Assembly: GCA_021776565.1 (NCBI GenBank)
Contig: JAJFFQ010000038.1
Location: forward strand, 1-64,000
Source: Robiginitomaculum sp.
GTDB taxonomy: Bacteria; Pseudomonadota; Alphaproteobacteria; Caulobacterales; Maricaulaceae
DNA length: 64,000 bases
Direction of reading: 5' to 3'
A program made the position numbers and the translations under genes. The notes below the pieces were generated by a model. That model was given only the letters and a program-made list of their open reading frames with translations. It was not told the origin of the DNA and made no database searches. Shown here in pieces: positions 1-64,000 of this stretch (its first letter is position 1; every line of letters starts with the position of its first letter).

Positions 1-74
1 GTCCGGTCCCCACGTAGTGCTTCAAGCGCAACCTTGGCCTTAAACTGGTCCGAAAACTTCCGTCTCTTCGTCAT
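1..74 (-). CDS. IS3-family transposase OrfA, N-terminal fragment (runs off window)
   Basis: Reading from an ATG at 74-72 leftwards gives MTKRRKFSDQFKAKVALEAL and then RGDR before the window edge. This is the characteristic beginning of the helix-turn-helix OrfA of IS3-group elements, which binds the IS ends and works with the frameshifted OrfAB integrase. Only 24 codons are present, so neither completeness nor activity can be judged. About 65 nt of leader separates the start from the element end near 140, as expected for the left end of an IS3 element. It is too short to have been called as an open reading frame by length. Confidence 0.85.
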   Translation of the reverse strand, partial: MTKRRKFSDQFKAKVALEALRGDR

Positions 75-140
75 TTTGGTGTTCCTTCATCGTGTAGGAA
101 TACACCTTAACAGACTGTCCAAATTTCCAGGACCACTTCA
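1..140 (-). mobile_element. Left end of an IS3-family insertion sequence
   Basis: The element runs leftwards out of the window. Its outer end on the minus strand begins TGAAGTGGTCCTGGAAAT near position 140, followed by TTGGACAGTCTGTTAAGGTG, which has the style of IS3-group inverted repeats, and then by the OrfA start at 74. The first three bases, TGA at 140-138, are also the stop codon of the gene next door. The exact boundary is inferred to within a few bases, because the partner repeat and the target duplication lie outside the window. Confidence 0.75.
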
Positions 141-539
141 CTCCGTATAATCTGCTTCGTGCAAAACCACATTTATCTTCCCCTTGATGTGTGGCGAGGT
201 AACGATCGACACAAATTTGTTTTTATCCAGATGCTCCAAGCATTCTTCTGAACTATCGAACCGCTTTACAAAACTCCACTTTATTGCTGATACAGATGTC
301 TTAGACAAGGCTCTTTGTTCCCTCATATCTTGCCAATCATCTGGAAGGGAGCGACGAGGGTCAACAATGTAAGCTTTTTCAACCCCTAGTGCGTTTATGT
401 TGCGTATCACCGTGCCGATGTTTTTGATATTGCTCGGGCATTCTAAAACAGCAATCAGGTTTTTGCACCGGTAAGGCTTGACCTCATCAGCACGTTGGCG
501 TTTCGCACTTTTTTTCGGGGTTATTTCGTCTGGTTCCAT
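138..539 (-). pseudogene. SpoU/TrmH-family RNA methyltransferase, 3' end removed by IS insertion
   Basis: The 133 residues match the N-terminal half of SpoU-family 2'-O-ribose RNA methyltransferases. The segment LIAVLECPSNIKNIGTVIRN contains the conserved N-IG--IRN motif at about residues 28-47. It is preceded by a basic leader (PKKSAKRQR). The knot-forming C-terminal half with the SAM-binding N-G-ES--G and later motifs is missing. Translation stops at a TGA formed by the first bases of the adjacent IS3 element, so the reading frame ends exactly where the insertion begins. The family normally needs the C-terminal trefoil knot, so the product is probably inactive unless the rest lies beyond the IS. 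No clear ribosome-binding site was seen before the ATG. Confidence 0.75.
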
Positions 540-829
540 AATGGTTTCGCTTTTACGGATCGCTACTGGATAAAGCGTAAGATCGCAGCATAGTATAACT
601 ATGTCCAGAAGAATGCTGATGCCCTCTAAGAGAGGCCAAAGTGACTGTGACCAACATTAGAAAGGTTTTAATTGCTACCGAACGGCCAGTTTTACGCTTC
701 ATCTCCGAGTTATTCCGGCGAACGCCGGAAGGTGAATTCACATTTGCAACACAACTGGATACCGATTTACATCGGTATGACGTGGACGGGAGCAAAGCAC
801 AATCCATATTTCAAATAGGATAATGCCCC
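540..829. other. Intergenic stretch without a supportable gene
   Basis: This 290-nt gap separates the truncated methyltransferase from the htpX-like gene. It contains one degenerate copy of the dispersed palindromic repeat (710-782). Short open frames exist on both strands, but they run through the repeat, have no ribosome-binding site and resemble no family I know. No tRNA or terminator was recognised. Confidence 0.6.
710..782. repeat. Dispersed palindromic repeat, copy 1 (divergent)
   Basis: Two hairpin arms are joined by a spacer. The left arm is TTCCGGCGAACGCCGGAA (713-730). The right arm ends CTGGATACCG (755-764) ... CGGTATGACG (773-782). The layout is the same as the copy at 25936-26004, although the middle has drifted. 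It lies in the intergenic region beside the IS-disrupted gene. Confidence 0.7.
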
Positions 830-1852
830 CTAACCCCACGGGCCTTTTTTTGGATCGGATGGCGCGGCCTCTTTCACAGGGCCGGAATCGCGCCCCCCCA
901 TCATCACCAGTGCTTCCAGGCGCTTGTCCAATGGCGGATGGGTTGAAAACAAACCGCCAAAACCGCCCGAGGCAGCCGGGTTCTCAATAAACATAGATTT
1001 AATATCTCTGGGTGCGCCGGGTAAATCTGCATTGACGGAAATTTTGCGCAGCGCGCTTATCATTGCATCGGGATTGCGTGTCAGATCAACCGCCCCCGCA
1101 TCGGCCAGAAATTCACGCCGGCGTGACAAGGCAAATCTCACCAAAAATGCCAAGGCCCAGGACACGGCTATCACCGCAAACGCGATAAGCACCAACACCC
1201 CGGCATTGCCACCACCAGAGCGTCTGTGCCGGTCATTGCGCCCCAAATTCATATAATACATGCCCCGGAAAATCAGCTCGCCAACAAACGAAAAAATCCC
1301 CACAAAAATTACAGAAACGACCAAAAGTCGCACGTCGCGATTGCGAATATGAGTTAACTCATGGCCCATAACAGCTTCGATTTCCTTAGCGTTCAAGGCT
1401 TCAACAAGGCCAGTCGTTAGCGTTACCGACATTTTGCCTTCCCGTAGGCCACTGGCATAGGCATTGCGCACTGGCGTATCGATGAGGCGCAGTTTTGGCA
1501 TTGGCATACCACGCGAAATGCAAAGGTTTTCCAACAGGTTATAGAGTTCCGGGCTGTCGGTGCGGCTAACCGCCCTGGCCCCTGTTGCTGCATCTATAAT
1601 GGTTTGATGGAAAACCCAGGCTATTCCAAACCAGATCACTGAGCCAACCAGGGCAAAAGGAATATAGCGTGGCAGAGCGTAAAATGCTTCTACAAGTGCC
1701 TGATCCACGCGTCCTTCAACGCCGCTAACCGCTAAAAGCAGGACGCTTAACCCGTAAAGCAGCAGTAAAAGCAAAAACGGGAATCCCGCCAGCAAGGCCA
1801 GGGATTTCCAGTTATTGCTCCATATCTGTGTGCGTAGGCCATAGGCGCTCAT
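830..1852 (-). CDS. htpX: M48-family membrane zinc metalloprotease (HtpX-like)
   Basis: This 340-residue integral membrane peptidase is expected to degrade damaged or misfolded membrane proteins. The zinc motif HELTH lies at residues 164-168 (His164, Glu165, His168). The downstream Glu of REFLAD (about residue 247) is the likely third zinc ligand. Hydrophobic segments lie at about 18-42, 62-82, 177-198 and 218-240, giving the HtpX layout with the active site on the cytosolic side. The C-terminus FSTHPPLDKRLEAL is also typical. It starts 17 nt after lemA, with which such genes commonly form a pair, so co-transcription is likely. Confidence 0.88.
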   Translation of the reverse strand: MSAYGLRTQIWSNNWKSLALLAGFPFLLLLLLYGLSVLLLAVSGVEGRVDQALVEAFYALPRYIPFALVGSVIWFGIAWVFHQTIIDAATGARAVSRTDSPELYNLLENLCISRGMPMPKLRLIDTPVRNAYASGLREGKMSVTLTTGLVEALNAKEIEAVMGHELTHIRNRDVRLLVVSVIFVGIFSFVGELIFRGMYYMNLGRNDRHRRSGGGNAGVLVLIAFAVIAVSWALAFLVRFALSRRREFLADAGAVDLTRNPDAMISALRKISVNADLPGAPRDIKSMFIENPAASGGFGGLFSTHPPLDKRLEALVMMGGRDSGPVKEAAPSDPKKGPWG

Positions 1853-1869
1853 GCGCGCCCCCTACCCGA

Positions 1870-2424
1870 CTAAAACTTTATTGATGGTGCAGAATCAACT
1901 GCTGCACGTTCACTGGCCGCAACCTCAAAGAAATCGCGTATTTCAAAACCAAACTGTTTGGCCAGAAGGACGGCGGGAAATTGCTCTTGAGCTGTATTAT
2001 ACTCAGACACAGCGTTGTTGTAGAAACGCCGGGCGGCGGCAATCTTGTTTTCCACATCCGATAGCTCTGCCTGTAATTGCAGGAAATTGGTGTTGGCTTT
2101 CAAATCCGGATAAGCCTCGGATAGTGCAAACAGGCTTTTCAAAGCGCCAGACAGCATGTTTTCTGCTGCGGCCTGGTCGGGTACATTACCCGCGCTCATC
2201 GCCGCATTGCGTGCGGCAATCACCGCCTCCAGCGTATCTTTTTCGTGTTTGGCATAGCCTTTAACGGTTTCCACCAGATTGGGGATCAGGTCATAACGCT
2301 GCTTTAGCTGCACATCGATGTCCGACCATGCCTGATTGCCGGTTTGCCTGAGCGCCACCAACCTGTTGTAGATGATGACCAGAAAAAAACCGATGGCAAC
2401 GATAATGCCGAGAAAGATGAGCAT
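1870..2424 (-). CDS. lemA: LemA-family membrane protein
   Basis: This 184-residue protein has a single N-terminal membrane helix (about residues 2-22) followed by the helical LemA core. The hallmark stretches are YNRLVALR at about 20-27 and QLKQRYDLIPNLVETVKGYA at about 39-58. LemA proteins are anchored in the membrane with a helical-bundle domain, and their biochemical role is unknown. They are often encoded beside HtpX-like proteases, as here. The ATG has a GGAG ribosome-binding site 7 nt upstream. The length is normal for the family. Confidence 0.92.
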   Translation of the reverse strand: MLIFLGIIVAIGFFLVIIYNRLVALRQTGNQAWSDIDVQLKQRYDLIPNLVETVKGYAKHEKDTLEAVIAARNAAMSAGNVPDQAAAENMLSGALKSLFALSEAYPDLKANTNFLQLQAELSDVENKIAAARRFYNNAVSEYNTAQEQFPAVLLAKQFGFEIRDFFEVAASERAAVDSAPSIKF

Positions 2425-2476
2425 GTGTAATCTCCATAACCAGTAAAAGGTTGTAACCGTTATATAGGCCTAGACA

Positions 2477-4711
2477 CTAGTGTTTTCTAGGCCTGAACAG
2501 CCCGGATCGTGGAAAACCACGCGGGGCCAGGCGGCCAGCCTGCGCACGCTTGCCAAGCCAGTCACGCCAATCCTTGCAGGTTATGGATCGTCCCCCGGGG
2601 TCAGTCCAGACCAGGCCATCCTGTGCGATAAAGGTCATGGCATCGGCAAGACCTCCGTCTTTATAACTTTGCAGTTTAACGCCCTTGCCACGGGCCATCT
2701 TGTTAACCTCGGCAAGAGGGTAACAGAGCATTTTATGGTTCTCGCCAACCACAGCAAGATAATCTCCGGTAATGCGTGTGCAGACAATGGCTTCTGCGGC
2801 AGGGCCAATATTCAGAACCTGCTTGCCCCCCTTGGTCAGCGCAATGATTGCTTTTTCTTCCAGCACAAAGCCATGCCCGGTGGTCGCCGCCACCAGCAGT
2901 TTTGCAGTTGGCTCATGCACAAAAAGGGCAATGGGCGTATGGCTCTCATCCAGATCAATTAACAAGCGGATGGGATCACCATGCCCGCGTCCGCCAGGTA
3001 GCTTATCGCAGGGCAAAGTATAGGCCTTGCCGTTAGAGGCAAACAACACCAGCTTGTCTGTACTTTGCACGGGCACAACAAAAGCCGCTTCATCGCCTTC
3101 TTTGAACTTTATATCAGTAATATCAGTTCCATGGCCTTTTAGCGCCCGTATCCAGCCCTTTTCCGACAACACGATCGTCAGTGGTTCCTTGACCACCATA
3201 GCTTCCAGTACGGCATTACGATCTTGCGGAATAATGTTTGCAAAACTGCTGCGCCGCGCTCCACCTTCAGACTTTGGCCCCAAGAGAACCTTCGCCTGTT
3301 TTATTTCTGTGGTAATTTTGGCCCATTGCATATTCGAATCGGCAAGTAATGCGTTTAACTCTGTTTGTTCACCATGCAGTGTCTCATCTTCGCGTCTTAG
3401 CTCCATTTCTTCCAGCTTACGCAAGGAACGCAAACGCATATTCAGGATGGCTTCGGCCTGGGTTTCGGTCAGAGAAAATGCAGAAATTAAATCCGCCTTG
3501 GGATGATCTTCTTCACGAATAATACGGATCACTTCATCAAGGTTCAAAAAAGCAATTATATAACCGGATAACACCTCCAACCGGTTGGCAATCTTTCCTA
3601 GTCGAGCGCGGGTGCGTCGTTGCAAAACTTCGCGCCTGTGATCCAGCCAGGCCTGTAAGGCTTCACGTAGCGATAACACCCCCGGCGTTCCATCGCTGCC
3701 CAAAACATTCAGATTAAGCGAAATTCGCACTTCCAGATCGCTAAGAGCAAACAGGGATTCCATAAATACATCCGCATCCACGGTACGGCTGCGCGGTTCC
3801 AGCACCAGGCGAATATCTTCTGCGGACTCGTCACGAACATCACCTAAAAGAGGTAGTTTTTTTGTCTCTATGAGCAAGGCAAGCTTTTCAATCAGCTTGG
3901 CTTTTTGCACCTGATAGGGAATTTCCGTGATAACAATCTGCCATTGCCCCCGTGCTAGTTCTTCGCGTTCCCAGCGTGAGCGTAGACGGAAGCCTCCCCG
4001 TCCGCTTGCATAGGCCTCAGCTCGTGTTTGCTCTGGCTCCACAATGATGCCACCTGTGGGAAAATCCGGCCCCGGCACAAACTTCATCAAGGTAGCAATA
4101 CTGGCCCCTGGAAATTTAATAAGATGTGCGGCCGCATCCAGCAGTTCGGCCGCATTATGTGGTGGAATGGACGTGGCCATGCCAACCGCGATGCCATTTG
4201 CGCCATTGGCCAGCAAGTTCGGATAGCCAGCTGGCAAAACCACAGGTTCATCATCTTCGCCGGAATAGGTCGTGCGAAAATCAACGGTGTCTTCATCAAT
4301 ACCTTCAAGCAAAAGGCGTGCAGCAATGGTCAGACGCGATTCTGTATAGCGCATGGCCGCCGCAGAATCGCCATCCACATTGCCAAAATTACCCTGTCCG
4401 TCTACCAGACGGTAACGCTGGGCAAAGTCCTGGGCCAACCTGACCAAGGCATCATAAACTGCCTGATCGCCGTGGGGGTGAAACCGCCCGATAACATCGC
4501 CAACCACACGGGCGCATTTTTTGAAACCGGACTCAGGGTCAAGTTTTAATTCGCGCATTGCAAACAATATGCGCCTGTGCACGGGCTTTAGTCCGTCCCG
4601 AACGTCGGGCAAAGCCCGCTGGGTTATGGTCGAAAGGGAATAAGCCAGATAACGGCTGGAAAGCGCGTCGTCTATGGATTCATCCAGAATAAGCCCCTCT
4701 GTGGCTTTCAT
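2477..4711 (-). CDS. parC: DNA topoisomerase IV subunit A
   Basis: ParC is the DNA-breaking subunit of topoisomerase IV, which decatenates daughter chromosomes together with ParE (not in this window). The breakage-reunion domain is clear. [13 protein letters not shown] lies near residue 41, and the catalytic tyrosine is in AAMRYTESR (Tyr122 counted from the start chosen here). The C-terminal half contains the degenerate beta-pinwheel that wraps DNA. The frame is open 17 codons further upstream, but the ATG at 4711 has GAGG 8 nt ahead and gives the usual [13 protein letters not shown] beginning, so 744 residues are annotated. It is flanked by lemA and a response regulator on the same strand. 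Confidence 0.93.
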
Positions 4712-4782
4712 TGCCATAACCTCGTGCCGAATCATAAATTCAATGAAGTATATGCCTGGCAATCAACAAAATGGAAAAGTGC

Positions 4783-5352
4783 TCACAGTTCCCAAACGTC
4801 AGCATCGGCCTGTGCAGTGGAAACCGGTTTTTGTCTCTGGCTGGAGGGTTTGGTAGCGTCAAGTATAACCGGTGTTTTCACAATACTCTTCGGCTTTGCT
4901 ACTGGCTTGGATTTCAGATAGATCATGCGGCCATTGCGACGCACTATTTCCCGGTCATCGTTATGCGCAAATCCCATTTTTTTTAAAAGTTCATGAGGAA
5001 CAACCGGTTTTACCAAAAATTGCGTTGCGCCTTTTTGCATAGCCTCAACCAGAATATCGCGCGAACCATGGCCCGTAACTATAATAACAGGTGTGCGGGC
5101 AATATGTTCGTCAGTATGGCACCGGATGCGATCCAGAAACACACTGCCGCCCGCACCTTCCATCAACCAGTCACACAACACCAGGGAAGGACGGGCATTT
5201 TCTATGTCAACACAGGCTTCATTAACACTTTCAAAGGGGCGCACAGAATAGCAGCCAAGATCCCGCAACAGAGCGGCCATAAGCGAACGTATACGCTGCG
5301 AGTCATCAATAATGACAACATCCATTCGTTTAATGGCTTGAGACGTAATCAC
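4783..5352 (-). CDS. Response regulator, single receiver domain with basic tail
   Basis: The first 125 residues form a CheY-like receiver. The acidic pair is Asp16-Asp17, the phosphoacceptor Asp61 (LVLCDWLMEG), the switch Thr93 (IIVTGHG) and the conserved Lys115 (FLVKPVVP). The remaining 65 residues are basic and proline- or lysine-rich, with no recognisable DNA-binding or enzymatic domain. The protein is therefore probably a stand-alone phospho-relay or protein-interaction regulator. The start is a GTG with GGGGA 7 nt upstream; the ATG nine codons later lacks a ribosome-binding site. No cognate histidine kinase is nearby, so its pathway cannot be named. Confidence 0.85.
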   Translation of the reverse strand: MITSQAIKRMDVVIIDDSQRIRSLMAALLRDLGCYSVRPFESVNEACVDIENARPSLVLCDWLMEGAGGSVFLDRIRCHTDEHIARTPVIIVTGHGSRDILVEAMQKGATQFLVKPVVPHELLKKMGFAHNDDREIVRRNGRMIYLKSKPVAKPKSIVKTPVILDATKPSSQRQKPVSTAQADADVWEL

Positions 5353-5599
5353 AAATGTTCCCCAAAAACTTGCATACAGAGCATTTAAAGCAAGAAGGTT
5401 AAAAGATCACATACAAGAGTCTGGATTGTGATTTTTAATCGATAAAGAATCAAAAACGTGCGATATTTTTCTCCATGACGCTGGTTTGCCGAAAAATGGG
5501 TTGCGCCGATGGAACGACTCCATACAAGTTCTCGGTCGGGAAGTCTGAACTGCACGATCACTTTTTGATTAAACAGCAGACCGGCCAAGGGAGCCATAA

Positions 5600-8500
5600 A
5601 TGAAAATCAGCCGCCGTTATACCGATGCAAAAACCGGTGCATATGATGATATTTCATTCAAGCTAACTCAAAGCGAAATTCGCAATCCAGACGGCACTGC
5701 AATTTTTGAAGTTGATAATATCGAGGCACCAACGAACTGGAGTCAGGTTGCGATTGATGTGCTGGCACAAAAATACCTGCGCAAGGCTGGCGTTCCCTCG
5801 GAAACCACTGCCATTGATGAAACTGGCATTCCAGACTGGCTAAGACTGCACAAGGCGACCAAAACAGCAAAGACAGGAGCTGAAACAAGCGTCAGGCAGG
5901 TCTTTGATCGTATGGCCGGCACCTGGACGTATTGGGGCTGGAAACTGGGTTATTTTTCAGAAGAAGAGGACGCCCGGGCCTTTTATGATGAGTTACGTTT
6001 TATGCTGGTCACACAAATGGCCGCGCCCAATTCCCCTCAATGGTTCAACACCGGTCTGCACTGGGCTTATGGGTTAAGTGGCCCGTCCCAGGGGCATTTT
6101 TATGTAGATCAGAAAACAGGAAATGCGCATCGTTCCCAAAACGCTTATGAGCATCCGCAACCCCATGCCTGTTTCATCCAAAGCCTGCGCGATGATCTGG
6201 TCGGTGAAGGCGGCATAATGGACTTGTGGGCGCGCGAGACCCGTATATTCAAGTTCGGATCTGGCTCGGGCACTAATTTTTCAAATTTACGTGGCTCCGG
6301 CGAGCCGTTATCTGGCGGCGGTGTTTCCTCCGGACTGATGAGTTTTTTGCGTGTTGGTGATCGTGCGGCTGGCGCGGTTAAATCCGGCGGCACAACACGG
6401 CGCGCTGCCAAAATGATAATCGTGGATGCAGATCACCCCGATATTGAAGAATTTGTCGATTGGAAGCGCCACGAAGAAGCCAAGGTTGCCGCGCTGGTTA
6501 CTGGCTCAAAAGTTCTCAAAAAACGTCTGAATTCAATCGTCAAATCTTGTGTGCAATGCTCTGGCGAAGAGGAAGACTGCTTCGATCCGGCAAAAAATGC
6601 GGCACTTTTGCGTGAAATTCGCTGCGCCCGGCGCGATGGCGTTCCCGATGGAGCCATAGATCAGGCGTTGCGCCTGGCCCGTCTTGGAATAGACGAAGTT
6701 GACCATACTGTTTTTGATGCAGATTGGGATTCAGAAGCCTATCAAACAGTCTCTGGTCAAAACGCAAATAATAGCGTGCGTGTGACCAATGACTTTATGC
6801 GTGCCGTTGATGAAGATGTTGATTGGGATTTGAAACGCCGCACCAACGGACAAACGCACAAAAGCATTTCTGCTCGAGGGCTTTGGCAGAAAATCGCCCG
6901 CGCCGGGTGGGCTTGCGCTGATCCTGGTGTGCAATTTCACGACACCATCAACGCCTGGAACACCTGTGCTGACACCGAAGAAATAAACGGCTCTAACCCC
7001 TGTTCGGAATATATGTTTCTGGACGATACCGCCTGCAATCTGGCTTCGTTAAACTTGAAAAAGTTCATTGACAGCAATGGCCAGTTTGACGTGGAAAGTT
7101 TTGAACACGCCTGTCGTTTATGGACAATTGTGCTGGAAATTTCTGTGGCAATGGCACAATATCCGTCCAAGACCATTGCCGAACGATCCCATGAATACCG
7201 CACATTAGGACTGGGTTTTGCCAACCTTGGTGGCCTGTTGATGTCCAGTGGACTGTCATATGACTCTGACGCAGGACGCGCCACAGCAGCCAGCGTCAGT
7301 GCCATGATGACCGGTGCGGCCTATAAGACTTCGGCTGAAATAGCAGCAAAGCTTGGTGCGTTCCCGGGCTTTGAAAAAAACCGCAAGTCCATGTTGCGTG
7401 TTATCAGCAACCATATGAAAGCGGCGCAAGGCAGTGAAAAGCTGGATGCTTTTAATGGCCTGGATATGGCACCTCTGCCGCTGGATGCTCGTGCCTGTCC
7501 GTTTTCCAATCTGGCCAGCCGCGCCAGCGCCATTTGGGAAGAAGCCCTTTATGCGGGTAAAACCCACGGTTTTCGCAATGCCCAGGTTAGTGTTGTCGCA
7601 CCCACAGGCACAATCGGCCTGGTGATGGATTGCGATACCACGGGAATTGAGCCGGATTTCGCATTGGTAAAATTCAAAAAACTTGCCGGCGGCGGTTATT
7701 TTCGGATTATCAATCGCTCAGTCCCCGAAGCCCTTGCTGCGCTTGGCTATGACGAAGAGCAAAGCGCGCAAATGTGCGCCTATGCCACTGGACACAGCAC
7801 ACTGAAAGGATCGCCAGAACTTGGATTTAAGGCCTTGAAAGCCAAAGGCTTTACGGACTTTGAACTCGATAAAATTGAAAGTGCCTTAAAAGACGCATTT
7901 GATTTGTGCTTTGTGTTTACGCGCTGGACTTTGGGAGACGGGTTTTGTCGCGACGGGCTTGGGCTGTCTCAGGAACAACTTAACGATCCAAATCTTGATC
8001 TTCTGCAAGCCATTGGCTTCACGTCAACTCAGATCAATGACGCAAATATATATTGTTGCGGGGCCATGACCCTTGAAGGTGCCCCCTTTATGCAACAAGA
8101 ACACCTGCCTGTTTTTGATTGCGCAACGCCGTGTGGGCGCACTGGTACACGTTTCCTAAGCGCGCAAGCGCACTTGCATATGATGGCCGCATCGCAACCC
8201 TTTATTTCTGGCGCAATTTCAAAAACTATCAACATGCCGGTGAATGCCAGCATTGAAGATTGCGCGACTAATTATCACCAGGCATGGACGTTGGGCCTGA
8301 AGGCTGTGGCGCTGTATCGGGATGGCTCAAAACTTTCTCAACCGCTTAGTTCGAGCCTTTTCTCTGATGATGATATGGATGTGCTGGAAGATGCCATGTC
8401 TGCTTCAGCGCCAGAGAAGGCGCGTGTTGTTGCTGAGCGCGTCGTTGAAAAAGTCATAGAGCGCGTTGTTGAAGCACAGGTGAAACGCAAACGGCTGCCC

Positions 8501-9250
8501 GATCGGCGCAAAGGTTACATTCAAAAATCCACGGTGGGTGGTCATAAGGTTTACCTGCACACTGGCGAGTTTGATGACGGCTCTCTTGGTGAAATTTTTC
8601 TTGATATGCACAAGGAAGGTGCAGCCTTTCGCAGTCTGATGAACAATTTTGCCATCGCCATTTCCATAGGTTTGCAATATGGCGTGCCATTGGAAGAGTT
8701 TGTTGAAGCCTATATCTTTACGCGGTTTGAACCGGCTGGCCCGGTTACCGGCAATGACTCCATCAAAAATGCCACTTCCATTCTGGACTATATATTCAGG
8801 GAACTTGCCGTTTCCTATCTTGATCGCGACGATCTTGCTCACGTTGTTCCCGGCGCAGATAACAGCGCCTTGGGTAAAGGTGTAGACGCTGATAAAGAAC
8901 TTCAAAAAAATGCTGTAACAGATTATATTTCCAAAGGGTTTGCTCGTGGGCAATTACCAGAAAACGTCGTTATTCTTAGCCCGCAAGCCTTGAAAACTGC
9001 CGAAGAAAAATGCGCTAATGAGAGCGCAGAAACCATTATGCAGCAAGAAGAAATTGTGCAGGAAAATGGTGGCTCACTTGGCCGAAGCCCTTCTACACGA
9101 CCGGCAGGTTTTATGCCTGATGTGCGTCGACAATCCAAGGCACGGGGCTATACCGGCGACGCTTGCCCTGATTGCGGACACTTCACATTGGTTCGTAACG
9201 GTACGTGCCTGAAATGCGATGTTTGCGGCGCGACCACGGGCTGTTCATAA
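5600..9250 (+). CDS. nrdJ: Vitamin B12-dependent (class II) ribonucleoside-diphosphate reductase
   Basis: This 1216-residue class II reductase makes deoxyribonucleotides using an adenosylcobalamin-generated thiyl radical, so it needs no oxygen and no small subunit. The finger-loop motif NPCSE at residues 466-470 carries the radical cysteine (Cys468). Conserved segments such as [10 protein letters not shown] and [19 protein letters not shown] follow. The C-terminus ends in a zinc-ribbon-like CPDCGH...CLKCDVCG, typical of the long proteobacterial NrdJ, and supplies the redox cysteines. AAGGGAG lies 6 nt before the ATG. No intein or frameshift was seen. No cobalamin riboswitch was recognised in the 247-nt leader. 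Confidence 0.95.
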
Positions 9251-9304
9251 TATCCTTACCCGTTTGTGATGCTATAGGTACAGAATAATAAACGGGTGGA
9301 TAAA

Positions 9305-9799
9305 ATGGCCAGGAATTTTGTGGTCTTTGCTGTGCTATATGCGTTGTTTGCGGCTCATGCTGCCAATGCCCAAAATGCATCACAAATTGAAAAAATTCGT
9401 AATGGTGCAAAGTCCTGCGCACGTTGTAATTTGTTTCAGGCTGATTTTTCTTACCAGAATCTGCCATACCGCACCCTGAACGGTGCACGTTTACGTCAGG
9501 CAAACCTTAGCCTTTCAACCATGGATCATAGCAATTTTTCCGCCGCTGATTTATCTGTAGCCAATTTATTCGGAGGCCGGTTTACCCGTGCCAGTTTCAT
9601 CAATGCCAACCTGCGTAAGGCCAATATGGTTGGCACCTATGTCGGGTACGCAGATTTTACCGGTGCAGACCTTGCCGGTGCCTGTCTTTCAGGTGCCAAT
9701 CTGACCGGCGCCCGCATCACCCAAAGACAACTTGATACAGCATGCGGCGATGCCAGCACCATTTTGCCATCCGGGATGACAGTACCAACCTGTCACTAG
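9305..9799 (+). CDS. Exported pentapeptide-repeat protein
   Basis: The protein has a signal peptide of about 22 residues ([22 protein letters not shown], probable cleavage before QNAS). It then has a run of A(D/N)LXX pentapeptides such as [26 protein letters not shown] and [10 protein letters not shown], predicted to fold as a right-handed quadrilateral beta-helix. Two cysteines (CARCN) precede the repeats. The specific function is unknown, because pentapeptide proteins serve many roles. The ATG at 9305 is preferred over an in-frame GTG at 9296, because GGGTGGA lies just ahead of it. Its stop overlaps the smpB stop from the other strand by 4 nt. Confidence 0.75.
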
Positions 9800-10272
9800 C
9801 CACGATCACGCATAAGACGGCCCTGATCACGTTTCCAGTCCCGATCCTTGCTGGTTGCCCGCTTGTCATGCAGCTTTTTACCCGTGGCAATGGCAATTTC
9901 CAGTTTTATTTTTCCCCGTGCGTTAAAATACATCTTTAGGGGTATAAGGGTTTTTCCCTGACGCTGTATAGCAATCAATAACTTGTCTATTTCCTGCCGA
10001 TGCAACAGCAAACGACGTGGACGTGTGGGGTGATGGTTTTGCCTGTTGGCGGCTTCGTAAATCGGGATATTGGCATTGACCAGTTCCAACTGGTTGTCCG
10101 CAACAGCAACATATGACTCGATAATACTGGCCTGACCCTGACGCAGTGCCTTGACCTCTGTGCCGGTTAACATGATCCCTGCCTCGAACACATCATCAAG
10201 ATGATAGTCAAAACGGGCGCGCCGATTATCGGCCACTGTTTTTCGCACAAGGCTGTCTTTACCAGTTGCCAT
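9796..10272 (-). CDS. smpB: SsrA (tmRNA)-binding protein
   Basis: SmpB binds tmRNA and brings it to stalled ribosomes for trans-translation. The 158 residues contain the canonical N-terminal segment [20 protein letters not shown] and [12 protein letters not shown] in the OB-fold. The basic C-terminal tail [19 protein letters not shown] enters the empty mRNA channel. The start overlaps the dapA stop by one base (TAATG), so the two are translationally coupled, a common alphaproteobacterial order. Confidence 0.96.
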
Positions 10273-11147
10273 TACCCGCCCCTGATCCCCAAGGATTTCA
10301 GCGCGCCCACCACGGCATTACGCGCGTTTACATTCGCGTCCGTCAAAGGCAGACGCAGATCAGGTTTCATCATTCCCATTAACGAAAGCGCATATTTGGC
10401 TGGCGCAGGACTGGCATCAGCAAAAAGCGCGTGCGTTAGTGGTTGCAGATCATCATTGATCTGGCAAGCTCTGGTGAAATCTCCATCGCGCAAGGCGTTT
10501 TGCATGTCAGCGCAAAGACGTGGTGCTACATTTGAGGCAACCGATATACACCCCTGCCCGCCATGTGCGGCAAAACCCGGTGCGGTAAAATCATCACCGG
10601 AAAGCTGGATAAAACCTGTGCCACAACGGGCACGCTGATCGGCAATACGGCCCAGGTCTGCCGTGGCATCCTTGACACCGACCACCATATCCAGCCGGGC
10701 CAGGCGGGACATGGTTTGCACTGATATGTCAACAACTGTGCGTCCAGGGACATTATAAAGTATGACCGGTATGCCAATCTCGGCTATAGCAGCAAAATGT
10801 GCATAAAGCCCTTCCTGTGAAGGCTTGTTATAATAAGGCGCAGCGACCAGCACCGCATCAGCGCCCAGAATTTTGGCTTCTTGCGCCATGACACAGGATT
10901 TTGCCGTCACGTTTGAACCGGCACCAGCAATCACAGGAATTTTCCCTGCCGTCTCGGCAACGCAAATTTCGATAATACGGCGACGTTCTACAGCTGTTAA
11001 CACAGGCGCTTCACCCGTTGTGCCGCCCGGCACCAGACCCTGCGTTCCTTCTGCCAATTGCCACCGCACAAAAGCACGAAAAGCAGCCTCATCAAGTGTA
11101 CCGCCATCAAAAGGCGTAACCAGAGCCGTTATAGAGCCGTAAAACAT
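10272..11147 (-). CDS. dapA: 4-hydroxy-tetrahydrodipicolinate synthase
   Basis: DapA condenses pyruvate with aspartate semialdehyde, the first committed step of lysine and diaminopimelate synthesis. In the 291-residue protein the substrate loop GGTTGE is at 41-46. Tyr131 lies in YNVPGRT, and the Schiff-base lysine is Lys159 in VVGVKDAT. The reading frame is open 91 codons further upstream, but that extension runs into the divergent slt gene and has no family similarity. The ATG at 11147, giving [13 protein letters not shown], is the standard start. Confidence 0.95.
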
Positions 11148-11240
11148 AACTTTGCTTTCACATACACCATCTTCAAGACCTGTTGAGATTTTTGCGCTAT
11201 TGTATACAAAATCAATCAACGGGTGGTGTAAACATATAGT

Positions 11241-13397
11241 ATGATCCAACTTCTGCGCATAGTGGCTATCATCATTAGCTTGTGTTTCTGCCTGTTTGCC
11301 AAGGCACCACATGCGGCTGTTGCCACGCCGTCTGCCAAACCCGCTGTGCTGGCCAATGGCCCCATAGCTGACGCCACTGAATATGCCCACTTTCGCAAAG
11401 CCATGCGCGCCGCAGATCATAATGAATGGGATACTTTACGTAGTTTTCGCGCTGGCATTTCCAACCCTGCCGGACGAAACTTGCTGTTATGGCGTCTGGC
11501 AGTCACAGACAGGGATGCCAGTTTTTTTGAACTCAAAGATGCCGTTGAAACGCTAAAGACATGGCCACGCCATAATAGAATGCGGATTGAGGCTGAAAAG
11601 AAAATCGCTGACTCAGGGTTGGAGCCGGAATTTATCATCAAATTTTTTGATGAATGGCCACCCCTGACAGGCAAGGGAAAACTGGCCTTTGCCCATGCCC
11701 TTCACGCGGGCAACTTTTCAACAGAAACACAAGCCCAGATACGCTCTGCATGGCGCAATAATGACCTGACCAGAGATGAGGAACAGGAAATTCTTAAAAC
11801 CTTTGGTGCGTTTCTTAAACCGGAAGATCACGCCGCCCGCGCCGATGCCATGATATGGGGGCGTCACCGCCTTGCCGCCTCCCGTATGGTCAGCAGACTA
11901 AAAGGTAGTGACAGAACAATTGCCAACGCCCGGATCAAGCTTATGCGTAATGCGGGCGGCATTGATGCTGCCGTCCGGCGCGTGCCAAAAGCCTACACAG
12001 ATGATGGCGGGCTTTTGTTTGAACGTGCTTATTGGCGTCGGCGTCACGGCCAGGCCGATGAAGCGGTTGAACTGGTTTTGCGCTTGCCCGAAGGCTCGCA
12101 AAACCCTGTCGCGGCAAGGCGTATGTGGACTGAGCGACATCTTCTGGCGCGCAGGGCATTAAAAGATGGTGATTATGCCACAGCATATGCACTTGTTTCA
12201 CGCCATGGCATTAGCCGGGGTGGCAATTTTGCAGATGGCGAATGGCTGGCCGGGTGGCTGGCATTGCAAAAACTGCAAGACCCCGTTCTGGCGCTGTCGC
12301 ATTTTATACGACTTAAAAACGGCGTTACCACGCCTGTTTCACTGGCACGTGCCTATTACTGGATTGGTCGGGCGCAACAACAAATGAGTGCTATTGATGC
12401 AGCACAAACGGCCTGGCAAAAGGCTTCCAGACACGATTTTACCTATTATGGTCAACTGGCAGCACACAAGCTTGGCAATAAAGTCCTGGCATTGGGCCAA
12501 GACCCCATACCCTCGAATGTGCAACGCGCCCGTTTTGAAAACAACCTGCAGATCCAGGCGCTGAAACTCATTGGCCTCAACGGTAATACGTCATTGTTTC
12601 GCACGTTTTCATACCATTTGGACGACCTGCTTCCCAATGCAGTCGATCATGTGATGCTGGCTGATCTGGCGCGGGATATGGGGCAAGATCGGGCGGCCAT
12701 GCGCGCCGCAAAAGCAGCATTGTGGCGCGGTGAAGTTCTGCCTGATAGTGCCTGGCCTGTTATCCCTCTGCCAGAGGGATTGGGCGTCGACCATGCCTTG
12801 CTTCTGGCACTTATGCGCCAGGAGACAGAACTCGACCCCCGCGCCATCAGTCCGGTTGGGGCGCAAGGGTTGATGCAGCTTATGCCCGCAACAGCACGCC
12901 ATACGGCGCGCTCCCTTGGTGTGCCTTACCGTAAAAGCTGGTTAACCTCTGATCCAGGTTACAATGTTCACCTGGGTAGCACCCATTTACGGGAATTGTT
13001 GGAAGAATTTGACGGCTCATACATTCTTGCTGCCGTATCTTATAATGCGGGCCGCACCCGCGCCTATCGCTGGATAAAGGACTATGGCGACCCGCGTAGT
13101 GAAACTGACCCGATAGACTGGGTGGAAACCATACCTTTTTCGGAAACCCGAAACTATGTGCAGCGCGTACTGGAAAACGTTCAGGTCTATCGGCATCGGC
13201 TGGCCAAAGCACCGGTTCCTGTCAGTATTTGGGCTGATCTTGGTCGCGGTGGTCGTGGGGCTGTTCTGCCCGTTGAAAATACTATTCCCGCCTCGGTAAA
13301 AACCACAGGCCCGGATACAAATTCAAACTGCATTATTGTAACTTTGCCTGACACACGCGGGACAAGTATATTTTGCCCTCATTTACCGCAAGGATAA
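11241..13397 (+). CDS. slt: Soluble lytic murein transglycosylase
   Basis: This is a periplasmic enzyme that cleaves the MurNAc-GlcNAc bond of peptidoglycan with 1,6-anhydro product formation. A signal peptide covers about residues 1-26. A long helical superhelix domain follows, then the C-terminal lysozyme-like SLT domain. Catalytic Glu528 lies in ALMRQETELD, followed by SPVGAQGLMQLMPATA and AAVSYNAGRTR. The length (718 residues) fits the Slt70 class. It is divergent from dapA with 93 nt between starts, and it converges on the amidohydrolase gene with a small AT-rich hairpin between the stops. Confidence 0.93.
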   Translation: MIQLLRIVAIIISLCFCLFAKAPHAAVATPSAKPAVLANGPIADATEYAHFRKAMRAADHNEWDTLRSFRAGISNPAGRNLLLWRLAVTDRDASFFELKDAVETLKTWPRHNRMRIEAEKKIADSGLEPEFIIKFFDEWPPLTGKGKLAFAHALHAGNFSTETQAQIRSAWRNNDLTRDEEQEILKTFGAFLKPEDHAARADAMIWGRHRLAASRMVSRLKGSDRTIANARIKLMRNAGGIDAAVRRVPKAYTDDGGLLFERAYWRRRHGQADEAVELVLRLPEGSQNPVAARRMWTERHLLARRALKDGDYATAYALVSRHGISRGGNFADGEWLAGWLALQKLQDPVLALSHFIRLKNGVTTPVSLARAYYWIGRAQQQMSAIDAAQTAWQKASRHDFTYYGQLAAHKLGNKVLALGQDPIPSNVQRARFENNLQIQALKLIGLNGNTSLFRTFSYHLDDLLPNAVDHVMLADLARDMGQDRAAMRAAKAALWRGEVLPDSAWPVIPLPEGLGVDHALLLALMRQETELDPRAISPVGAQGLMQLMPATARHTARSLGVPYRKSWLTSDPGYNVHLGSTHLRELLEEFDGSYILAAVSYNAGRTRAYRWIKDYGDPRSETDPIDWVETIPFSETRNYVQRVLENVQVYRHRLAKAPVPVSIWADLGRGGRGAVLPVENTIPASVKTTGPDTNSNCIIVTLPDTRGTSIFCPHLPQG

Positions 13398-13398
13398 A

Positions 13399-13419
13399 TA
13401 AACAGTTTTTTACTGTTTA
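13399..13419. terminator. AT-rich hairpin between convergent genes
   Basis: An 8-bp inverted repeat (TAAACAGT / ACTGTTTA) with a short T-only loop lies between the slt stop (13397) and the amidohydrolase stop (13417-13419). Its position suggests a weak bidirectional terminator. The stem contains few G/C pairs, so strength is uncertain. Confidence 0.4.
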
Positions 13420-15144
13420 AGGTGATGCAGGTATTCCAACCCCGTCGATCCATACCTGACGCACTTCAATTTCGTGCCAGTTTTGGATTGGCGTAGTAAG
13501 TGGATCAGCGGAAAGCCAAACTATATCAGCACGCTTGCCCTTTTCCAGTGTGCCAATTTCTTCCTCAGCAAAGATTTGCCAGGCCGCATTGGTAGTCACC
13601 GCTTCCAGCGCCTGTTCTGGGGTGAGCGCCCCTTTGGCACCAATAACAGAGCCATCTGCATCGGCCAGGCGCATCACTGCCGTTTGCAACTCTTTCAGGC
13701 TATCCAGTGGTGACGCGGGTGCATCGGAATGGATTGTCACAACAGCACCGGCGTCCATGGCCTGCCCTGCCGGCATAAAACGTTTTGCTCGTTCAGGCCC
13801 GATAATGGCATCACGCACAGCCGCGCCGTAATGGCGCACATGATTGGTAAAAAAGCTTAACCCCACACCGGCTGCTGCGGCTCGCTCCATCTGTGATTGT
13901 GTTATCAGGGCGTTATGCTCCAGCCGGTGGCGTGCATCGGCGCGTGGATATGCCTTCTGTGCAGCCTCTATGGCATTAAGGGCTTGTTCCACGGCGCGCT
14001 CACCCTGCACATGCATGGCAATTTGCACCCCCGCAGCATGAAGTTCTGAAACGAGTGCGCTCAGTGCACTATCCTCATAGTTCAATGCCCCCCGGCTTTG
14101 CGGCGTCAGCCCCAGCCGGTCATGGGTAATATCACTAACCATATAAGGATCATCCATAGCCATACCACCGGCATAGGGAGAACCATCCACCCACAGCTTT
14201 ACGCCTGACAGCGACACCCGCGCATCGTTCTTATAGGTATCTGTCAGTGCATTATGAGTATGTGGATCAACAAACAGGCGCAGACGTAAAGGGGATGCTG
14301 TGCCGTGCGCCACTTCGGCCAATAGATCATATGGGTCTGAAAACTGGGCCTGTTCGCCCATGTCCACTACGGTTGTGTATCCATGCGCACGAAAGCGGGC
14401 ATATTGAGCCTCAAGCAAATAACGATAGCCCTCACGCGGCACGCTGGGCATGGCGCTGACCATGTTCAACATTGCCGGGGTCTCGACAATCGCCCCATCC
14501 AGGGCACCCTCCTCATCACGGCCATACCAACTACCCTTGGGCGCAACAGACGTTTCATCCAGTTTTGCAGCAGCAAGAGCGGCAGAATTGGCATAACCCT
14601 TGTGCATCATCTGCTCGATCACAAAGACCGGGTTTAGCGGTGCAATTTCATCAAGAGCGTGCCGAGTTAATGGCGCATAATCCCTGACCAACACCGGATC
14701 AAAGCCAAAGGCAAATATCCATGCGTCAGGTTCTGCTGTGACAGCAGCGGCGCGCAACTGCGCTAAAACCTTATCCATGGTATCATAGCGAAATCCGGCA
14801 ACATCCACCGCCGTTGCAAAAGTCGCTGCAAAAAGCGGGTGCGCGTGAGCCTCGATAAATCCGGGGTAAAGTGCACCACCTTCAAGGTCTATCAGTGTGG
14901 TTTGCGGCCCGGTTAGTGATTCCATACTTTGCAACATACCAAGTTTCAGTATGTGCCCGTCCTTGATCGCCAATGCCGATGCGCGGCCAATATCACCAGA
15001 TTTCAGGCGTGCCATAGTGACAATTTTACCATTAAAAAACAATGTATCGGCCACTTGCTCGGGTGGCGCTTGTGGGCGCAACACAAACGCAAGCCCAGCT
15101 GCCATCAGGCCTATTATTACCAGTGCGCCAATCCATTTTTGCAT
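13417..15144 (-). CDS. Membrane-anchored amidohydrolase, family 3 (YtcJ-like)
   Basis: This 575-residue protein has an N-terminal hydrophobic helix (MQKWIGALVIIGLMAAGLAF), so it is exported or membrane-tethered. The metal-dependent hydrolase core follows, with the metal motif HAHP in YPGFIEAHAHPLF. Later elements are MHVQGERAVEQALNAIE, the SDAPASP loop and the C-terminal EIGTLEKGKRADIVWL. Relatives hydrolyse amide or imide bonds of diverse, mostly unknown substrates. The start is the second ATG of a closely spaced pair, 6 nt after AAGGGG. An open extension further upstream lacks a ribosome-binding site. Confidence 0.82.
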   Translation of the reverse strand: MQKWIGALVIIGLMAAGLAFVLRPQAPPEQVADTLFFNGKIVTMARLKSGDIGRASALAIKDGHILKLGMLQSMESLTGPQTTLIDLEGGALYPGFIEAHAHPLFAATFATAVDVAGFRYDTMDKVLAQLRAAAVTAEPDAWIFAFGFDPVLVRDYAPLTRHALDEIAPLNPVFVIEQMMHKGYANSAALAAAKLDETSVAPKGSWYGRDEEGALDGAIVETPAMLNMVSAMPSVPREGYRYLLEAQYARFRAHGYTTVVDMGEQAQFSDPYDLLAEVAHGTASPLRLRLFVDPHTHNALTDTYKNDARVSLSGVKLWVDGSPYAGGMAMDDPYMVSDITHDRLGLTPQSRGALNYEDSALSALVSELHAAGVQIAMHVQGERAVEQALNAIEAAQKAYPRADARHRLEHNALITQSQMERAAAAGVGLSFFTNHVRHYGAAVRDAIIGPERAKRFMPAGQAMDAGAVVTIHSDAPASPLDSLKELQTAVMRLADADGSVIGAKGALTPEQALEAVTTNAAWQIFAEEEIGTLEKGKRADIVWLSADPLTTPIQNWHEIEVRQVWIDGVGIPASP

Positions 15145-15273
15145 AATCATCCCCTTAACCAGGCACAAGACTATTCTTTTTTCCTGAAATGAACAATTAC
15201 AAAACCCCAATGCAATCCAATCGCTGCGGCAACCTGTCACATCTTGATAACAATGGATCACACAAATGCTAGT

Positions 15274-15292
15274 TGCAAACGGTTCTCATATA
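15274..15292 (+). promoter_or_regulatory. Possible Fur/iron-regulator box before feoA
   Basis: TTGCAAACGGTTCTCATAT resembles the proteobacterial Fur-type consensus (TGCAAATGATTCTCATTTGC pattern) in both halves, with mismatches in the centre and the right half. It lies 16 nt before the feoA ATG preferred here and inside the longest open frame, which argues for the downstream start. By-eye match only. Confidence 0.4.
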
Positions 15293-15307
15293 TGTTTTAC
15301 CGGTTTC

Positions 15308-15556
15308 ATGGGTGACAAGCACAAAAAACTTGATGAATTAAACCGCCATGAAGCTGGTCATGTGTGTGGATTTACCACCACAAATGAGACCATGGTGATG
15401 AAATTACGCGAAATTGGTTTTGCCGAGGGCGATGAAGTAGAAGTGCTGGGCCGTGGGTTGTTGGGTGGCACACCAATATCTGTCAGGCTTAACCAGACAA
15501 TTATTGCGCTGCGTGTTCGTGAGGCACAGCTTGTGGAAGTGGAGACGTCTACGTGA
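15308..15556 (+). CDS. feoA: Ferrous iron transport protein A
   Basis: FeoA is a small SH3-like cytosolic partner of the FeoB ferrous-iron permease. The 82 residues include the typical MVMKLREIGFAEGDEVEVL and the C-terminal strand RLNQTIIALRVREAQLVEVE. An in-frame ATG exists at 15266, but the extra 14 codons overlap a Fur-like site and are not part of the family, so the ATG at 15308 is chosen. No strong ribosome-binding site precedes either start. The gene ends with a GTGA overlap onto feoB. Confidence 0.88.
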   Translation: MGDKHKKLDELNRHEAGHVCGFTTTNETMVMKLREIGFAEGDEVEVLGRGLLGGTPISVRLNQTIIALRVREAQLVEVETST

Positions 15557-17406
15557 CTTCTCAACCGGCTCGCCCTTTACGTTTGGCTCTGGTCGGTGCC
15601 CCAAATACTGGAAAAACAACACTGTTTAACGGCCTCAGTGGTGGGCGTGCCAAAACGGCGAACTATCCCGGCGTTACCGTTGAACGCCGCACCGGTATTT
15701 TTCATACACCGAATGGTCGCGCTGTTGAACTGATTGACCTGCCCGGCATTTACGGGCTGGCCGGGCGCACGCTGGATGAACGTGTTGCGGTGGATGCCAT
15801 TACGGGGAGAATTGAAGGCGAAACCGCGCCTGACCTGTTGTTGATTTTTGTCAATGCAACCACTCTGCGCACCCATTTACATAGTGTTCTGGAGTTAAAA
15901 TCCCTTGGACGGCCAGCGGTGCTGGTTCTGAATATGATAGACCTTGCCAAACGGGACGGCACAAAAATAAACGTTATTGATCTTGAAAAATCACTGGGTA
16001 TTCCGGTTATTCCAGCCAACGCATCCAGAACATCCGGGCGCGAAGAACTGGTCAGACGCATTGATGCACTATTGGATGATGTCGCTCAAAATCCAAACTC
16101 CGTCCACCCTGTTACCACCCTTCAAGACCTAAAAACCCTACAAAAAAAAGCACGGGCCATCGCAGATAAAGTGATCCTGCATGAAAGCGGCCTGAATACC
16201 CTGACCCGGCGTCTGGATAGTATTCTCATGCACCCGCTTTTGGGGCCGATTATTCTGGCCTCTGTGCTGTTTTTGATGTTTCAGGCGGTTTACGCCTGGG
16301 CCAACATACCCATGGATATTATCGACGGATTTTTTGGTGTTTTGCGCGGCCTGGCACAACAAATTCACCCGGCCTGGCTATCCAGTTTTTTAGCCGACGG
16401 GGTTATTGCCGGCATTGGCAGTGTTTTGATTTTTTTACCGCAAATTATAATCCTGTTTGGCTTTATCCTGTTGCTGGAAAGCTCTGGCTATATGGGCAGA
16501 GCTGCATTTTTGATGGATGAGCTAATGCGCCGGGCGGGCCTGAATGGCCGTGCATTTATCCCGTTATTATCCAGCTTTGCCTGTGCCGTTCCGGGGATTA
16601 TGGCGGCCCGCACTATTGAAAGCGAACGTGATCGTCTGACCACCATTCTGGTGGCACCATTAATGACCTGTTCAGCAAGGCTGCCTGTATATACGCTCAT
16701 TATTGCCGCCTTCATTCCACGTGAAAACGTCGGTATTTTTAACCAGCAGGGGCTGGTGATGTTTGTGCTCTATATGGCGGGCATATTAAGTGCATTGCTC
16801 ATAGCCTTTGTTTTGCGAAAAACCCTGACCAAAGGCGAAACCCAGCCGTTTTTGATGGAACTGCCCTCTTATAAGTTGCCAGGATTATGGGGTTTCGCTC
16901 TTGGTCTCTGGCAACGCGTCTGGATATTTCTGCGCCGGGCCGGCACCATCATTTTCACCGTTGCCATCGTGCTTTGGTTTTTGGCCAGTTTCCCGTCCAC
17001 CATCGATGGTATACAGGGCAGTTTTGCCGGCATGATTGGCTCAATACTGGTGCCTGTTTTCAAGCCCATTGGATTTAGTCTTGAAACGGTTATCGCACTG
17101 GTGCCCGGCATGGCCGCGCGTGAGGTTGTGGTTGCCGCCATGGGAACTGTTTATGCCCTGCAAGGTAGCGAAGAAGAAATCACCGGTAGCCTGTCACAAA
17201 TTTTGCAAAACGCATGGACACTGCCCTCGGCGCTGTCATTTCTGGCCTGGTATGTATTTGCCCCGCAATGCTTTGCCACCATCGCCATGGTGCGCCGCGA
17301 AACCAATTCACTAAACTGGACGCTGTTTATGGTCAGCTATTTGTTTGCATTGGCCTATGGCGCAGCGTTTGTGACCTATCGTGTGGCCCTGATGTTTACC
17401 GGTTAA
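15553..17406 (+). CDS. feoB: Ferrous iron transport permease FeoB
   Basis: FeoB imports Fe2+ across the inner membrane, controlled by an N-terminal G domain. G1 is GAPNTGKT (15-22), G3 is DLPG (62-65) and G4 is NMID (127-130). About residues 215-617 contain the two gate/nucleoside-recognition domains with multiple membrane helices. The total of 617 residues is shorter than the enterobacterial protein, and no FeoC gene follows. Translation starts at GTG inside the feoA stop (GTGA). The 3' end overlaps the add gene on the opposite strand by 11 nt. Confidence 0.95.
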   Translation: MTSQPARPLRLALVGAPNTGKTTLFNGLSGGRAKTANYPGVTVERRTGIFHTPNGRAVELIDLPGIYGLAGRTLDERVAVDAITGRIEGETAPDLLLIFVNATTLRTHLHSVLELKSLGRPAVLVLNMIDLAKRDGTKINVIDLEKSLGIPVIPANASRTSGREELVRRIDALLDDVAQNPNSVHPVTTLQDLKTLQKKARAIADKVILHESGLNTLTRRLDSILMHPLLGPIILASVLFLMFQAVYAWANIPMDIIDGFFGVLRGLAQQIHPAWLSSFLADGVIAGIGSVLIFLPQIIILFGFILLLESSGYMGRAAFLMDELMRRAGLNGRAFIPLLSSFACAVPGIMAARTIESERDRLTTILVAPLMTCSARLPVYTLIIAAFIPRENVGIFNQQGLVMFVLYMAGILSALLIAFVLRKTLTKGETQPFLMELPSYKLPGLWGFALGLWQRVWIFLRRAGTIIFTVAIVLWFLASFPSTIDGIQGSFAGMIGSILVPVFKPIGFSLETVIALVPGMAAREVVVAAMGTVYALQGSEEEITGSLSQILQNAWTLPSALSFLAWYVFAPQCFATIAMVRRETNSLNWTLFMVSYLFALAYGAAFVTYRVALMFTG

Positions 17407-18370
17407 GCTTTTCTAGCAAGCTTGCCTTTGTTTCATTATCGCAAAATGCGGCTTCAATGGCATTTTGACTAATGGCACGCATGTCCTGCTCACTCAAATC
17501 TAAGGCTTTTTGAACTTGCGCGTATTCACTGGCGATGTCTGTATGGAAATAAGGTGGGTCGTCAGAACCGATGCTAACGCGAACACCGGCATTACGAAGA
17601 CGCAATAGCGGACATTGCGCATAAATGTCATAAACGCCAAGAGCAATGTTTGACCCGGGGCAAATTTCCAGCGTTACACCGTCTTCGGCCAAACGCTTCA
17701 CAACACTTTCATCTTCAATGGCACGTACACCATGGCCGATGCGTGAGGGTTTTAGTGCATCAAGACAATCACTTACACTTTGCGGCCCACAAACCTCACC
17801 GGCATGAACTGTAAGGCCCAATCCGGCAGCACGGGCTATATCATAGGCGTGGGTAAAATCAGCAGGCCTGCCCCAGTTTTCATCACCACCCATACCAAAA
17901 CCTGTGACAAGGGGGTGCGGATATTTCACCGCCAGTTGCGCTGTTTGCTCAGCACGTTCCACGCCAAAATGGCGCACGCAAGTCAGGATAAAACGCGCCT
18001 CAACACCCGTCTGTGCATGGGCGCGTTCATAACCATCAGCAATCGCATCAATAAAATCTGTATACTCAATACCTGCATCCGCCGGATGGTCAGAGGAGAT
18101 AAACATCTCCCCGTAAATCAAACCTTTATGGGCTGCCTCGGTAAAATATGAGCACACCAGATCCGCATAATCCCTGGGTGTGCAAATGGCAGTACAGGCC
18201 GCTTCATAAACCGAAAGAAAATGCAAAAAATCCTCGCAAGCATAAGCACCATCAGAGGTGAACATATTGTCTGGTAATGAAATCTTGTTGCGCCGGGCAC
18301 AGGCACGCACAAAGTCCGGCGATGCGGCCCCTTCACTATGGCAGTGCAATTCAACCAATGGTATACTCAC
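17396..18370 (-). CDS. add: Adenosine deaminase
   Basis: This member of the adenosine/AMP deaminase family converts (deoxy)adenosine to (deoxy)inosine. Metal and catalytic motifs are visible. HCHSEGA lies near the N-terminus in place of the common HxHxDG. HAGE carries the catalytic Glu, GHG follows, and SDDPPYF holds the Asp-Asp pair. The start is taken as the GTG at 18370, which overlaps the deoB TGA (GTGA), giving 324 residues beginning SIPLVELHCHSEG. Fourteen extra codons are open upstream, but they lie inside deoB. It is the last gene of the nucleoside-catabolism cluster. An adenine or other purine specificity cannot be excluded. Confidence 0.85.
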   Translation of the reverse strand: MSIPLVELHCHSEGAASPDFVRACARRNKISLPDNMFTSDGAYACEDFLHFLSVYEAACTAICTPRDYADLVCSYFTEAAHKGLIYGEMFISSDHPADAGIEYTDFIDAIADGYERAHAQTGVEARFILTCVRHFGVERAEQTAQLAVKYPHPLVTGFGMGGDENWGRPADFTHAYDIARAAGLGLTVHAGEVCGPQSVSDCLDALKPSRIGHGVRAIEDESVVKRLAEDGVTLEICPGSNIALGVYDIYAQCPLLRLRNAGVRVSIGSDDPPYFHTDIASEYAQVQKALDLSEQDMRAISQNAIEAAFCDNETKASLLEKLNR

Positions 18371-19587
18371 AGCCAGGGTTTTCCGGTGCCAAAACCTGGC
18401 ACGCCCAGCCATTTCGCGGCTGTTTCGCCAATGTCGGCAAACGTTTTGCGCGCCCCGATCGGGCCAGCCTTGAGCTTCGCACCATAGGCCAGAACCGGCA
18501 CATGTTCACGCGTATGATCGGAGCCAGGAAACGTAGGATCACAACCATGGTCAGCAGTAAAAATCACCAGATCATCCGGGCGCAAGGCGGCCAGCATTTC
18601 TGGCAAACGTTTGTCAAACGACTCCAGCGCAGCAGCATATCCAGGTACATCGCGCCGGTGGCCATAAAGCATGTCAAAATCAACAAAATTGGTCATGATA
18701 AAGCTGTGATCCGGGGCGGTTTCCATTACCTTCAGGGTCGCATCAAAAATGGCATCATTACCATAGGCAGGAATTGTTTGGGTGACCCCGGAGTCGGCAA
18801 AAATATCAGAAATTTTACCAATAGCGATAACCTCATGCCCCGCGTCGCTCACCCTGTTCAGCAAGGTAGGCATATGTGGCGGCACAGAATAATCACGGCG
18901 CCCATTGGTGCGTGTAAAAGTCTCTGATCCAGTACCCTCAAAGGGGCGGGCGATCACACGGCCAATGTTATAGTCATCGGCAAGTTTACGGGCGACGAGA
19001 CAAATCTCATAAAGTCGCTCAAGTCCAAAACTGCCTTCATGTGCGGCAATCTGTATAACTGAATCGGCGCTGGTATAGAGGATTGGTTTGCCAGTGCGCA
19101 TATGTTCAACACCAAAATCTTTAATGATCTCAGTGCCAGAGGCATGGCAATTTGCCAGAACACCCGGCAAATCTGCCTGCTCGATCAGGGCATTGACCAG
19201 TTCCGGCGGGAAGCTGTTTTCAGATTTGGTAAAATACCCCCAGTCAAATGTTACCGGCGCGCCCATAGCCTCCCAATGACCGCTTGGCGTATCCTTGCCA
19301 TGGCTTTTCTCTATGGCGTAACCCCAGACACCAGTGAATGGCCCCTCACCTTCCAGCCCAGGTGCAAAGCGCCCGGTGCTGGCCTGGCTTATGGCTCCAA
19401 GACCCAAGACAACCAGATTTGGAATATGCAAAGGCCCGTCGCGTAAACCCGGTATATCAGCTCGCCCGGCAGCACATTCATCTGCGATATGCCCTAATGT
19501 ATCACCGCCCTCATCACCAAACTTGTGCGCATCTGCGGATGCACCAACACCTAGACTGTCCAGTTCGCATACCAATACCCGGCTCAT
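18367..19587 (-). CDS. deoB: Phosphopentomutase
   Basis: DeoB interconverts (deoxy)ribose-1-phosphate and the 5-phosphate, linking the nucleoside phosphorylases to DeoC. This alkaline-phosphatase-superfamily protein of 406 residues has metal-binding Asp in VCELDSLGVGAS near residue 10, the active-site loop GGDTLGH, FVDFDMLYGHRRD, and the C-terminal TADHGCDPTFPGSDHTREH. The ATG sits 1 nt after the deoA stop, and the stop overlaps the add GTG, so translation is tightly coupled. Confidence 0.95.
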   Translation of the reverse strand: MSRVLVCELDSLGVGASADAHKFGDEGGDTLGHIADECAAGRADIPGLRDGPLHIPNLVVLGLGAISQASTGRFAPGLEGEGPFTGVWGYAIEKSHGKDTPSGHWEAMGAPVTFDWGYFTKSENSFPPELVNALIEQADLPGVLANCHASGTEIIKDFGVEHMRTGKPILYTSADSVIQIAAHEGSFGLERLYEICLVARKLADDYNIGRVIARPFEGTGSETFTRTNGRRDYSVPPHMPTLLNRVSDAGHEVIAIGKISDIFADSGVTQTIPAYGNDAIFDATLKVMETAPDHSFIMTNFVDFDMLYGHRRDVPGYAAALESFDKRLPEMLAALRPDDLVIFTADHGCDPTFPGSDHTREHVPVLAYGAKLKAGPIGARKTFADIGETAAKWLGVPGFGTGKPWL

Positions 19588-19588
19588 G

Positions 19589-20917
19589 CTATTTTTCCCC
19601 GATGCGGGCGATGATTATAGGGCGCGGTGCTGGCTGCTCTGCCCCTTCTTCAATACTATACATTTTCTTCAACGCCTGTGCAGCAATGCTGGCATCATCA
19701 ACCTTACGCGCATGGACAAAAGCAATTGGCTCGCCCGCTTGCACAATTGCGCCCACAGGTTTCAGATCAACAAACCCCACAGCATGGTCAATGTTCTGAT
19801 CGGCACGGGTTCGCCCACCGCCAAGGCCGATCACGGCCAAACCAATTCCGCGCGCATCAATGGTACTGATAATGCCGGATTTTTGTGCCAAAATCGGGAT
19901 AATTACCGGCGCCAAGGGAAGATAGTTTACGTAATTTTCCACAAAATTATTTGGCCCATTAAGGGCGCTGACCATGCGCCCGAAAACCTGCGCTGCTGCG
20001 CCGCTGTCCAGCACCTCACGGGCTTTGGCCAAACCCGCCTGTTCATTTTGTACCAAACCACCCAAAACTAACATTTCCGCCACCAGTTGAAGAGTCACAT
20101 CTTCCAAACGAGAATCACGCGCTTCACCGGTGAGAAACCGCACTGCATTGACTACTTCTACGGCGTTCCCTGCTGCACTGGCCAAAGGCTCATTCATGTC
20201 GGTTAATATGGCACTGGTGCGCACCCCGGCACCATTGGCCACCTCAACAAGGCTGGTTGCCAGTTCGCGTGCAAATTTTTCATCCGATGCAAATGCGCCA
20301 TTGCCGCATTTTACATCCATCACCAGGCTATCCAGCCCTTCGGCCAGCTTTTTGGAAAGTATTGATGCGGTAATAAGCGGCACGGATTCAACCGTAGCCG
20401 TCACATCCCGCGTGGCGTAAAAACGTTGATCTGCCGGTGCCAGGGCTGCCGTCTGGCCAATAATGGCGCAGCCAACATCTTTAACAACACGAGTGAAGGT
20501 TTGTTGATCCGGTATGGCCTGATAACCGGGAATGGACTCGAACTTGTCCAGCGTGCCACCGGTATGTCCAAGGCCGCGCCCTGAAATCATGGGTACAGCA
20601 CCACCCGCCGCCGCGACCATAGGGCCAAGCATAAGAGAAACATTATCACCTACGCCACCGGTAGAATGTTTATCCAGCACAGGCTTGTCGATACCTGCCT
20701 TTTGCCAGTCCATCACCAGACCTGAATCGCGCATGGCACAGGTCAGCGCCACACATTCATCACGGCTCATGCCATTAAAGAATACCGCCATGGCAAAGGC
20801 AGCAATCTGGCCTTCACTGATTGAATTATCGGCAATACCGGCGGCAAACCGGGTAATGTCTTCGGCGCGCAAGGTTTTGCCATCACGCTTGGTGCGGATA
20901 ATTTCCTGTGGGAGCAT
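19589..20917 (-). CDS. deoA: Thymidine phosphorylase
   Basis: DeoA cleaves thymidine and deoxyuridine with phosphate to the base and deoxyribose-1-phosphate. The 442 residues contain the phosphate-binding signature [10 protein letters not shown] (Lys83, His84, Ser85), [13 protein letters not shown], and a C-terminal barrel-sandwich domain ending in [12 protein letters not shown]. The frame is open 35 codons further upstream, but those codons are translated from a dispersed palindromic repeat (20979-21056). The ATG at 20917, giving [13 protein letters not shown], is the family start. Confidence 0.94.
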
Positions 20918-20978
20918 ATATTTAAGTCCTGTACACAAAGAAATTCTGTGTTTTCGTTTCTCCACCAGCCCACAATTT

Positions 20979-21056
20979 GTCATCACCCGGCTTGTCCGGG
21001 TGATCCAGTCTTGTTTTGCCAAGGCTCTGGATTACCCGAATAAATCGGGCAATGAC
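20979..21056. repeat. Dispersed palindromic repeat, copy 2
   Basis: The sequence begins GTCATCACCCGGCTTGTCCG and ends with a second arm (ATTACCCGAATAAATCGGGC then AATGAC). It has the same two-hairpin layout as the copy at 25836-25913, with CCAG near the left arm and CTGGAT at the start of the right arm. It lies between the ALDH16 stop and the deoA start. Confidence 0.8.
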
Positions 21057-21097
21057 AGGGTAGAGAATTACAGGCGCATGACCTTTATTTCTCACGG

Positions 21098-23482
21098 TTA
21101 ATCCCCATAAGGCAGCCAGATATTTTTAACCTGTGTGGCTTCACGCAGGAAACGACGGCCCTCACCAGTTGTGCGATCCACCCAGTCACGGGCTTTGCCG
21201 TGATTTACCCAGGTGCGCTTGAGATTACCAATGGATAGGCGCTCAACCATGGCTGCACCTTGCGCACTGCCATGATACCAAAGCGCGTCCAGTTGATCGT
21301 GTTCAGCCAGAACCTTGGCCATTTCATCACGAGAACCGGTAACAATGTTAACCACACCACCCGGCAGGTCAGACGTTTCCAGAATTTGATAAAAATCTGT
21401 GCCAATCAAGGCATAACGCTCTGATGGTATCATAACCGCACGATTACCGGTTCCAATGATTGGCGCCATCAGGGACACAAAATTCAACAATGGTGCATTA
21501 TCCGGACACACCGCACCAATAATGCCTATAGGCTCCTTGACTGCCAGCGCCACATTTTGCACTGGCGGCGTGTGAACCTGACCATCATATTTATCGGCCC
21601 ATGCCCCATAAGAGAACAGGCGACTGATGGAGGCCTTCACCTCTGCCTCTGCTTTTGCCTTGCTGGCTCCGGTCAGATCGCGCAAACGTGCGGTGAACTC
21701 ATCGGCGCGAACACTCAAATTTTCAGCAATGTAGTATAGGATTTGCGCCCGGTTATAAGCCGTGCGCACGGCCCAGCATTTGTTTAGATACGCAGCTTCT
21801 ACGGCGTTGCGAATATCCTTGCGATTGCCCTGACCCACTCGCCCGGCAAATTCGCCTTTATGATTGAGTATAGTCGCCGTATTACCACCATCAGGGCGCG
21901 CCTGTTTGCCACCAATGTAATTTTTTGGCGTGCGATCAATGGCACCCAGGCCAGCCATTTCTGACCTACCCACTGGGTCTGGCGCTGCAATGACTACATC
22001 ACCCTTTGCGGCCCAGTCATGCTTTGGTTTTAGATACTCAAACATGCCCTCGCGGCCACCTTCGCGGCCAAACCCGCTTTCGCGATAGCCGCCAAAGCCG
22101 CATGCAGCGTCAAACTGATTGGCAGAATTAACCCAGACAATACCGGCCTTGATTTGCGAAGCCATTTCCAGCGCACGGTTGATGTTTTCAGACCAGATAG
22201 AGCTGGCCAGACCATAACGGCTGTTATTGGCCAGTGCCACGGCATCATCCAGTGAACGAAAACTCATTACCGTCAGAACCGGGCCAAAAATTTCTTCACG
22301 CACGGCGATGTTGGCCGGGCTGACATCGGTCAGCAGAGTTGGCGGATAGAAACAGCCCTTTTCAGGCATTGGCACGTCAGGTTGCCATTTGGTTGCGCCT
22401 TCCGCCACGCCCTGCTCTACCAGCTTATCAATATTCGCACGCTGAACGGGGTCAATAATTGCGCCCATATCCATGGCTTTATCAAGCGGGTCACCAATGC
22501 GAAAATGTGACAAACGTTGCTTTATTTTGGCAATGAGTTCATCGGCAACGCCTTCTTCAACCAAGAGGCGCGATCCAGCACAACATACCTGCCCCTGATT
22601 AAACCAGATGGCATCCACAAGGCCTTCAACTGCGCTATCAAGGTCGGCATCTTCAAATACAATAAACGGTGATTTTCCACCAAGTTCCAGGGTGAGTTTT
22701 TTGCCAGAACCTGCTGTACTTGCACGAATAATTCGCCCAACATCAGTTGATCCGGTAAACGCAATTTTAGCAATACCGGGATGCTCGACCATCGCTGCAC
22801 CGGTTTTCCCGGCACCAGTGATAATGTTGACGACACCGGCGGGAAGCCCGGCTTCTTCGCATAATTGAGCAAAGTAAAGCGCCGTCAGTGAGGTAAATTC
22901 AGCCGGTTTTAGCACGATCACATTACCCGCCGCCAAAGCGGGTGCAATTTTCCAGGACAGCATTAAAAACGGAAAATTCCAGGGAATGATCTGCCCGACC
23001 ACGCCCAGGGACTGATAATCCGGCAATTCCTGATCCAGAAGCTGTGCCCAGCCCGCATGATAGTAAAAATGCCGCGCCGCAAGCGGAATATCAATATCGC
23101 GGGTTTCACGTAATGTTTTACCATTGTCCAGGCTTTCCAGAACAGAAATAAAGCGGCTATTCTTCTGGATCAGGCGCGCCAGGGCATAAAGATACCGGGC
23201 GCGGGTATGCCCCGCCAAAGCAGACCATTTTGCATGGGCCGCACTGGCAGCCTCAACGGCAGCATCAACATCTTGCCTGGAGCCGTTGGCGATTTTGGCC
23301 AAAAGCTTGCCATCAGCAGGATTGGTGTCATCAAAATATGCTGTTGGTGAAGGTTTGACCCACTCTCCGCCAATATAATGCGAAAAACCGCTCTTGTGCT
23401 CCTTTAACCAGTCACGCACATATGAGGCATCTTCCGGTGCCGGGCCATAATTCATCGTATCAAAAATTTCTGCGACACTCAT
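21098..23482 (-). CDS. ALDH16-type aldehyde dehydrogenase with second pseudo-ALDH domain
   Basis: This 794-residue protein is about 300 residues longer than a normal aldehyde dehydrogenase. The first domain (to about residue 495) is complete. Asn169 is in PWNFP, Lys192 in LKPAEFT, Glu266 in LELGGK, and the catalytic nucleophile Cys300 in NQGQVCC. A second ALDH-like domain (about 520-790, beginning NYIGGKQA) lacks the cysteine motif. This two-domain plan is that of ALDH16, whose bacterial members are active. The start is 3 nt after the deoC stop. Because DeoC releases acetaldehyde, oxidation of that aldehyde is the likely role here; this is inferred from context. Confidence 0.85.
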   Translation of the reverse strand: MSVAEIFDTMNYGPAPEDASYVRDWLKEHKSGFSHYIGGEWVKPSPTAYFDDTNPADGKLLAKIANGSRQDVDAAVEAASAAHAKWSALAGHTRARYLYALARLIQKNSRFISVLESLDNGKTLRETRDIDIPLAARHFYYHAGWAQLLDQELPDYQSLGVVGQIIPWNFPFLMLSWKIAPALAAGNVIVLKPAEFTSLTALYFAQLCEEAGLPAGVVNIITGAGKTGAAMVEHPGIAKIAFTGSTDVGRIIRASTAGSGKKLTLELGGKSPFIVFEDADLDSAVEGLVDAIWFNQGQVCCAGSRLLVEEGVADELIAKIKQRLSHFRIGDPLDKAMDMGAIIDPVQRANIDKLVEQGVAEGATKWQPDVPMPEKGCFYPPTLLTDVSPANIAVREEIFGPVLTVMSFRSLDDAVALANNSRYGLASSIWSENINRALEMASQIKAGIVWVNSANQFDAACGFGGYRESGFGREGGREGMFEYLKPKHDWAAKGDVVIAAPDPVGRSEMAGLGAIDRTPKNYIGGKQARPDGGNTATILNHKGEFAGRVGQGNRKDIRNAVEAAYLNKCWAVRTAYNRAQILYYIAENLSVRADEFTARLRDLTGASKAKAEAEVKASISRLFSYGAWADKYDGQVHTPPVQNVALAVKEPIGIIGAVCPDNAPLLNFVSLMAPIIGTGNRAVMIPSERYALIGTDFYQILETSDLPGGVVNIVTGSRDEMAKVLAEHDQLDALWYHGSAQGAAMVERLSIGNLKRTWVNHGKARDWVDRTTGEGRRFLREATQVKNIWLPYGD

Positions 23483-23485
23483 TGT

Positions 23486-24463
23486 CTAACCCATTGGATG
23501 GCGGTTGGCGGCGCTGTAACGCCCGGTAATGAAGTGCTCAAGCTGGCGCTCTATATCGCCCAGAAGGCTGGAGGCGCCAAAGCGTAGCAATTCCGGTTGC
23601 AACCATTCATTACCCAATTCCTCCTTGACCAGCACCAGATATTGCAAGGCAGTTCTGGATACTGAAATGCCACCCGCTGGCTTGAAACCAATCTTATAAC
23701 CGGTTTTATCAAAATACTGTCGAATCATGCGCAACATTATAAGGCTAACCGGTTGCGTGGCATTAACCGTTTCCATACCAGTGGAGGTTTTGATAAAATC
23801 TGCACCGGCCATCATGCAAATCATTGATGCCTTGGCGACTTTGGTCATGGAACCAAGTTGCCCCGTGGCCAAAATAGTTTTCAAATGCGCTTCGCCGCAG
23901 GCCTCACGATACAAGGCCACCTCGTCATAGAGCGCCTTCCAGTTTGCGGTCAGCACATAGCGTCGGCTTATCACAATATCAATCTCGGTGGCTCCGGCGG
24001 TAACAGAGGCCCGTATCTCGGCCAGCCTTGTCTCAAGTGGAGATAACCCCGCCGGAAAACCCGTGGAAACCGCCGCAACAGGGATGCCTGAGCCTATCAG
24101 AGCCTTAACCGCCACTGGCACCATTTCATGATAAACACAGACGGCCCCGGTAGTAAGCGAAGCATTTTCCATGCTCAGCGCCGCCAATAAATCACTGCGC
24201 ACGGGCTGGCGCGCCTTGGCACACAGGCGTTGCACGCGGCCCGGCGTATCATCACCCGACAGTGTGGTTAGATCAATCAGGGTGATCGCTTTCAAGAGCC
24301 AGGCAGCCTGCCATTGTTTTTTAACTGTGCGGCGGGCGTTTAGCGTTGCAATGCGACGTTCTACTGCCGAACGGTTAACCCGTATCCCCTCCACCCATTC
24401 AGGGTGAAATACCATTCCAGGATTGCGCTGGTTTGACGCCAAATGGTGTATTTCAGCACCCAT
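23486..24463 (-). CDS. deoC: Deoxyribose-phosphate aldolase
   Basis: DeoC splits 2-deoxyribose-5-phosphate into glyceraldehyde-3-phosphate and acetaldehyde, the exit reaction of deoxynucleoside catabolism. The 325-residue protein is of the longer class. The Schiff-base lysine is in ADFIKTSTG, and the second conserved lysine is in GFKPAGGIS. The upstream lysine/aspartate region is ITLIDLTTLSGDDTPGRV. The ATG at 24463 (MGAEIHH) is chosen because purine-rich AGGAAAAGAG precedes it, whereas the ATG pair at 24514/24511 has no ribosome-binding site. A RutR-like palindrome lies 84 nt upstream. Confidence 0.93.
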   Translation of the reverse strand: MGAEIHHLASNQRNPGMVFHPEWVEGIRVNRSAVERRIATLNARRTVKKQWQAAWLLKAITLIDLTTLSGDDTPGRVQRLCAKARQPVRSDLLAALSMENASLTTGAVCVYHEMVPVAVKALIGSGIPVAAVSTGFPAGLSPLETRLAEIRASVTAGATEIDIVISRRYVLTANWKALYDEVALYREACGEAHLKTILATGQLGSMTKVAKASMICMMAGADFIKTSTGMETVNATQPVSLIMLRMIRQYFDKTGYKIGFKPAGGISVSRTALQYLVLVKEELGNEWLQPELLRFGASSLLGDIERQLEHFITGRYSAANRHPMG

Positions 24464-24546
24464 GTTTTTCTCTTTTCCTACGCCGTGCTCACAAGACGTT
24501 TCAATAGTCATCATGACATATTTGCGCGCGAGAGAACACCCCTAAC

Positions 24547-24562
24547 CTGACCATATGGTCAG
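24547..24562. promoter_or_regulatory. RutR/TetR-type operator palindrome upstream of deoC
   Basis: CTGACCATATGGTCAG is a perfect 16-bp inverted repeat in the 118-nt gap between punA and deoC. It matches the core of the RutR consensus (TTGACCANNTGGTCAA) at every specified inner position. RutR is a TetR-family regulator of pyrimidine metabolism. The neighbouring genes break down pyrimidine and purine nucleosides, so an operator for a pyrimidine-sensing repressor is plausible. Other TetR-family proteins bind similar GACC...GGTC sites, and no regulator gene is in this window. Confidence 0.6.
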
Positions 24563-24581
24563 TTAAAGATTGCAAATTGAC

Positions 24582-25400
24582 CTAAAGTGGGTTTTTGTGC
24601 AGGTCTGCAATAACCGTCTTGAACAATTTCATCATGTTATTGGCACCTTTCGCAGCAAACCGCATGGTCATTTCATGGCTTAGCACTTCGCTCTCCATCC
24701 CAGCACCATAATTGGTAATCAGGGATACCCCGCCAACCCGCAAACCCTGGTGACGTGCCAAAATGACCTCTGGCACGGTTGACATCCCCACCAGATCGCC
24801 GCCCATGACCCGCGTGGCCCGTATTTCGGCTGGCGTTTCAAAGCTTGGCCCGGAAAACCAGACATATACCCCTTCGTGCAGTTCTGCACCTGAGGCCTTG
24901 GCAGCTGCACGAAACCGGTCACGCAGTTCCGGATCATAGGCATCACACAGATCAACAAAACGCTCATTGCCCTCGGCACCGATCAAGGGATTTAGGCCGG
25001 AAAAATTGATATGGTCGGTAATCAGCGATGCAGAGCCAGGCGGCACGTCTTTGCGTAAACTGCCCGCCGCATTGGTCAGGATCAGGGTTTCCACACCCAG
25101 TGCCTTCAGGGTGCTGATCGGCAACGCCATAGCGCGGGCATCGCCATGTTCATAATAATGCGCCCGCCCCGCCAACAGTAATAACGGCGCGCCATCCATG
25201 TGCCCCGTTATTAACGCGCCCGCATGGGAAGCAACGCCCGAGATTGGGAAACCCGGTATTTCCTGATACGGGATGGTAATGGCATCCTGCAAGGCATCGG
25301 CGAGACCGCCCAGCCCAGACCCCAGGACAATGGCAAGGCGTTTTTGCTCGCCTATACGCGCCCGTATATAATCGGCAGCTTTATCAATCTCTGTGCTCAT
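24582..25400 (-). CDS. punA: Purine-nucleoside phosphorylase (class I, trimeric type)
   Basis: The enzyme phosphorolyses (deoxy)inosine and (deoxy)guanosine to the base plus (deoxy)ribose-1-phosphate. The 272 residues carry the phosphate-binding GSGLG (27-31), the family signature GRAHYYE (78-84), TNAAGSL, and VGMSTVPEV with the ribose contact. The C-terminal ITNYGAGM segment replaces the more usual TNxA(A/G)G. The frame is open upstream into cdd, but AAGGA lies 8 nt before the ATG at 25400, which gives the usual start. It begins 4 nt after the cdd stop. Confidence 0.92.
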   Translation of the reverse strand: MSTEIDKAADYIRARIGEQKRLAIVLGSGLGGLADALQDAITIPYQEIPGFPISGVASHAGALITGHMDGAPLLLLAGRAHYYEHGDARAMALPISTLKALGVETLILTNAAGSLRKDVPPGSASLITDHINFSGLNPLIGAEGNERFVDLCDAYDPELRDRFRAAAKASGAELHEGVYVWFSGPSFETPAEIRATRVMGGDLVGMSTVPEVILARHQGLRVGGVSLITNYGAGMESEVLSHEMTMRFAAKGANNMMKLFKTVIADLHKNPL

Positions 25401-25404
25401 TTTT

Positions 25405-25800
25405 TTAGTCCTTGAGTTTGAAAGCGCTGGGCAGCAACTCGTCCATACGCCATGTATGCGAGATACCATCCAGATTGCTCACATGCACCGGTGTATCAGC
25501 CGCAGCAAATTCCGACAAACGCTGACGACAGCCGCCGCATGGCGTGCCCGGCGGATCGCTTTTCGTCACCACGCAAACTTCGGTGATCTGTTTTGCACCC
25601 GCTGCAATCATGGCCGCTATGGCTGATGTTTCTGCGCACCACCCCTCCGGGTATGACGCATTTTCCACATTGGTACCGACGTAAGTATTGCCGTCATCGG
25701 CCAGCACCGCCGCGCCCACATGATAACTGGAATATGGCGCATGGGCGTTTTGCATTACTGTCCGCGCGGCCTCTATGAGGTGTTGTTTGTTGGTGGTCAT
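25405..25800 (-). CDS. cdd: Cytidine deaminase
   Basis: Cdd converts cytidine and deoxycytidine to uridine and deoxyuridine, feeding the thymidine/uridine phosphorylase route. The 131 residues are the normal length of the homotetrameric form. Zinc and catalytic residues are Cys55-Ala-Glu57 and Cys88 and Cys91 in PCGGC, and substrate-binding is in NVENASYPEG. It is the first gene of the nucleoside cluster, and two tandem palindromic repeats lie directly upstream. Confidence 0.96.
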   Translation of the reverse strand: MTTNKQHLIEAARTVMQNAHAPYSSYHVGAAVLADDGNTYVGTNVENASYPEGWCAETSAIAAMIAAGAKQITEVCVVTKSDPPGTPCGGCRQRLSEFAAADTPVHVSNLDGISHTWRMDELLPSAFKLKD

Positions 25801-25835
25801 GTCTGCTCCGGCGTTTTGCTTTCCAACTCTACCAT

Positions 25836-25913
25836 GTCATTGCCGGGCTTGTCCCGGCAATCCAGCTCATTTTCAATACTGTTCTGGATTACCCGACCCA
25901 GTCGGGTAATGAC
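25836..25913. repeat. Dispersed palindromic repeat, copy 3
   Basis: Left arm GTCATTGCCGGGCTTGTCCC then GGCAATCCAG; right arm CTGGATTACCCGACCCAGTC then GGGTAATGAC. Each arm can form its own hairpin, and the outer ends (GTCAT / ATGAC) are also inverted. It is nearly the same type as the copy at 20979-21056 and lies 22 nt from copy 4. Confidence 0.85.
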
Positions 25914-25935
25914 AGATCGAACTAATACTATTATT

Positions 25936-26004
25936 CGTCATTCCGGCGAAGGCCGGAATCCAGTTGTGAAGCTATTCTGGATACCGTCTTGCGACGGTAT
26001 GACG
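25936..26004. repeat. Dispersed palindromic repeat, copy 4
   Basis: Left arm CGTCATTCCGGCGAAGGCCG then GAATCCAG; right arm CTGGATACCGTCTTGCGACG then GTATGACG. It forms a tandem pair with copy 3 in the 210-nt gap between the tdh and cdd genes and shares its arm sequences with the degenerate copy at 710-782. Confidence 0.85.
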
Positions 26005-26010
26005 CCTGTT

Positions 26011-27036
26011 TCACTCCCAATCCAGTATTACCTTGCCTGACTTTCCGCTGCGCATGGCATCGAAGCCCTCCTGAAAATCGTCGACCGGAAAATGGTGGGT
26101 GATAATCGGTTTGACGCTTAGGCCCGATCCCATCATGGCCAGCATTTTATACCAGGTTTCAAACATGCGGCGGCCATAAATTGCCTGAATGGTCAGGGCT
26201 TTGGTGATAACAATTGACCAGCGCACCTGTGTTTCGCCGCCCGGTATACCCAGTAGTGCAATTTTGCCGCCCATGACCATGGTATCGACCATTTGCGTAA
26301 ACGCCGGGCCAGCACCAGACATTTCCAAGCCTACATCAAAGCCCTCGCGCATACCAAGCTCAGCCATAACATCGCGCAGATCTTCCGTCGCGACGTTTAC
26401 GGGCCGTACATCGGCGAGATTGCCGGCCAGTTCCAGCCGGTGCGGGTTTATATCGGTAATGACCACATGACGGGCGCCGGCATGGCGGGCAACGGCCCCG
26501 GCCATGGCACCAATAGGCCCGGCCCCGGTGATGAGAACGTCCTCCCCCACCAGATCAAAGGTCAGGGCCGCATGAGTGGCATTGCCAAGAGGATCCAGAA
26601 TGGCACCCTCATCATCGCTGACATAATCGGGTAGTGGCACCACATTAAAGGCTGGAATAGCCAGATATTCTGCAAACGCACCCGGGCGGTTAACGCCCAC
26701 GCCTTTGGTGTCTGGCGAGAGATGCCATTTGCCCTCACGGGCAGCACGGCTGCGGTCACCAACAATATGGCCTTCACCGGACACCCGAAGGCCGACCGCG
26801 TGACGCGAAACATTACTGCCCAGCTCAACAATCTCGCCCATAAACTCATGGCCGGTAATCAGCGGCACCGGCACATTGTCCTGTGACCATTCATCCCAAT
26901 TGTATATATGAATATCTGTGCCACAAATGGCGGTTTTCCTGATACGGATCAGCACATCATCAACACTCATTTGCGGCATGGGCATATCCTGCATCCAGAT
27001 GCCAGGTTCGGGTTTGGCTTTGACCAGGGCCTTCAT
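26011..27036 (-). CDS. tdh: L-threonine 3-dehydrogenase lacking the structural-zinc cysteines
   Basis: Tdh oxidises L-threonine to 2-amino-3-ketobutyrate with NAD+, and Kbl then cleaves it to glycine and acetyl-CoA. This 341-residue zinc alcohol-dehydrogenase-family protein has catalytic-site ligands Cys38, His63 and Glu64, the Rossmann motif [11 protein letters not shown] and the family sequence [13 protein letters not shown]. The four cysteines that bind structural zinc in the E. coli enzyme are absent; the loop reads [18 protein letters not shown] instead. The ATG overlaps the kbl stop (ATGA), so the pair is co-translated. Confidence 0.93.
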
Positions 27037-28238
27037 GTGATGACCCCCAGTTTGCGTCCAACGCGGATAAACGCGGCTATGACAAAATCTATATGCTCGC
27101 TGGTGTGTGCCGCAGACATTTGCGTGCGGATGCGCGCCTGTCCCCTGGGTACAACGGGGAATGAAAACCCGGTGACATAAACACCTTCGTCCAGCATCAT
27201 TGCCGCCATATTCTGCGCCAGTCTGGCATCCCCAAGCATAACCGGGATAATCGGGTGCTCACCGGGTGTCAGGGTGAAACCGGCTGCGCTCATGCCCGCA
27301 CGGAAGCGTTTTGCATTATTAAACAATTGCGCCCGCAAGCCATCGCCATCACTGACCAGTTCCAGTGCCTTTAACCCGGCGGCGCACAACATTGGCGGCA
27401 GGGCATTTGAGAACAGGTAAGGCCGCGATCGTTGCCGTAACATATCCAGCACCTCCTTTGGGCCGGACACATAGCCCCCCGCCGCGCCGCCAAGCGCCTT
27501 GCCCAGCGTGCCCGTGAGAATGTCCACCCGATCCTCAACGCCGCAATGCTCCGGCGTACCGCGCCCGTGTGCACCCATAAAGCCGGTGGCATGGCTGTCA
27601 TCGACCATCACCAGAGCGCCATATTGCTCAGCCAGATCACATATGCCAGGCAGATTGGCGATAATCCCATCCATGGAAAACACACCATCTGTGGCAATGA
27701 TTGTGTGCCGCGCCCCGGCTTTTTTGGCGACTTTAAGCTGCGCCTCAAGATCATCCATGTCATTATTGGCATAGCGATAGCGTTTGGCTTTGCACAGCCT
27801 GATGCCATCAATGATCGAGGCATGGTTCAGGGCATCAGAAATAATGGCGTCCTCAGGCCCGAACAAAGGTTCAAACAGACCACCATTGGCATCAAAACAT
27901 GCCACATACAGTAAGCTGTCTTGTTTGCCAAAGAACGTACTTAATGCGACTTCCAGTTTGTGGTGAATCCCCTGAGTGCCACAGATAAAACGCACCGAAG
28001 CCATGCCAAAACCGTGCGCATCGAGCGAGTCTTTTGCAGCTTGAACAAGTGCTGGCGAATCGGCAAGACCGAGATAGTTATTGGCACAAAAATTAAGGAC
28101 GTGATCGCTCGTTTCTCCCCTCTGCACATCAATTTTCGCCCCTTGCGGTGATATAATGGTGCGCTCTGCCTTGGTTAGTCCGGCCTCGTCTATGACGCGC
28201 AATTCGTCGCGTAAATGCTGATAAAACCTTTGGTTCAT
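27033..28238 (-). CDS. kbl: 2-amino-3-ketobutyrate CoA ligase (glycine C-acetyltransferase)
   Basis: This PLP enzyme of the alpha-oxoamine synthase family completes threonine breakdown with Tdh. The 401 residues include [10 protein letters not shown] near the N-terminus, the cofactor-contacting [11 protein letters not shown], and the PLP lysine in [15 protein letters not shown]. The start is the ATG at 28238 ([13 protein letters not shown]) with GGAAA-rich sequence upstream. The longer frame adds 18 codons that run into the divergent promoter region. It is coupled to tdh by ATGA. Confidence 0.95.
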
Positions 28239-28438
28239 TATGCTTTTCCGTTTCCTGTTCGCCCAGGGTCTGCACCCAATTGGGTTGCCCAATGGCTTAT
28301 TGTTGTTTTGCCAAAGATAACCCCGTGCCTGCCAAGAGGAAAGGTGCTAAACTGAACGAATATGGCCGCAAGGTTACCATAATGTCGGCACAGTGTGCGG
28401 GCATAAAACCGTCCGGGGGGACGCATAAGGGGATAGAC

Positions 28439-31400
28439 ATGCACTTGAAACAACAGGTCATCACAGCCGTTATTTTTTCTCTTTTTGTCTTTGCAACAAA
28501 TGCCCAGTCAGCATCCAGCGCGAAGGTGCAGGTATTCTCCCCCCAAGGCACTGTAAAGGATGTGCGGCAAATTGCTGTGCGATTTTCCGCGCCCATGACC
28601 AGTTTTGGTGATCCCCGGCAAGAAGGCCCGTTTGATATTGACTGCGACGCAGCCGGTTCTGGCCGCTGGGCAGATGACCGCAACTGGGTTTATGATTTTG
28701 AGCATGATTTGCCAGGCGGGCTAGTTTGCACATTTGTGCTAAAGGTTGATCTGACAACACTTAACGGAACACCGGTTGGTGGACGTACATCATATACATT
28801 CAATACCGGTGGCCCCTCGGTTCGCGAGATGACGCCCTGGGAGGGTTCTTCCTCAATTGATGAGGATCAGGTGTTTTTTCTGGGACTTGACGCTCCGGCT
28901 ACGGAGAGTTCCGTAGAGCAAAATGCCTATTGTGCCATTGAGGGTATTAGCGAACAGGTGCCGGTAAAACTCATCTCCGGGGAGGAGCGCGAAACCCTGC
29001 TTACATCCCTGCGCCGTATGGGTTATCGCTATACTCACCTTATACGAAACAGTGTCGGTTCTAACGAAGAGCGCGAAAATACCATTGTGGCACTGCGTTG
29101 CCAGCGCACAATACCTTCAGCGACCAAAATCTCCCTGATTTGGGGCAAAGGCATTGCCTCGCCCTCGGGTATTGTCACCATGGATGACCAGATCCTGAAT
29201 TTTCGTACACGCCCGGTATTTAATGCGCGCTTTACTTGCGCCCGCACCAATGCAGACGCTCCCTGTCTTCCGATGATGAACATGACCGTGCAATTTAGCG
29301 CGGCCATTCCTACAGCTATTGCCAAAAATATTGCCCTGGTCGGGCCAAATGGGCAGCGCCAGAACAGCACACTGGATGATGATGAGGATACACCCACAGT
29401 AAGTCGCGTCACCTTCAAGGCGCCCTTTGCCCCCAATGCCAGCTTTGCCGTCGAACTACCAGATAATGTACGTGATGATGCCGGACGCGCATTGCAAAAT
29501 GCCTCTCGTTTTCCGTTAACTGTACGCACGGACGAGTTTCCCCCCTTGATAAAGTTCTCTGCTGCATTTGGAATTATCGAGAGCAAGGCCGGAGCAATTT
29601 TACCGGTCACCGTTCGTAACGTAGAACCACTAATTGCCGCAAAACTCAAAGCTCTGCCAGAGAAGCCCGATGACAGCATCCCGGCCCGGGTGCACCGCGC
29701 CAAAGACGTATTTGCCATGCTGGACTGGATGAAAAAGGCCGAACGTGCCGGTGACTGGAGTCGTAAATGGGTGCGAGATGAAAATGGCAATTCCACCTAT
29801 CAAAATACCACCGGCACAAATTCCATATTTGAGGCGATCACACCCGGCCAGACCTTTGATGTACCACGCCCGGAAGGTGGTAAAGCCTTTGAAGTCATTG
29901 GTATCCCTTTGAAAAAGCCCGGCTTTTATGCCGTTGAACTAAAAAGCCAGGCGCTTGGGCAGGCACTTCTGGGACGCGATACCCCGCGTTATGTCTCAAC
30001 AACGGCTTTGGTCACCAATATGGCAGTACATTTTCACTGGGGCCGCGAAGGATCGCTCATCTGGGTGACAGCACTGGATAGCGGCAAACCGGTCGCCAAT
30101 GCACAGATTGCCATTGGTGATACCTGTACCAAAAAAGTTCTGTGGACTGGCACGACGGAGGCAAACGGCACAGCGCGCATTGATGCCATTTTACATGAAC
30201 CTTCAAGCTGGGGCAGTTGTTATAATGACAGTAACCACCCCCTGGTTATTAGCGCCGCCAAAGGCAATGATTTCAGCTTTACATTGAGCGAATGGAATGA
30301 CGGCATTGCCCCTTATGATTTTGATATATCCAGTGCCAGTGAATGGCAGGCCGATATAGCCCACACCGTATTTGGCCGCACATTATTACGCGCTGGTGAA
30401 AGCGTATCCATGAAGCATTATATTCGCCGCCATACAGGCACAGGTTTTGCTCTACCCCCAGGTTTCACTCGCAAAAGCTTGGTACGGATTATCCATGAAG
30501 ACAGTGGGCAGGACGTTGAACTTCCCATCGAGTTCAACGCGAACGGAAGCGCCGTGAACAGCTATGAAATTCCCAAAGACGCTCGCCTTGGCCAGTATAC
30601 TGTGCAGGTAAAACCGGGTGATAGCTGGCACTCTTCGGGGCGTTTTCGCGTAGAGGAATTTCGCTTGCCCACCATGGAAGCCATTGTGCAAGGGCCAACA
30701 CCACCACTTGTCAACGCGGCGGAAATCCCACTGGATATTATGGTGCGTTATCTCTCTGGTGGCGGCGCATCAGGATTAAGGGTAAAGCTGCGCACGCTGG
30801 TACGGGCCACGCCAGCGCAATTCAAGGGTTTCGCTGATTACAGCTTTGATAGTGAACCACTGGATAGCGATACCAGTTCCACCGGTCAGGGCAACAATGC
30901 CAGCGAACAGGTGAAAACCGGCCTTATCCCGGCAATTCTGGATGGCGAAGGTGCCAAGAGACTTATCGTCACTGACCTGCCCGCATTAAAAACCCATAGT
31001 CAGCTCACCACTGAGCTGGAATACCCCGATGCCAATGGTCAAATCCTCACCAAAGCGGCCCGTTTTGACCTATGGCCCGCAGCAAAAGCCATTGGCATTA
31101 AAACCGAAGGCTGGGCAGCAAGCGTTGACAAGTTGAAACTGCATATGGTCGCGCTCAGTGTAGATGGCAGCCCTGCTCCGGGTACGGCCATTGAAGTCAA
31201 GGCATTTTCAAGGCGGTATTATTCATACCGCAAACGTCTGATTGGCGGGTTTTATTCTTATGAAAATATCACACAGATTGAGCCTCTGGACATTGGCTGT
31301 TCTGGCCGCGCTGGCAAGGGTGGCAAGTTTACCTGCACCCTCGCTCCTGGCCGCTCTGGTGAAGTCATTTTACAAGCCATAATCCATGATGAAGAAGGCC

Positions 31401-34192
31401 AGCAAGCCAGCGCCACCACCAGCATTTGGGTGGCGGGCAAGGATGACTGGTGGTTTTCAGGCACCGATGGTGACCGCATGGATTTGCTGGTAGAAAACAC
31501 CGAATACGATGGCGGCGATATTGCCAAGGTGCAGGTGCGCAGCCCGTTTCGTGTCGCAACCGCCCTGGTCACCATTGAACGCGAAGGCGTGATCGACAGC
31601 TTTGTCACCAGAATTTCTGGCAAAACACCGGTTATCAATGTGCCGGTCAAAGCAGAATACGCGCCCAACGTCTATATTTCTGTATTGGCTGTGAGAGGTC
31701 GTGTTGGTGTCTGGAAAAGTTGGCTTTCGGATTTTGCACGTAAATATGACCTGCCCTGGCTGTCACGGGATGGCGGCAAGGCCAGTGCGTTAATTGATCT
31801 TGCCAAACCCGCCTGGCGTCTGGGCCTTGTCAATATGCGGGTGGGCTGGAACAGGCACAGGCTCAATGTTGATGTTGGTCTTGATAAATCCGTATACCGC
31901 ATCCGTGAAAACGCTACAGCTTTGATAAAAATCACCCGCGCCAATGGCGAAACCTTGCCCCCGGGAACCGAGCTGGCCATTGCCGTGGTTGACGAAGCTC
32001 TGTTGCAGCTTGCCCCCAACACCTCCTGGGATTTGCTGGCGGCCATGATGGATGAACGCGGGCTGGAGGTGCTGACCTCAACCGCGCAAATGCAGGTGAT
32101 CGGCAAACGCCATTATGGCCGCAAGGCCGTCGCCCATGGCGGCGGCGGCGGGCGGCAAGACGCACGCGAGTTGTTTGATACGCTGCTGCTCTGGCAAGGC
32201 CGGGTCAGTGTAGATGAAAACGGCATGGCACAAGTAACCTTCCCGCTCAACGATTCGCTTAGTGCCTTTCGTGTTGTGGCCATTGCCGATAACGGGCTGG
32301 GCCTTTATGGCACAGGCAGCAGCAAAATCACCACCACACAAGATTTGCAACTTCTGGCAGGATTACCAAAAGTAGTTCGTGAAAATGATCGCTTTGATGC
32401 AATCTTCACAGTGCGCAATGCGTCAAACCGAACCATGACTGTGCTGGTCGGCGGTGACATTGTCGGGCTAGGCCCACTTGTTGAACGCGAGATAACCATT
32501 CCAGCAGGTAAGGCTCGAAAAGCACACTGGGATATTCTGGTTCCCTATGACTTACCGGGTCTGGAATGGCGTATTGGTGTGTCTGAAAAAGACGGCACAG
32601 CGACAGATGCCATAAAAATCCGGCAACGGGTTGACCCCTCTGTTCCTGTTCGGGTTTTTCAGTCTACCATTCACCAGATACAAACGCCCTGGAACGTGAC
32701 CCTGGAACGCCCGGGTGACGCCATACCCGGGCGGGGCGGTGTGGATGTAAACCTGCAGGCAAAACTTGGTGATGGATTGCAAGGCGTAAAAGATTATATG
32801 GCGCGCTATCCCTATCGTTGTTTTGAACAACGCACGTCTATGGCCGTCGCCCTTGAGGACAAAGGCCTCTGGCAACAAGCGGCTCTGGCTCTGCCCGCAT
32901 TTATGGATAGTGACGGCCTGGTCAAATACTGGCCATCCGATTATTTGCGTGGCAGCGACACCCTCACTGCTTATGTTTTGGCCATCACCCATGAAGCCGG
33001 ATGGGAAATTCCTGATAGTCAGCGCGACCAAATGCTGAATGGTTTGACTGCCTTTGTTGAAGGTCGTATCCGCCGTGGCTCCCCCCTAAATACGTCCGAT
33101 CTAACCATACGAAAACTGGCGGCCATCGCGGCATTATCACGTTATGGCAAAGCAAAAGCACAAATGCTGACCAGTCTGGAGATCAACCCAAATTTGTTGC
33201 CAACTTCGGCTGTGCTTGACTGGATGAATATCCTCAAACGGGTCAAATCCATTCCCCGCGCCCAGAACGGTATTGTCCAGGCCAAGCAAATTTTGCGCTC
33301 ACGCCTGAATTTTCAAGGCACACATATGGGCTTTTCAACCGAACGTCAGGATAATCTTTGGTGGCTGATGATTTCAGCCGATACCAATGCCGCTCGCGCC
33401 CTCATCAGTCTTGGTGATGCCCCATTATGGCGCGCCGATATGCCACGCATGGCACGGGGTCTGTTGGGTCGTCAATATAATGGCCATTGGCGCACAACCA
33501 CCGGCAATGCCTGGGGTACACTGGCTATGCGCGGTTTCTCAGAGCAGTTTGAAAAAGTGACAGTTAGCGGTCAATCTACCACAAAACTGGATAACAAAAG
33601 CCAGAGCCTCAAATGGGGTCAGGCCAAGGCACTGGATTTCCAGACCTTACCCTGGAATGAGGGCGAGCAAAGCCTGACGGTATCTCACGAAGGTGCCGGC
33701 GCACCCTGGGCCTTTATTACTGCCAAAGCCGCCATTCCCTTGCGTGAGCCATTGTCCAGTGGCTATGCCATCACCCGCACCATAAGCCCGGTGAGCCAGT
33801 CGACACCTGATAAATGGAACATCGGTGATGTTGTACGCATCAAGCTGGATATTGATGCCCAGTCAGACATGACCTGGGTAGTAATTGATGATCCGGTTCC
33901 GGCAGGTGCGCAAATTCTGGGTGGTGGCCTGGGCGGTGATTCTGCTCTTTTGGCACAAGGCGAACGTAATTCCGGTCGGGCCTGGCCGGTCTATGAAGAG
34001 CGCCGCTTTGCCTCCTATCAGGCATTTTATCGCTATGTCCCCAAAGGCAAATTCAGTCTTGAATACACAATCCGGTTGAACACCAAGGGTGATTTTAACC
34101 TGCCACCCACACGGGTTGAGGCCATGTATGCCCCTGAGATGTTTGGCGAAACGCCCATTGCGCCGTTAAGTGTTGGTGCAACAACACCATGA
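28439..34192 (+). CDS. Bacterial alpha-2-macroglobulin with thioester motif
   Basis: This very large exported protein (1917 residues) is predicted to trap attacking proteases in the periplasm. An N-terminal signal peptide (MHLKQQVITAVIFSLFVFA...) has no lipobox cysteine, unlike the E. coli lipoprotein. MG-type beta domains fill the first half. The thioester motif CFEQ lies at residues 1461-1464 inside YPYRCFEQRTSM, followed by the alpha/alpha toroid. It is paired with pbpC through an ATGA overlap, a known association in which PbpC is thought to repair the wall after damage. AAGGGGA precedes the ATG at 28439; 53 upstream codons are dismissed. Confidence 0.93.
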   Translation: MHLKQQVITAVIFSLFVFATNAQSASSAKVQVFSPQGTVKDVRQIAVRFSAPMTSFGDPRQEGPFDIDCDAAGSGRWADDRNWVYDFEHDLPGGLVCTFVLKVDLTTLNGTPVGGRTSYTFNTGGPSVREMTPWEGSSSIDEDQVFFLGLDAPATESSVEQNAYCAIEGISEQVPVKLISGEERETLLTSLRRMGYRYTHLIRNSVGSNEERENTIVALRCQRTIPSATKISLIWGKGIASPSGIVTMDDQILNFRTRPVFNARFTCARTNADAPCLPMMNMTVQFSAAIPTAIAKNIALVGPNGQRQNSTLDDDEDTPTVSRVTFKAPFAPNASFAVELPDNVRDDAGRALQNASRFPLTVRTDEFPPLIKFSAAFGIIESKAGAILPVTVRNVEPLIAAKLKALPEKPDDSIPARVHRAKDVFAMLDWMKKAERAGDWSRKWVRDENGNSTYQNTTGTNSIFEAITPGQTFDVPRPEGGKAFEVIGIPLKKPGFYAVELKSQALGQALLGRDTPRYVSTTALVTNMAVHFHWGREGSLIWVTALDSGKPVANAQIAIGDTCTKKVLWTGTTEANGTARIDAILHEPSSWGSCYNDSNHPLVISAAKGNDFSFTLSEWNDGIAPYDFDISSASEWQADIAHTVFGRTLLRAGESVSMKHYIRRHTGTGFALPPGFTRKSLVRIIHEDSGQDVELPIEFNANGSAVNSYEIPKDARLGQYTVQVKPGDSWHSSGRFRVEEFRLPTMEAIVQGPTPPLVNAAEIPLDIMVRYLSGGGASGLRVKLRTLVRATPAQFKGFADYSFDSEPLDSDTSSTGQGNNASEQVKTGLIPAILDGEGAKRLIVTDLPALKTHSQLTTELEYPDANGQILTKAARFDLWPAAKAIGIKTEGWAASVDKLKLHMVALSVDGSPAPGTAIEVKAFSRRYYSYRKRLIGGFYSYENITQIEPLDIGCSGRAGKGGKFTCTLAPGRSGEVILQAIIHDEEGQQASATTSIWVAGKDDWWFSGTDGDRMDLLVENTEYDGGDIAKVQVRSPFRVATALVTIEREGVIDSFVTRISGKTPVINVPVKAEYAPNVYISVLAVRGRVGVWKSWLSDFARKYDLPWLSRDGGKASALIDLAKPAWRLGLVNMRVGWNRHRLNVDVGLDKSVYRIRENATALIKITRANGETLPPGTELAIAVVDEALLQLAPNTSWDLLAAMMDERGLEVLTSTAQMQVIGKRHYGRKAVAHGGGGGRQDARELFDTLLLWQGRVSVDENGMAQVTFPLNDSLSAFRVVAIADNGLGLYGTGSSKITTTQDLQLLAGLPKVVRENDRFDAIFTVRNASNRTMTVLVGGDIVGLGPLVEREITIPAGKARKAHWDILVPYDLPGLEWRIGVSEKDGTATDAIKIRQRVDPSVPVRVFQSTIHQIQTPWNVTLERPGDAIPGRGGVDVNLQAKLGDGLQGVKDYMARYPYRCFEQRTSMAVALEDKGLWQQAALALPAFMDSDGLVKYWPSDYLRGSDTLTAYVLAITHEAGWEIPDSQRDQMLNGLTAFVEGRIRRGSPLNTSDLTIRKLAAIAALSRYGKAKAQMLTSLEINPNLLPTSAVLDWMNILKRVKSIPRAQNGIVQAKQILRSRLNFQGTHMGFSTERQDNLWWLMISADTNAARALISLGDAPLWRADMPRMARGLLGRQYNGHWRTTTGNAWGTLAMRGFSEQFEKVTVSGQSTTKLDNKSQSLKWGQAKALDFQTLPWNEGEQSLTVSHEGAGAPWAFITAKAAIPLREPLSSGYAITRTISPVSQSTPDKWNIGDVVRIKLDIDAQSDMTWVVIDDPVPAGAQILGGGLGGDSALLAQGERNSGRAWPVYEERRFASYQAFYRYVPKGKFSLEYTIRLNTKGDFNLPPTRVEAMYAPEMFGETPIAPLSVGATTP

Positions 34193-36330
34193 CCGCAACG
34201 CACCGGGGGTTTCTTGGTGTCACCCTGTTTGCGTTGCTCATAGTGCTTATGCTCTGGAGTGCACCGGGGTCAGCACCGAACTATGATGAGGTTCGCCAAA
34301 GCTGGCAGCCGTCACAATCTGCGCTGCTGGATCGCAATGGTGAAATTCTCAATGTTCGCCGCACTGATTTTTCGATGCGCCGGGCGCAATGGGCAGACCT
34401 GAACAGTATTTCACCGGCATTAAGGAACGCCATTATTGCCGCCGAAGACAAACGGTTTTTCCGCCATAATGGCATAGACTGGACAGGCGTATTGGGGGCC
34501 GCATGGAACAATGCACGGGGCAGACCGTTGCGCGGAGCCAGCACCATTACCATGCAGTTGGCCAGCCTATTGCGTGCCCGCGATAACACGCCCTTTGCGC
34601 GCCGATCATTGCGCGCCAAACTGCAACAGGCGCGCCTTGCACAACAAATTGAGCACCAGTGGAGCAAGGCACAAATACTGGAAAGTTATGTTAATCTTCT
34701 GAGCTTTCGCGGCGAAATTGAAGGCATTACCTCTGCCGCCAATGTCCTGCTTGGTAAAACGCCCGATGCCCTGAGCCGGGACGAAAGCTTTGCCCTCGCC
34801 GCCCTGCTTCCCGCACCCAATGCCAGCCCGCAAAGACTGACGCGGCGCTTGTGTGCCCTTACCCGGGCGCAAACGCCCCCGATGCCCTGCAATGGCCCGG
34901 TAATGGCATTGACACGCATGTTAGCCCGGGCCGAAACACCACCAGCTACACCCGCATTTGCGCCACACCTTGCCGCACGGTTATTGCATAACGAACACGT
35001 CAATGTGCGCACCACCATAGATATGCAAATTCAGCGGTTTGCCGAGGAGGCTCTGGCCCGTCAATTGTCTCGCCTCGCCCATCGTAATGTGCGAGATGGC
35101 GCGGTGCTGGTGGTAGAAAATGCCACTGGAAATGTGTTGGCATGGGTGGGGGCCAACACTACCACTTCGCGTGCGCCCCATGTGGATGGTGTGCGCGCCC
35201 AGCGTCAGGCAGGATCCACCTTAAAACCACATCTTTATGCGCTGGCGCTGGAACGGCGCTATCTCACCGCAGCATCCCTGCTTGATGATGCACCTATACA
35301 CCTAGAAACCAAAGGCGGACTTTATGTGCCGCAAAACTATGACCACGGCTATAAAGGGCTGGTTAGCGCCCGCATTGCCCTTGGTAATTCACTAAATATA
35401 CCGGCAGTGCGTACATTGTTGCTCACCGGTGTTGAGCCGTTTCGACAGCGTCTTTATGACATGGGCTATCAAGGCATTACCCGTGACGGTGATTACTATG
35501 GTTTCTCTTTGGCGCTTGGCTCTGCCGAGGTCAGCCTGACAGAGCAAGTCAATGCCTTTCGCACTCTGGCCAATGGCGGACGGGCCAGCGCATTGCGTCT
35601 ACTCTACGATGATCCAATTAACATACCAAAGCAGGTGATAGGCGAGGATGCCGCCTATGTTGTCTCCTCCATGCTTAGTGATCGCTCGGCCCGGCTGCTC
35701 ACCTTCGGGCTATCCAACAACCTCAACACACCGTTCTGGAGTGCGGTAAAAACCGGCACCTCCAAAGCCATGCGCGATAACTGGTGCATCGGGTATAGTC
35801 GCGATTATACAATTGGTGTCTGGGTCGGTAATTTTGAAGGCGATTCCATGCACGGCGTTAGTGGCGTTAGCGGCGCAGCACCCTTATGGCATGAGATTAT
35901 CACCATGTTACATCGTGATCGGCCTTCCCTGCCACCAGAATTGCCAGATGGCATCGTGCAAAGCCAAGTCCGGTTCGATAATAATGAAGCGGACAGAAAT
36001 GAGGTTTTTCTGGCCGGAACCGCAATTACACACATTCGCGCCGTGCCAAAAGGCGCCCGTCCTGCCCGTATTATCCGCCCTGCCCCCGGTGCCATTATTG
36101 CCCTTGACCCTGATATTCCGCCAGCCCGCCAGCGCGTGGCCATCAATGTGCAAGGCGATATGGCCGGAAAAACCCTGACCCTGAATGGCAAAACAGTTGC
36201 CAGCAACAGCCTGTGGTTTCCCATACCCGGCGCGCACAAGCTAAGTCTTATGGATGAGAAGGGTACGGTTCTTGACCAGATCAGTTTTCAGGTTCGCCCC
36301 CTCGGTGGCTCACAGCAACTGCCAAATTAA
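34189..36330 (+). CDS. pbpC: Penicillin-binding protein 1C
   Basis: This is a bifunctional peptidoglycan synthase of 713 residues. After one N-terminal membrane helix (about 8-24), the glycosyltransferase domain shows IIAAEDKRFFRHNGID (Glu86) and GASTITMQLA. The transpeptidase domain has Ser343-Thr-Leu-Lys346 (SxxK), the SLNIPAVR segment (SxN) and KTGT at 521-524. The last 90 or so residues form the PBP1C-specific C-terminal domain. It starts inside the macroglobulin stop codon (ATGA) and converges with the SPOR lipoprotein gene. Confidence 0.95.
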   Translation: MTATHRGFLGVTLFALLIVLMLWSAPGSAPNYDEVRQSWQPSQSALLDRNGEILNVRRTDFSMRRAQWADLNSISPALRNAIIAAEDKRFFRHNGIDWTGVLGAAWNNARGRPLRGASTITMQLASLLRARDNTPFARRSLRAKLQQARLAQQIEHQWSKAQILESYVNLLSFRGEIEGITSAANVLLGKTPDALSRDESFALAALLPAPNASPQRLTRRLCALTRAQTPPMPCNGPVMALTRMLARAETPPATPAFAPHLAARLLHNEHVNVRTTIDMQIQRFAEEALARQLSRLAHRNVRDGAVLVVENATGNVLAWVGANTTTSRAPHVDGVRAQRQAGSTLKPHLYALALERRYLTAASLLDDAPIHLETKGGLYVPQNYDHGYKGLVSARIALGNSLNIPAVRTLLLTGVEPFRQRLYDMGYQGITRDGDYYGFSLALGSAEVSLTEQVNAFRTLANGGRASALRLLYDDPINIPKQVIGEDAAYVVSSMLSDRSARLLTFGLSNNLNTPFWSAVKTGTSKAMRDNWCIGYSRDYTIGVWVGNFEGDSMHGVSGVSGAAPLWHEIITMLHRDRPSLPPELPDGIVQSQVRFDNNEADRNEVFLAGTAITHIRAVPKGARPARIIRPAPGAIIALDPDIPPARQRVAINVQGDMAGKTLTLNGKTVASNSLWFPIPGAHKLSLMDEKGTVLDQISFQVRPLGGSQQLPN

Positions 36331-36444
36331 ACGATAGATCCAGCTGGAGGGCGACGAGGGTGTTTGCTGCAATATAAAATTGCAAAACATCCCTGCCCAT
36401 ATCCAACGCTGGCGCTGATCAGGTATGATTATGATGTTATGCGT

Positions 36445-37128
36445 TTAACCTGGTGTGCGGCCAGTATAATCTGCTGTGGCGCAATAAAGTCCCGCAAGAT
36501 CAAGCTGCGTGCACACAGCCTGAGCTTCGCCGCGGCTGGACAAAGGCCCAGCTTTCAGCCGTTCATAAATACCTTTTTTGGGGCCAAGGTCGACGCGCTC
36601 CACTCTGGGAGCAAGCTTGGCCAAAGCGCCCGGCACTCTGGTTTTGATTTGCACATAGCCATTCAGGGCGCGGGCCGCACTGCGATAACTGCCAAGATGC
36701 ACGGCATACATCAGGCTGCGGGCCTGGGGCAATTCGGGCGGCTGTTTAATGTCATCTGGCGTATAGGAGACGTTGGTTATCTGTGCGCCATGCATGGTTT
36801 CACCCGGACGATCCACCGCCGTTGGTGGCCGTTTTGGAGATTGTGGGCGAACCGGTTGCGTCGTAACCGGGTTGATGTTTGCCGGTGGCATAAGCGCCGC
36901 AGCAAGTTGATAAATTTCGGGAGCTGCATCCTTAACAATCCCCGCATTATCCCCTTCTGCACTGCGCAACCTAGCCATGACTACATCAACGGCAATTTTA
37001 AGGCCCGGATCAAGTACTTGCGCAATACTAGTCGGTGAGGTTTTTTCTTTTTCCCCAAAAGGCAAGGCCGAGCATCCACCCAAAAGGGCCGCAGTAACCA
37101 GGCAAGTAATCAGTGAGACTCTACGCAT
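36445..37128 (-). CDS. SPOR-domain lipoprotein
   Basis: This 227-residue protein has a lipoprotein signal (MRRVSLITCLVTAALLGGCS, lipobox cysteine at about 19) and a linker rich in proline (PKRPPTAVDRPGE). The C-terminal SPOR-like repeat is about residues 145-222 (YAVHLGSYRSAARAL ... GIYERLKAGPLSSRGEAQAV). SPOR domains bind denuded glycan strands and recruit proteins to the division septum, so a cell-envelope or division role is likely. The start at 37128 is chosen for GGAAGG just upstream and for the lipobox spacing. Confidence 0.82.
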   Translation of the reverse strand: MRRVSLITCLVTAALLGGCSALPFGEKEKTSPTSIAQVLDPGLKIAVDVVMARLRSAEGDNAGIVKDAAPEIYQLAAALMPPANINPVTTQPVRPQSPKRPPTAVDRPGETMHGAQITNVSYTPDDIKQPPELPQARSLMYAVHLGSYRSAARALNGYVQIKTRVPGALAKLAPRVERVDLGPKKGIYERLKAGPLSSRGEAQAVCTQLDLAGLYCATADYTGRTPG

Positions 37129-37172
37129 CTCACCTTCCTGCGCCAACATAGTTACTGATTACTTAACATGCC

Positions 37173-37607
37173 TCACCAGGCACCGATTTCACGCAAATGC
37201 GCCCGTAATTCGCCTGGCAATTCCGCGCCGCCGCCCCGCGCCATTAAATCCGGCGGTGCATCTGAGGCCTTGAAATACCGCCAGCCCTGAAAAGGTCGGC
37301 GTGGTTGCGGCGCTGTCGGGATCAGATCAAGGCCCAGAACAAGACGGCAACGCTTTATGCCATCCTCCCCGATCACCTCCTCCATGGCGACTATAGGTTG
37401 GCGCGCCTGCACCACGCGCTTGATAACCCAGTACAGTGATCCGCCATCCAGCACTTCATCGGCCCGGCGCGGCGTCATTCGCGTTACGTGAAAGGGATTA
37501 GGCCGTTCCCCACGAGCGATCCGCGCCTTGATACGGGCAAGATATAATGCCTGAAGCTGATCCAGCCGGTCAATGCCAACGCAGAGTTTGATGAGGTGCA
37601 ATGCCAT
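37173..37607 (-). CDS. DUF1489-family protein
   Basis: This 144-residue protein of the DUF1489 family is largely confined to Alphaproteobacteria. Diagnostic parts are the N-terminal LHLIKLCVGIDRLDQL, then HVTRMTPRRADEVLDGGSLY and WVIKRVVQARQPIV. No catalytic motif, signal peptide or membrane segment is visible, so it is probably cytosolic with unknown function. It is followed closely by the SPOR lipoprotein gene (44 nt) on the same strand. Confidence 0.85.
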   Translation of the reverse strand: MALHLIKLCVGIDRLDQLQALYLARIKARIARGERPNPFHVTRMTPRRADEVLDGGSLYWVIKRVVQARQPIVAMEEVIGEDGIKRCRLVLGLDLIPTAPQPRRPFQGWRYFKASDAPPDLMARGGGAELPGELRAHLREIGAW

Positions 37608-37650
37608 GAGTGCAGTCTATGCCGGATTCCCGGTGGGGAAAAAAATAAAA

Positions 37651-38475
37651 TCAGCGTTTTTTAAAGCCGGAATTTGTGGTGGTGCTTTGCTGGTTAAATT
37701 TGCGAAACATTGCAGAGCCAGAAACCGTGACCTCCTGACGCACAGTAACAAGTGGCCCACCATCCCAGGCCGATGCAAAATGTACCATCATGTCAAAGTT
37801 CTTGACCTTGGCCACAACAACAGGTTTGAAGCTTTTGGTGGCATAAACATGCATCCATAATATCTGCTTCGCGCTTTTACTAATGCCAATTTCGCCAGCC
37901 AGATAATCAACTTTTTGGTTTTTTTGGTTTTTCTTTTTCTTTTTGCCCTTGTCTTCACTGTCCCCATCACCAGAAAACGAGATCGAACCAGCACCAGGGT
38001 CAAAGCTGAAAATCAGCTCATCGCCTTCTTCACGAAGAAAAAGTGTTTCATCCTTCGCCATTTCACCATCACGTTTGAAACTGCGGAGAATTAACTGCTG
38101 ATCCGGGCCTTTCTCCGGTTCGCCCTCTTTTTTTGCCGCTTTGCGCAATTGCTTTTCATGATCCTTGATAATGTCAGCGCGCGCTTTGGCATTTTCCTCC
38201 TCGCTCGGGTGCACAAGCCCCCATTGTTCTGCCAGTGGTTTTGCTGGATCGAAGGTATATTCAATAGTGAGAGGTTCATCGCCACTGACCAGCACCTTGC
38301 CCGTAAAAGCAAAACGCAAATCTGGCCCGATCGCGGCATTGCGCGCCGTCAGATCGTCTTTGGCAGCTTGTAAAATAGCTTGCGGGTCAGAGGCACTTTG
38401 CGCAAATGTATTGTGGGGTGAGACGCTTGTAAAAAAACAAGTAAGAACTGTGAGAAATATCCTCGTTGGTGTCAT
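37651..38475 (-). CDS. Secreted protein of unknown function with lysine-rich patch
   Basis: I do not recognise this 274-residue protein. It has a signal peptide (MTPTRIFLTVLTCFFTSVSP..., likely cut after FAQ). It contains many charged residues and a striking basic run, KGKKKKKNQKNQK, near residues 178-190 that follows an acidic GDGDSED. The rest resembles a beta-rich periplasmic domain, possibly of the outer-membrane-lipid-binding type, but I see no proof. AGGAG lies 6 nt before the ATG at 38475, supporting this start over an upstream one. A GC hairpin (CCCAC/GTGGG) sits just ahead of that site. Confidence 0.7.
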   Translation of the reverse strand: MTPTRIFLTVLTCFFTSVSPHNTFAQSASDPQAILQAAKDDLTARNAAIGPDLRFAFTGKVLVSGDEPLTIEYTFDPAKPLAEQWGLVHPSEEENAKARADIIKDHEKQLRKAAKKEGEPEKGPDQQLILRSFKRDGEMAKDETLFLREEGDELIFSFDPGAGSISFSGDGDSEDKGKKKKKNQKNQKVDYLAGEIGISKSAKQILWMHVYATKSFKPVVVAKVKNFDMMVHFASAWDGGPLVTVRQEVTVSGSAMFRKFNQQSTTTNSGFKKR

Positions 38476-38545
38476 AAAATGCTCCTGGCTGGCCCCCACC
38501 AGAGTGGGAGTTTTACCAGTTCAAACAAAGATCACAAGTCTTTAT

Positions 38546-39490
38546 TCAAGCTATAGCTTTAACACCACCCAGTTCACGCACAGCAGTGCTGGAACCTGGA
38601 TCCACGTCAAACAGATACCCGGCCTCATGAGCAGTCTTTGCTTTGACCAATGGCAGTTTACGCAACACTCGTGAGGCCGCAAAACGCACAAACCGACTGG
38701 CAAAGCCCTGATCTTCAATCCGGGGGTTTAGCCCTAACCGACGGCGCAAAATGCCATTGGTGATTTGGGCACCATTTTGCATGATTGTGTTAAACGGGGA
38801 ATGTTCCATGGTAATGGAAACATTCATATCACCCTGATTAAGCACCCGGTGCGGGGCATGCAGGGGCCAGGTGGCCGCCTGCCCCGGTTCCAGGTCATAT
38901 ATAATGGCCTTGTCATCAAGCTTTTCACTATAGGGCACATCATCATTATGCTCGTGCAGCAAAATCTCCTCGACTTCATGCTCAGGCAGAGTTTCTTCAT
39001 CAATTGGATAAACCCAGACCCGTTTATGTCCCCGGATATGCCACAACAAGACGTCCGAGCGGTCAATATGATAAGGAACACCTGCGGTAGGTGAAGAAAT
39101 GAGCAGGCCACCGGTCATGCTGACCGGATTAAAGGCCGGTGTCAGGGCTTTGAGTTCACCAACAATCGTTTTCAGGATCGCCGCATACTCATCATAAATG
39201 TTGAAGGTCTTGCGCAGATTGATCCACAAACGACCGGATCGCACAGCTTTTAGCAATTCCTCACCGCTATGACTGCCCGGATCTCCACCACGCCAGGATG
39301 ACATATCGTTTGCGCCATCACCCATAGTGCAAAAATCGGCAAGATCACGGGGGTGATTCTCGATCAGCTCGATCAGCTTTTCATCTGAAAACAGCGGGCT
39401 TTCATGCACCCTGTGTTGCCAGGTTACAGGTGTCTTGCCAAAATTGTCCCTGTTTGCTTCGGGCCAGTGCGTAATCAGTTCTTGTGCCAT
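38546..39490 (-). CDS. Cupin / JmjC-like protein (possible Fe(II)/2-oxoglutarate oxygenase)
   Basis: The 314 residues carry a double-stranded beta-helix signature. A His-x-Asp pair (His141, Asp143 in PYHIDRSD) and a distal His (214, in LHAPHRVLN) match the iron facial triad of cupin-8/JmjC-type hydroxylases. The N-terminal third contains WINLRKTF, common in cupin-like proteins beside oxygenase domains. The substrate is unknown, possibly a protein side chain. The ATG has AGGGG upstream. It sits alone between the secreted lysine-rich protein and the carboxylase gene. Confidence 0.65.
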   Translation of the reverse strand: MAQELITHWPEANRDNFGKTPVTWQHRVHESPLFSDEKLIELIENHPRDLADFCTMGDGANDMSSWRGGDPGSHSGEELLKAVRSGRLWINLRKTFNIYDEYAAILKTIVGELKALTPAFNPVSMTGGLLISSPTAGVPYHIDRSDVLLWHIRGHKRVWVYPIDEETLPEHEVEEILLHEHNDDVPYSEKLDDKAIIYDLEPGQAATWPLHAPHRVLNQGDMNVSITMEHSPFNTIMQNGAQITNGILRRRLGLNPRIEDQGFASRFVRFAASRVLRKLPLVKAKTAHEAGYLFDVDPGSSTAVRELGGVKAIA

Positions 39491-39576
39491 ATCAATCTAC
39501 CCCTGTGATCTGCCCCAAATCGGGGCATTGCGTTCACTTGTCAGGGGAAATTTGCAAATACCGGGCCATATGGATC

Positions 39577-41565
39577 CTAGGATTTCGGTAAAACCTCAAA
39601 ACGCACCAGCTCGTCACCTTCGCTGACCTGCGCGCCGGGCTTGACCAGCACCTTGGCGATAACGGTATCTGCCGACGCCGTTAGCGCGTGTTCCATTTTC
39701 ATGGCTTCGAGCACCACAAGCGTTTCGCCCTTTTTGACCGAAGCGCCCGGCTTCGCCGTAACGCTCAACACCTTGCCCGGCATGGGAGCAAGAATAACAA
39801 TACTGGCGCTAGCGTCAAATGCTGCCGCATCAGGGTTTGGTTTTCCCAGCCACCATGCTGCGCCATTATTAAATGTCACCTGCCCGCCAGCATAGATTTT
39901 GTTTTGTGCCCTGTGCGCAACACCATTGATCTCAAAACACACCATTGCGCCTTCAATGCAAACGTTTTGCGCATTCAGGATCACATCATTACAATTCAAC
40001 AACCAGGACGTCTCGCCATCGCGCTCGATAGCCACGCGCCATATCTCACTATTATCGCTATAGGCACGGTTCAGCACAGGCATCTGGTTCAGACGCCAGC
40101 CATCATGAACCTGCCAAGGATTGCCCGCATCCCCGGTGGCTGACGCTGTAACTTGCTCTACAAGTGCCGTGATCGCCGCCTTGCCTTGCGGAGTTTGCAA
40201 CACACCGTTCAATGCTTCGTTTTGCGCCTCGATAAAACCTGTATCAACCTCACCATCCATAAACGCAAAATTGCTCAGGCAGCGTGCCAAAAACCCGGCA
40301 TTGGTGCGCACCGGCCATGATTGCACCTCGGACAGCGCCTTTGCCAATGCCTCAATAGCCAAGGTGCGGGTTGGCGCATGAGTAATCAATTTGGTCAACA
40401 TAGGGTCGTAATGCTCGGAAACTTCATCACCTTGCACAAAGCCGGTATCGACCCTGATATTGTGCTGATCCGGCAATGTAAAATGCGTCAGTTTTCCCGT
40501 GGATGGCATATAGCCATTACCCGGATCTTCAGCATAAAGCCGCACCTCGACTGCGTGACCGCGCAGAAAAATCTGATCCTGTTTCGGCACCGAACCGCCA
40601 GCGGCAATTTTTAGCTGTAACTCCACCAGATCATAGCCGGTGACTGCTTCGCTGACCGGGTGTTCAACCTGAAGACGGGTGTTCATCTCCATAAACCAGA
40701 AACCATCGGTGCGCAGGGGGCCAGAGCCATCAACAATAAACTCAACCGTGCCAGCGTTCTCATAAGCCACAGCGCGTGCTGCCTCAACGGCTGCGCCGCA
40801 GATGGCCATGCGCATTTTTGTGGTCATACCCGGCGCGGGTGATTCTTCGATAACCTTTTGATGACGCCGTTGCACAGAGCAATCGCGTTCATAAAAATGG
40901 GCAATGCGTCCGCGCCTGTCGCCAAAAATTTGCACTTCTATGTGGCGCGGGTTTTGAATAAATTTCTCAACCAGAACCCGATCATCACCAAAGGCTGACT
41001 TGGCTTCGCGGCGTGCGGATTGCAGCGCGCCGACAAACTCATCCGGTGCATCCACCCGGCGCATACCGCGCCCACCGCCGCCGGCCACCGCCTTGATAAG
41101 CACTGGAAAACCAATTTTCCCGGCCTCTTTGAGTAATGTTTCTTCGCGCTGATCTTCGCCGTGATAGCCCGGTGTGACCGGCACACCGGCGGCCTCCATA
41201 ATGCGTTTGGCTTCGTCCTTCATGCCCATCAGGCGCATGGACTGCACCGATGGCCCGACAAAAATAATGCCGGCGCGCTTGCACGCCGCCACCAAATTCT
41301 GATTTTCAGATAAAAACCCGTAACCCGGGTGTAGCGCCTCTGCGCCAGTATCTTGCACCGCCTTCATGATGGCATCAACGTTCAGATAGCTTTTTGCCGC
41401 CTCTGCCGGGCCGATCAGCACCGCCTCGTCGGCTTGCCGAACGTGCAGGGCTTGGGCGTCCGCCTCGGAATATACCGCAATCGTGCGTATCCCCATACGC
41501 TTTGCAGTGCGCATAATCCGGCAGGCAATCTCGCCCCGATTGGCAATCAATAATGAGGTAAACAT
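39577..41565 (-). CDS. mccA: Biotin-dependent acyl-CoA carboxylase alpha subunit (3-methylcrotonyl-/propionyl-CoA type)
   Basis: This 662-residue biotin carboxylase-BCCP fusion carboxylates its own biotin with ATP and bicarbonate for transfer to an acyl-CoA by a separate beta subunit. The N-terminal biotin carboxylase domain shows LLIANRGEIACRIMRTA, the ATP-grasp loop AVAGGGGRGMR and EMNTRLQVEHPV. The C-terminal biotinyl domain has the biotin lysine Lys623 in EAMKMEH. The BT-linker length fits methylcrotonyl- or propionyl-CoA carboxylase; which of the two is undecided because no carboxyltransferase gene lies beside it. It starts 2 nt after nadE, so it is co-transcribed with it. Confidence 0.85.
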   Translation of the reverse strand: MFTSLLIANRGEIACRIMRTAKRMGIRTIAVYSEADAQALHVRQADEAVLIGPAEAAKSYLNVDAIMKAVQDTGAEALHPGYGFLSENQNLVAACKRAGIIFVGPSVQSMRLMGMKDEAKRIMEAAGVPVTPGYHGEDQREETLLKEAGKIGFPVLIKAVAGGGGRGMRRVDAPDEFVGALQSARREAKSAFGDDRVLVEKFIQNPRHIEVQIFGDRRGRIAHFYERDCSVQRRHQKVIEESPAPGMTTKMRMAICGAAVEAARAVAYENAGTVEFIVDGSGPLRTDGFWFMEMNTRLQVEHPVSEAVTGYDLVELQLKIAAGGSVPKQDQIFLRGHAVEVRLYAEDPGNGYMPSTGKLTHFTLPDQHNIRVDTGFVQGDEVSEHYDPMLTKLITHAPTRTLAIEALAKALSEVQSWPVRTNAGFLARCLSNFAFMDGEVDTGFIEAQNEALNGVLQTPQGKAAITALVEQVTASATGDAGNPWQVHDGWRLNQMPVLNRAYSDNSEIWRVAIERDGETSWLLNCNDVILNAQNVCIEGAMVCFEINGVAHRAQNKIYAGGQVTFNNGAAWWLGKPNPDAAAFDASASIVILAPMPGKVLSVTAKPGASVKKGETLVVLEAMKMEHALTASADTVIAKVLVKPGAQVSEGDELVRFEVLPKS

Positions 41566-41567
41566 AG

Positions 41568-43247
41568 CTATCTTTCTTCTACCAATCCAATGGTATCCCG
41601 GAACCTGTTGGTAATTGGATAACGGCGGTCACGGCCAAAATTACGGCGGCTGATTTTCACCCCGGGTGGTGCCTGGCGACGTTTATATTCGGCCCGATAG
41701 AGCAGGTTTTCTACCCGGCGCACGATCTGTGGTGCAAACCCGCGCGCAATGATACTGGCCGCATCGGCTTCCTCTTCGATCAAGCCATGCAATATGACAT
41801 CAAGGTCGCCGTAAGGTGGTAGGCTGTCCTGATCGGTCTGGTCTGGTTTCAGTTCTGCCGAAGGTGGTTTATCGATCACAGATTGCGGCACTACTAACCC
41901 ACGCGGCCCCAGAACGCCATCCGGGAAATTCTGGTTTCGCCATTGGCAAAGGGCAAAAACTTGCGTTTTATATATGTCTTTCAGGGCGTTATAACCGCCT
42001 GACATGTCCCCATACAAGGTGGCATAACCAACCGCCATTTCAGACTTGTTGCCGGTGGTCAGCAACATATCGCCAAACTTGTTTGAAAGCGCCATCAGCG
42101 TGACCGCACGCACCCGGGATTGCAAGTTTTCCTCGGTGGTGTCTGCATCCAGGCCAGCAAAGTGCGGCTCCAGCATCTGACCATAGGTCTCAACCGCCGC
42201 CTCAATACCAATGGTGTCATAGCGCACACCCAGGGCTTGCGCGCAGGTGAGCGCATCATCTAGGCTTTCCTGACTGGTATATTGCGATGGCATCATCACG
42301 CACCATACCCGTTCCGGCCCCAGTGCATCCACGGCAAGTGCCGCCGCAAGTGCGGAATCCACACCGCCCGAAAGACCCAACACAACACCGGGAAAGCCGT
42401 TTTTGTTGACATAATCGCCAAGGCCCAGGCAAAGCGCCCGCCAGTCTGCCTCCAACCCGTCAATAATTGGCGACAACGATGTTTTCTCGGCTTGCCAGCC
42501 ATCTGCATCATGCCGCCAGCTCAAGGTATCCACAGATACAGCAAATGATGGCACACGCTGCACCGTTTTGCCGGTCTCATCCCAGGAGAATCCGCCGCCA
42601 TCAAAGACCAGTTCATCCTGCCCGCCGACCTGATTAACAAAAACCAGCGGCACGTGCAGTTCCTTTTGCCAAGCCTTAAACGCCTGATGACGAAAATCAT
42701 TTATTTCACGGCGAAAGGGTGAGCCATTAACGCAGAGCAGCATTTGCGCCCCCGCCTCCGCCAGTGCACGCGGTACGGTTGGCAGCCAGATGTCTTCGCA
42801 AATGGGGAAGCCCAACTTTAACCCGCGAAAGTTTACCGGTTCAGGCACCGGGCCAGGGCTAAACACCCGTTTTTCATCAAAAACATCATAGTTGGGCAGT
42901 TCATGCTTGTATCGCCGGGCAATAATTTTACCCTCATCCAGCAGCAATACCGCATTATAAAGTCTGTCATCCTCAACCCATGGTGCGCCAACCAGCAAAG
43001 CCGGGCCGCCATCACTGGTCTCACGTGCCAATTGCTCAATCGCGGTGCGGCACGCAGTAACTGCAGAGGGTTTGAGCACCAGATCTTCGGGCGGATAACC
43101 AAGCACGCCCAGTTCAGTGGTCAGAACTATATCCGCACCTGCCTCTTGTCCTTGCGTCCGCGCCGCACGGATTAGGTCGCAATTACCCTTTATGTCACCC
43201 ATAACCGGGTTTAACTGTGCAGAGGAAATAGTCAGTGTGCGCGTCAT
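41568..43247 (-). CDS. nadE: Glutamine-dependent NAD+ synthetase
   Basis: This enzyme performs the last step of NAD synthesis, amidating deamido-NAD+ with ammonia released from glutamine. The N-terminal nitrilase-type glutaminase domain has Glu45, Lys114 and Cys150 (FPICEDIW) as the triad. The C-terminal ATP-pyrophosphatase domain has the P-loop LGLSGGVDSALAAAL near residue 290 and the TTGNKSEMAVGY segment. The length (559) is normal for the two-domain form. AAGGGC precedes the ATG. The preceding intergenic region contains a long imperfect palindrome. Confidence 0.95.
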   Translation of the reverse strand: MTRTLTISSAQLNPVMGDIKGNCDLIRAARTQGQEAGADIVLTTELGVLGYPPEDLVLKPSAVTACRTAIEQLARETSDGGPALLVGAPWVEDDRLYNAVLLLDEGKIIARRYKHELPNYDVFDEKRVFSPGPVPEPVNFRGLKLGFPICEDIWLPTVPRALAEAGAQMLLCVNGSPFRREINDFRHQAFKAWQKELHVPLVFVNQVGGQDELVFDGGGFSWDETGKTVQRVPSFAVSVDTLSWRHDADGWQAEKTSLSPIIDGLEADWRALCLGLGDYVNKNGFPGVVLGLSGGVDSALAAALAVDALGPERVWCVMMPSQYTSQESLDDALTCAQALGVRYDTIGIEAAVETYGQMLEPHFAGLDADTTEENLQSRVRAVTLMALSNKFGDMLLTTGNKSEMAVGYATLYGDMSGGYNALKDIYKTQVFALCQWRNQNFPDGVLGPRGLVVPQSVIDKPPSAELKPDQTDQDSLPPYGDLDVILHGLIEEEADAASIIARGFAPQIVRRVENLLYRAEYKRRQAPPGVKISRRNFGRDRRYPITNRFRDTIGLVEER

Positions 43248-43264
43248 AGCGCCCTTTTACGAGG

Positions 43265-43329
43265 CTTAGGCTCTGGACTCAATTAGCTTACCCATTCTGG
43301 TGTGCTAATTAAGTCCACAGGCCCTAGGC
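43265..43329. repeat. Long imperfect palindrome between oxidoreductase and nadE
   Basis: TGGACTCAATTAGC (43274-43287) pairs with GCTAATTAAGTCCA (43304-43317), a 14-bp stem with one mismatch and a 16-nt loop. The flanks GGCTTAGGCTC and GGCCCTAGGC extend the symmetry imperfectly outwards. It could be a terminator for the upstream oxidoreductase, an RNA structure or an operator. There is no U-run. Confidence 0.6.
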
Positions 43330-44235
43330 GACTTTGTCGACGCGTAGCGCCAGTGCCAGCGCCCTGGCACCGGCAACGCCGCACACCGGCACGCTTTCAC
43401 CATCCAGAATACCACACACAAAAGCGTTTACTTCGGCACCAAGGCAGTCCTTTGCATCGGCTTCATCGGCAAAACGATCATTGAGCGCAAACGGTGTCCC
43501 ATTAACCAGTGAGCGGTTAAAAAAATCAATCTCGACGACGCCAGAGGGGTATTCAATACGCATATGGCGCTGGCGATCCTCGGCCACACGTGAGGCATGA
43601 ACGGTCGCCCGCATACCGCCGGGATAAGTAATCACCGCCTTCGCATCATCAATGCCACCGCTTGGTCCCATGACAATGCTGGAGTGCACTTCATCGGCCT
43701 CACCGCCGGCCAGCATATTCATTAAATCAAGATCGTGGGTCATCAAATCCAGCGTAACGCTGACATCGGTGCCACGTGTCGAGTAAGGAGCAATACGGCG
43801 CGCATCAATGCTGATCGGGTTTTCAGGAACATCAAAAAGGCCAATAGCGCCAGAGACAAAGCGTTCCTGATGGCCAACCTGAAGAATAACGCCTTTTTCT
43901 TCAGCTTTGGCGATCATAACCTGCGCATCTTCAAGGCGGGTGGCCAATGGTTTTTCAACCAGAACATGCAGCCCGTGTTCCAGCGCGTCCATGGCCTGGC
44001 GAAAATGCGCACTGGCCGGGCTGGCCACAATAATGGCATCGGCGGAAGCGATCATCGCTTCGCGAGTATCAAAGGCAATGCCGCCATGTTTGGTAACCAG
44101 CGCCTGTGCGCGTTCGGGGTGTTCAGGGTCATAAACGCCGGTAAATTCAACACGCGGATGCGCGGCCAGCTTGGCCGCGTGATGGCCACCAAAAATCCCG
44201 GCACCTGAAATGCAAATTCTGATTTTGCCGTTCAT
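43324..44235 (-). CDS. Gfo/Idh/MocA-family NAD(P)-dependent oxidoreductase
   Basis: The 303 residues begin with a Rossmann nucleotide-binding motif (ICISGAGIFGGHHA). The family signature VEKPLA lies near residue 94, with the catalytic lysine that positions substrate. A C-terminal alpha/beta domain contains the TLDLMTHDLDLMNML segment, whose histidine is the usual acid/base. Substrates in this family are typically sugars, inositols or related polyols; the substrate here cannot be told. AAGGG lies about 6 nt before the ATG. Confidence 0.85.
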   Translation of the reverse strand: MNGKIRICISGAGIFGGHHAAKLAAHPRVEFTGVYDPEHPERAQALVTKHGGIAFDTREAMIASADAIIVASPASAHFRQAMDALEHGLHVLVEKPLATRLEDAQVMIAKAEEKGVILQVGHQERFVSGAIGLFDVPENPISIDARRIAPYSTRGTDVSVTLDLMTHDLDLMNMLAGGEADEVHSSIVMGPSGGIDDAKAVITYPGGMRATVHASRVAEDRQRHMRIEYPSGVVEIDFFNRSLVNGTPFALNDRFADEADAKDCLGAEVNAFVCGILDGESVPVCGVAGARALALALRVDKVA

Positions 44236-44387
44236 CCTAAGCCCTTACACGCTTTTCCATGACCTTCATGCCATTGCCGGGGCGCAACAACAATGCGTGC
44301 GGCCAACAAGAAATATGACCGATTCTTTCACTGTGGATTTTTAGCTGGGCAACCGCTAGGGTTTACCTGGAAATAACGGGGGACACG

Positions 44388-45242
44388 ATGTCAGCACAAC
44401 AAGAAAAGCAGGAATTGAACAAGACCGATATTATCGCGCTTCGAGGCCCGGAATTTGGCGAAGTGTTCAATACGTTTCTGGGCTTTGATATAAAACTTCT
44501 TGTGACCATCAAAGACCTTATCATTCACCCGGTACGGGTGGCTCGTGATGCCGTTGGCGGTAGCAAGGATACATATCTGGGACAGGTGCGTCTGTTTTTA
44601 TTCCTGTTTGGTCTGACCACCATTTTTCTGGCTATGGCCAAACTCAATGATGCCATGACAGTGGAGGCACTGTTTGGAGGCCGGGAAGAAATTCTTATAA
44701 ATTATGCTACGGAAATTGCCAAAAAAGGTGCTACCATTACTGAGGTAAACAGCGCCATACTGGGCTGGACAAACCTGCTTATTACCCCTCTCAATTTATT
44801 GTTTGCTGTAATTTTCTCTTTGTTTTTCAAAATGTTGGCACCAAAAATAAATTATCTTGGTCACCTGTTGCTCTATATTACCGCCAATAATGCCAGCACT
44901 GTTATTGGTATGCCGATTACCATTATGGTCGCCAATTTTGGCTTGCCCATTTTGCTGACAAGCCTGTTTCCCTTAACTATCCAGTTCGCCTATCTGGCCA
45001 TATACGTATGGGTATTCATGCGCAAGACTGTGACGGGGGGTATCGCCAAATTATTCATGCTGGCTTTGGTGTTCATAGTAACAACCGTCTTAGTAGGATT
45101 ATTCATGCAATTGATACTTCATTTCCTGGCCCAGGCACAATTTGGTGCCAGCCCATTGGAATTTATTATGCTGGAAGCCGTAGAAAATGCTCAAGCTGCG
45201 CCCGATGCACTTCCTAGCCCTCAACCTCTGGAAACGCCATAG
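44388..45242 (+). CDS. Multi-pass membrane protein (DUF3667/Yip1-like)
   Basis: This 284-residue protein has a soluble N-terminus of about 60 residues, then five or six hydrophobic segments (about 68-87, 130-152, 158-178, 180-212 and 222-245) and a proline-rich tail. The stretch LLVTIKDLIIHPVRVARDAVGGSKDTYLGQVR just before the first helix resembles proteins of the DUF3667 type, which have a 'T..L...P' cytoplasmic lead-in. That assignment is tentative and the function is unknown. GGGGGA precedes the ATG. The last 29 nt overlap the serine-hydrolase gene on the other strand. Confidence 0.6.
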   Translation: MSAQQEKQELNKTDIIALRGPEFGEVFNTFLGFDIKLLVTIKDLIIHPVRVARDAVGGSKDTYLGQVRLFLFLFGLTTIFLAMAKLNDAMTVEALFGGREEILINYATEIAKKGATITEVNSAILGWTNLLITPLNLLFAVIFSLFFKMLAPKINYLGHLLLYITANNASTVIGMPITIMVANFGLPILLTSLFPLTIQFAYLAIYVWVFMRKTVTGGIAKLFMLALVFIVTTVLVGLFMQLILHFLAQAQFGASPLEFIMLEAVENAQAAPDALPSPQPLETP

Positions 45243-46386
45243 CCACTTTCTGGCACCAGTCATAAAGCGCCATCCAGTCATCGCCGCCGCCCATCAGGCC
45301 AAGATGAACAATGACCAAATCCCGCGACGGCACCACCCAGATAACCTGGCCCTCATGGCCTTGCGCAGAAAAACTATCACGTGGCCCGATTGCCGAGCCA
45401 TGCCCCAGCGGGCGAATATCACTGGCATCTGCCGCATTGATCCACCAGCCAGCCCCATAAACATTGGCATTGTCAGCGGGTGTTTTGCTGCGCGAAAAAT
45501 CCACCCAGCCTTGCGGCAAAAGCCGCGCTTCACCCCATAGGCCATCACGCAGATATAAATACCCGAAGCGCGCAAAATCTCTCGCCGAAGCCCACACCAG
45601 AGAGCCACCCATAAACGTACCTGCCGGATCAAACTCTATACGGGCCTCCATGCCAAGCGGGGCAAACAGGCTGTCCTCGACAAAATCAACCATAGCCGCA
45701 GACGCGGGAAGCTCGACCCCGTCTCTTTGCGCCACAAGACCTTGCACAGCGCGGGCGATAAGGTGAAACCCGGCGGTGGAATAATTCCAGTGGGTGCCGG
45801 GTTCATGTTTCTGTTGCAAATCACGGGCATAGGCAATGGCGTCATAACGGCCCTTGCCAAACATCATCTGCACAACATCATTTTTGGCAAAATCAGGCTC
45901 TCCGATTTCGTGATAGGCCAGCCCATCAGTCATGTTCAGCCATTGCCGCCAGCTAATTTTTGCACGCGGATCGTCTATAACCCATGGCGAGGGCATGGGA
46001 GCGTCAATATCGCTAATCAACCCTTGTTCCAACGCCCGCCCGACCAACGCCGAGGTAAAAGACTTGGCCATAGACCAGCTTAATTGTCTGGTGTCGGGGC
46101 CAAAACCTGTTCGATAGTGCTCAAGCACCAACTTGCCTTTGTGGATAATGACGATGGCACGGGTTTCACCCATCACATCATCCAGTTCGCGCCCCATGGC
46201 ATCATCAACCAGGGTGGATACTGCATTGCTGGCAGAGGCTGGCATGTTACCATTATCCCAGTCCGTATCCGGCCAGTTTACTCCGTCTGGTTGCGGCGAT
46301 AACGGGTACAAACCCTGCGCCATCAGGGGTGTTGCCAACAGCAACAAGGTTACGCACAAACCCGGCAACACACTCTTGATCGTCAT
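45214..46386 (-). CDS. Exported serine hydrolase of the beta-lactamase/PBP superfamily
   Basis: The 390-residue protein has a signal peptide (about residues 1-23, ending LMAQG). Its class C beta-lactamase-like fold has the nucleophile Ser105 in SMAK (SxxK), the second motif tyrosine in WNYSTAG, and a late HEGQ loop in place of KTG. Members include D-aminopeptidases, esterases and 6-aminohexanoate-dimer hydrolases, so the substrate is open; a peptidoglycan or beta-lactam role is not implied. It is divergent from a small membrane protein, with only 39 nt between the two starts. Confidence 0.82.
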   Translation of the reverse strand: MTIKSVLPGLCVTLLLLATPLMAQGLYPLSPQPDGVNWPDTDWDNGNMPASASNAVSTLVDDAMGRELDDVMGETRAIVIIHKGKLVLEHYRTGFGPDTRQLSWSMAKSFTSALVGRALEQGLISDIDAPMPSPWVIDDPRAKISWRQWLNMTDGLAYHEIGEPDFAKNDVVQMMFGKGRYDAIAYARDLQQKHEPGTHWNYSTAGFHLIARAVQGLVAQRDGVELPASAAMVDFVEDSLFAPLGMEARIEFDPAGTFMGGSLVWASARDFARFGYLYLRDGLWGEARLLPQGWVDFSRSKTPADNANVYGAGWWINAADASDIRPLGHGSAIGPRDSFSAQGHEGQVIWVVPSRDLVIVHLGLMGGGDDWMALYDWCQKVAMAFPEVEG

Positions 46387-46425
46387 AGCCCTCTCCCGTT
46401 AAGTTAGCCATATTAGGGGAACCAC

Positions 46426-46737
46426 ATGAAAACCGTCAAAGTCTTATTTGGAATTGTTGTGATTATTGGCATTATAATTGCTGCGCTTTGGCAGTTTTAC
46501 CTGAAAAATCAAGTGGAGTACGCCCGCATTGCCACTGCATACGGCGCCAAACAGGTATGTTCCTGCCGCTTTATTGGCGAACGCGACATGCAAAGCTGCA
46601 AACTGGATTTTACCGATAATATCAGCGCCCTGACCATAACTCAGCGTGAAACCACCATTACCGCCAAAGCCCCGCTGGGCCTGGCAAGCGGACGCGCGCG
46701 CTATACGCCAAAACTGGGGTGTTCATTGGTACAATAA
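46426..46737 (+). CDS. Small membrane-anchored protein with cysteine cluster
   Basis: I do not recognise this 103-residue protein. Residues 5-25 form one hydrophobic helix (VLFGIVVIIGIIIAALWQFYL), with the remainder probably periplasmic. That part carries four cysteines (VCSCRF, QSCKLD and GCSLVQ at the end), suggesting disulfides or metal binding. AGGGGA lies before the ATG. It shares a 39-nt divergent promoter region with the exported serine hydrolase, which may mean joint regulation. Confidence 0.65.
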   Translation: MKTVKVLFGIVVIIGIIIAALWQFYLKNQVEYARIATAYGAKQVCSCRFIGERDMQSCKLDFTDNISALTITQRETTITAKAPLGLASGRARYTPKLGCSLVQ

Positions 46738-46739
46738 AA

Positions 46740-48017
46740 TTATGAGGCGACTTTGGTCTCGGGTTTTTTCTTCTTGTCTGAATAGATCAGCAGCGGTTGT
46801 GCGTCACCCTCGACGACTTCGGCGTTTACCACAACCTCCTCTACCCCGTCATGACCAGGTAGATCAAACATGGTGTCGAGCAATATGCCTTCCATAATGG
46901 AACGCAAGCCCCGGGCGCCGGTTTTGCGAGCAATGGCCTTGCGTGAAACCGCTTTGAGTGCATCCTCAGAGAAGGTCAACTGAACATCTTCCATTTCAAA
47001 CAGGCGTTCATACTGTTTGATAAGGGCGTTCTTTGGCTGGGTCAGGATTGTTACCAGCGCCTCTTCATCAAGGTTTTCAAGCGTGGCAATGACCGGCAAA
47101 CGCCCGATAAATTCCGGGATTAGCCCAAATCGCATTAAATCATCCGGTTCGACCCCTTGCAGGATGTCGCCCACTTCGCGGGTATCTTCTTCTTGCACAT
47201 CGGCACCAAAGCCGATCGAGGAACCTTTACCGCGCTGGCTGATAACTTTTTCAAGCCCGGAAAAGGCACCGCCAACTATGAAAAGAATATCCGTAGTATC
47301 AACTTGCAAAAACTCTTGCTGCGGATGTTTGCGCCCACCCTGCGGCGGAACAGAGGCAACCGTGCCTTCCATAATTTTCAGCAATGCCTGTTGCACACCT
47401 TCGCCGGATACATCACGAGTGATGGACGGATTATCAGACTTGCGGCTGATTTTATCGACCTCATCAATATAAACGATACCGCGCTGTGCCTTCTCAACAT
47501 TGTAATCTGCAGATTGCAGCAGCTTTAGAATAATATTTTCAACATCCTCGCCAACATAACCCGCTTCGGTCAGGGTTGTCGCATCAGCCATGGTAAACGG
47601 CACATCCAGAATACGCGCCAGGGTTTGCGCCAACAGAGTTTTACCGCAACCCGTCGGGCCGATCAGCAAAATGTTGGATTTGGCCAGTTCCACTTCGGTG
47701 TTTTGCGCGGCATGGTTCAACCGTTTGTAATGGTTATGAACGGCCACCGAAAGCACACGCTTGGCATAGGATTGCCCGATCACATAATCATTCAAAACTT
47801 CACAAATCTCACGCGGGGTTGGTACACCGTCGCTGGATTTGGTCAACGTGCTTTTGGCTTCGTCACGGATAATATCCATGCACAGTTCAACGCACTCATC
47901 ACAGATAAAGACCGTTGGCCCGGCAATCAGTTTACGAACTTCATGCTGACTTTTGCCGCAAAACGAACAATACAGCGTGCTTTTTGAATCACCACTATCT
48001 TCGCTGGATTTGCTCAC
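46740..48017 (-). CDS. clpX: ATP-dependent Clp protease ATP-binding subunit ClpX
   Basis: ClpX is the AAA+ unfoldase that feeds substrates, including tmRNA-tagged proteins, into ClpP. The N-terminal zinc-binding domain has CSFCGK...CDECVELC. The AAA+ core shows Walker A GPTGCGKT, Walker [11 protein letters not shown], the pore loop GYVGEDVE and the ClpP-binding IGF loop ([10 protein letters not shown]). The start is set at the GTG at 48017 (MSKSSEDS..., 425 residues) because GGTGGAG precedes it and the family begins MSK. A GTG 12 nt earlier is also open. Confidence 0.95.
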
Positions 48018-48250
48018 ACTATACTCCACCGCTTTGTCAATTCGCCCGGCATTTTATGGCCGATACGAAGATTAATCCATAGAATGATAGGCCAAGGCCA
48101 ACAACATTCAAACCCTAAATGATAGTATTTAATGCAATCATTCAATATATGCTTAACAAGCGTGACATCGATGATACACCTGAAATGAAGTCATAAAGCC
48201 TGGCTGGTTCAGCGCGGCCAAGCTCCAAACCTGCTAAATACTGAAAGGCA

Positions 48251-48883
48251 TTATTTTTTATCGGTTTCACTATCGGCTTCTCGGCGCTCATAGACCTGAT
48301 CTATTAAACCAAACTCTTTGGCCTCATCGGCTGTCATAAAATGGTCGCGATCCAGTGTTTTTTCAATAGTATCATAATCTTGCCCTGTATGCTTAACGTA
48401 AATTTCGTTAAGTTTACGCTTCACTTTAACTATGTCTTCTGCATGGCGAACAATGTCCGATGCCTGCCCCTGATAACCACCAGAAGGCTGGTGAACCATG
48501 ATGCGTGCATTGGGCGTGGCAAAGCGCATATCCTTTTGACCACCAGACAGAAGCAGTGACCCCATGGAGGCCGCCTGACCGATACAGGCGGTAGAAACCG
48601 GTGATTTAATGTATTGCATGGTGTCATAAATCGCCAAACCCGATGTCACCACACCGCCGGGAGAGTTGATATACATGGAAATTTCTTTTTTCGGGTTTTC
48701 CGATTCGAGAAACAATAGCTGAGCAGTAATCAGGCTGGCCATGCCGTCTTCAACCGGGCCGGTCAAAAAGATAATCCGCTCTTTGAGAAGCCGGGAAAAA
48801 ATATCAAAGGCGCGCTCTCCACGACTGGTCTGTTCGACCACCATGGGAACCAAATTCATCATTACGTCTTGTGGGTCTTTCAT
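48251..48883 (-). CDS. clpP: ATP-dependent Clp protease proteolytic subunit
   Basis: ClpP is the serine-protease barrel working with ClpX. The 210 residues have the catalytic triad Ser106 (GQAASMGS), His131 (MVHQPSGG) and Asp182 (LDRDHFM). The ATG at 48883 ([15 protein letters not shown]) has AAGGA 7 nt upstream and matches the family; an open 41-codon extension is discarded. The gene lies upstream of clpX with 233 nt between, so clpX may have its own promoter. The tig and lon genes that often flank this pair are not present here. Confidence 0.96.
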
Positions 48884-49067
48884 AGTTTTTTCCTTGCTTG
48901 GCGGTTCAATTGCACCTGATTCGTATACCGGTTTGAACACGAATATCAGCACAGAGTTAACGACATGCAAGCATGACCACAGTAAATGTACTATTTGCAC
49001 ACACATATTGGAGGTGACAGACTTCGCCTTGCCCTGTATCCCACGGCACCTTCTTTAGGTGCAGGTT

Positions 49068-50249
49068 ATGAATGATCAGGTTTTAACCGGGGATGCCCCC
49101 CTTCCGGGCTGGCGTAGGTCTGCGGCGGCAGCGATTTCCTGCGTTAGTATAGCCGGTATGTCGTTCGGGCTGGGTTTGCCATTGCTGGCCTTTAACCTGG
49201 AATTCATGACCGGTTCGGGAACTATCATTGCCCTTAATGCCTTGATGGCGGCTCTTTCAACCGTCATAGCAGCCCCCTTTGCACCGGCCATTCTGGCCCG
49301 TGTGCCGACACGCCCTTTTATGATTGTCTGTCTGCTCTATACCGCGTTCAGTTTTGTTGCCTATAAGCTGGTGCCGTCTGTGCCATTCTGGATGTTTATG
49401 CGCTTCACCTCAGGTGCTGCTGTTGCCATTCTGTTTGTTGCCAGTGAAACCTGGATCATACAACTGGCTCCCGAGCAGATACGCGGGCGGGTGCTGGGCA
49501 TTTATTCCATGTCACTGGGCGCAGGGTTTGGCCTTGGTGGCCTGATTGTCGCCGTGTTGGGGGTGCGCAGCTGGGCACCGTTTATGGCGGGCAGTATCAT
49601 CTGCCTTATGGCTATACTGCCGCTTCTGTTGCCTGGCCCCGGCTTGCACATACCGGAAAAAGCCCGCAGCGGACTTCGTGATTTCACCACCAAGGTCAAA
49701 GCCGCGCCGCGCCTGATGCTGGCCGCACTGGCCTTTGGTGCAATCGAGACATCTGCCATGCATTTTTCGCCAATATGGGCCTTTCGCAGCGGATTTGGAG
49801 AAACCCAGGCACAGCTTCTTGTGGCCGCCGGGGCGTTGGGCGTAATTCTGTTGCAATTACCCATTAGCTGGCTGGGCGATTATGTTAGTCGCTACCGGTT
49901 ATTACTGGCCTGTGCGCTTGCCGGGTTGATCGGCCCGGTTTTGATGTTTCTGGCCGGCCAGTCGCTTTCACCGACGATTTATCTGGTATTTTTCCTCTAT
50001 GTTGGCTTTACCGAAGGTATTTATATCCTGGCTATGGGCATTATCGGTCAAAAATTTAACAAGGCCGAGATGACCGGTGCCAATGCGGCGCTGGTCACCA
50101 TGTATGGACTAGGCTCGCTCTTCAGTCCCATTCTGGTCGGGCCACTAATGGATTTGATTAACCCGGGCGGCGCACTGCTCGGGCTGTTTTTGATCGGTTT
50201 GATTTATCCGCTGGTTGCTCTGCTGCGCTGGGTAACACAGCGTGGTTGA
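49068..50249 (+). CDS. Major facilitator superfamily transporter
   Basis: This 393-residue protein has about twelve hydrophobic helices and no large soluble domain, as in MFS permeases. The loop between helices 2 and 3 ([10 protein letters not shown]) and RIRGRV-like [12 protein letters not shown] fit the small YcaD-like subgroup. The substrate is unknown. The ATG at 49068 is preferred over a GTG 9 nt earlier; AGGTGC precedes it. It stands between clpP (divergent) and rpmG (same strand), a neighbourhood common in Alphaproteobacteria. Confidence 0.85.
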
Positions 50250-50320
50250 CACATGGTACGCGAACAGTATGTTGCGCGGCTTGCGCCGGGGCAGTCTCGG
50301 CAAAACAGGGAATCACGGTG

Positions 50321-50488
50321 ATGGCCAAAGCGGCAACCATTAAAATTCGTCTCAACTCAACCGCAGATACCGGCTTCTTCTATGTCACCAGGAAGAATTC
50401 ACGCACCCAGACTGAAAAACTGGTCTTGCGTAAATACGATCCGGTTATCCGCAAGCATGTTGACTTCAAAGAAGGCAAGATCAAATAA
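50321..50488 (+). CDS. rpmG: 50S ribosomal protein L33
   Basis: This is a 55-residue ribosomal protein ([20 protein letters not shown]...). It lacks the two CxxC zinc pairs, so it is the zinc-independent form. The frame is open 25 codons further upstream, overlapping the transporter end, but AGGGA and the canonical MAK start support 50321. The basic C-terminus [17 protein letters not shown] is typical. Confidence 0.95.
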
Positions 50489-50525
50489 ATCTTGTTTGCC
50501 GGCCCAAGGATCAGACCTCTTTTAC

Positions 50526-51923
50526 CTACCCCAAAGCCGTGTTGGCATGATTTTTATCATCAGCACTTAGCACGCAATTGCGCCCGGCCTTTTTTGCATT
50601 ATAGAGCGCCTTGTCGGCACGGATAAGCGCGGCCTCATGGGAATCACCCTGAAACAACTCCGTTACGCCACCACTGATCGTGATTGAAAGAGCGCCCTGC
50701 CCGTCCCCCAGTGTAAAAGGCTCTGCCTCAACGGCAATACGCAGACGCTCGGCAGCCTGCATCGCAGCATCAAGATTTGAGCCAGGCATAACCACCACAA
50801 ATTCCTCGCCGCCATACCGACACGAAACATCAATGGCGCGCATATTGGCTTTCATGCGTTTGGCCAGTTCCTGCAACACTTTATCGCCGGCATCATGCCC
50901 CCATTTATCATTAACCGGTTTGAAGAAATCCACATCTGCGATTAAAATCGATGCGGCTTCCACACCGCGGTCCAGGCGGATCAGGGCATCTTCGATCCGG
51001 GCCTGCATAAGGCGCCGATTGTGCAAACCGGTCAGTTGATCGGTGACCGACATTTCAAAGCTGTTGTCCAGTGATTGACGCAAGGTGTCCGCATAACGCT
51101 TGCAGCGTAATTGTGTGTTGACCCGGGCGCTTAATTCATTGGAATCAACCGGGCGCAACAACACGTCATTAACGCCAATATCAAACGCACGCACAATCTG
51201 TTCACGGTTATCGGGATTAACCAGCGCCAGAATGGGTATGGCCCGGCCCTTGTCGCCAGAGCGCATACGGGCACACAATCGCAAACCATCAAACCCGCGC
51301 GCCGCAAGATTGATAACCAGTAAATCAATATTTTCCGCATCAAGACGCTCAGAAGCGTCGCGGGGGTCAGTGCTATGGATCAGATGATGATCCTCGCCCA
51401 GCTTGCGCGCCAGGCGTTGACCCTGACGCTCGTCATCCTCAAGAATGAGTATATTAGCCTTGGCACTGGCATCGCCAAGGCATGACATGGTGTCGTTAAT
51501 GGCACCAAGTGCACGCCCGCTGGCTTCGCGTTGGCGTAATTCGTCCATAACCAGCTTTAGCCGCAATAATGACCTGACCCGTGCGAACAGGGCAACATCA
51601 TCAATGGGCTTGGACAGAAAATCATCTGCACCAGCCTGAAGCCCCTGAACCCTGTCTTCTTGCTGATCCAGTGCCGTAACCATGACCACAGGGATATGAC
51701 GCGTGCGCGGATCGTTCTTTAACCGGGCGCAAACCTCAAAGCCATCCATTTGCGGCATCATCACATCCAGCAGGATCAGATCCGGCACCGTACGTCGCGC
51801 AAGTTCAATGGCATCGGGGCCATTGCTTGCCGAAACAACATCATAGTATTCAGCCTCCAGCTTGGCCTTTAACAAGCGTACATTTGGCTCAATATCGTCG
51901 ACAACAAGGATACGTCCGCTCAT
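50526..51923 (-). CDS. pleD: PleD-type response regulator with diguanylate cyclase domain
   Basis: The protein makes the second messenger cyclic di-GMP in response to phosphorylation and in Caulobacter-type bacteria drives polar development. The 465 residues contain an intact first receiver (VVDDIEP, phosphoacceptor in LILLDVMMP, lysine in FLSKPIDD), a degenerate second receiver (about 155-280) and a GGDEF domain. The active-site motif is GGEEF in CRYGGEEFVV, and an RxxD inhibitory site (RAID) sits exactly five residues before it, so product feedback is expected. It starts 11 nt after divK. The open frame 28 codons upstream lies inside divK and is discarded. Confidence 0.93.
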   Translation of the reverse strand: MSGRILVVDDIEPNVRLLKAKLEAEYYDVVSASNGPDAIELARRTVPDLILLDVMMPQMDGFEVCARLKNDPRTRHIPVVMVTALDQQEDRVQGLQAGADDFLSKPIDDVALFARVRSLLRLKLVMDELRQREASGRALGAINDTMSCLGDASAKANILILEDDERQGQRLARKLGEDHHLIHSTDPRDASERLDAENIDLLVINLAARGFDGLRLCARMRSGDKGRAIPILALVNPDNREQIVRAFDIGVNDVLLRPVDSNELSARVNTQLRCKRYADTLRQSLDNSFEMSVTDQLTGLHNRRLMQARIEDALIRLDRGVEAASILIADVDFFKPVNDKWGHDAGDKVLQELAKRMKANMRAIDVSCRYGGEEFVVVMPGSNLDAAMQAAERLRIAVEAEPFTLGDGQGALSITISGGVTELFQGDSHEAALIRADKALYNAKKAGRNCVLSADDKNHANTALG

Positions 51924-51934
51924 GGCAAGAGACC

Positions 51935-52300
51935 CTAATTCAGATGTTTTCGGATGGTTTCCAAAAACGTGCTCATGGTGATTGGCTTGGAAATATAGGC
52001 CTCGCATCCACCTTCGCGAATACGCTCCTCATCACCTTTCATGGCAAAGGCGGTTATGGCAATAACAGGGATTGAGGCCAGTTCCTCATCAGCTTTCAGC
52101 CATTTGGTAACCTCAAGACCTGAAACTTCTGGCAATTGAATATCCATCAGGATCAGATCAGGGCGATGCTCCCGGGCCATATCCAGCGCCTTCAACCCCT
52201 CTTGCGTCTGTAAGGTTTCATACCCGTGAGCCTCAAGCAGATCATGAAACAGTTTCATGTTCAGCTCGTTATCTTCAACGATAAGAATTTTTTTTGGCAT
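51935..52300 (-). CDS. divK: Single-domain response regulator DivK
   Basis: DivK is a cell-cycle regulator controlling the DivJ/PleC kinases and hence CtrA. The 121 residues are one receiver with Asp53 ([13 protein letters not shown]), Thr83 ([14 protein letters not shown]) and Lys105 (YISKPI), and they match the very conserved [20 protein letters not shown]. The start at 52300 ([11 protein letters not shown]) follows the family; other in-frame starts up to 52345 exist and none has a strong ribosome-binding site. It is in an operon with pleD, as is usual in this class. Confidence 0.94.
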
Positions 52301-52392
52301 AGCCTTTAGCATGGCGCTTGCGCCCACCACCCGTTCATCCAACACATTATTATTCTTGAGTTAGAGTTAAACACAATAACCTTAAACAACTC

Positions 52393-52436
52393 TTGATTTG
52401 GTGAAAAAAACATGATTAAGTGAACATATCATGAAC
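52393..52436 (+). promoter_or_regulatory. dinB promoter with alphaproteobacterial SOS (LexA) box
   Basis: GAAC-ATATCAT-GAAC at 52422-52436 matches the direct-repeat LexA site GAAC-N7-GAAC known from Alphaproteobacteria. A plausible promoter, TTGATT (52393-52398), 17 nt, TTAAGT (52416-52421), ends at its edge, so bound LexA would block transcription. It lies 80 nt before the dinB start. A weaker GAAC-N7-GTCT follows at 52507-52521. Confidence 0.65.
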
Positions 52437-52515
52437 ATTTCTTATGCCGTTCCCTGTATTTTCCATGCTATCATTTGGTGACTTATGCTCACCTACTGCC
52501 ACAACGGAACATGCA

Positions 52516-53865
52516 ATGTCTGATGTCTGGTGCCGATCCTGTATGCAAAAATCCGCTACGTCCGGACGCTGCACACACTGTGCGAGCACCTGCTTGATTG
52601 ACCACCCACAGGCCGCAAAACTGGACATTGCCCATGTCGACTGTGATGCATTTTATGCCTCCATCGAGAAACGCGATGATCCGTCCCTTGCCTCGGTGCC
52701 ATTGATAATTGGTGGTAATGACCGACGCGGTGTTGTGGCAACGGCTTGCTATCTGGCCCGTGCCTTTGGGATACATTCGGCCATGCCCATGTATCAGGCC
52801 AAAAAGCTCTGCCCTGATGCCCGCATTTTGCCGCCCAGCATGTCAAAATACACCCGCGAGGGACAGCGCCTGCGCACCATGATGCGTAACCTGACCCCCC
52901 TGGTTGAACCCTTGTCCATTGATGAGGCATTTTTGGATCTTACCGGAACCCGACGTGTGCATGGCGGGCCACCGGTGCAAACCCTGATGAGGTTTCAAAA
53001 AGCTGTTGAGGACGAGATCGGCATCACCGTATCCATCGGTCTTTCCTGCAACAAGTTTCTCGCCAAAACTGCGTCTGATCTGGATAAACCACGGGGATTT
53101 TCCATTCTGGCCCAGGACGAAGCCATTGCCTTTCTGGCCGATAAGCCGGTGCAGTTTATTTACGGGGTTGGCCCCGCCTTTGCGCGCAAGCTGGCGGCAG
53201 CGAGCATAACACGGATCAAACAGGTTCAAAACCTGTCTGTCGATACGATGGCAAAGCGCTTTGGTGAACAGGGGTGGCGGCTGGCACATCTGGCTAATGG
53301 TCTGGACACCCGCAAGGTTTCACCAGTTTCAATACGAAAATCAATTTCTTCGGAAACAACATTTTCCAAAAATATTTCAAACCTTGCCGCCCTTGAAAAA
53401 CAACTCTGGCGGCAATGCGAACGCGCATCATTTCATGCAAAAACCAAAGGTGTTGCGGGCGGCACGGCTACGCTCAAACTCAAGGATTCATACCACCAGA
53501 TCATTTCACGCCAAAAACCCCTCGATCCACCAACCAACCTCGCCGATGCGCTATTTCGCACCTTGCAACCCAGCCTGGCCAAGGAAGTGGGGGGCCGTTC
53601 CTTTCGCCTGATCGGTGCCGGATTTGCCTCTCTGTGCCCCGCTTTTGGCCCGGATTCTGGCCCGGATTCTGGCCCGGATTTGGAAGGCGATGAATGGCGC
53701 GATTTACTGGATGCTGAGGCACCGCGCCGCGCCAAGGCAGAGCGGGCCATGGATCGCGCCCGCGCCCGTTTTGGCCAAAATGCCGTGCAAAAAGGCCGTG
53801 CCATCGGGCCGGTTAAACCTGATCCACCTGATCCACCTGATCCACCTGATCCCTTTGACATATAA
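52516..53865 (+). CDS. dinB: DNA polymerase IV with N-terminal zinc finger
   Basis: This is a Y-family translesion polymerase of 449 residues. A short CxxC...CxxC finger (CRSCMQKSATSGRCTHC) precedes the polymerase core, a form seen in some Alphaproteobacteria. The catalytic carboxylates are in AHVDCDAFYASIE and PLSIDEAFLDL, and the steric-gate region is CDAFY. The C-terminus is repetitive (GPDSGPDSGPD and repeated DPP) and lacks the usual beta-clamp motif at its end as far as I can see. The ATG at 52516 has GGAA upstream; the open frame from 52444 overlaps the promoter. An SOS box lies upstream. Confidence 0.92.
   Translation: MSDVWCRSCMQKSATSGRCTHCASTCLIDHPQAAKLDIAHVDCDAFYASIEKRDDPSLASVPLIIGGNDRRGVVATACYLARAFGIHSAMPMYQAKKLCPDARILPPSMSKYTREGQRLRTMMRNLTPLVEPLSIDEAFLDLTGTRRVHGGPPVQTLMRFQKAVEDEIGITVSIGLSCNKFLAKTASDLDKPRGFSILAQDEAIAFLADKPVQFIYGVGPAFARKLAAASITRIKQVQNLSVDTMAKRFGEQGWRLAHLANGLDTRKVSPVSIRKSISSETTFSKNISNLAALEKQLWRQCERASFHAKTKGVAGGTATLKLKDSYHQIISRQKPLDPPTNLADALFRTLQPSLAKEVGGRSFRLIGAGFASLCPAFGPDSGPDSGPDLEGDEWRDLLDAEAPRRAKAERAMDRARARFGQNAVQKGRAIGPVKPDPPDPPDPPDPFDI
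53647..53682 (+). repeat. 12-bp in-frame tandem repeat in dinB
   Basis: Three copies of GGCCCGGATTCT (the last ending TTTG) encode Gly-Pro-Asp-Ser repeats. The unit is a multiple of three, so changes in copy number by slippage would keep the frame. Confidence 0.85.
53818..53853 (+). repeat. 9-bp in-frame tandem repeat at the dinB 3' end
   Basis: Four copies of CCTGATCCA (the last CCTGATCCC) encode Pro-Asp-Pro repeats, eight codons before the dinB stop. Copy-number change would lengthen or shorten the tail without a frameshift. Confidence 0.85.
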
Positions 53866-53917
53866 CTAATGCTCGGTGGAATAATTATGAAATTAGTGTT
53901 TATTATGATTCTTGACA

Positions 53918-54163
53918 ATGACAGCACAAAGAAAACCAAAGCGAGATGAGAATGCCGGACAAAAAGACAAGACGGAACAGTTCATTACGAACGCAGAAAC
54001 GATTGACCAAATGATTGCGCCGGTAAAGTTGAAAAAAATGCCTGTTGCGCCTCGTTTCAAGGCCGACTTTCGGGTAGCCATAGACAGTATGACTGCAAGG
54101 CGCGACACAGCGCGCAACGCAATCATTTCATACTGGTGTTCTAAGGGGGTTGAGAGCAAGTAA
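53918..54163 (+). CDS. Small basic protein of unknown function at the head of the methyltransferase island
   Basis: I do not recognise this 81-residue protein. It is highly charged at the N-terminus (MTAQRKPKRDENAGQKDKTEQF). A possible helical DNA-binding or regulatory part follows (FRVAIDSMTARRDTARNAIISYW), but no helix-turn-helix or ribbon-helix-helix motif is convincing. It ends 43 nt before the first methyltransferase on the same strand, in AT-richer DNA than dinB. A controller-like role is possible only by position. No strong ribosome-binding site was seen, so it may not be translated. Confidence 0.5.
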   Translation: MTAQRKPKRDENAGQKDKTEQFITNAETIDQMIAPVKLKKMPVAPRFKADFRVAIDSMTARRDTARNAIISYWCSKGVESK

Positions 54164-54206
54164 TGAAAGCCCAGTTCCAATACCTTGTCAGTGCCAAGGT
54201 CTGTCA

Positions 54207-55154
54207 ATGAAAATTGTGTCACTTTTTAGCGGGGCAGGTGGCCTCGATCTTGGACTCATTCAAGCAGGCCACGAAATTATATGGGCAAATGACTTCGATT
54301 CCGATTGTGTAGATACCTACGAACACAATATAGGGAGGCATATAAGGCTTGGCTCTATTGAAGATATAAAATCCGATGAAATTCCCACAGGCGATGTCGT
54401 TGTTGGTGGGTTTCCGTGTCAGGGGTTTTCACAAGCAAACCGCTTACGCTCTGGCGATGATCCTCGAAATAGCCTTTATAGAGAGTTTCTCCGTATTGTC
54501 ACAGACAACCAACCAAAATGGTTTCTTGCCGAAAATGTACGCGGAATTTTGAGTTTAGACGGTGGTGCGGCAATAAAAAAAATCGAGAGTGACTTTTCAA
54601 AGGCAGGGTACCGAGTGCAAAAAAGGCTTTTTAACACAGCAGATTATGGTGTTCCGCAATCTCGACGGCGGGTAATTATTGCGGGTACCAGAAAAGACCT
54701 GCCTAGCGCACTTGATTACACCTACCCAGAAGCCACGCATTCAAAACATGGTAGCGGCAGTTTAAAAAAATGGTGCAATATTGGGAACGCACTAAAGCAA
54801 ATACCAGAACCTGATGGTGAGCATCAGCTAATCAATCATATCTGTTCTCAATACAAAGTGACTAATCGAAACTTTACGGGGCATAGAACAACAGACCCAA
54901 AAAAACCTTCACCTACTATTCTAGCGCGGGGCAACGCGAAGGGGGGCGTTTGCGCTATACAACACCCTAAAAATCATCGGCGCATGTCCATTCGAGAGCA
55001 AGCAATAATTCAAACATTTCCTAATGCATTTGAGTTTCTTGGGCGAATGAACTCTTGCTACCGACAAGTAGGAAACGCTGTTCCTGTCCTGTTTGGACAA
55101 TATCTTGGCGAACAACTTGGTGCGACAGAAAAACTAAAGCGAGAAGCCTCATGA
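54207..55154 (+). CDS. DNA (cytosine-5) methyltransferase, first of tandem pair
   Basis: The enzyme transfers a methyl group from SAM to C5 of cytosine in a specific DNA site. The 315 residues hold all main motifs: I (SLFSGAGGLDLG, residues 5-16), IV with catalytic Cys71 in GGFPCQGFS, VI with Glu109 in AENVRG, VIII in VPQSRRRVIIAG, then a short target-recognition region, IX (RMSIREQAIIQTFP) and X (YRQVGNAVPV). AAGG precedes the ATG at 54207; the frame is open 19 codons upstream from a TTG. Its stop overlaps the next methyltransferase start (ATGA). The 5' region is about 92% identical to that gene. Confidence 0.93.
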   Translation: MKIVSLFSGAGGLDLGLIQAGHEIIWANDFDSDCVDTYEHNIGRHIRLGSIEDIKSDEIPTGDVVVGGFPCQGFSQANRLRSGDDPRNSLYREFLRIVTDNQPKWFLAENVRGILSLDGGAAIKKIESDFSKAGYRVQKRLFNTADYGVPQSRRRVIIAGTRKDLPSALDYTYPEATHSKHGSGSLKKWCNIGNALKQIPEPDGEHQLINHICSQYKVTNRNFTGHRTTDPKKPSPTILARGNAKGGVCAIQHPKNHRRMSIREQAIIQTFPNAFEFLGRMNSCYRQVGNAVPVLFGQYLGEQLGATEKLKREAS

Positions 55155-56122
55155 AAATTGTATCACTCTTTAGCGGGGCAGGTGGTCTCGATCTTGGACT
55201 CGTTCAAGCTGGCCACGAAATTATATGGGCAAACGATATCTATGCAGATGCTGTAGCAACATACAGAAAAAATATCGGAAATCATGTCTATATGCGTGAC
55301 ATAAGTGAAATACCTTCCAGTGAAATACCCTCTTGTGATGTCGTTGTTGGTGGGTTTCCGTGTCAGGGGTTTTCAGTCGCTAATTGGGGCAGAACAATTA
55401 AAGATGAGCGCAACAAGCTCTATAAAGAAATGGTTAGAGTGATCGACGATAAAAAACCTCGGTTTTTTATTGCGGAGAATGTCAAAGGACTTATTTCGTT
55501 GGGAAAAGGAGAAATCTTAAAACGAATAATTTCTGATTTCTCAAGGGTTGGCTACAAAACGACTTGGCACGTATTAAATTCAGCAGACTATGGTGTGCCC
55601 CAAAAGCGAATGCGGTTTGTAATGCTAGGTGTACGCAATGACATTGCGACCTTGCCGTCAATTTTTCCACCAGAGCCTACTCATCACGACCCCACCAAAA
55701 AAGGGAATTGTGCTAAGCTAAAACCTTGGCTGTCAGTTGGAAGGGCTTTAGCACATATACCTGAACCAGAGCTTGCCCCTGATATTCCTAATCATCAGTA
55801 TTCAAAATACAAATTGCGGTTTAATGGTCATATGGGTCACCGCTATATTGACCCCGACAAGCCCGCGCCAACGGTCACAGGCAGAGGTGATGAAAAAGGC
55901 GGGGTTGTTGTTTTACACCACCCTAAAAATCATCGTCGAATGTCTGCAAGAGAGCTGGCAACCGTCCAGTCATTTCCTGATAATTTTGTATTTGAAGGCA
56001 CAAAAACATCCGCATATCGACAAATTGCAAATGCCGTCCCCCCAGCACTTGGATATGCTATTGGTGTCATGCTTTCAAAAAATGCCAACCAAATTTTGCA
56101 TTTTGATCGTGAAGCAATATGA
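55151..56122 (+). CDS. DNA (cytosine-5) methyltransferase, second of tandem pair
   Basis: This is a paralogue of the preceding gene, 323 residues long, with the same motif positions: SLFSGAGGLDLG (5-16), Cys71 in GGFPCQGFS, Glu109 in AENVKG, VPQKRMRFVMLG, RMSARELATVQSFP and YRQIANAVPP. The region between motifs VIII and IX, which reads the DNA, differs from that of its partner, so the two probably recognise different strands or sites. The start lies in the stop of the first gene and its own stop overlaps the HNH gene (both ATGA), giving a coupled three-gene operon. Confidence 0.93.
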   Translation: MKIVSLFSGAGGLDLGLVQAGHEIIWANDIYADAVATYRKNIGNHVYMRDISEIPSSEIPSCDVVVGGFPCQGFSVANWGRTIKDERNKLYKEMVRVIDDKKPRFFIAENVKGLISLGKGEILKRIISDFSRVGYKTTWHVLNSADYGVPQKRMRFVMLGVRNDIATLPSIFPPEPTHHDPTKKGNCAKLKPWLSVGRALAHIPEPELAPDIPNHQYSKYKLRFNGHMGHRYIDPDKPAPTVTGRGDEKGGVVVLHHPKNHRRMSARELATVQSFPDNFVFEGTKTSAYRQIANAVPPALGYAIGVMLSKNANQILHFDREAI

Positions 56123-57360
56123 ATGACATAAGAACTCCCATTAAACCGTTTCCTACTTTTAAGTGGAGGTGGCTTAGTGTTGCGCCTAGTGAAGGCCTTC
56201 TCAAAGCTCCTGTTTTTCTAGGTGTTTTACGTGCCCTTCAACAACACGAAGGGGAAAGGTACAGCTCTATCGGCTTACACCACAAATTACAGCGCGTTAA
56301 AACAGATACTGGAACAGAAATTGACCTTGCACGCACCCCAGAGCGCAATCTATTCAGAAATTCCGGGCAATATTGGCGGGGAACGGGCTTAGTGGTACTC
56401 AAAACACGAGAAATTCAACTTACAGGCCTAGGCAGAAATATCGCATCAGGAAATATTACGAACGATGAATTCACCGCTTTAATGGTTAGAAATACTGTGC
56501 TTCCAAATCCATTAACCTATAGCCCTGCTGAAATCAAAAAATGGAGTGACGCCAATTTACGCATCAAACCGTTAGAGTTGATTTTAGCTGTAATGGACAA
56601 GTTGGGGCGTGAATATGGTGTTTCTCAATCATTCATAAGCCCCAACGAACTCATTAAGGTGCTGATCCCATTATCTGGAGAGAATACACCCGTTGCGATC
56701 TGCGCCAAAGCAATCCACGCTTTTAGAAATGGGCTACTTGATATTTCTGCTTGGCCAAATTGTGTTCCAGCAGCAAATGATAAAAGGCTTGCGAGAGAGT
56801 TTTTATTATTTCTCGAAAATTTTGATATTTGCCAAACAACTGAATCGGCAGATAATTATGAGCAAAGATTTTATATCGACCAAGTTTTGAGTGAAGAAAT
56901 ACACCCAGACCTACAACGAACATTCTTAGAAAATACTGAATTAGCAGAAGAAGAAGTCAATAACTCTAGATATTCAGAAATACCTATTATCATCGAAAGA
57001 AAACGTGTGGCCACAAGTGTTATTCGCCGAACTAGCCAGTCTCGCTTTAGAAGGGAGGTCTTTGCAGCAGGCGGAAATCGTTGCGTGTTAACTCAAGAGC
57101 AAACGCCAGATGTTTTGGAGGCCGCGCATATCATACCTGTTGACCATGGTGGCTCCGACCTCGTTGGGAATGGCTTTTGTATGCGTGTAGATATACATCG
57201 CTTGTTTGATGGTGGAAAGATAAGAATTAAGGCTGATGGAACCGTGCAACTTAATGAACAAATTGAAAATACTATTAGTTATGCAGATTTACCAAGAATG
57301 GTTCCCCTCCCTCAATCTACTGGGTTAGAAAATGTTGAATGGCGTTCTCGTTATCTATAA
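56119..57360 (+). CDS. HNH endonuclease, probable restriction enzyme of the methyltransferase operon
   Basis: The C-terminal third (about residues 305-372) is an HNH-2 type nuclease: FRREVFAAGGNRC, then VLEAAHIIPVDHGG with His337, Asn351 in GNGF, and His360 in DIHRLFDGG. The first 300 residues are not recognised. They have a mixed helical composition and no helicase or ATPase motif, and they may recognise DNA. Coupling to two methyltransferases by ATGA overlap suggests it is the nuclease of a type II restriction system. A modified-DNA-dependent nuclease would be odd beside its own methylases. A hairpin follows 5 nt after the stop. Confidence 0.8.
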   Translation: MNDIRTPIKPFPTFKWRWLSVAPSEGLLKAPVFLGVLRALQQHEGERYSSIGLHHKLQRVKTDTGTEIDLARTPERNLFRNSGQYWRGTGLVVLKTREIQLTGLGRNIASGNITNDEFTALMVRNTVLPNPLTYSPAEIKKWSDANLRIKPLELILAVMDKLGREYGVSQSFISPNELIKVLIPLSGENTPVAICAKAIHAFRNGLLDISAWPNCVPAANDKRLAREFLLFLENFDICQTTESADNYEQRFYIDQVLSEEIHPDLQRTFLENTELAEEEVNNSRYSEIPIIIERKRVATSVIRRTSQSRFRREVFAAGGNRCVLTQEQTPDVLEAAHIIPVDHGGSDLVGNGFCMRVDIHRLFDGGKIRIKADGTVQLNEQIENTISYADLPRMVPLPQSTGLENVEWRSRYL

Positions 57361-57365
57361 ACATA

Positions 57366-57391
57366 GGTGCAAAACCCACCCACTTTGCACC
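57366..57391 (+). terminator. Hairpin after the restriction-modification operon
   Basis: GGTGCAAA and TTTGCACC form an 8-bp perfect stem with a 10-nt loop, starting 5 nt after the HNH stop. It is followed by an AT-rich run without a clear U-tract, so it is a possible terminator of the operon. Confidence 0.55.
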
Positions 57392-57466
57392 AATTATATA
57401 ATACAACAATTTCAAGCACCTACACTTGCAAAACCATATTACAAAACTCCGGAAAGCAAGTCGGAT

Positions 57467-57504
57467 AGGCTTGCCTCTTGATAGCTAATTATAGGCAAGC
57501 GCCT
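57467..57504. terminator. Hairpin downstream of the degenerate GGDEF gene
   Basis: AGGCTTGCCT (57467-57476) and AGGCAAGCGCCT (57493-57504) pair with a 2-nt bulge. It lies just past the stop of the minus-strand gene ending at 57515. No strong U-run was seen. Confidence 0.4.
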
Positions 57505-57514
57505 GCACAAATAA

Positions 57515-58831
57515 TCAAGATAAAGACTTATCCAGCGCCCGGTGTAGTAAGCCTTCACTGGATTCGCGAACGCGCAACTCCACCACCCTGATTTCCAGTT
57601 CAAGCTGGAACGGGCGATCTTCATTGCCACTTTCAAACGCTGTGCAATCTATCACGCCCTCAATACGGCTGGCGGCGATTTTCGCGTCTGCCTCTGTCGT
57701 TCCGGGCATGACAATCGCAAAGGCACCCGAGCCAAGACGCGAGGCCATATCTTCGGCACGAACCAGATGGCGCAACATGCCGCCAAGCTGTCGCCGCGCA
57801 GACTGGCGGTATACTTTTTCTATGTCCGGTGGTGAAACCGCACGTATCACAGCTAGAGAAAGCGGTCGGTTAATCTCGCGGGCGCGGCGCGTCATTCGTC
57901 CAAGATGATGAGCGAAAAATGCAGGATTAAAAAGCCCGGTTTCTTTTTCCAGCACACTGTTTGTGCGCACCCCGTCAAACAATGCCTTGGTGCTTTCATG
58001 ACGTTGGCGCTCCCGGGCCAGTCCCAATACTCTTTGGCGCGAGTCGCTCTCGTCAACACTGGCATCCAACAGGTCGCTGGCACCACGGGCAAAGGCTTCA
58101 TCCACATCCGTAAATGATCGCGAATCAACCAATAATATCGCCGGGACATGAAACAGACGCGTATTGCGGCGCATGGCCGCCACAATGGTAAAGGCCGGCT
58201 CGTTCTCTATCAGTGCATTAAGAACGATGGCGTCAAAATTGCTGTTATGCAAATAATCAAAGGCGGTGAAGGAGGTCATGGCCGCTGTTACCTCAGCCCC
58301 GGCCTGTTCCAGTGCGTTTTTCAAGGCGATAAATTGCGGTGCTGCCGTACCAACAAAAAGTATGGATAAATGTTCTGGCGGCGCAGAAGCGGAGAATAAA
58401 TCAGGCATATCTTCGCCCAATGCCGCCATGGTTTTTCGGCGTTGCACCGCTTCTTCTTCCATCAGGGCTACGCGCAAGGCGGACTGCAAGCGCGCTTCGA
58501 GTTGCGCGGGATGCACGGGTGGGCGCAATAGGCTGGCGAACAAATCTTCACCGGTCTCATGCTCGCCTTGTTCGGCCACAGCCAATATTGGCAAAGGCCG
58601 TATGCCCGCTTCAGTTTTTAGACGCCTTGCCAGCGCAACCGTTTCCCCGAAAGGTCGATCCAGCGCATCAATCATCACGCCTTCCACGGTAAAATCCGCA
58701 GCGGCAATGACAGCTTCATCATCTGTTTTGGCATAAACCGTGTGCAGCCCCGCGCCGTCCAGCCGCGCCGCCGTTTCGGATACAATTCCGTCCCCACTGG
58801 AGACAATAAGAATTCGTGCGGTAAAATCCAT
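57515..58831 (-). CDS. Degenerate two-receiver/GGDEF protein, probably catalytically inactive
   Basis: About 438 residues have the same plan as PleD: two receiver-like folds (about 1-120 and 155-270) and a C-terminal GGDEF-like domain. The receivers lack a convincing phosphoacceptor aspartate. The GGDEF signature is replaced by GSGAF (SRLGSGAFAIVMPGT), so it should not make cyclic di-GMP, although it could bind it or act as a scaffold. The start is uncertain: the ATG at 58831 (MDFTARILIVSS) fits the domain start, while the frame is open to 58927 and a GAGGGA lies 15 nt before the chosen ATG. It is divergent from the CoA-racemase gene. Confidence 0.72.
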   Translation of the reverse strand: MDFTARILIVSSGDGIVSETAARLDGAGLHTVYAKTDDEAVIAAADFTVEGVMIDALDRPFGETVALARRLKTEAGIRPLPILAVAEQGEHETGEDLFASLLRPPVHPAQLEARLQSALRVALMEEEAVQRRKTMAALGEDMPDLFSASAPPEHLSILFVGTAAPQFIALKNALEQAGAEVTAAMTSFTAFDYLHNSNFDAIVLNALIENEPAFTIVAAMRRNTRLFHVPAILLVDSRSFTDVDEAFARGASDLLDASVDESDSRQRVLGLARERQRHESTKALFDGVRTNSVLEKETGLFNPAFFAHHLGRMTRRAREINRPLSLAVIRAVSPPDIEKVYRQSARRQLGGMLRHLVRAEDMASRLGSGAFAIVMPGTTEADAKIAASRIEGVIDCTAFESGNEDRPFQLELEIRVVELRVRESSEGLLHRALDKSLS

Positions 58832-58905
58832 TGACTGCGTTACAATTCCCTCGATTCGCCGAATGACCATACCGGCATAAACGGGCAAGAAGAAAGGGCA
58901 AGGGC

Positions 58906-60012
58906 ATGGGAAATCACACAAAGCCATCTGGCCCCCTAAAAGGCCTCAAAATTCTGGAGTTTGCCGGCCTTGGCCCTGTGCCCTTTTGCGCCATGCTATT
59001 GGGGGATCTGGGTGCAGACGTTGTCCGTATAGATCGCCCCGGCACACCCGATGCTGGGCCGAGCGACATTACCTCACGAGGGCGGCGCTCTATTATCCTT
59101 GACCTGAAATCTGCGCACGATCAAAAAACCGCACACGCACTGGTCGGCAAAGCCGATGCGCTACTGGAAGGGTTTCGTCCCGGCGTGATGGAAAAACTGG
59201 GCCTTGGCCCAGAAATACTGCTGGCAATCAATCCACGGCTTGTTTTTGGGCGCATGACGGGTTGGGGGCAGGACGGGCCACTGGCACAGGCGGCCGGGCA
59301 TGATTTGAATTATATTGCCATTACCGGCGCACTCGGTGCCATGGGCGAGGCAGATCGCCCCCCTGCCCCGCCGCTTAATCTGGTGGGCGATTATGGTGGC
59401 GGTGCGCTGTATCTGGCGTTTGGTATTATGGCGGCATTGCATCACGTGCAAAAAACCGGTCAGGGACAGGTTGTGGACTGCGCCATTGTTGACGGGGTGA
59501 TGAGCATGATGGCCCCCATTCACTGGTTACGGCAAACCGGCATGTGGAATGAGAAAGTGCGCCAGGCCAACCTTCTGGATGGCGGTGCATTTTTTTACGC
59601 CAGCTATACCTGCGCCGATGGTAAATTTTTCACAATCGGTGCGATTGAGCCGCAATTTTATGCGATTTTGCGAGAAAAACTGGGCCTTGATGGCAAAGAA
59701 TGGAATACCCCTTTTGATGCGGCGAACTGGCCTGATTTACGCAAAAAACTGGCGGCGATATTTATCGGGCACCCCCGCGCCCACTGGCAGGAACTGCTGG
59801 AGGGCAGTGATGCGTGTGCTGCCGGAATTATGGATATGGTCGAGGCCGCAGAACACCCCCATAACAAGGCGCGAAAAAATCTGTTAGAGGTGGGCGGCAT
59901 AGTGCAGCCCGCACCCGCGCCGCGCTTTTCCAAAACCCCCGGCGCCATTACCGGGCCGCCACCAAAACCCGGCGCGGATATGGACGCTGTATTAAAAGAC
60001 TGGAACGTTTAG
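58906..60012 (+). CDS. Alpha-methylacyl-CoA racemase / CoA-transferase family III
   Basis: This 368-residue protein of the CaiB/BaiF family has the N-terminal LKGLKILEFAGLGPVPFCAMLLGDLGADVVR and the racemase catalytic pair His132 (AGHDLNY) and Asp162 (LVGDYGGG). It is therefore predicted to invert the alpha-methyl centre of branched acyl-CoA esters. A formyl- or other CoA-transferase is less likely because those use an aspartate in a different context. AAGGGC precedes the ATG. The stop overlaps the modC stop by 4 nt on the opposite strand. Confidence 0.85.
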   Translation: MGNHTKPSGPLKGLKILEFAGLGPVPFCAMLLGDLGADVVRIDRPGTPDAGPSDITSRGRRSIILDLKSAHDQKTAHALVGKADALLEGFRPGVMEKLGLGPEILLAINPRLVFGRMTGWGQDGPLAQAAGHDLNYIAITGALGAMGEADRPPAPPLNLVGDYGGGALYLAFGIMAALHHVQKTGQGQVVDCAIVDGVMSMMAPIHWLRQTGMWNEKVRQANLLDGGAFFYASYTCADGKFFTIGAIEPQFYAILREKLGLDGKEWNTPFDAANWPDLRKKLAAIFIGHPRAHWQELLEGSDACAAGIMDMVEAAEHPHNKARKNLLEVGGIVQPAPAPRFSKTPGAITGPPPKPGADMDAVLKDWNV

Positions 60013-61088
60013 GTTTCACCTGCTGCGAGCGTACTGGCCTTGATTTGCGCAAAGACCTGGTCACCGGGAGATAGTCTTAGCATCCGGGCAGATTTCTCTG
60101 TAATGCGCGCCAACAAAGACATGCCCCCCAGAATAAGTGTGACATTCACCAGCCCCGCAGACAGTGCATTTTGCCCATCTACATGCTCGATATGTTTGAT
60201 GGTGACGGGCAGGATATTCAGAACACTGCTATCATCATAACGTGTGCGGCTAAGGCTAATATCACCGGCACGAATACGAAGACGCACAGTGCGGCCCTTG
60301 GGAATGGCCATTCCCGGCGTAAATATTTTTGCTTCGCCCAGCCTCAAAACATTTAACCGGTCACTGGTTTCGTACCCTGCGGCACTGGCCTTTAACACCA
60401 CACAAGCATCATCACGATGACGATAGGGTAAACGCTCGTCCAGCAGGCACGTATTGAGAGCGCCCTGGGCAACCACTTTGCCATTGTCCAGATAGATCAT
60501 GAAATCCGCAAGGCGGGACAGGGTATCAAGGTCATGACTGACGAACAAAACTGACAAACCCTGCCTTGCACAAAACTTAAGCAAAATGCCAAGCAAGTCA
60601 TGGCGCGCCTCTGCATCCAGAGCACCAAACGGCTCGTCCAGTGCCAAAAGGCATGGGTTGGAAAGCAGCGCCCGGGCCAGAATAAGGCGTTGTTTTTGCC
60701 CCCCCGAAAGCGCACCGGCATTTTGTTCTAGGCGTTCGTTAAGTGAAAATTGTTCGACAATGACGGCCAATTCAGCGCCGCCTGGTCTAGCGTGCCGCAT
60801 GGCAAACAGCAGGTTTTCACGCACGCTTAAATGCGTAAACACGTCATCATGCTGACTGACCCAGGCCATACGCCTTTTGTGCGCAGGAATGAACGCATTG
60901 GCGCTTTGCAAAGTTTCAACCTTAAACTCAACATGTCCCTGGGCGCGCTCCAACCCCACCAACGCGCGCAACAGGCTGCTCTTGCCCGCCCCTGATGGCC
61001 CGGCAATGACCGTCATATCTGTGTCTGGCCACTCAGCTTTGGCAGCAAGCGTAAACCCGCCCTTGCACAAGCTCACGTCCACTTTCAT
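60009..61088 (-). CDS. modC: Molybdate ABC transporter ATP-binding protein
   Basis: This is the ATPase subunit of the molybdate importer. The 359 residues have Walker A GPSGAGKS near residue 30, the Q-loop in AWVSQHDDVF, the ABC signature LSGGQKQR and Walker B LLALDEPFGALD. A C-terminal TOBE/Mop-like region of about residues 250-355 may bind molybdate. The start overlaps the modB stop (ATGA). It is the last gene of the molybdenum operon and converges with the racemase gene. Confidence 0.92.
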   Translation of the reverse strand: MKVDVSLCKGGFTLAAKAEWPDTDMTVIAGPSGAGKSSLLRALVGLERAQGHVEFKVETLQSANAFIPAHKRRMAWVSQHDDVFTHLSVRENLLFAMRHARPGGAELAVIVEQFSLNERLEQNAGALSGGQKQRLILARALLSNPCLLALDEPFGALDAEARHDLLGILLKFCARQGLSVLFVSHDLDTLSRLADFMIYLDNGKVVAQGALNTCLLDERLPYRHRDDACVVLKASAAGYETSDRLNVLRLGEAKIFTPGMAIPKGRTVRLRIRAGDISLSRTRYDDSSVLNILPVTIKHIEHVDGQNALSAGLVNVTLILGGMSLLARITEKSARMLRLSPGDQVFAQIKASTLAAGET

Positions 61089-61735
61089 GAAACACCCCCC
61101 CGCTCGTTAAGCCAGGATAGCACCAGAAGAATCGCAAATGAAAACCCTAACAAGCCAAAGGAAAGCCAATGCGCCGTGGCAAAATCCAATCGCTCAACAG
61201 CATCAAAAATTGCCACCGAAAGCACCCGGGTTTTACCCGCGATATTGCCACCAACCATCAGAACCACACCAAATTCACCCAATGTGTGGGCAAAGCCCAG
61301 TATTGCTGCGCTGAAAATACCGCGCTGGGCCAGAGGGATTGCCAGCCTTGTAAAACGTTGCCACGGCCCGGCCCCAAGACTGGCGGCGCTATCCAGAAGA
61401 CTGGGTGAAATAGCTTCAAAGGCACTTTGCACGGGACGCAACACAAAGGGGAGCGAGAAAATAACCGAGCCAACCACCAGCCCCCAAAATGAAAACACCA
61501 GACGCAAGGGCGCAAACGGCCCTTCCGGGCCAAGTAACAGCAACAGATAAAACCCAAGCACTGTTGGCGGCAATACCAATGGCAAGGTCAAAAATGCCTC
61601 AACAAAGGGGCGCCATTTCCCCCGGGTGCGCGTCAATATCCAGCCAAGCGGCACGCATAGCACCAGCAAGATCACTGTTGTCACACTGGCAAGGCGCAAA
61701 CTCAGTAAAACCGGCTCTAGCCATGATGCCGTCAT
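61085..61735 (-). CDS. modB: Molybdate ABC transporter permease
   Basis: This inner-membrane channel subunit has 216 residues and about five or six helices. The binding-protein-dependent transport motif appears as SAASLGAGPWQRFTRLAIPLA, the EAA loop that contacts ModC. The ATG at 61735 (MTASWLEP) overlaps the modA stop in ATGA. The longer open frame of 24 additional codons lies inside modA and is rejected. Confidence 0.94.
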   Translation of the reverse strand: MTASWLEPVLLSLRLASVTTVILLVLCVPLGWILTRTRGKWRPFVEAFLTLPLVLPPTVLGFYLLLLLGPEGPFAPLRLVFSFWGLVVGSVIFSLPFVLRPVQSAFEAISPSLLDSAASLGAGPWQRFTRLAIPLAQRGIFSAAILGFAHTLGEFGVVLMVGGNIAGKTRVLSVAIFDAVERLDFATAHWLSFGLLGFSFAILLVLSWLNERGGVS

Positions 61736-62463
61736 GGCACTGCCCCAAAACCAGCATCCACCATCATGGCTTTGCTTCGTGGGGTGTTCAAAAACGCCAA
61801 CAGGCAATCGGTCGTTCTGGATTGACGCAAAACCGCAACATCTTGCTGGATGGGACTATACCAATCCGTGGTCACAAGAAAAAACTCATCTTCACTAACC
61901 CCTGCTAAACGCAGCAGCGATAAGGGAACCAGCCCAGCCTTAGCTGCTCCCGTGGCAACAAACTGAAAAACCTGTGCCGCACTTCTGCCCCACACGGTGT
62001 CTCCCGGCAGACCATGTTCCTGCCTTAACTGATCCAGGCTTTGCATGGCGGCCTGACCAAAAGGAGCCAAGACCGGGTCGGCAATGGCCAGGGGGCGTGG
62101 ATCGTCCGGGTCAGGGTTTTTAAACGAAGGTTGCCAATAGACCAAATGCCCAAAGGCGTAAGTTTGGCGAAAGGCTGCATTGCCTTTTTTTTCTAATTGT
62201 GCCGGACGCACGGCATCGGCAGAAAAGAAAATATCAAACGGCGCTCCGTTCAGTATCTGTGTTGCCAGCATCCCGCTTGAACCCGAGCTGATTTGTATTT
62301 TGATCTGGCAATGGCTTTGAATATCTTCGGTAATGACGCCCAGGAACGGCGCAAAACTACTGGCCGTCGCTATGTGTAAAGCTGGTATGACATTAGGTTT
62401 TACACTGACATAGGCAAAGATCAGCGTCGCCAAAACAAGAACAATGACAGTCAGTGTTTTCAT
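61732..62463 (-). CDS. modA: Molybdate-binding periplasmic protein
   Basis: This substrate-binding protein has 243 residues. The N-terminal hydrophobic segment (MKTLTVIVLVLATLIFAYVSV) acts as signal or anchor. The oxyanion-binding segments are TASSFAPFL and ISSGSSGMLATQI, and FDIFFSADAVRP is a family hallmark. The start overlaps the preceding DUF7009-like gene stop (ATGA), so it is translationally coupled into the cofactor operon. Confidence 0.9.
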   Translation of the reverse strand: MKTLTVIVLVLATLIFAYVSVKPNVIPALHIATASSFAPFLGVITEDIQSHCQIKIQISSGSSGMLATQILNGAPFDIFFSADAVRPAQLEKKGNAAFRQTYAFGHLVYWQPSFKNPDPDDPRPLAIADPVLAPFGQAAMQSLDQLRQEHGLPGDTVWGRSAAQVFQFVATGAAKAGLVPLSLLRLAGVSEDEFFLVTTDWYSPIQQDVAVLRQSRTTDCLLAFLNTPRSKAMMVDAGFGAVP

Positions 62464-62792
62464 TTCAATTTTTTGTTGGCAAAGTCTTTGACGTTCACTT
62501 CAATGATGAAATGTCCCTGATCGAATACGCCTTCTATGCCCTGTTTCATAGGCGTATTAGCCAGTTTTTGGGCATCACCTTTAGAGATATAAAAGACAAA
62601 GTTTGGCCCCGCCGGATCAAACGAGAACTGCGGTGCTGGCAAACCTTCTATTGTGCCAATAGCCAGGACATAACTGGCCCCGCCGCCGGGCAGCGCGATG
62701 GTGTCATTTATGGCCCCGTCTTTGACGAGGTTTTGCGCTTCCTCGCGGGTAATACGGCACCGCACAGCACCCGTTTCAAGCTTTAGCTTCAC
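62460..62792 (-). CDS. DUF7009-like small protein in the molybdenum operon
   Basis: This 110-residue protein of unknown function has no signal peptide or membrane segment. The N-terminal MKLKLETGAVRCRITREEAQNLV and the C-terminal IIEVNVKDFANKK fit the DUF7009 pattern, in which a (I/V)EKDF-like end is conserved. The start is GTG, 7 nt after GGGAG, inside the mobA 3' end (17-nt overlap), and its stop overlaps modA in ATGA. This tight placement between cofactor assembly and transport genes suggests a role in molybdate or molybdopterin handling. Confidence 0.7.
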   Translation of the reverse strand: MKLKLETGAVRCRITREEAQNLVKDGAINDTIALPGGGASYVLAIGTIEGLPAPQFSFDPAGPNFVFYISKGDAQKLANTPMKQGIEGVFDQGHFIIEVNVKDFANKKLK

Positions 62793-63327
62793 TGCTTTTC
62801 TCCCAGATTTTCAAATCCGCCGGTGTGTTGAGGTTGGTTAGCTCATCCGAACTGATCTCACTGATTGCCAGTGTGCGCACATCAAGTTCGCGTACAAAAT
62901 TGCGGATGGATAAATCAGCATCCGGTGTTTGCAATATCGTCTCAAGGCGCGCCTTTACCTTGTCATTCAACGCCAGCTTCAAAGGCAGAGATTGATTTTT
63001 ATAAAACACTGCTTCGCCAGATGTTACAGTCAGTCGTTTCAAGCTATTCGCCCGCAAATCCGGCATATCCACCGGCACGATGAGCAACGCACTGGCTTGC
63101 CCAATATGGTCGAACGCTGCGTGTATTCCTGCCAACGGCCCCTTGCCCGGGTAAATATCTTTAATGCCGCCCGGGCCACTTAACATAACCGGATCGCACC
63201 CCGCAGCACGCAATATCCCCGTCATGGTGTCGACCAGGGTTTTTCCCCTGACCATCAGCCCGGCCTTGTCGCTGCCCATGCGCCGTGAAGCCCCGCCCGC
63301 CAGCAGCAGTCCAGCCAGATCACCCAT
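62776..63327 (-). CDS. mobA: Molybdenum cofactor guanylyltransferase
   Basis: MobA attaches GMP to molybdopterin to make the MGD cofactor of DMSO-reductase-family enzymes. The 183 residues open with the nucleotidyltransferase signature GLLLAGGASRRMGSDKA and contain VPVDMPDL, the metal-binding aspartate region. The frame is open upstream over moaE, but the ATG at 63327 (MGDLAGLLLAGG) is the family start and overlaps moaE by 8 nt. No clear ribosome-binding site precedes it, so coupling to moaE translation is likely. Confidence 0.9.
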   Translation of the reverse strand: MGDLAGLLLAGGASRRMGSDKAGLMVRGKTLVDTMTGILRAAGCDPVMLSGPGGIKDIYPGKGPLAGIHAAFDHIGQASALLIVPVDMPDLRANSLKRLTVTSGEAVFYKNQSLPLKLALNDKVKARLETILQTPDADLSIRNFVRELDVRTLAISEISSDELTNLNTPADLKIWEKSSEAKA

Positions 63328-63799
63328 GATGGGCCTGACCATGGGATTGATCGCCATGTTGGCAAAGCGCATGACCCTGTACCCATTCACTGTCGCCATC
63401 GGTATAATGTTCCTGCTTCCACACAGGCGAACGGTTCTTGATTTCCTCAATGACATAGCGGCAAGCCTTGAAAGCCTCATCCCGGTGCGGCGATCCGGCA
63501 GCGATAACAATGCTCAACCCACCCACGTCCAGACGGCCTTTGCCGTGCACCACAAACAAGCGTAAGCATTCCCCCCACTTGTCTTGCGCTTCGGCACAAA
63601 TTTCACCAAAACTCTGTTCAGCCAGGGGCGCAAACACGTCATAGCTGACGCCTTCAACATCACGGCCCTGATTGCGGTTGCGCACCGCACCTAAAAATAA
63701 TGCCCCGGCACCATGGCCCGGTGCCTCAACGAAATTCAAGGCCTCCTGCGCATCCAGTTTTCCTTGTGTTACATCGCGTACTTCTACATGAATATTCAT
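63320..63799 (-). CDS. moaE: Molybdopterin synthase catalytic subunit
   Basis: MoaE with MoaD converts precursor Z to molybdopterin by inserting two sulfurs. The 159 residues contain GALFLGAVRNRNQGRDVEGVSYDVF, RLFVVHGKGRLDVGG and the active-site lysine region KNRSPVWKQEHY. The C-terminal GDQSHGQAHHG is slightly longer than usual. It begins 2 nt after the moaD stop, a standard pair. Confidence 0.95.
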   Translation of the reverse strand: MNIHVEVRDVTQGKLDAQEALNFVEAPGHGAGALFLGAVRNRNQGRDVEGVSYDVFAPLAEQSFGEICAEAQDKWGECLRLFVVHGKGRLDVGGLSIVIAAGSPHRDEAFKACRYVIEEIKNRSPVWKQEHYTDGDSEWVQGHALCQHGDQSHGQAHHG

Positions 63800-63801
63800 T
63801 G

Positions 63802-64000
63802 TTAACCTCCTGATACTGGTGGTAATATTGCAAATATTGAATCTACTTGTAACACTGAATTTTCACTCAAAACCGTACGTTCATCGGCAAAACGACTTAC
63901 GCCTATGAGGTCATGAAAGTCCTCTGGCAGCGCAGATATAAAGGCCGTGCGAAGATCATCAACGCAGGCTTTATCTGGTAGATCAAAACTCATTTCTGTC
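63802..64000 (-). CDS. moaD: Molybdopterin synthase sulfur-carrier subunit, 5' end outside window
   Basis: The visible 66 codons end in the diagnostic Gly-Gly (ILPPVSGG) that is thiocarboxylated to donate sulfur. The first visible residues, TEMSFDLPDKACVDDLRTAF, match the internal part of MoaD after its first strand, so the start codon lies beyond position 64000. An ATG at 63993 is in frame but would remove the first beta-strand. It is paired with moaE (gap 2 nt). Confidence 0.88.
   Translation of the reverse strand, partial: TEMSFDLPDKACVDDLRTAFISALPEDFHDLIGVSRFADERTVLSENSVLQVDSIFAILPPVSGG

What the first reader, a model, noticed from the sequence alone, without database searches (positions are those of the whole stretch)
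53918..57391. AT-rich island with a small ORF, two tandem cytosine methyltransferases and an HNH nuclease
The sequence shows three genes joined by ATGA overlaps (two C5 methyltransferases with complete motifs, then a protein with a C-terminal HNH domain). A small unknown ORF precedes them and a hairpin follows, between chromosomal genes dinB and a GGDEF-like gene. Established knowledge: type II systems with asymmetric sites may use two C5 methyltransferases, one per strand, as in HgaI. Inference: this is a compact restriction-modification system acquired horizontally, and the nuclease part with its unrecognised first 300 residues may be a new restriction-enzyme family. It is the best candidate in the window for an undescribed system.
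Basis: partly seen in the sequence, partly recalled or inferred. Interest (0 to 1): 0.75.

Follow-up and report, generated by a model that had tools for sequence, protein, structure and literature searches.

The report
Plasmid-derived two-methylase restriction system
A bacterial DNA-cutting defence system (two DNA-marking enzymes plus a cutter that seems to join a known kind of DNA-reading head to a different kind of blade) that most likely came in on a small plasmid, whose leftover ends still flank it in the chromosome.

Summary
In detail: between dinB and a GGDEF gene lies a 3.65-kb AT-rich island with a small ORF, two C5-cytosine methyltransferases and an HNH protein, the last three joined by ATGA overlaps. 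I read it as a Type II (probably IIS-like) restriction-modification system. All four distinct loci found that encode full-length R carry the order M1-M2-R. The 'unrecognised' first ~265 residues of R look like the double winged-helix reading domain of BpuJI/Nt.BspD6I (two low-confidence models agree). The cutter is HNH, not PD-(D/E)XK, so R is no BpuJI member.

The small ORF is a relic of a ribbon-helix-helix gene that follows parA on a rep-parA-rhh-cargo-resolvase-relaxase contig (G053:C27). The 'hairpin' end is homologous to the region before, and the start of, that contig's resolvase gene. Such ends surround other cargo in two same-genus genomes; a left-end fragment sits by a second R-M pair in this genome. 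The dinB-GGDEF site was seen empty in 9 of 17 other genomes of the genus (8 uninformative). Specificity and activity are untested. New variant of a known kind.

The parts
53866..57514 (.). whole island between dinB (ends 53865) and the convergent GGDEF gene (57515-58927, -)
   Evidence: G+C 0.430 vs mean 0.522 elsewhere in the window; 9 of 17 other same-genus genomes show dinB and the GGDEF gene side by side (8 of these junctions printed)
53918..54163 (+). small ORF = diverged relic of a plasmid ribbon-helix-helix gene (rhh) that follows parA
   Evidence: 63% aa identity to the G003:C37 copy; DNA homology to G003 spans just this ORF, 73.7% over 251 nt; the G053 copy overlaps a parA-like gene; RHH_1 hits the G003 and G053 copies weakly, just below its cut-off (1.2e-3, 5.4e-4) and not the window copy
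54163..54210 (+). 15-codon mini-ORF (ATG begins in the rhh stop codon, TGA overlaps the M1 start); possible translational coupling, not tested
   Evidence: sequence
54207..55154 (+). M1, C5-cytosine DNA methyltransferase
   Evidence: PF00145 1.1e-71; 72% and 70% identical to the M1s of L002 and L003
55151..56122 (+). M2, C5-cytosine DNA methyltransferase with a different target-recognition region
   Evidence: PF00145 1.6e-74; 52% identical to M1
54207..54446 (+). M1 codons 1-80, gene-conversion tract shared with M2 55151-55390
   Evidence: 27/36 and 17/21 same-residue codons identical to M2 (75%, 81%), against 40% and 43% in the rest of the genes
56119..57360 (+). R, 413-aa putative restriction endonuclease
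   Evidence: co-conserved with M1-M2 in L002, L003 and L078
56119..56913 (+). R residues 1-265: predicted double winged-helix DNA-reading domain
   Evidence: models m13a0f729e002 and m736bd1125e19; BpuJI recognition domain Z 12.3 (229 aligned, rmsd 5.0) and Z 9.0 (209 aligned, rmsd 5.3); Foldseek prob 1.00, E 3.5e-3, TM 0.46/0.44
57082..57225 (+). HNH_2 nuclease domain; H337, N351, H360 invariant in four sequences
57359..57512 (+). relic of the plasmid resolvase region: hairpin and TTRCAAAACC repeats, then a degenerate start of the resolvase gene
   Evidence: local alignment to G053 score 54, shuffle maximum 45, 0 of 1000 reach it; to G003:C37 53 (shuffle maximum 31), to G008 43 (39), to G003:C75 40 (38), 0 of 500 each; BLAST to G053 only E 0.04 over 51 nt

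Best explanation
The island is a complete Type II restriction-modification system, probably Type IIS-like. R reads an asymmetric DNA site with an N-terminal double winged-helix head of the BpuJI/FokI sort and cuts nearby with a C-terminal HNH domain; M1 and M2 each put a 5-methylcytosine on one strand of the same site and so protect the host. It was cargo on a small mobilizable plasmid (rep-parA-rhh-[cargo]-resolvase-relaxase) and was left in the chromosome between dinB and a GGDEF gene, with a bit of plasmid backbone at each end. Shown: gene content, operon overlaps, co-conservation of the trio, conserved catalytic residues, the empty site in relatives, and homology of both ends to the plasmid-like contig. 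Inferred: the fold of the reading head (low-confidence models), one shared asymmetric site, cutting outside it, methylation, activity today, that the contig is a plasmid, and that selection against losing the R-M system favoured its capture by the chromosome.
For: M1-M2-R in the same order in the window, L002, L003 and L078. The window M1 is 70-72% identical to the M1s of L002 and L003 but 50-53% to four M2s; in a tree M1s group (support 0.84) apart from M2s (0.95), so the two specificities are old. H337/N351/H360 invariant in 4 sequences. Both models rank BpuJI and Nt.BspD6I first: Z 12.3 against 6.1 for the best unrelated row; 9.0 against 7.5; Foldseek prob 1.00. BpuJI_N is a weak sequence hit in one homologue (E 0.042; 0.019 with its N-terminal part). 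Empty site in 9 of 17 other same-genus genomes. Left end = rhh; right end = resolvase region. Precedent: a plasmid carrying PaeR7I R-M was found integrated in the E. coli chromosome when its replication was blocked, and an R-negative mutation lowered successful integration by two orders (PMC3031569, abstract read).
Against: Both models have low confidence (mean pLDDT 46.8 and 56.8); Foldseek E 3.5e-3 with TM below 0.5 is modest, and the tool warns that middling Z can mean only a common arrangement; BpuJI_N stays below Pfam's cut-off, and the profile of the N-terminal alignment found no restriction enzyme in the PDB. The window's right end is too diverged for BLAST: it was not returned in the family search at E 1e-3 and rests on shuffled-alignment tests, two of them with narrow margins. 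G053:C27 was not shown to be circular (no terminal overlap); 'plasmid' is read from its genes, and its parA match is below NCBIfam's cut-off (137 against 180). The G053 rhh has only weak relatives in the plasmid collection (7 records, at most 36% over most of its length) and the window copy none. Left breakpoints differ between loci, so no single integration mechanism is shown. No methylation or cleavage data.
Confidence: 0.72

Rival explanations
1. R is a modification-dependent (Type IV/IIM-like) HNH nuclease, like the phosphorothioate-dependent SBD-HNH enzymes, and the methyltransferases merely sit beside it.
For: The nuclease part matches the PT-DNA_restrict model NF045808 (3.4e-10, residues 223-385) and PADLOC HNH PDLC04132 (1.1e-11); the best PDB profile hit is an entry named HNH endonuclease (6yex, 4.3e-5).
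Against: NF045808 score 39.5 against a cut-off of 180; in the L003 homologue the match covers residues 296-387, about the HNH part. The trio stays together in the 4 loci found; the head resembles sequence-reading domains.
Confidence: 0.08
2. The shared ends belong to a self-contained mobile cassette that moves through the resolvase region as a recombination site, rather than to random capture of plasmid pieces.
For: Unrelated cargo lies between the same two ends in G003:C37, G003:C75 and G008:C11.
Against: Left breakpoints lie at different points: whole rhh in the window, rep/parA pieces in G003:C37, and 107, 103 and 55 nt of rhh elsewhere; no ORF of the window island was identified as an integrase or transposase (only its four genes were scanned); G000:C42 has no detectable right end.
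Confidence: 0.13
3. The small ORF is a working regulator (control protein) of the R-M system.
For: It or a piece of it lies just upstream of R-M-like genes at 4 of the 6 places found (window, G003:C37, G008:C11, G000:C42); dN/dS between the window and G003 copies is 0.32 by NG86 (0.68 by YN00).
Against: At the other two places the cargo is not R-M: G053:C27, where the gene overlaps a parA-like gene, and G003:C75. Three of the six copies are fragments. No similar ORF was seen by eye upstream of M1 in L003. No helix-turn-helix family hit.
Confidence: 0.1
4. The system is decaying: one or more genes no longer work and the island is a neutral remnant.
For: The rhh copy and the right end are degenerate.
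Against: All three R-M genes are full length with intact catalytic motifs.
Confidence: 0.12

Closest known systems
BpuJI (Type IIS; site CCCGT recalled)
   Same: the N-terminal ~265 residues of R resemble its DNA-recognition domain (2vla, 5hnf)
   Different: BpuJI's cutter is of the PD-(D/E)XK, Hjc-like kind (recalled); here it is HNH_2. Sequence identity in the aligned head is only 9-13%
HNH Type IIS enzymes (MnlI CCTC 7/6, HpyAV CCTTC 6/5, Eco31I, HphI)
   Same: HNH cutter and a separate reading part, with methyltransferase genes beside it for HpyAV/Hin4II (PMC2816704 and PMC4081073, passages read)
   Different: HpyAV's catalytic set is H294, H295, N311, H320 (PMC2816704, passage); here A336, H337, N351, H360, so the first His is absent. 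HpyAV/Hin4II pair one C5 with one N6A methylase, not two C5. No sequence of MnlI, HphI or HpyAV was compared
Phosphorothioate-dependent SBD-HNH enzymes (model NF045808; EcoWI and SprMcrA in PMC7461809, passages; that these belong to the model is my inference from its name)
   Same: nearest NCBIfam model for the nuclease half
   Different: far below the model's cut-off; the reading part resembles another fold
Two-C5-methylase systems such as HgaI
   Same: two C5 methyltransferases, presumably one per strand (HgaI recalled; the 2014 review describes paired methyltransferases in general and does not name HgaI)
   Different: no sequence of HgaI was available to compare
PaeR7I R-M on a plasmid captured by the E. 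coli chromosome (PMC3031569, abstract)
   Same: plasmid-borne R-M found in the chromosome after plasmid replication was blocked
   Different: there 24 of 28 products were at chromosomal insertion sequences; no insertion sequence was recognised among the ORFs of the window island

Membership tests
Type II R-M with paired methyltransferases for an asymmetric site | two DNA methyltransferase genes beside a nuclease gene | tested here: met
Type II R-M with paired methyltransferases for an asymmetric site | each methylase marks one strand of one asymmetric site | not testable with these tools
   needs methylation data; different M1 and M2 target regions are only consistent with it
Type IIS restriction enzyme | separate N-terminal reading and C-terminal cutting domains | tested here: inconclusive
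   HNH at the C-terminus; head fold from low-confidence models
Type IIS restriction enzyme | cleavage outside the site | not testable with these tools
   enzyme assay needed
BpuJI family | BpuJI_N domain (PF11564) | tested here: inconclusive
   E 0.042 (whole) and 0.019 (N-terminal part) in one of four homologues, below cut-off; fold matches
BpuJI family | PD-(D/E)XK nuclease domain (recalled) | tested here: not met
   HNH_2 instead
HpyAV-type HNH enzymes | catalytic His-His...Asn...His | tested here: not met
   A336-H337...N351...H360 (HpyAV residues from PMC2816704); aligned by motif only
PT-dependent restriction enzymes (NF045808) | model score of 180 or more | tested here: not met
   39.5 bits
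C5-cytosine methyltransferase (PF00145) | domain over the curated cut-off with catalytic PCQ | tested here: met
R-M control (C) protein, for the small ORF | C-protein-type helix-turn-helix (recalled) | tested here: inconclusive
   no family for the window copy; weak ribbon-helix-helix hits for the G003 and G053 homologues
Plasmid parA-rhh pair, for the small ORF | gene directly after parA on a rep-bearing element | tested here: inconclusive
   met for the homologue on G053:C27; the window copy has no parA beside it, and the contig was not shown to be circular

The most novel reading that the evidence does not exclude
A family of restriction enzymes that arose by joining a BpuJI/FokI-type double winged-helix reading head to an HNH blade, carried by a plasmid family with one cargo slot between its partition (parA-rhh) and resolvase modules; unrelated R-M systems and other genes are loaded into that slot, and the chromosomes of this bacterial genus are being seeded with them, each still carrying plasmid ends.
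Probability: 0.45. Interest if true: 0.6.

Novelty: new variant of a known kind. Interest (0 to 1): 0.45.

Why it matters
If right, R shows that a DNA-reading head also seen in BpuJI and FokI (and compared with BREX BrxA in PMC9240713) drives an HNH cutter too, which makes head-blade exchange directly testable and could offer a new cutting or nicking enzyme. The plasmid-end signature gives a natural setting for the idea that restriction systems persist by being captured when their plasmid is lost: the same slot, different cargo, countable across one genus.

Tried and rejected
Druantin or DISARM membership from the PADLOC DruM/DrmMII hits: rejected; the best 25 of 64 models listed for each methylase are all methylase models, and R hit only HNH models. 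BpuJI_N in genomes: 0 of 299, and 0 of 14 controls, so it says nothing. IMG/VR scans with R and with A1: no relatives. Plasmid and phage tblastn with R: 0 of 1098 and 0 of 8 records have a place covering 80%; in the 40 plasmid rows listed the match begins at residue 210 or later. Two of these plasmid loci (Pseudomonas) were opened: no methyltransferase annotated near the HNH gene. R in relatives: 27 of 99 genomes and 12 of 398 at 1e-15, own genome included in both; apart from the window, listed matches begin at residue 261 or later. The N-terminal part: 2 of 385 (own included; the other is G181) and 1 of 350 (G929:C11:25130, the same coordinates as L003, so not counted as new). M1 in plasmids and M2 in plasmids and phages: best about 42%, no specificity named in the rows listed, so no target site is proposed; M1 was not searched in phages. 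PDB search of the N-terminal alignment: one hit, PsbF, E 0.23. Promoter and terminator scans: no excess. Repeat search: no target-site duplication or terminal repeat recognised at the island ends. The right end was not found beside G000:C42 (216 of 1000 shuffles reach its score). Small ORF: 3 of 61 genomes, 5 of 137 with the G003 copy (the G018 hit, E 0.007 inside a 982-aa frame, was dropped), 3 of 136 by DNA pattern, none in phages or plasmids with the window copy. Resolvase-region end in the family: 6 of 114 genomes; G003 (two places) and G053 are used, and the 29-42-nt matches in G002, G012, G1172 and G1173 were not followed. A first-80-codon tree of M1/M2 does not recover an M1 group, as expected under conversion but also of a short alignment.
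Full report
WHAT IS THERE. M1, M2 and R are linked by ATGA overlaps; between the small ORF and M1 lies a 15-codon mini-ORF whose ATG begins in the small ORF's stop and whose TGA overlaps the M1 start. The island 53866-57514 has G+C 0.430; 266 overlapping stretches of that length elsewhere in the window average 0.522 with a minimum of 0.493.

ACQUIRED. The GGDEF gene has a match in all 18 genomes of the genus held, own included. In 9 of the 17 others the fetched locus shows dinB directly beside it (L048-L055, L057), with 20-69 bases between the aligned ends and no M1 or R hit at 1e-5; eight of these junctions are printed. In the other 8 dinB was not in the fetched stretch, so they say nothing.

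THE TRIO. R has few full-length relatives here: L002 (50%), L003 (48-49%) and G181 (L034/L078, 36-38%). The scans were thin (a short-pattern scan of genome contigs; 385, 398 and 350 genomes), so rarity is only indicated. All three and the window have the order M1-M2-R. M1s share one target region and M2s another (G181 M1 read); a tree groups M1s (0.84) apart from M2s (0.95). L003 lies near an integrase gene (PF00589) next to tRNA-Phe, again a mobile setting.

THE NUCLEASE. Pfam sees only HNH domains in R and its relatives, besides one weak BpuJI_N hit; the other libraries hit mainly the C-terminal part, the longest match being residues 223-385. H337, N351 and H360 are invariant in four sequences. 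Two AlphaFold models, whole protein (mean pLDDT 46.8) and residues 1-265 (56.8), are weak, and both use the same four sequences. Yet both rank the BpuJI recognition domain and Nt.BspD6I first: Z 12.3 over 229 residues, rmsd 5.0, best unrelated row 6.1; Z 9.0 over 209 residues, rmsd 5.3, best unrelated row 7.5 over 70 residues; Foldseek probability 1.00, E 3.5e-3, TM 0.46/0.44. One homologue (L003) hits BpuJI_N weakly (E 0.042; 0.019 with the N-terminal part). I take the head as a BpuJI/FokI-type double winged helix with fair, not full, confidence. BrxA of BREX has been compared with the same heads (PMC9240713, passages). The nuclease half is nearest to NF045808 among NCBIfam models but far under its cut-off.

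BOTH ENDS LOOK LIKE PLASMID. The small ORF has homologues in G003:C37 (63%), in G053:C27 (83% identical to the G003 copy) and as a fragment in G008:C11. Its DNA homology with G003 covers just the ORF (73.7% over 251 nt). On G053:C27 (8646 bases, not shown circular) it overlaps a parA-like gene (AAA_31, 2.9e-19), preceded by a replication initiator (PF10134, 3.5e-87). Cargo follows it: a C39-peptidase ABC exporter and an ORF that looks HlyD-like (not scanned). Then come a serine resolvase (PF00239, 1.2e-44) and a relaxase gene cut by the contig end (PF03432, 5.5e-23). The initiator has 37 plasmid relatives at 60-80% identity among 1088 records; the 12 listed are from genera that I recall as Alphaproteobacteria. 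The rhh gene itself has only weak plasmid relatives (7 records). The window's right end, hairpin included, aligns with the stretch just before the G053 resolvase gene and with its first codons: score 54, 0 of 1000 shuffles reaching it (maximum 45), against 25 and 21 for two control stretches of the window. Right ends at G003:C37, G003:C75 and G008:C11 score 121, 123 and 138 in the same test. Pairwise, the window's end beats every shuffle against G003:C37 clearly (53, maximum 31) and against G008 and G003:C75 narrowly (43 to 39, 40 to 38). I read the repeats before the resolvase gene as its res site, an inference from position. The BLAST search of 114 family genomes did not return the window's end, so if the reading is right it is an old, diverged relic.

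OTHER CARGO, SAME ENDS. G003:C37: an N6/N4 methylase plus a Bpu10I-type nuclease (PF09549, 2.4e-69), with rep and parA pieces and an IS240-type transposase upstream. G008:C11: an unnamed ORF plus a methylase. G003:C75: a weakly DUF5677-like gene (1.6e-3), between genes that look like trmB and rimP, with a Fic/Doc gene beyond. The window's own genome, C42: a TaqI_C/Eco57I-type methylase plus an unnamed ORF, in the same slot, with 55 nt of the left end only. The names trmB and rimP are mine, from the look of the ORFs; that the two slots are the same is shown by DNA alignment on both sides. Left breakpoints vary, so capture of plasmid pieces fits better than a site-specific element.

HOW IT WORKS. 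M1 and M2 protect, R cuts. Plasmid-borne Type II systems are described as killing cells that lose them (PMC11324026, start of abstract in the listing), and blocking plasmid replication in E. coli gave chromosomal capture that depended on active R (PMC3031569, abstract). I infer the same here. A 2014 review describes Type IIS systems as usually carrying two methyltransferases (PMC4081073, passages).

GENE CONVERSION. Over codons 1-80 M1 and M2 of the window use identical codons at 75-81% of shared residues, against 40-43% further on and 25-64% between orthologues over the same codons. L002 shows a raised value over codons 46-80 (73%; 45% over 1-45), L003 does not (30-32%). In the window the shared catalytic half seems to have been homogenised while the target regions stay different.

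LITERATURE. Seven searches of an open-licence library listed no paper that describes an HNH enzyme with a BpuJI-type head; two combined BpuJI with HNH, and in the one opened the two words stand in different contexts (passages). This is a statement about those searches only.

VERDICT. Ordinary in kind (Type II R-M), unusual in its likely build and with a readable history. New variant of a known kind.

Noticed in passing
window 54207-54446 and 55151-55390: Gene conversion between the catalytic halves of M1 and M2, including a 39-base identical stretch around the PCQ motif; target regions are not affected.
   Followed up: partly
L089 (G000:C42:5000-16000), about 3048-5520: Second R-M-like pair in the same genome, next to 55 nt of the same plasmid left end and in the same chromosomal slot as an unrelated insertion in G003:C75.
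   Followed up: partly
L075 4220-8165 (G003:C37): Bpu10I-type R-M between rep/parA/rhh pieces and the resolvase-region end, with an IS240-type transposase upstream.
   Followed up: partly
L076 6043-6849: 268-aa ORF beside a methylase with no Pfam or NCBIfam hit; candidate unknown restriction enzyme.
   Followed up: no
L093 (G053:C27): Plasmid-like contig with a C39-peptidase ABC exporter and an HlyD-like ORF in the cargo slot, perhaps a bacteriocin export pair.
   Followed up: no
window 53817-53852: Nine-base unit ACCTGATCC repeated four times at the 3' end of dinB, at the island's left border; the 8 relatives printed lack it.
   Followed up: no
L003 4859-5574: TumE-like toxin gene and an HVO_A0114-type HTH gene upstream of the homologous R-M system.
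   Followed up: no
G000:C7:7078, G000:C50:32261, G000:C63:11812: Three further C5-methylase matches in the window's genome besides M1 and M2.
   Followed up: no
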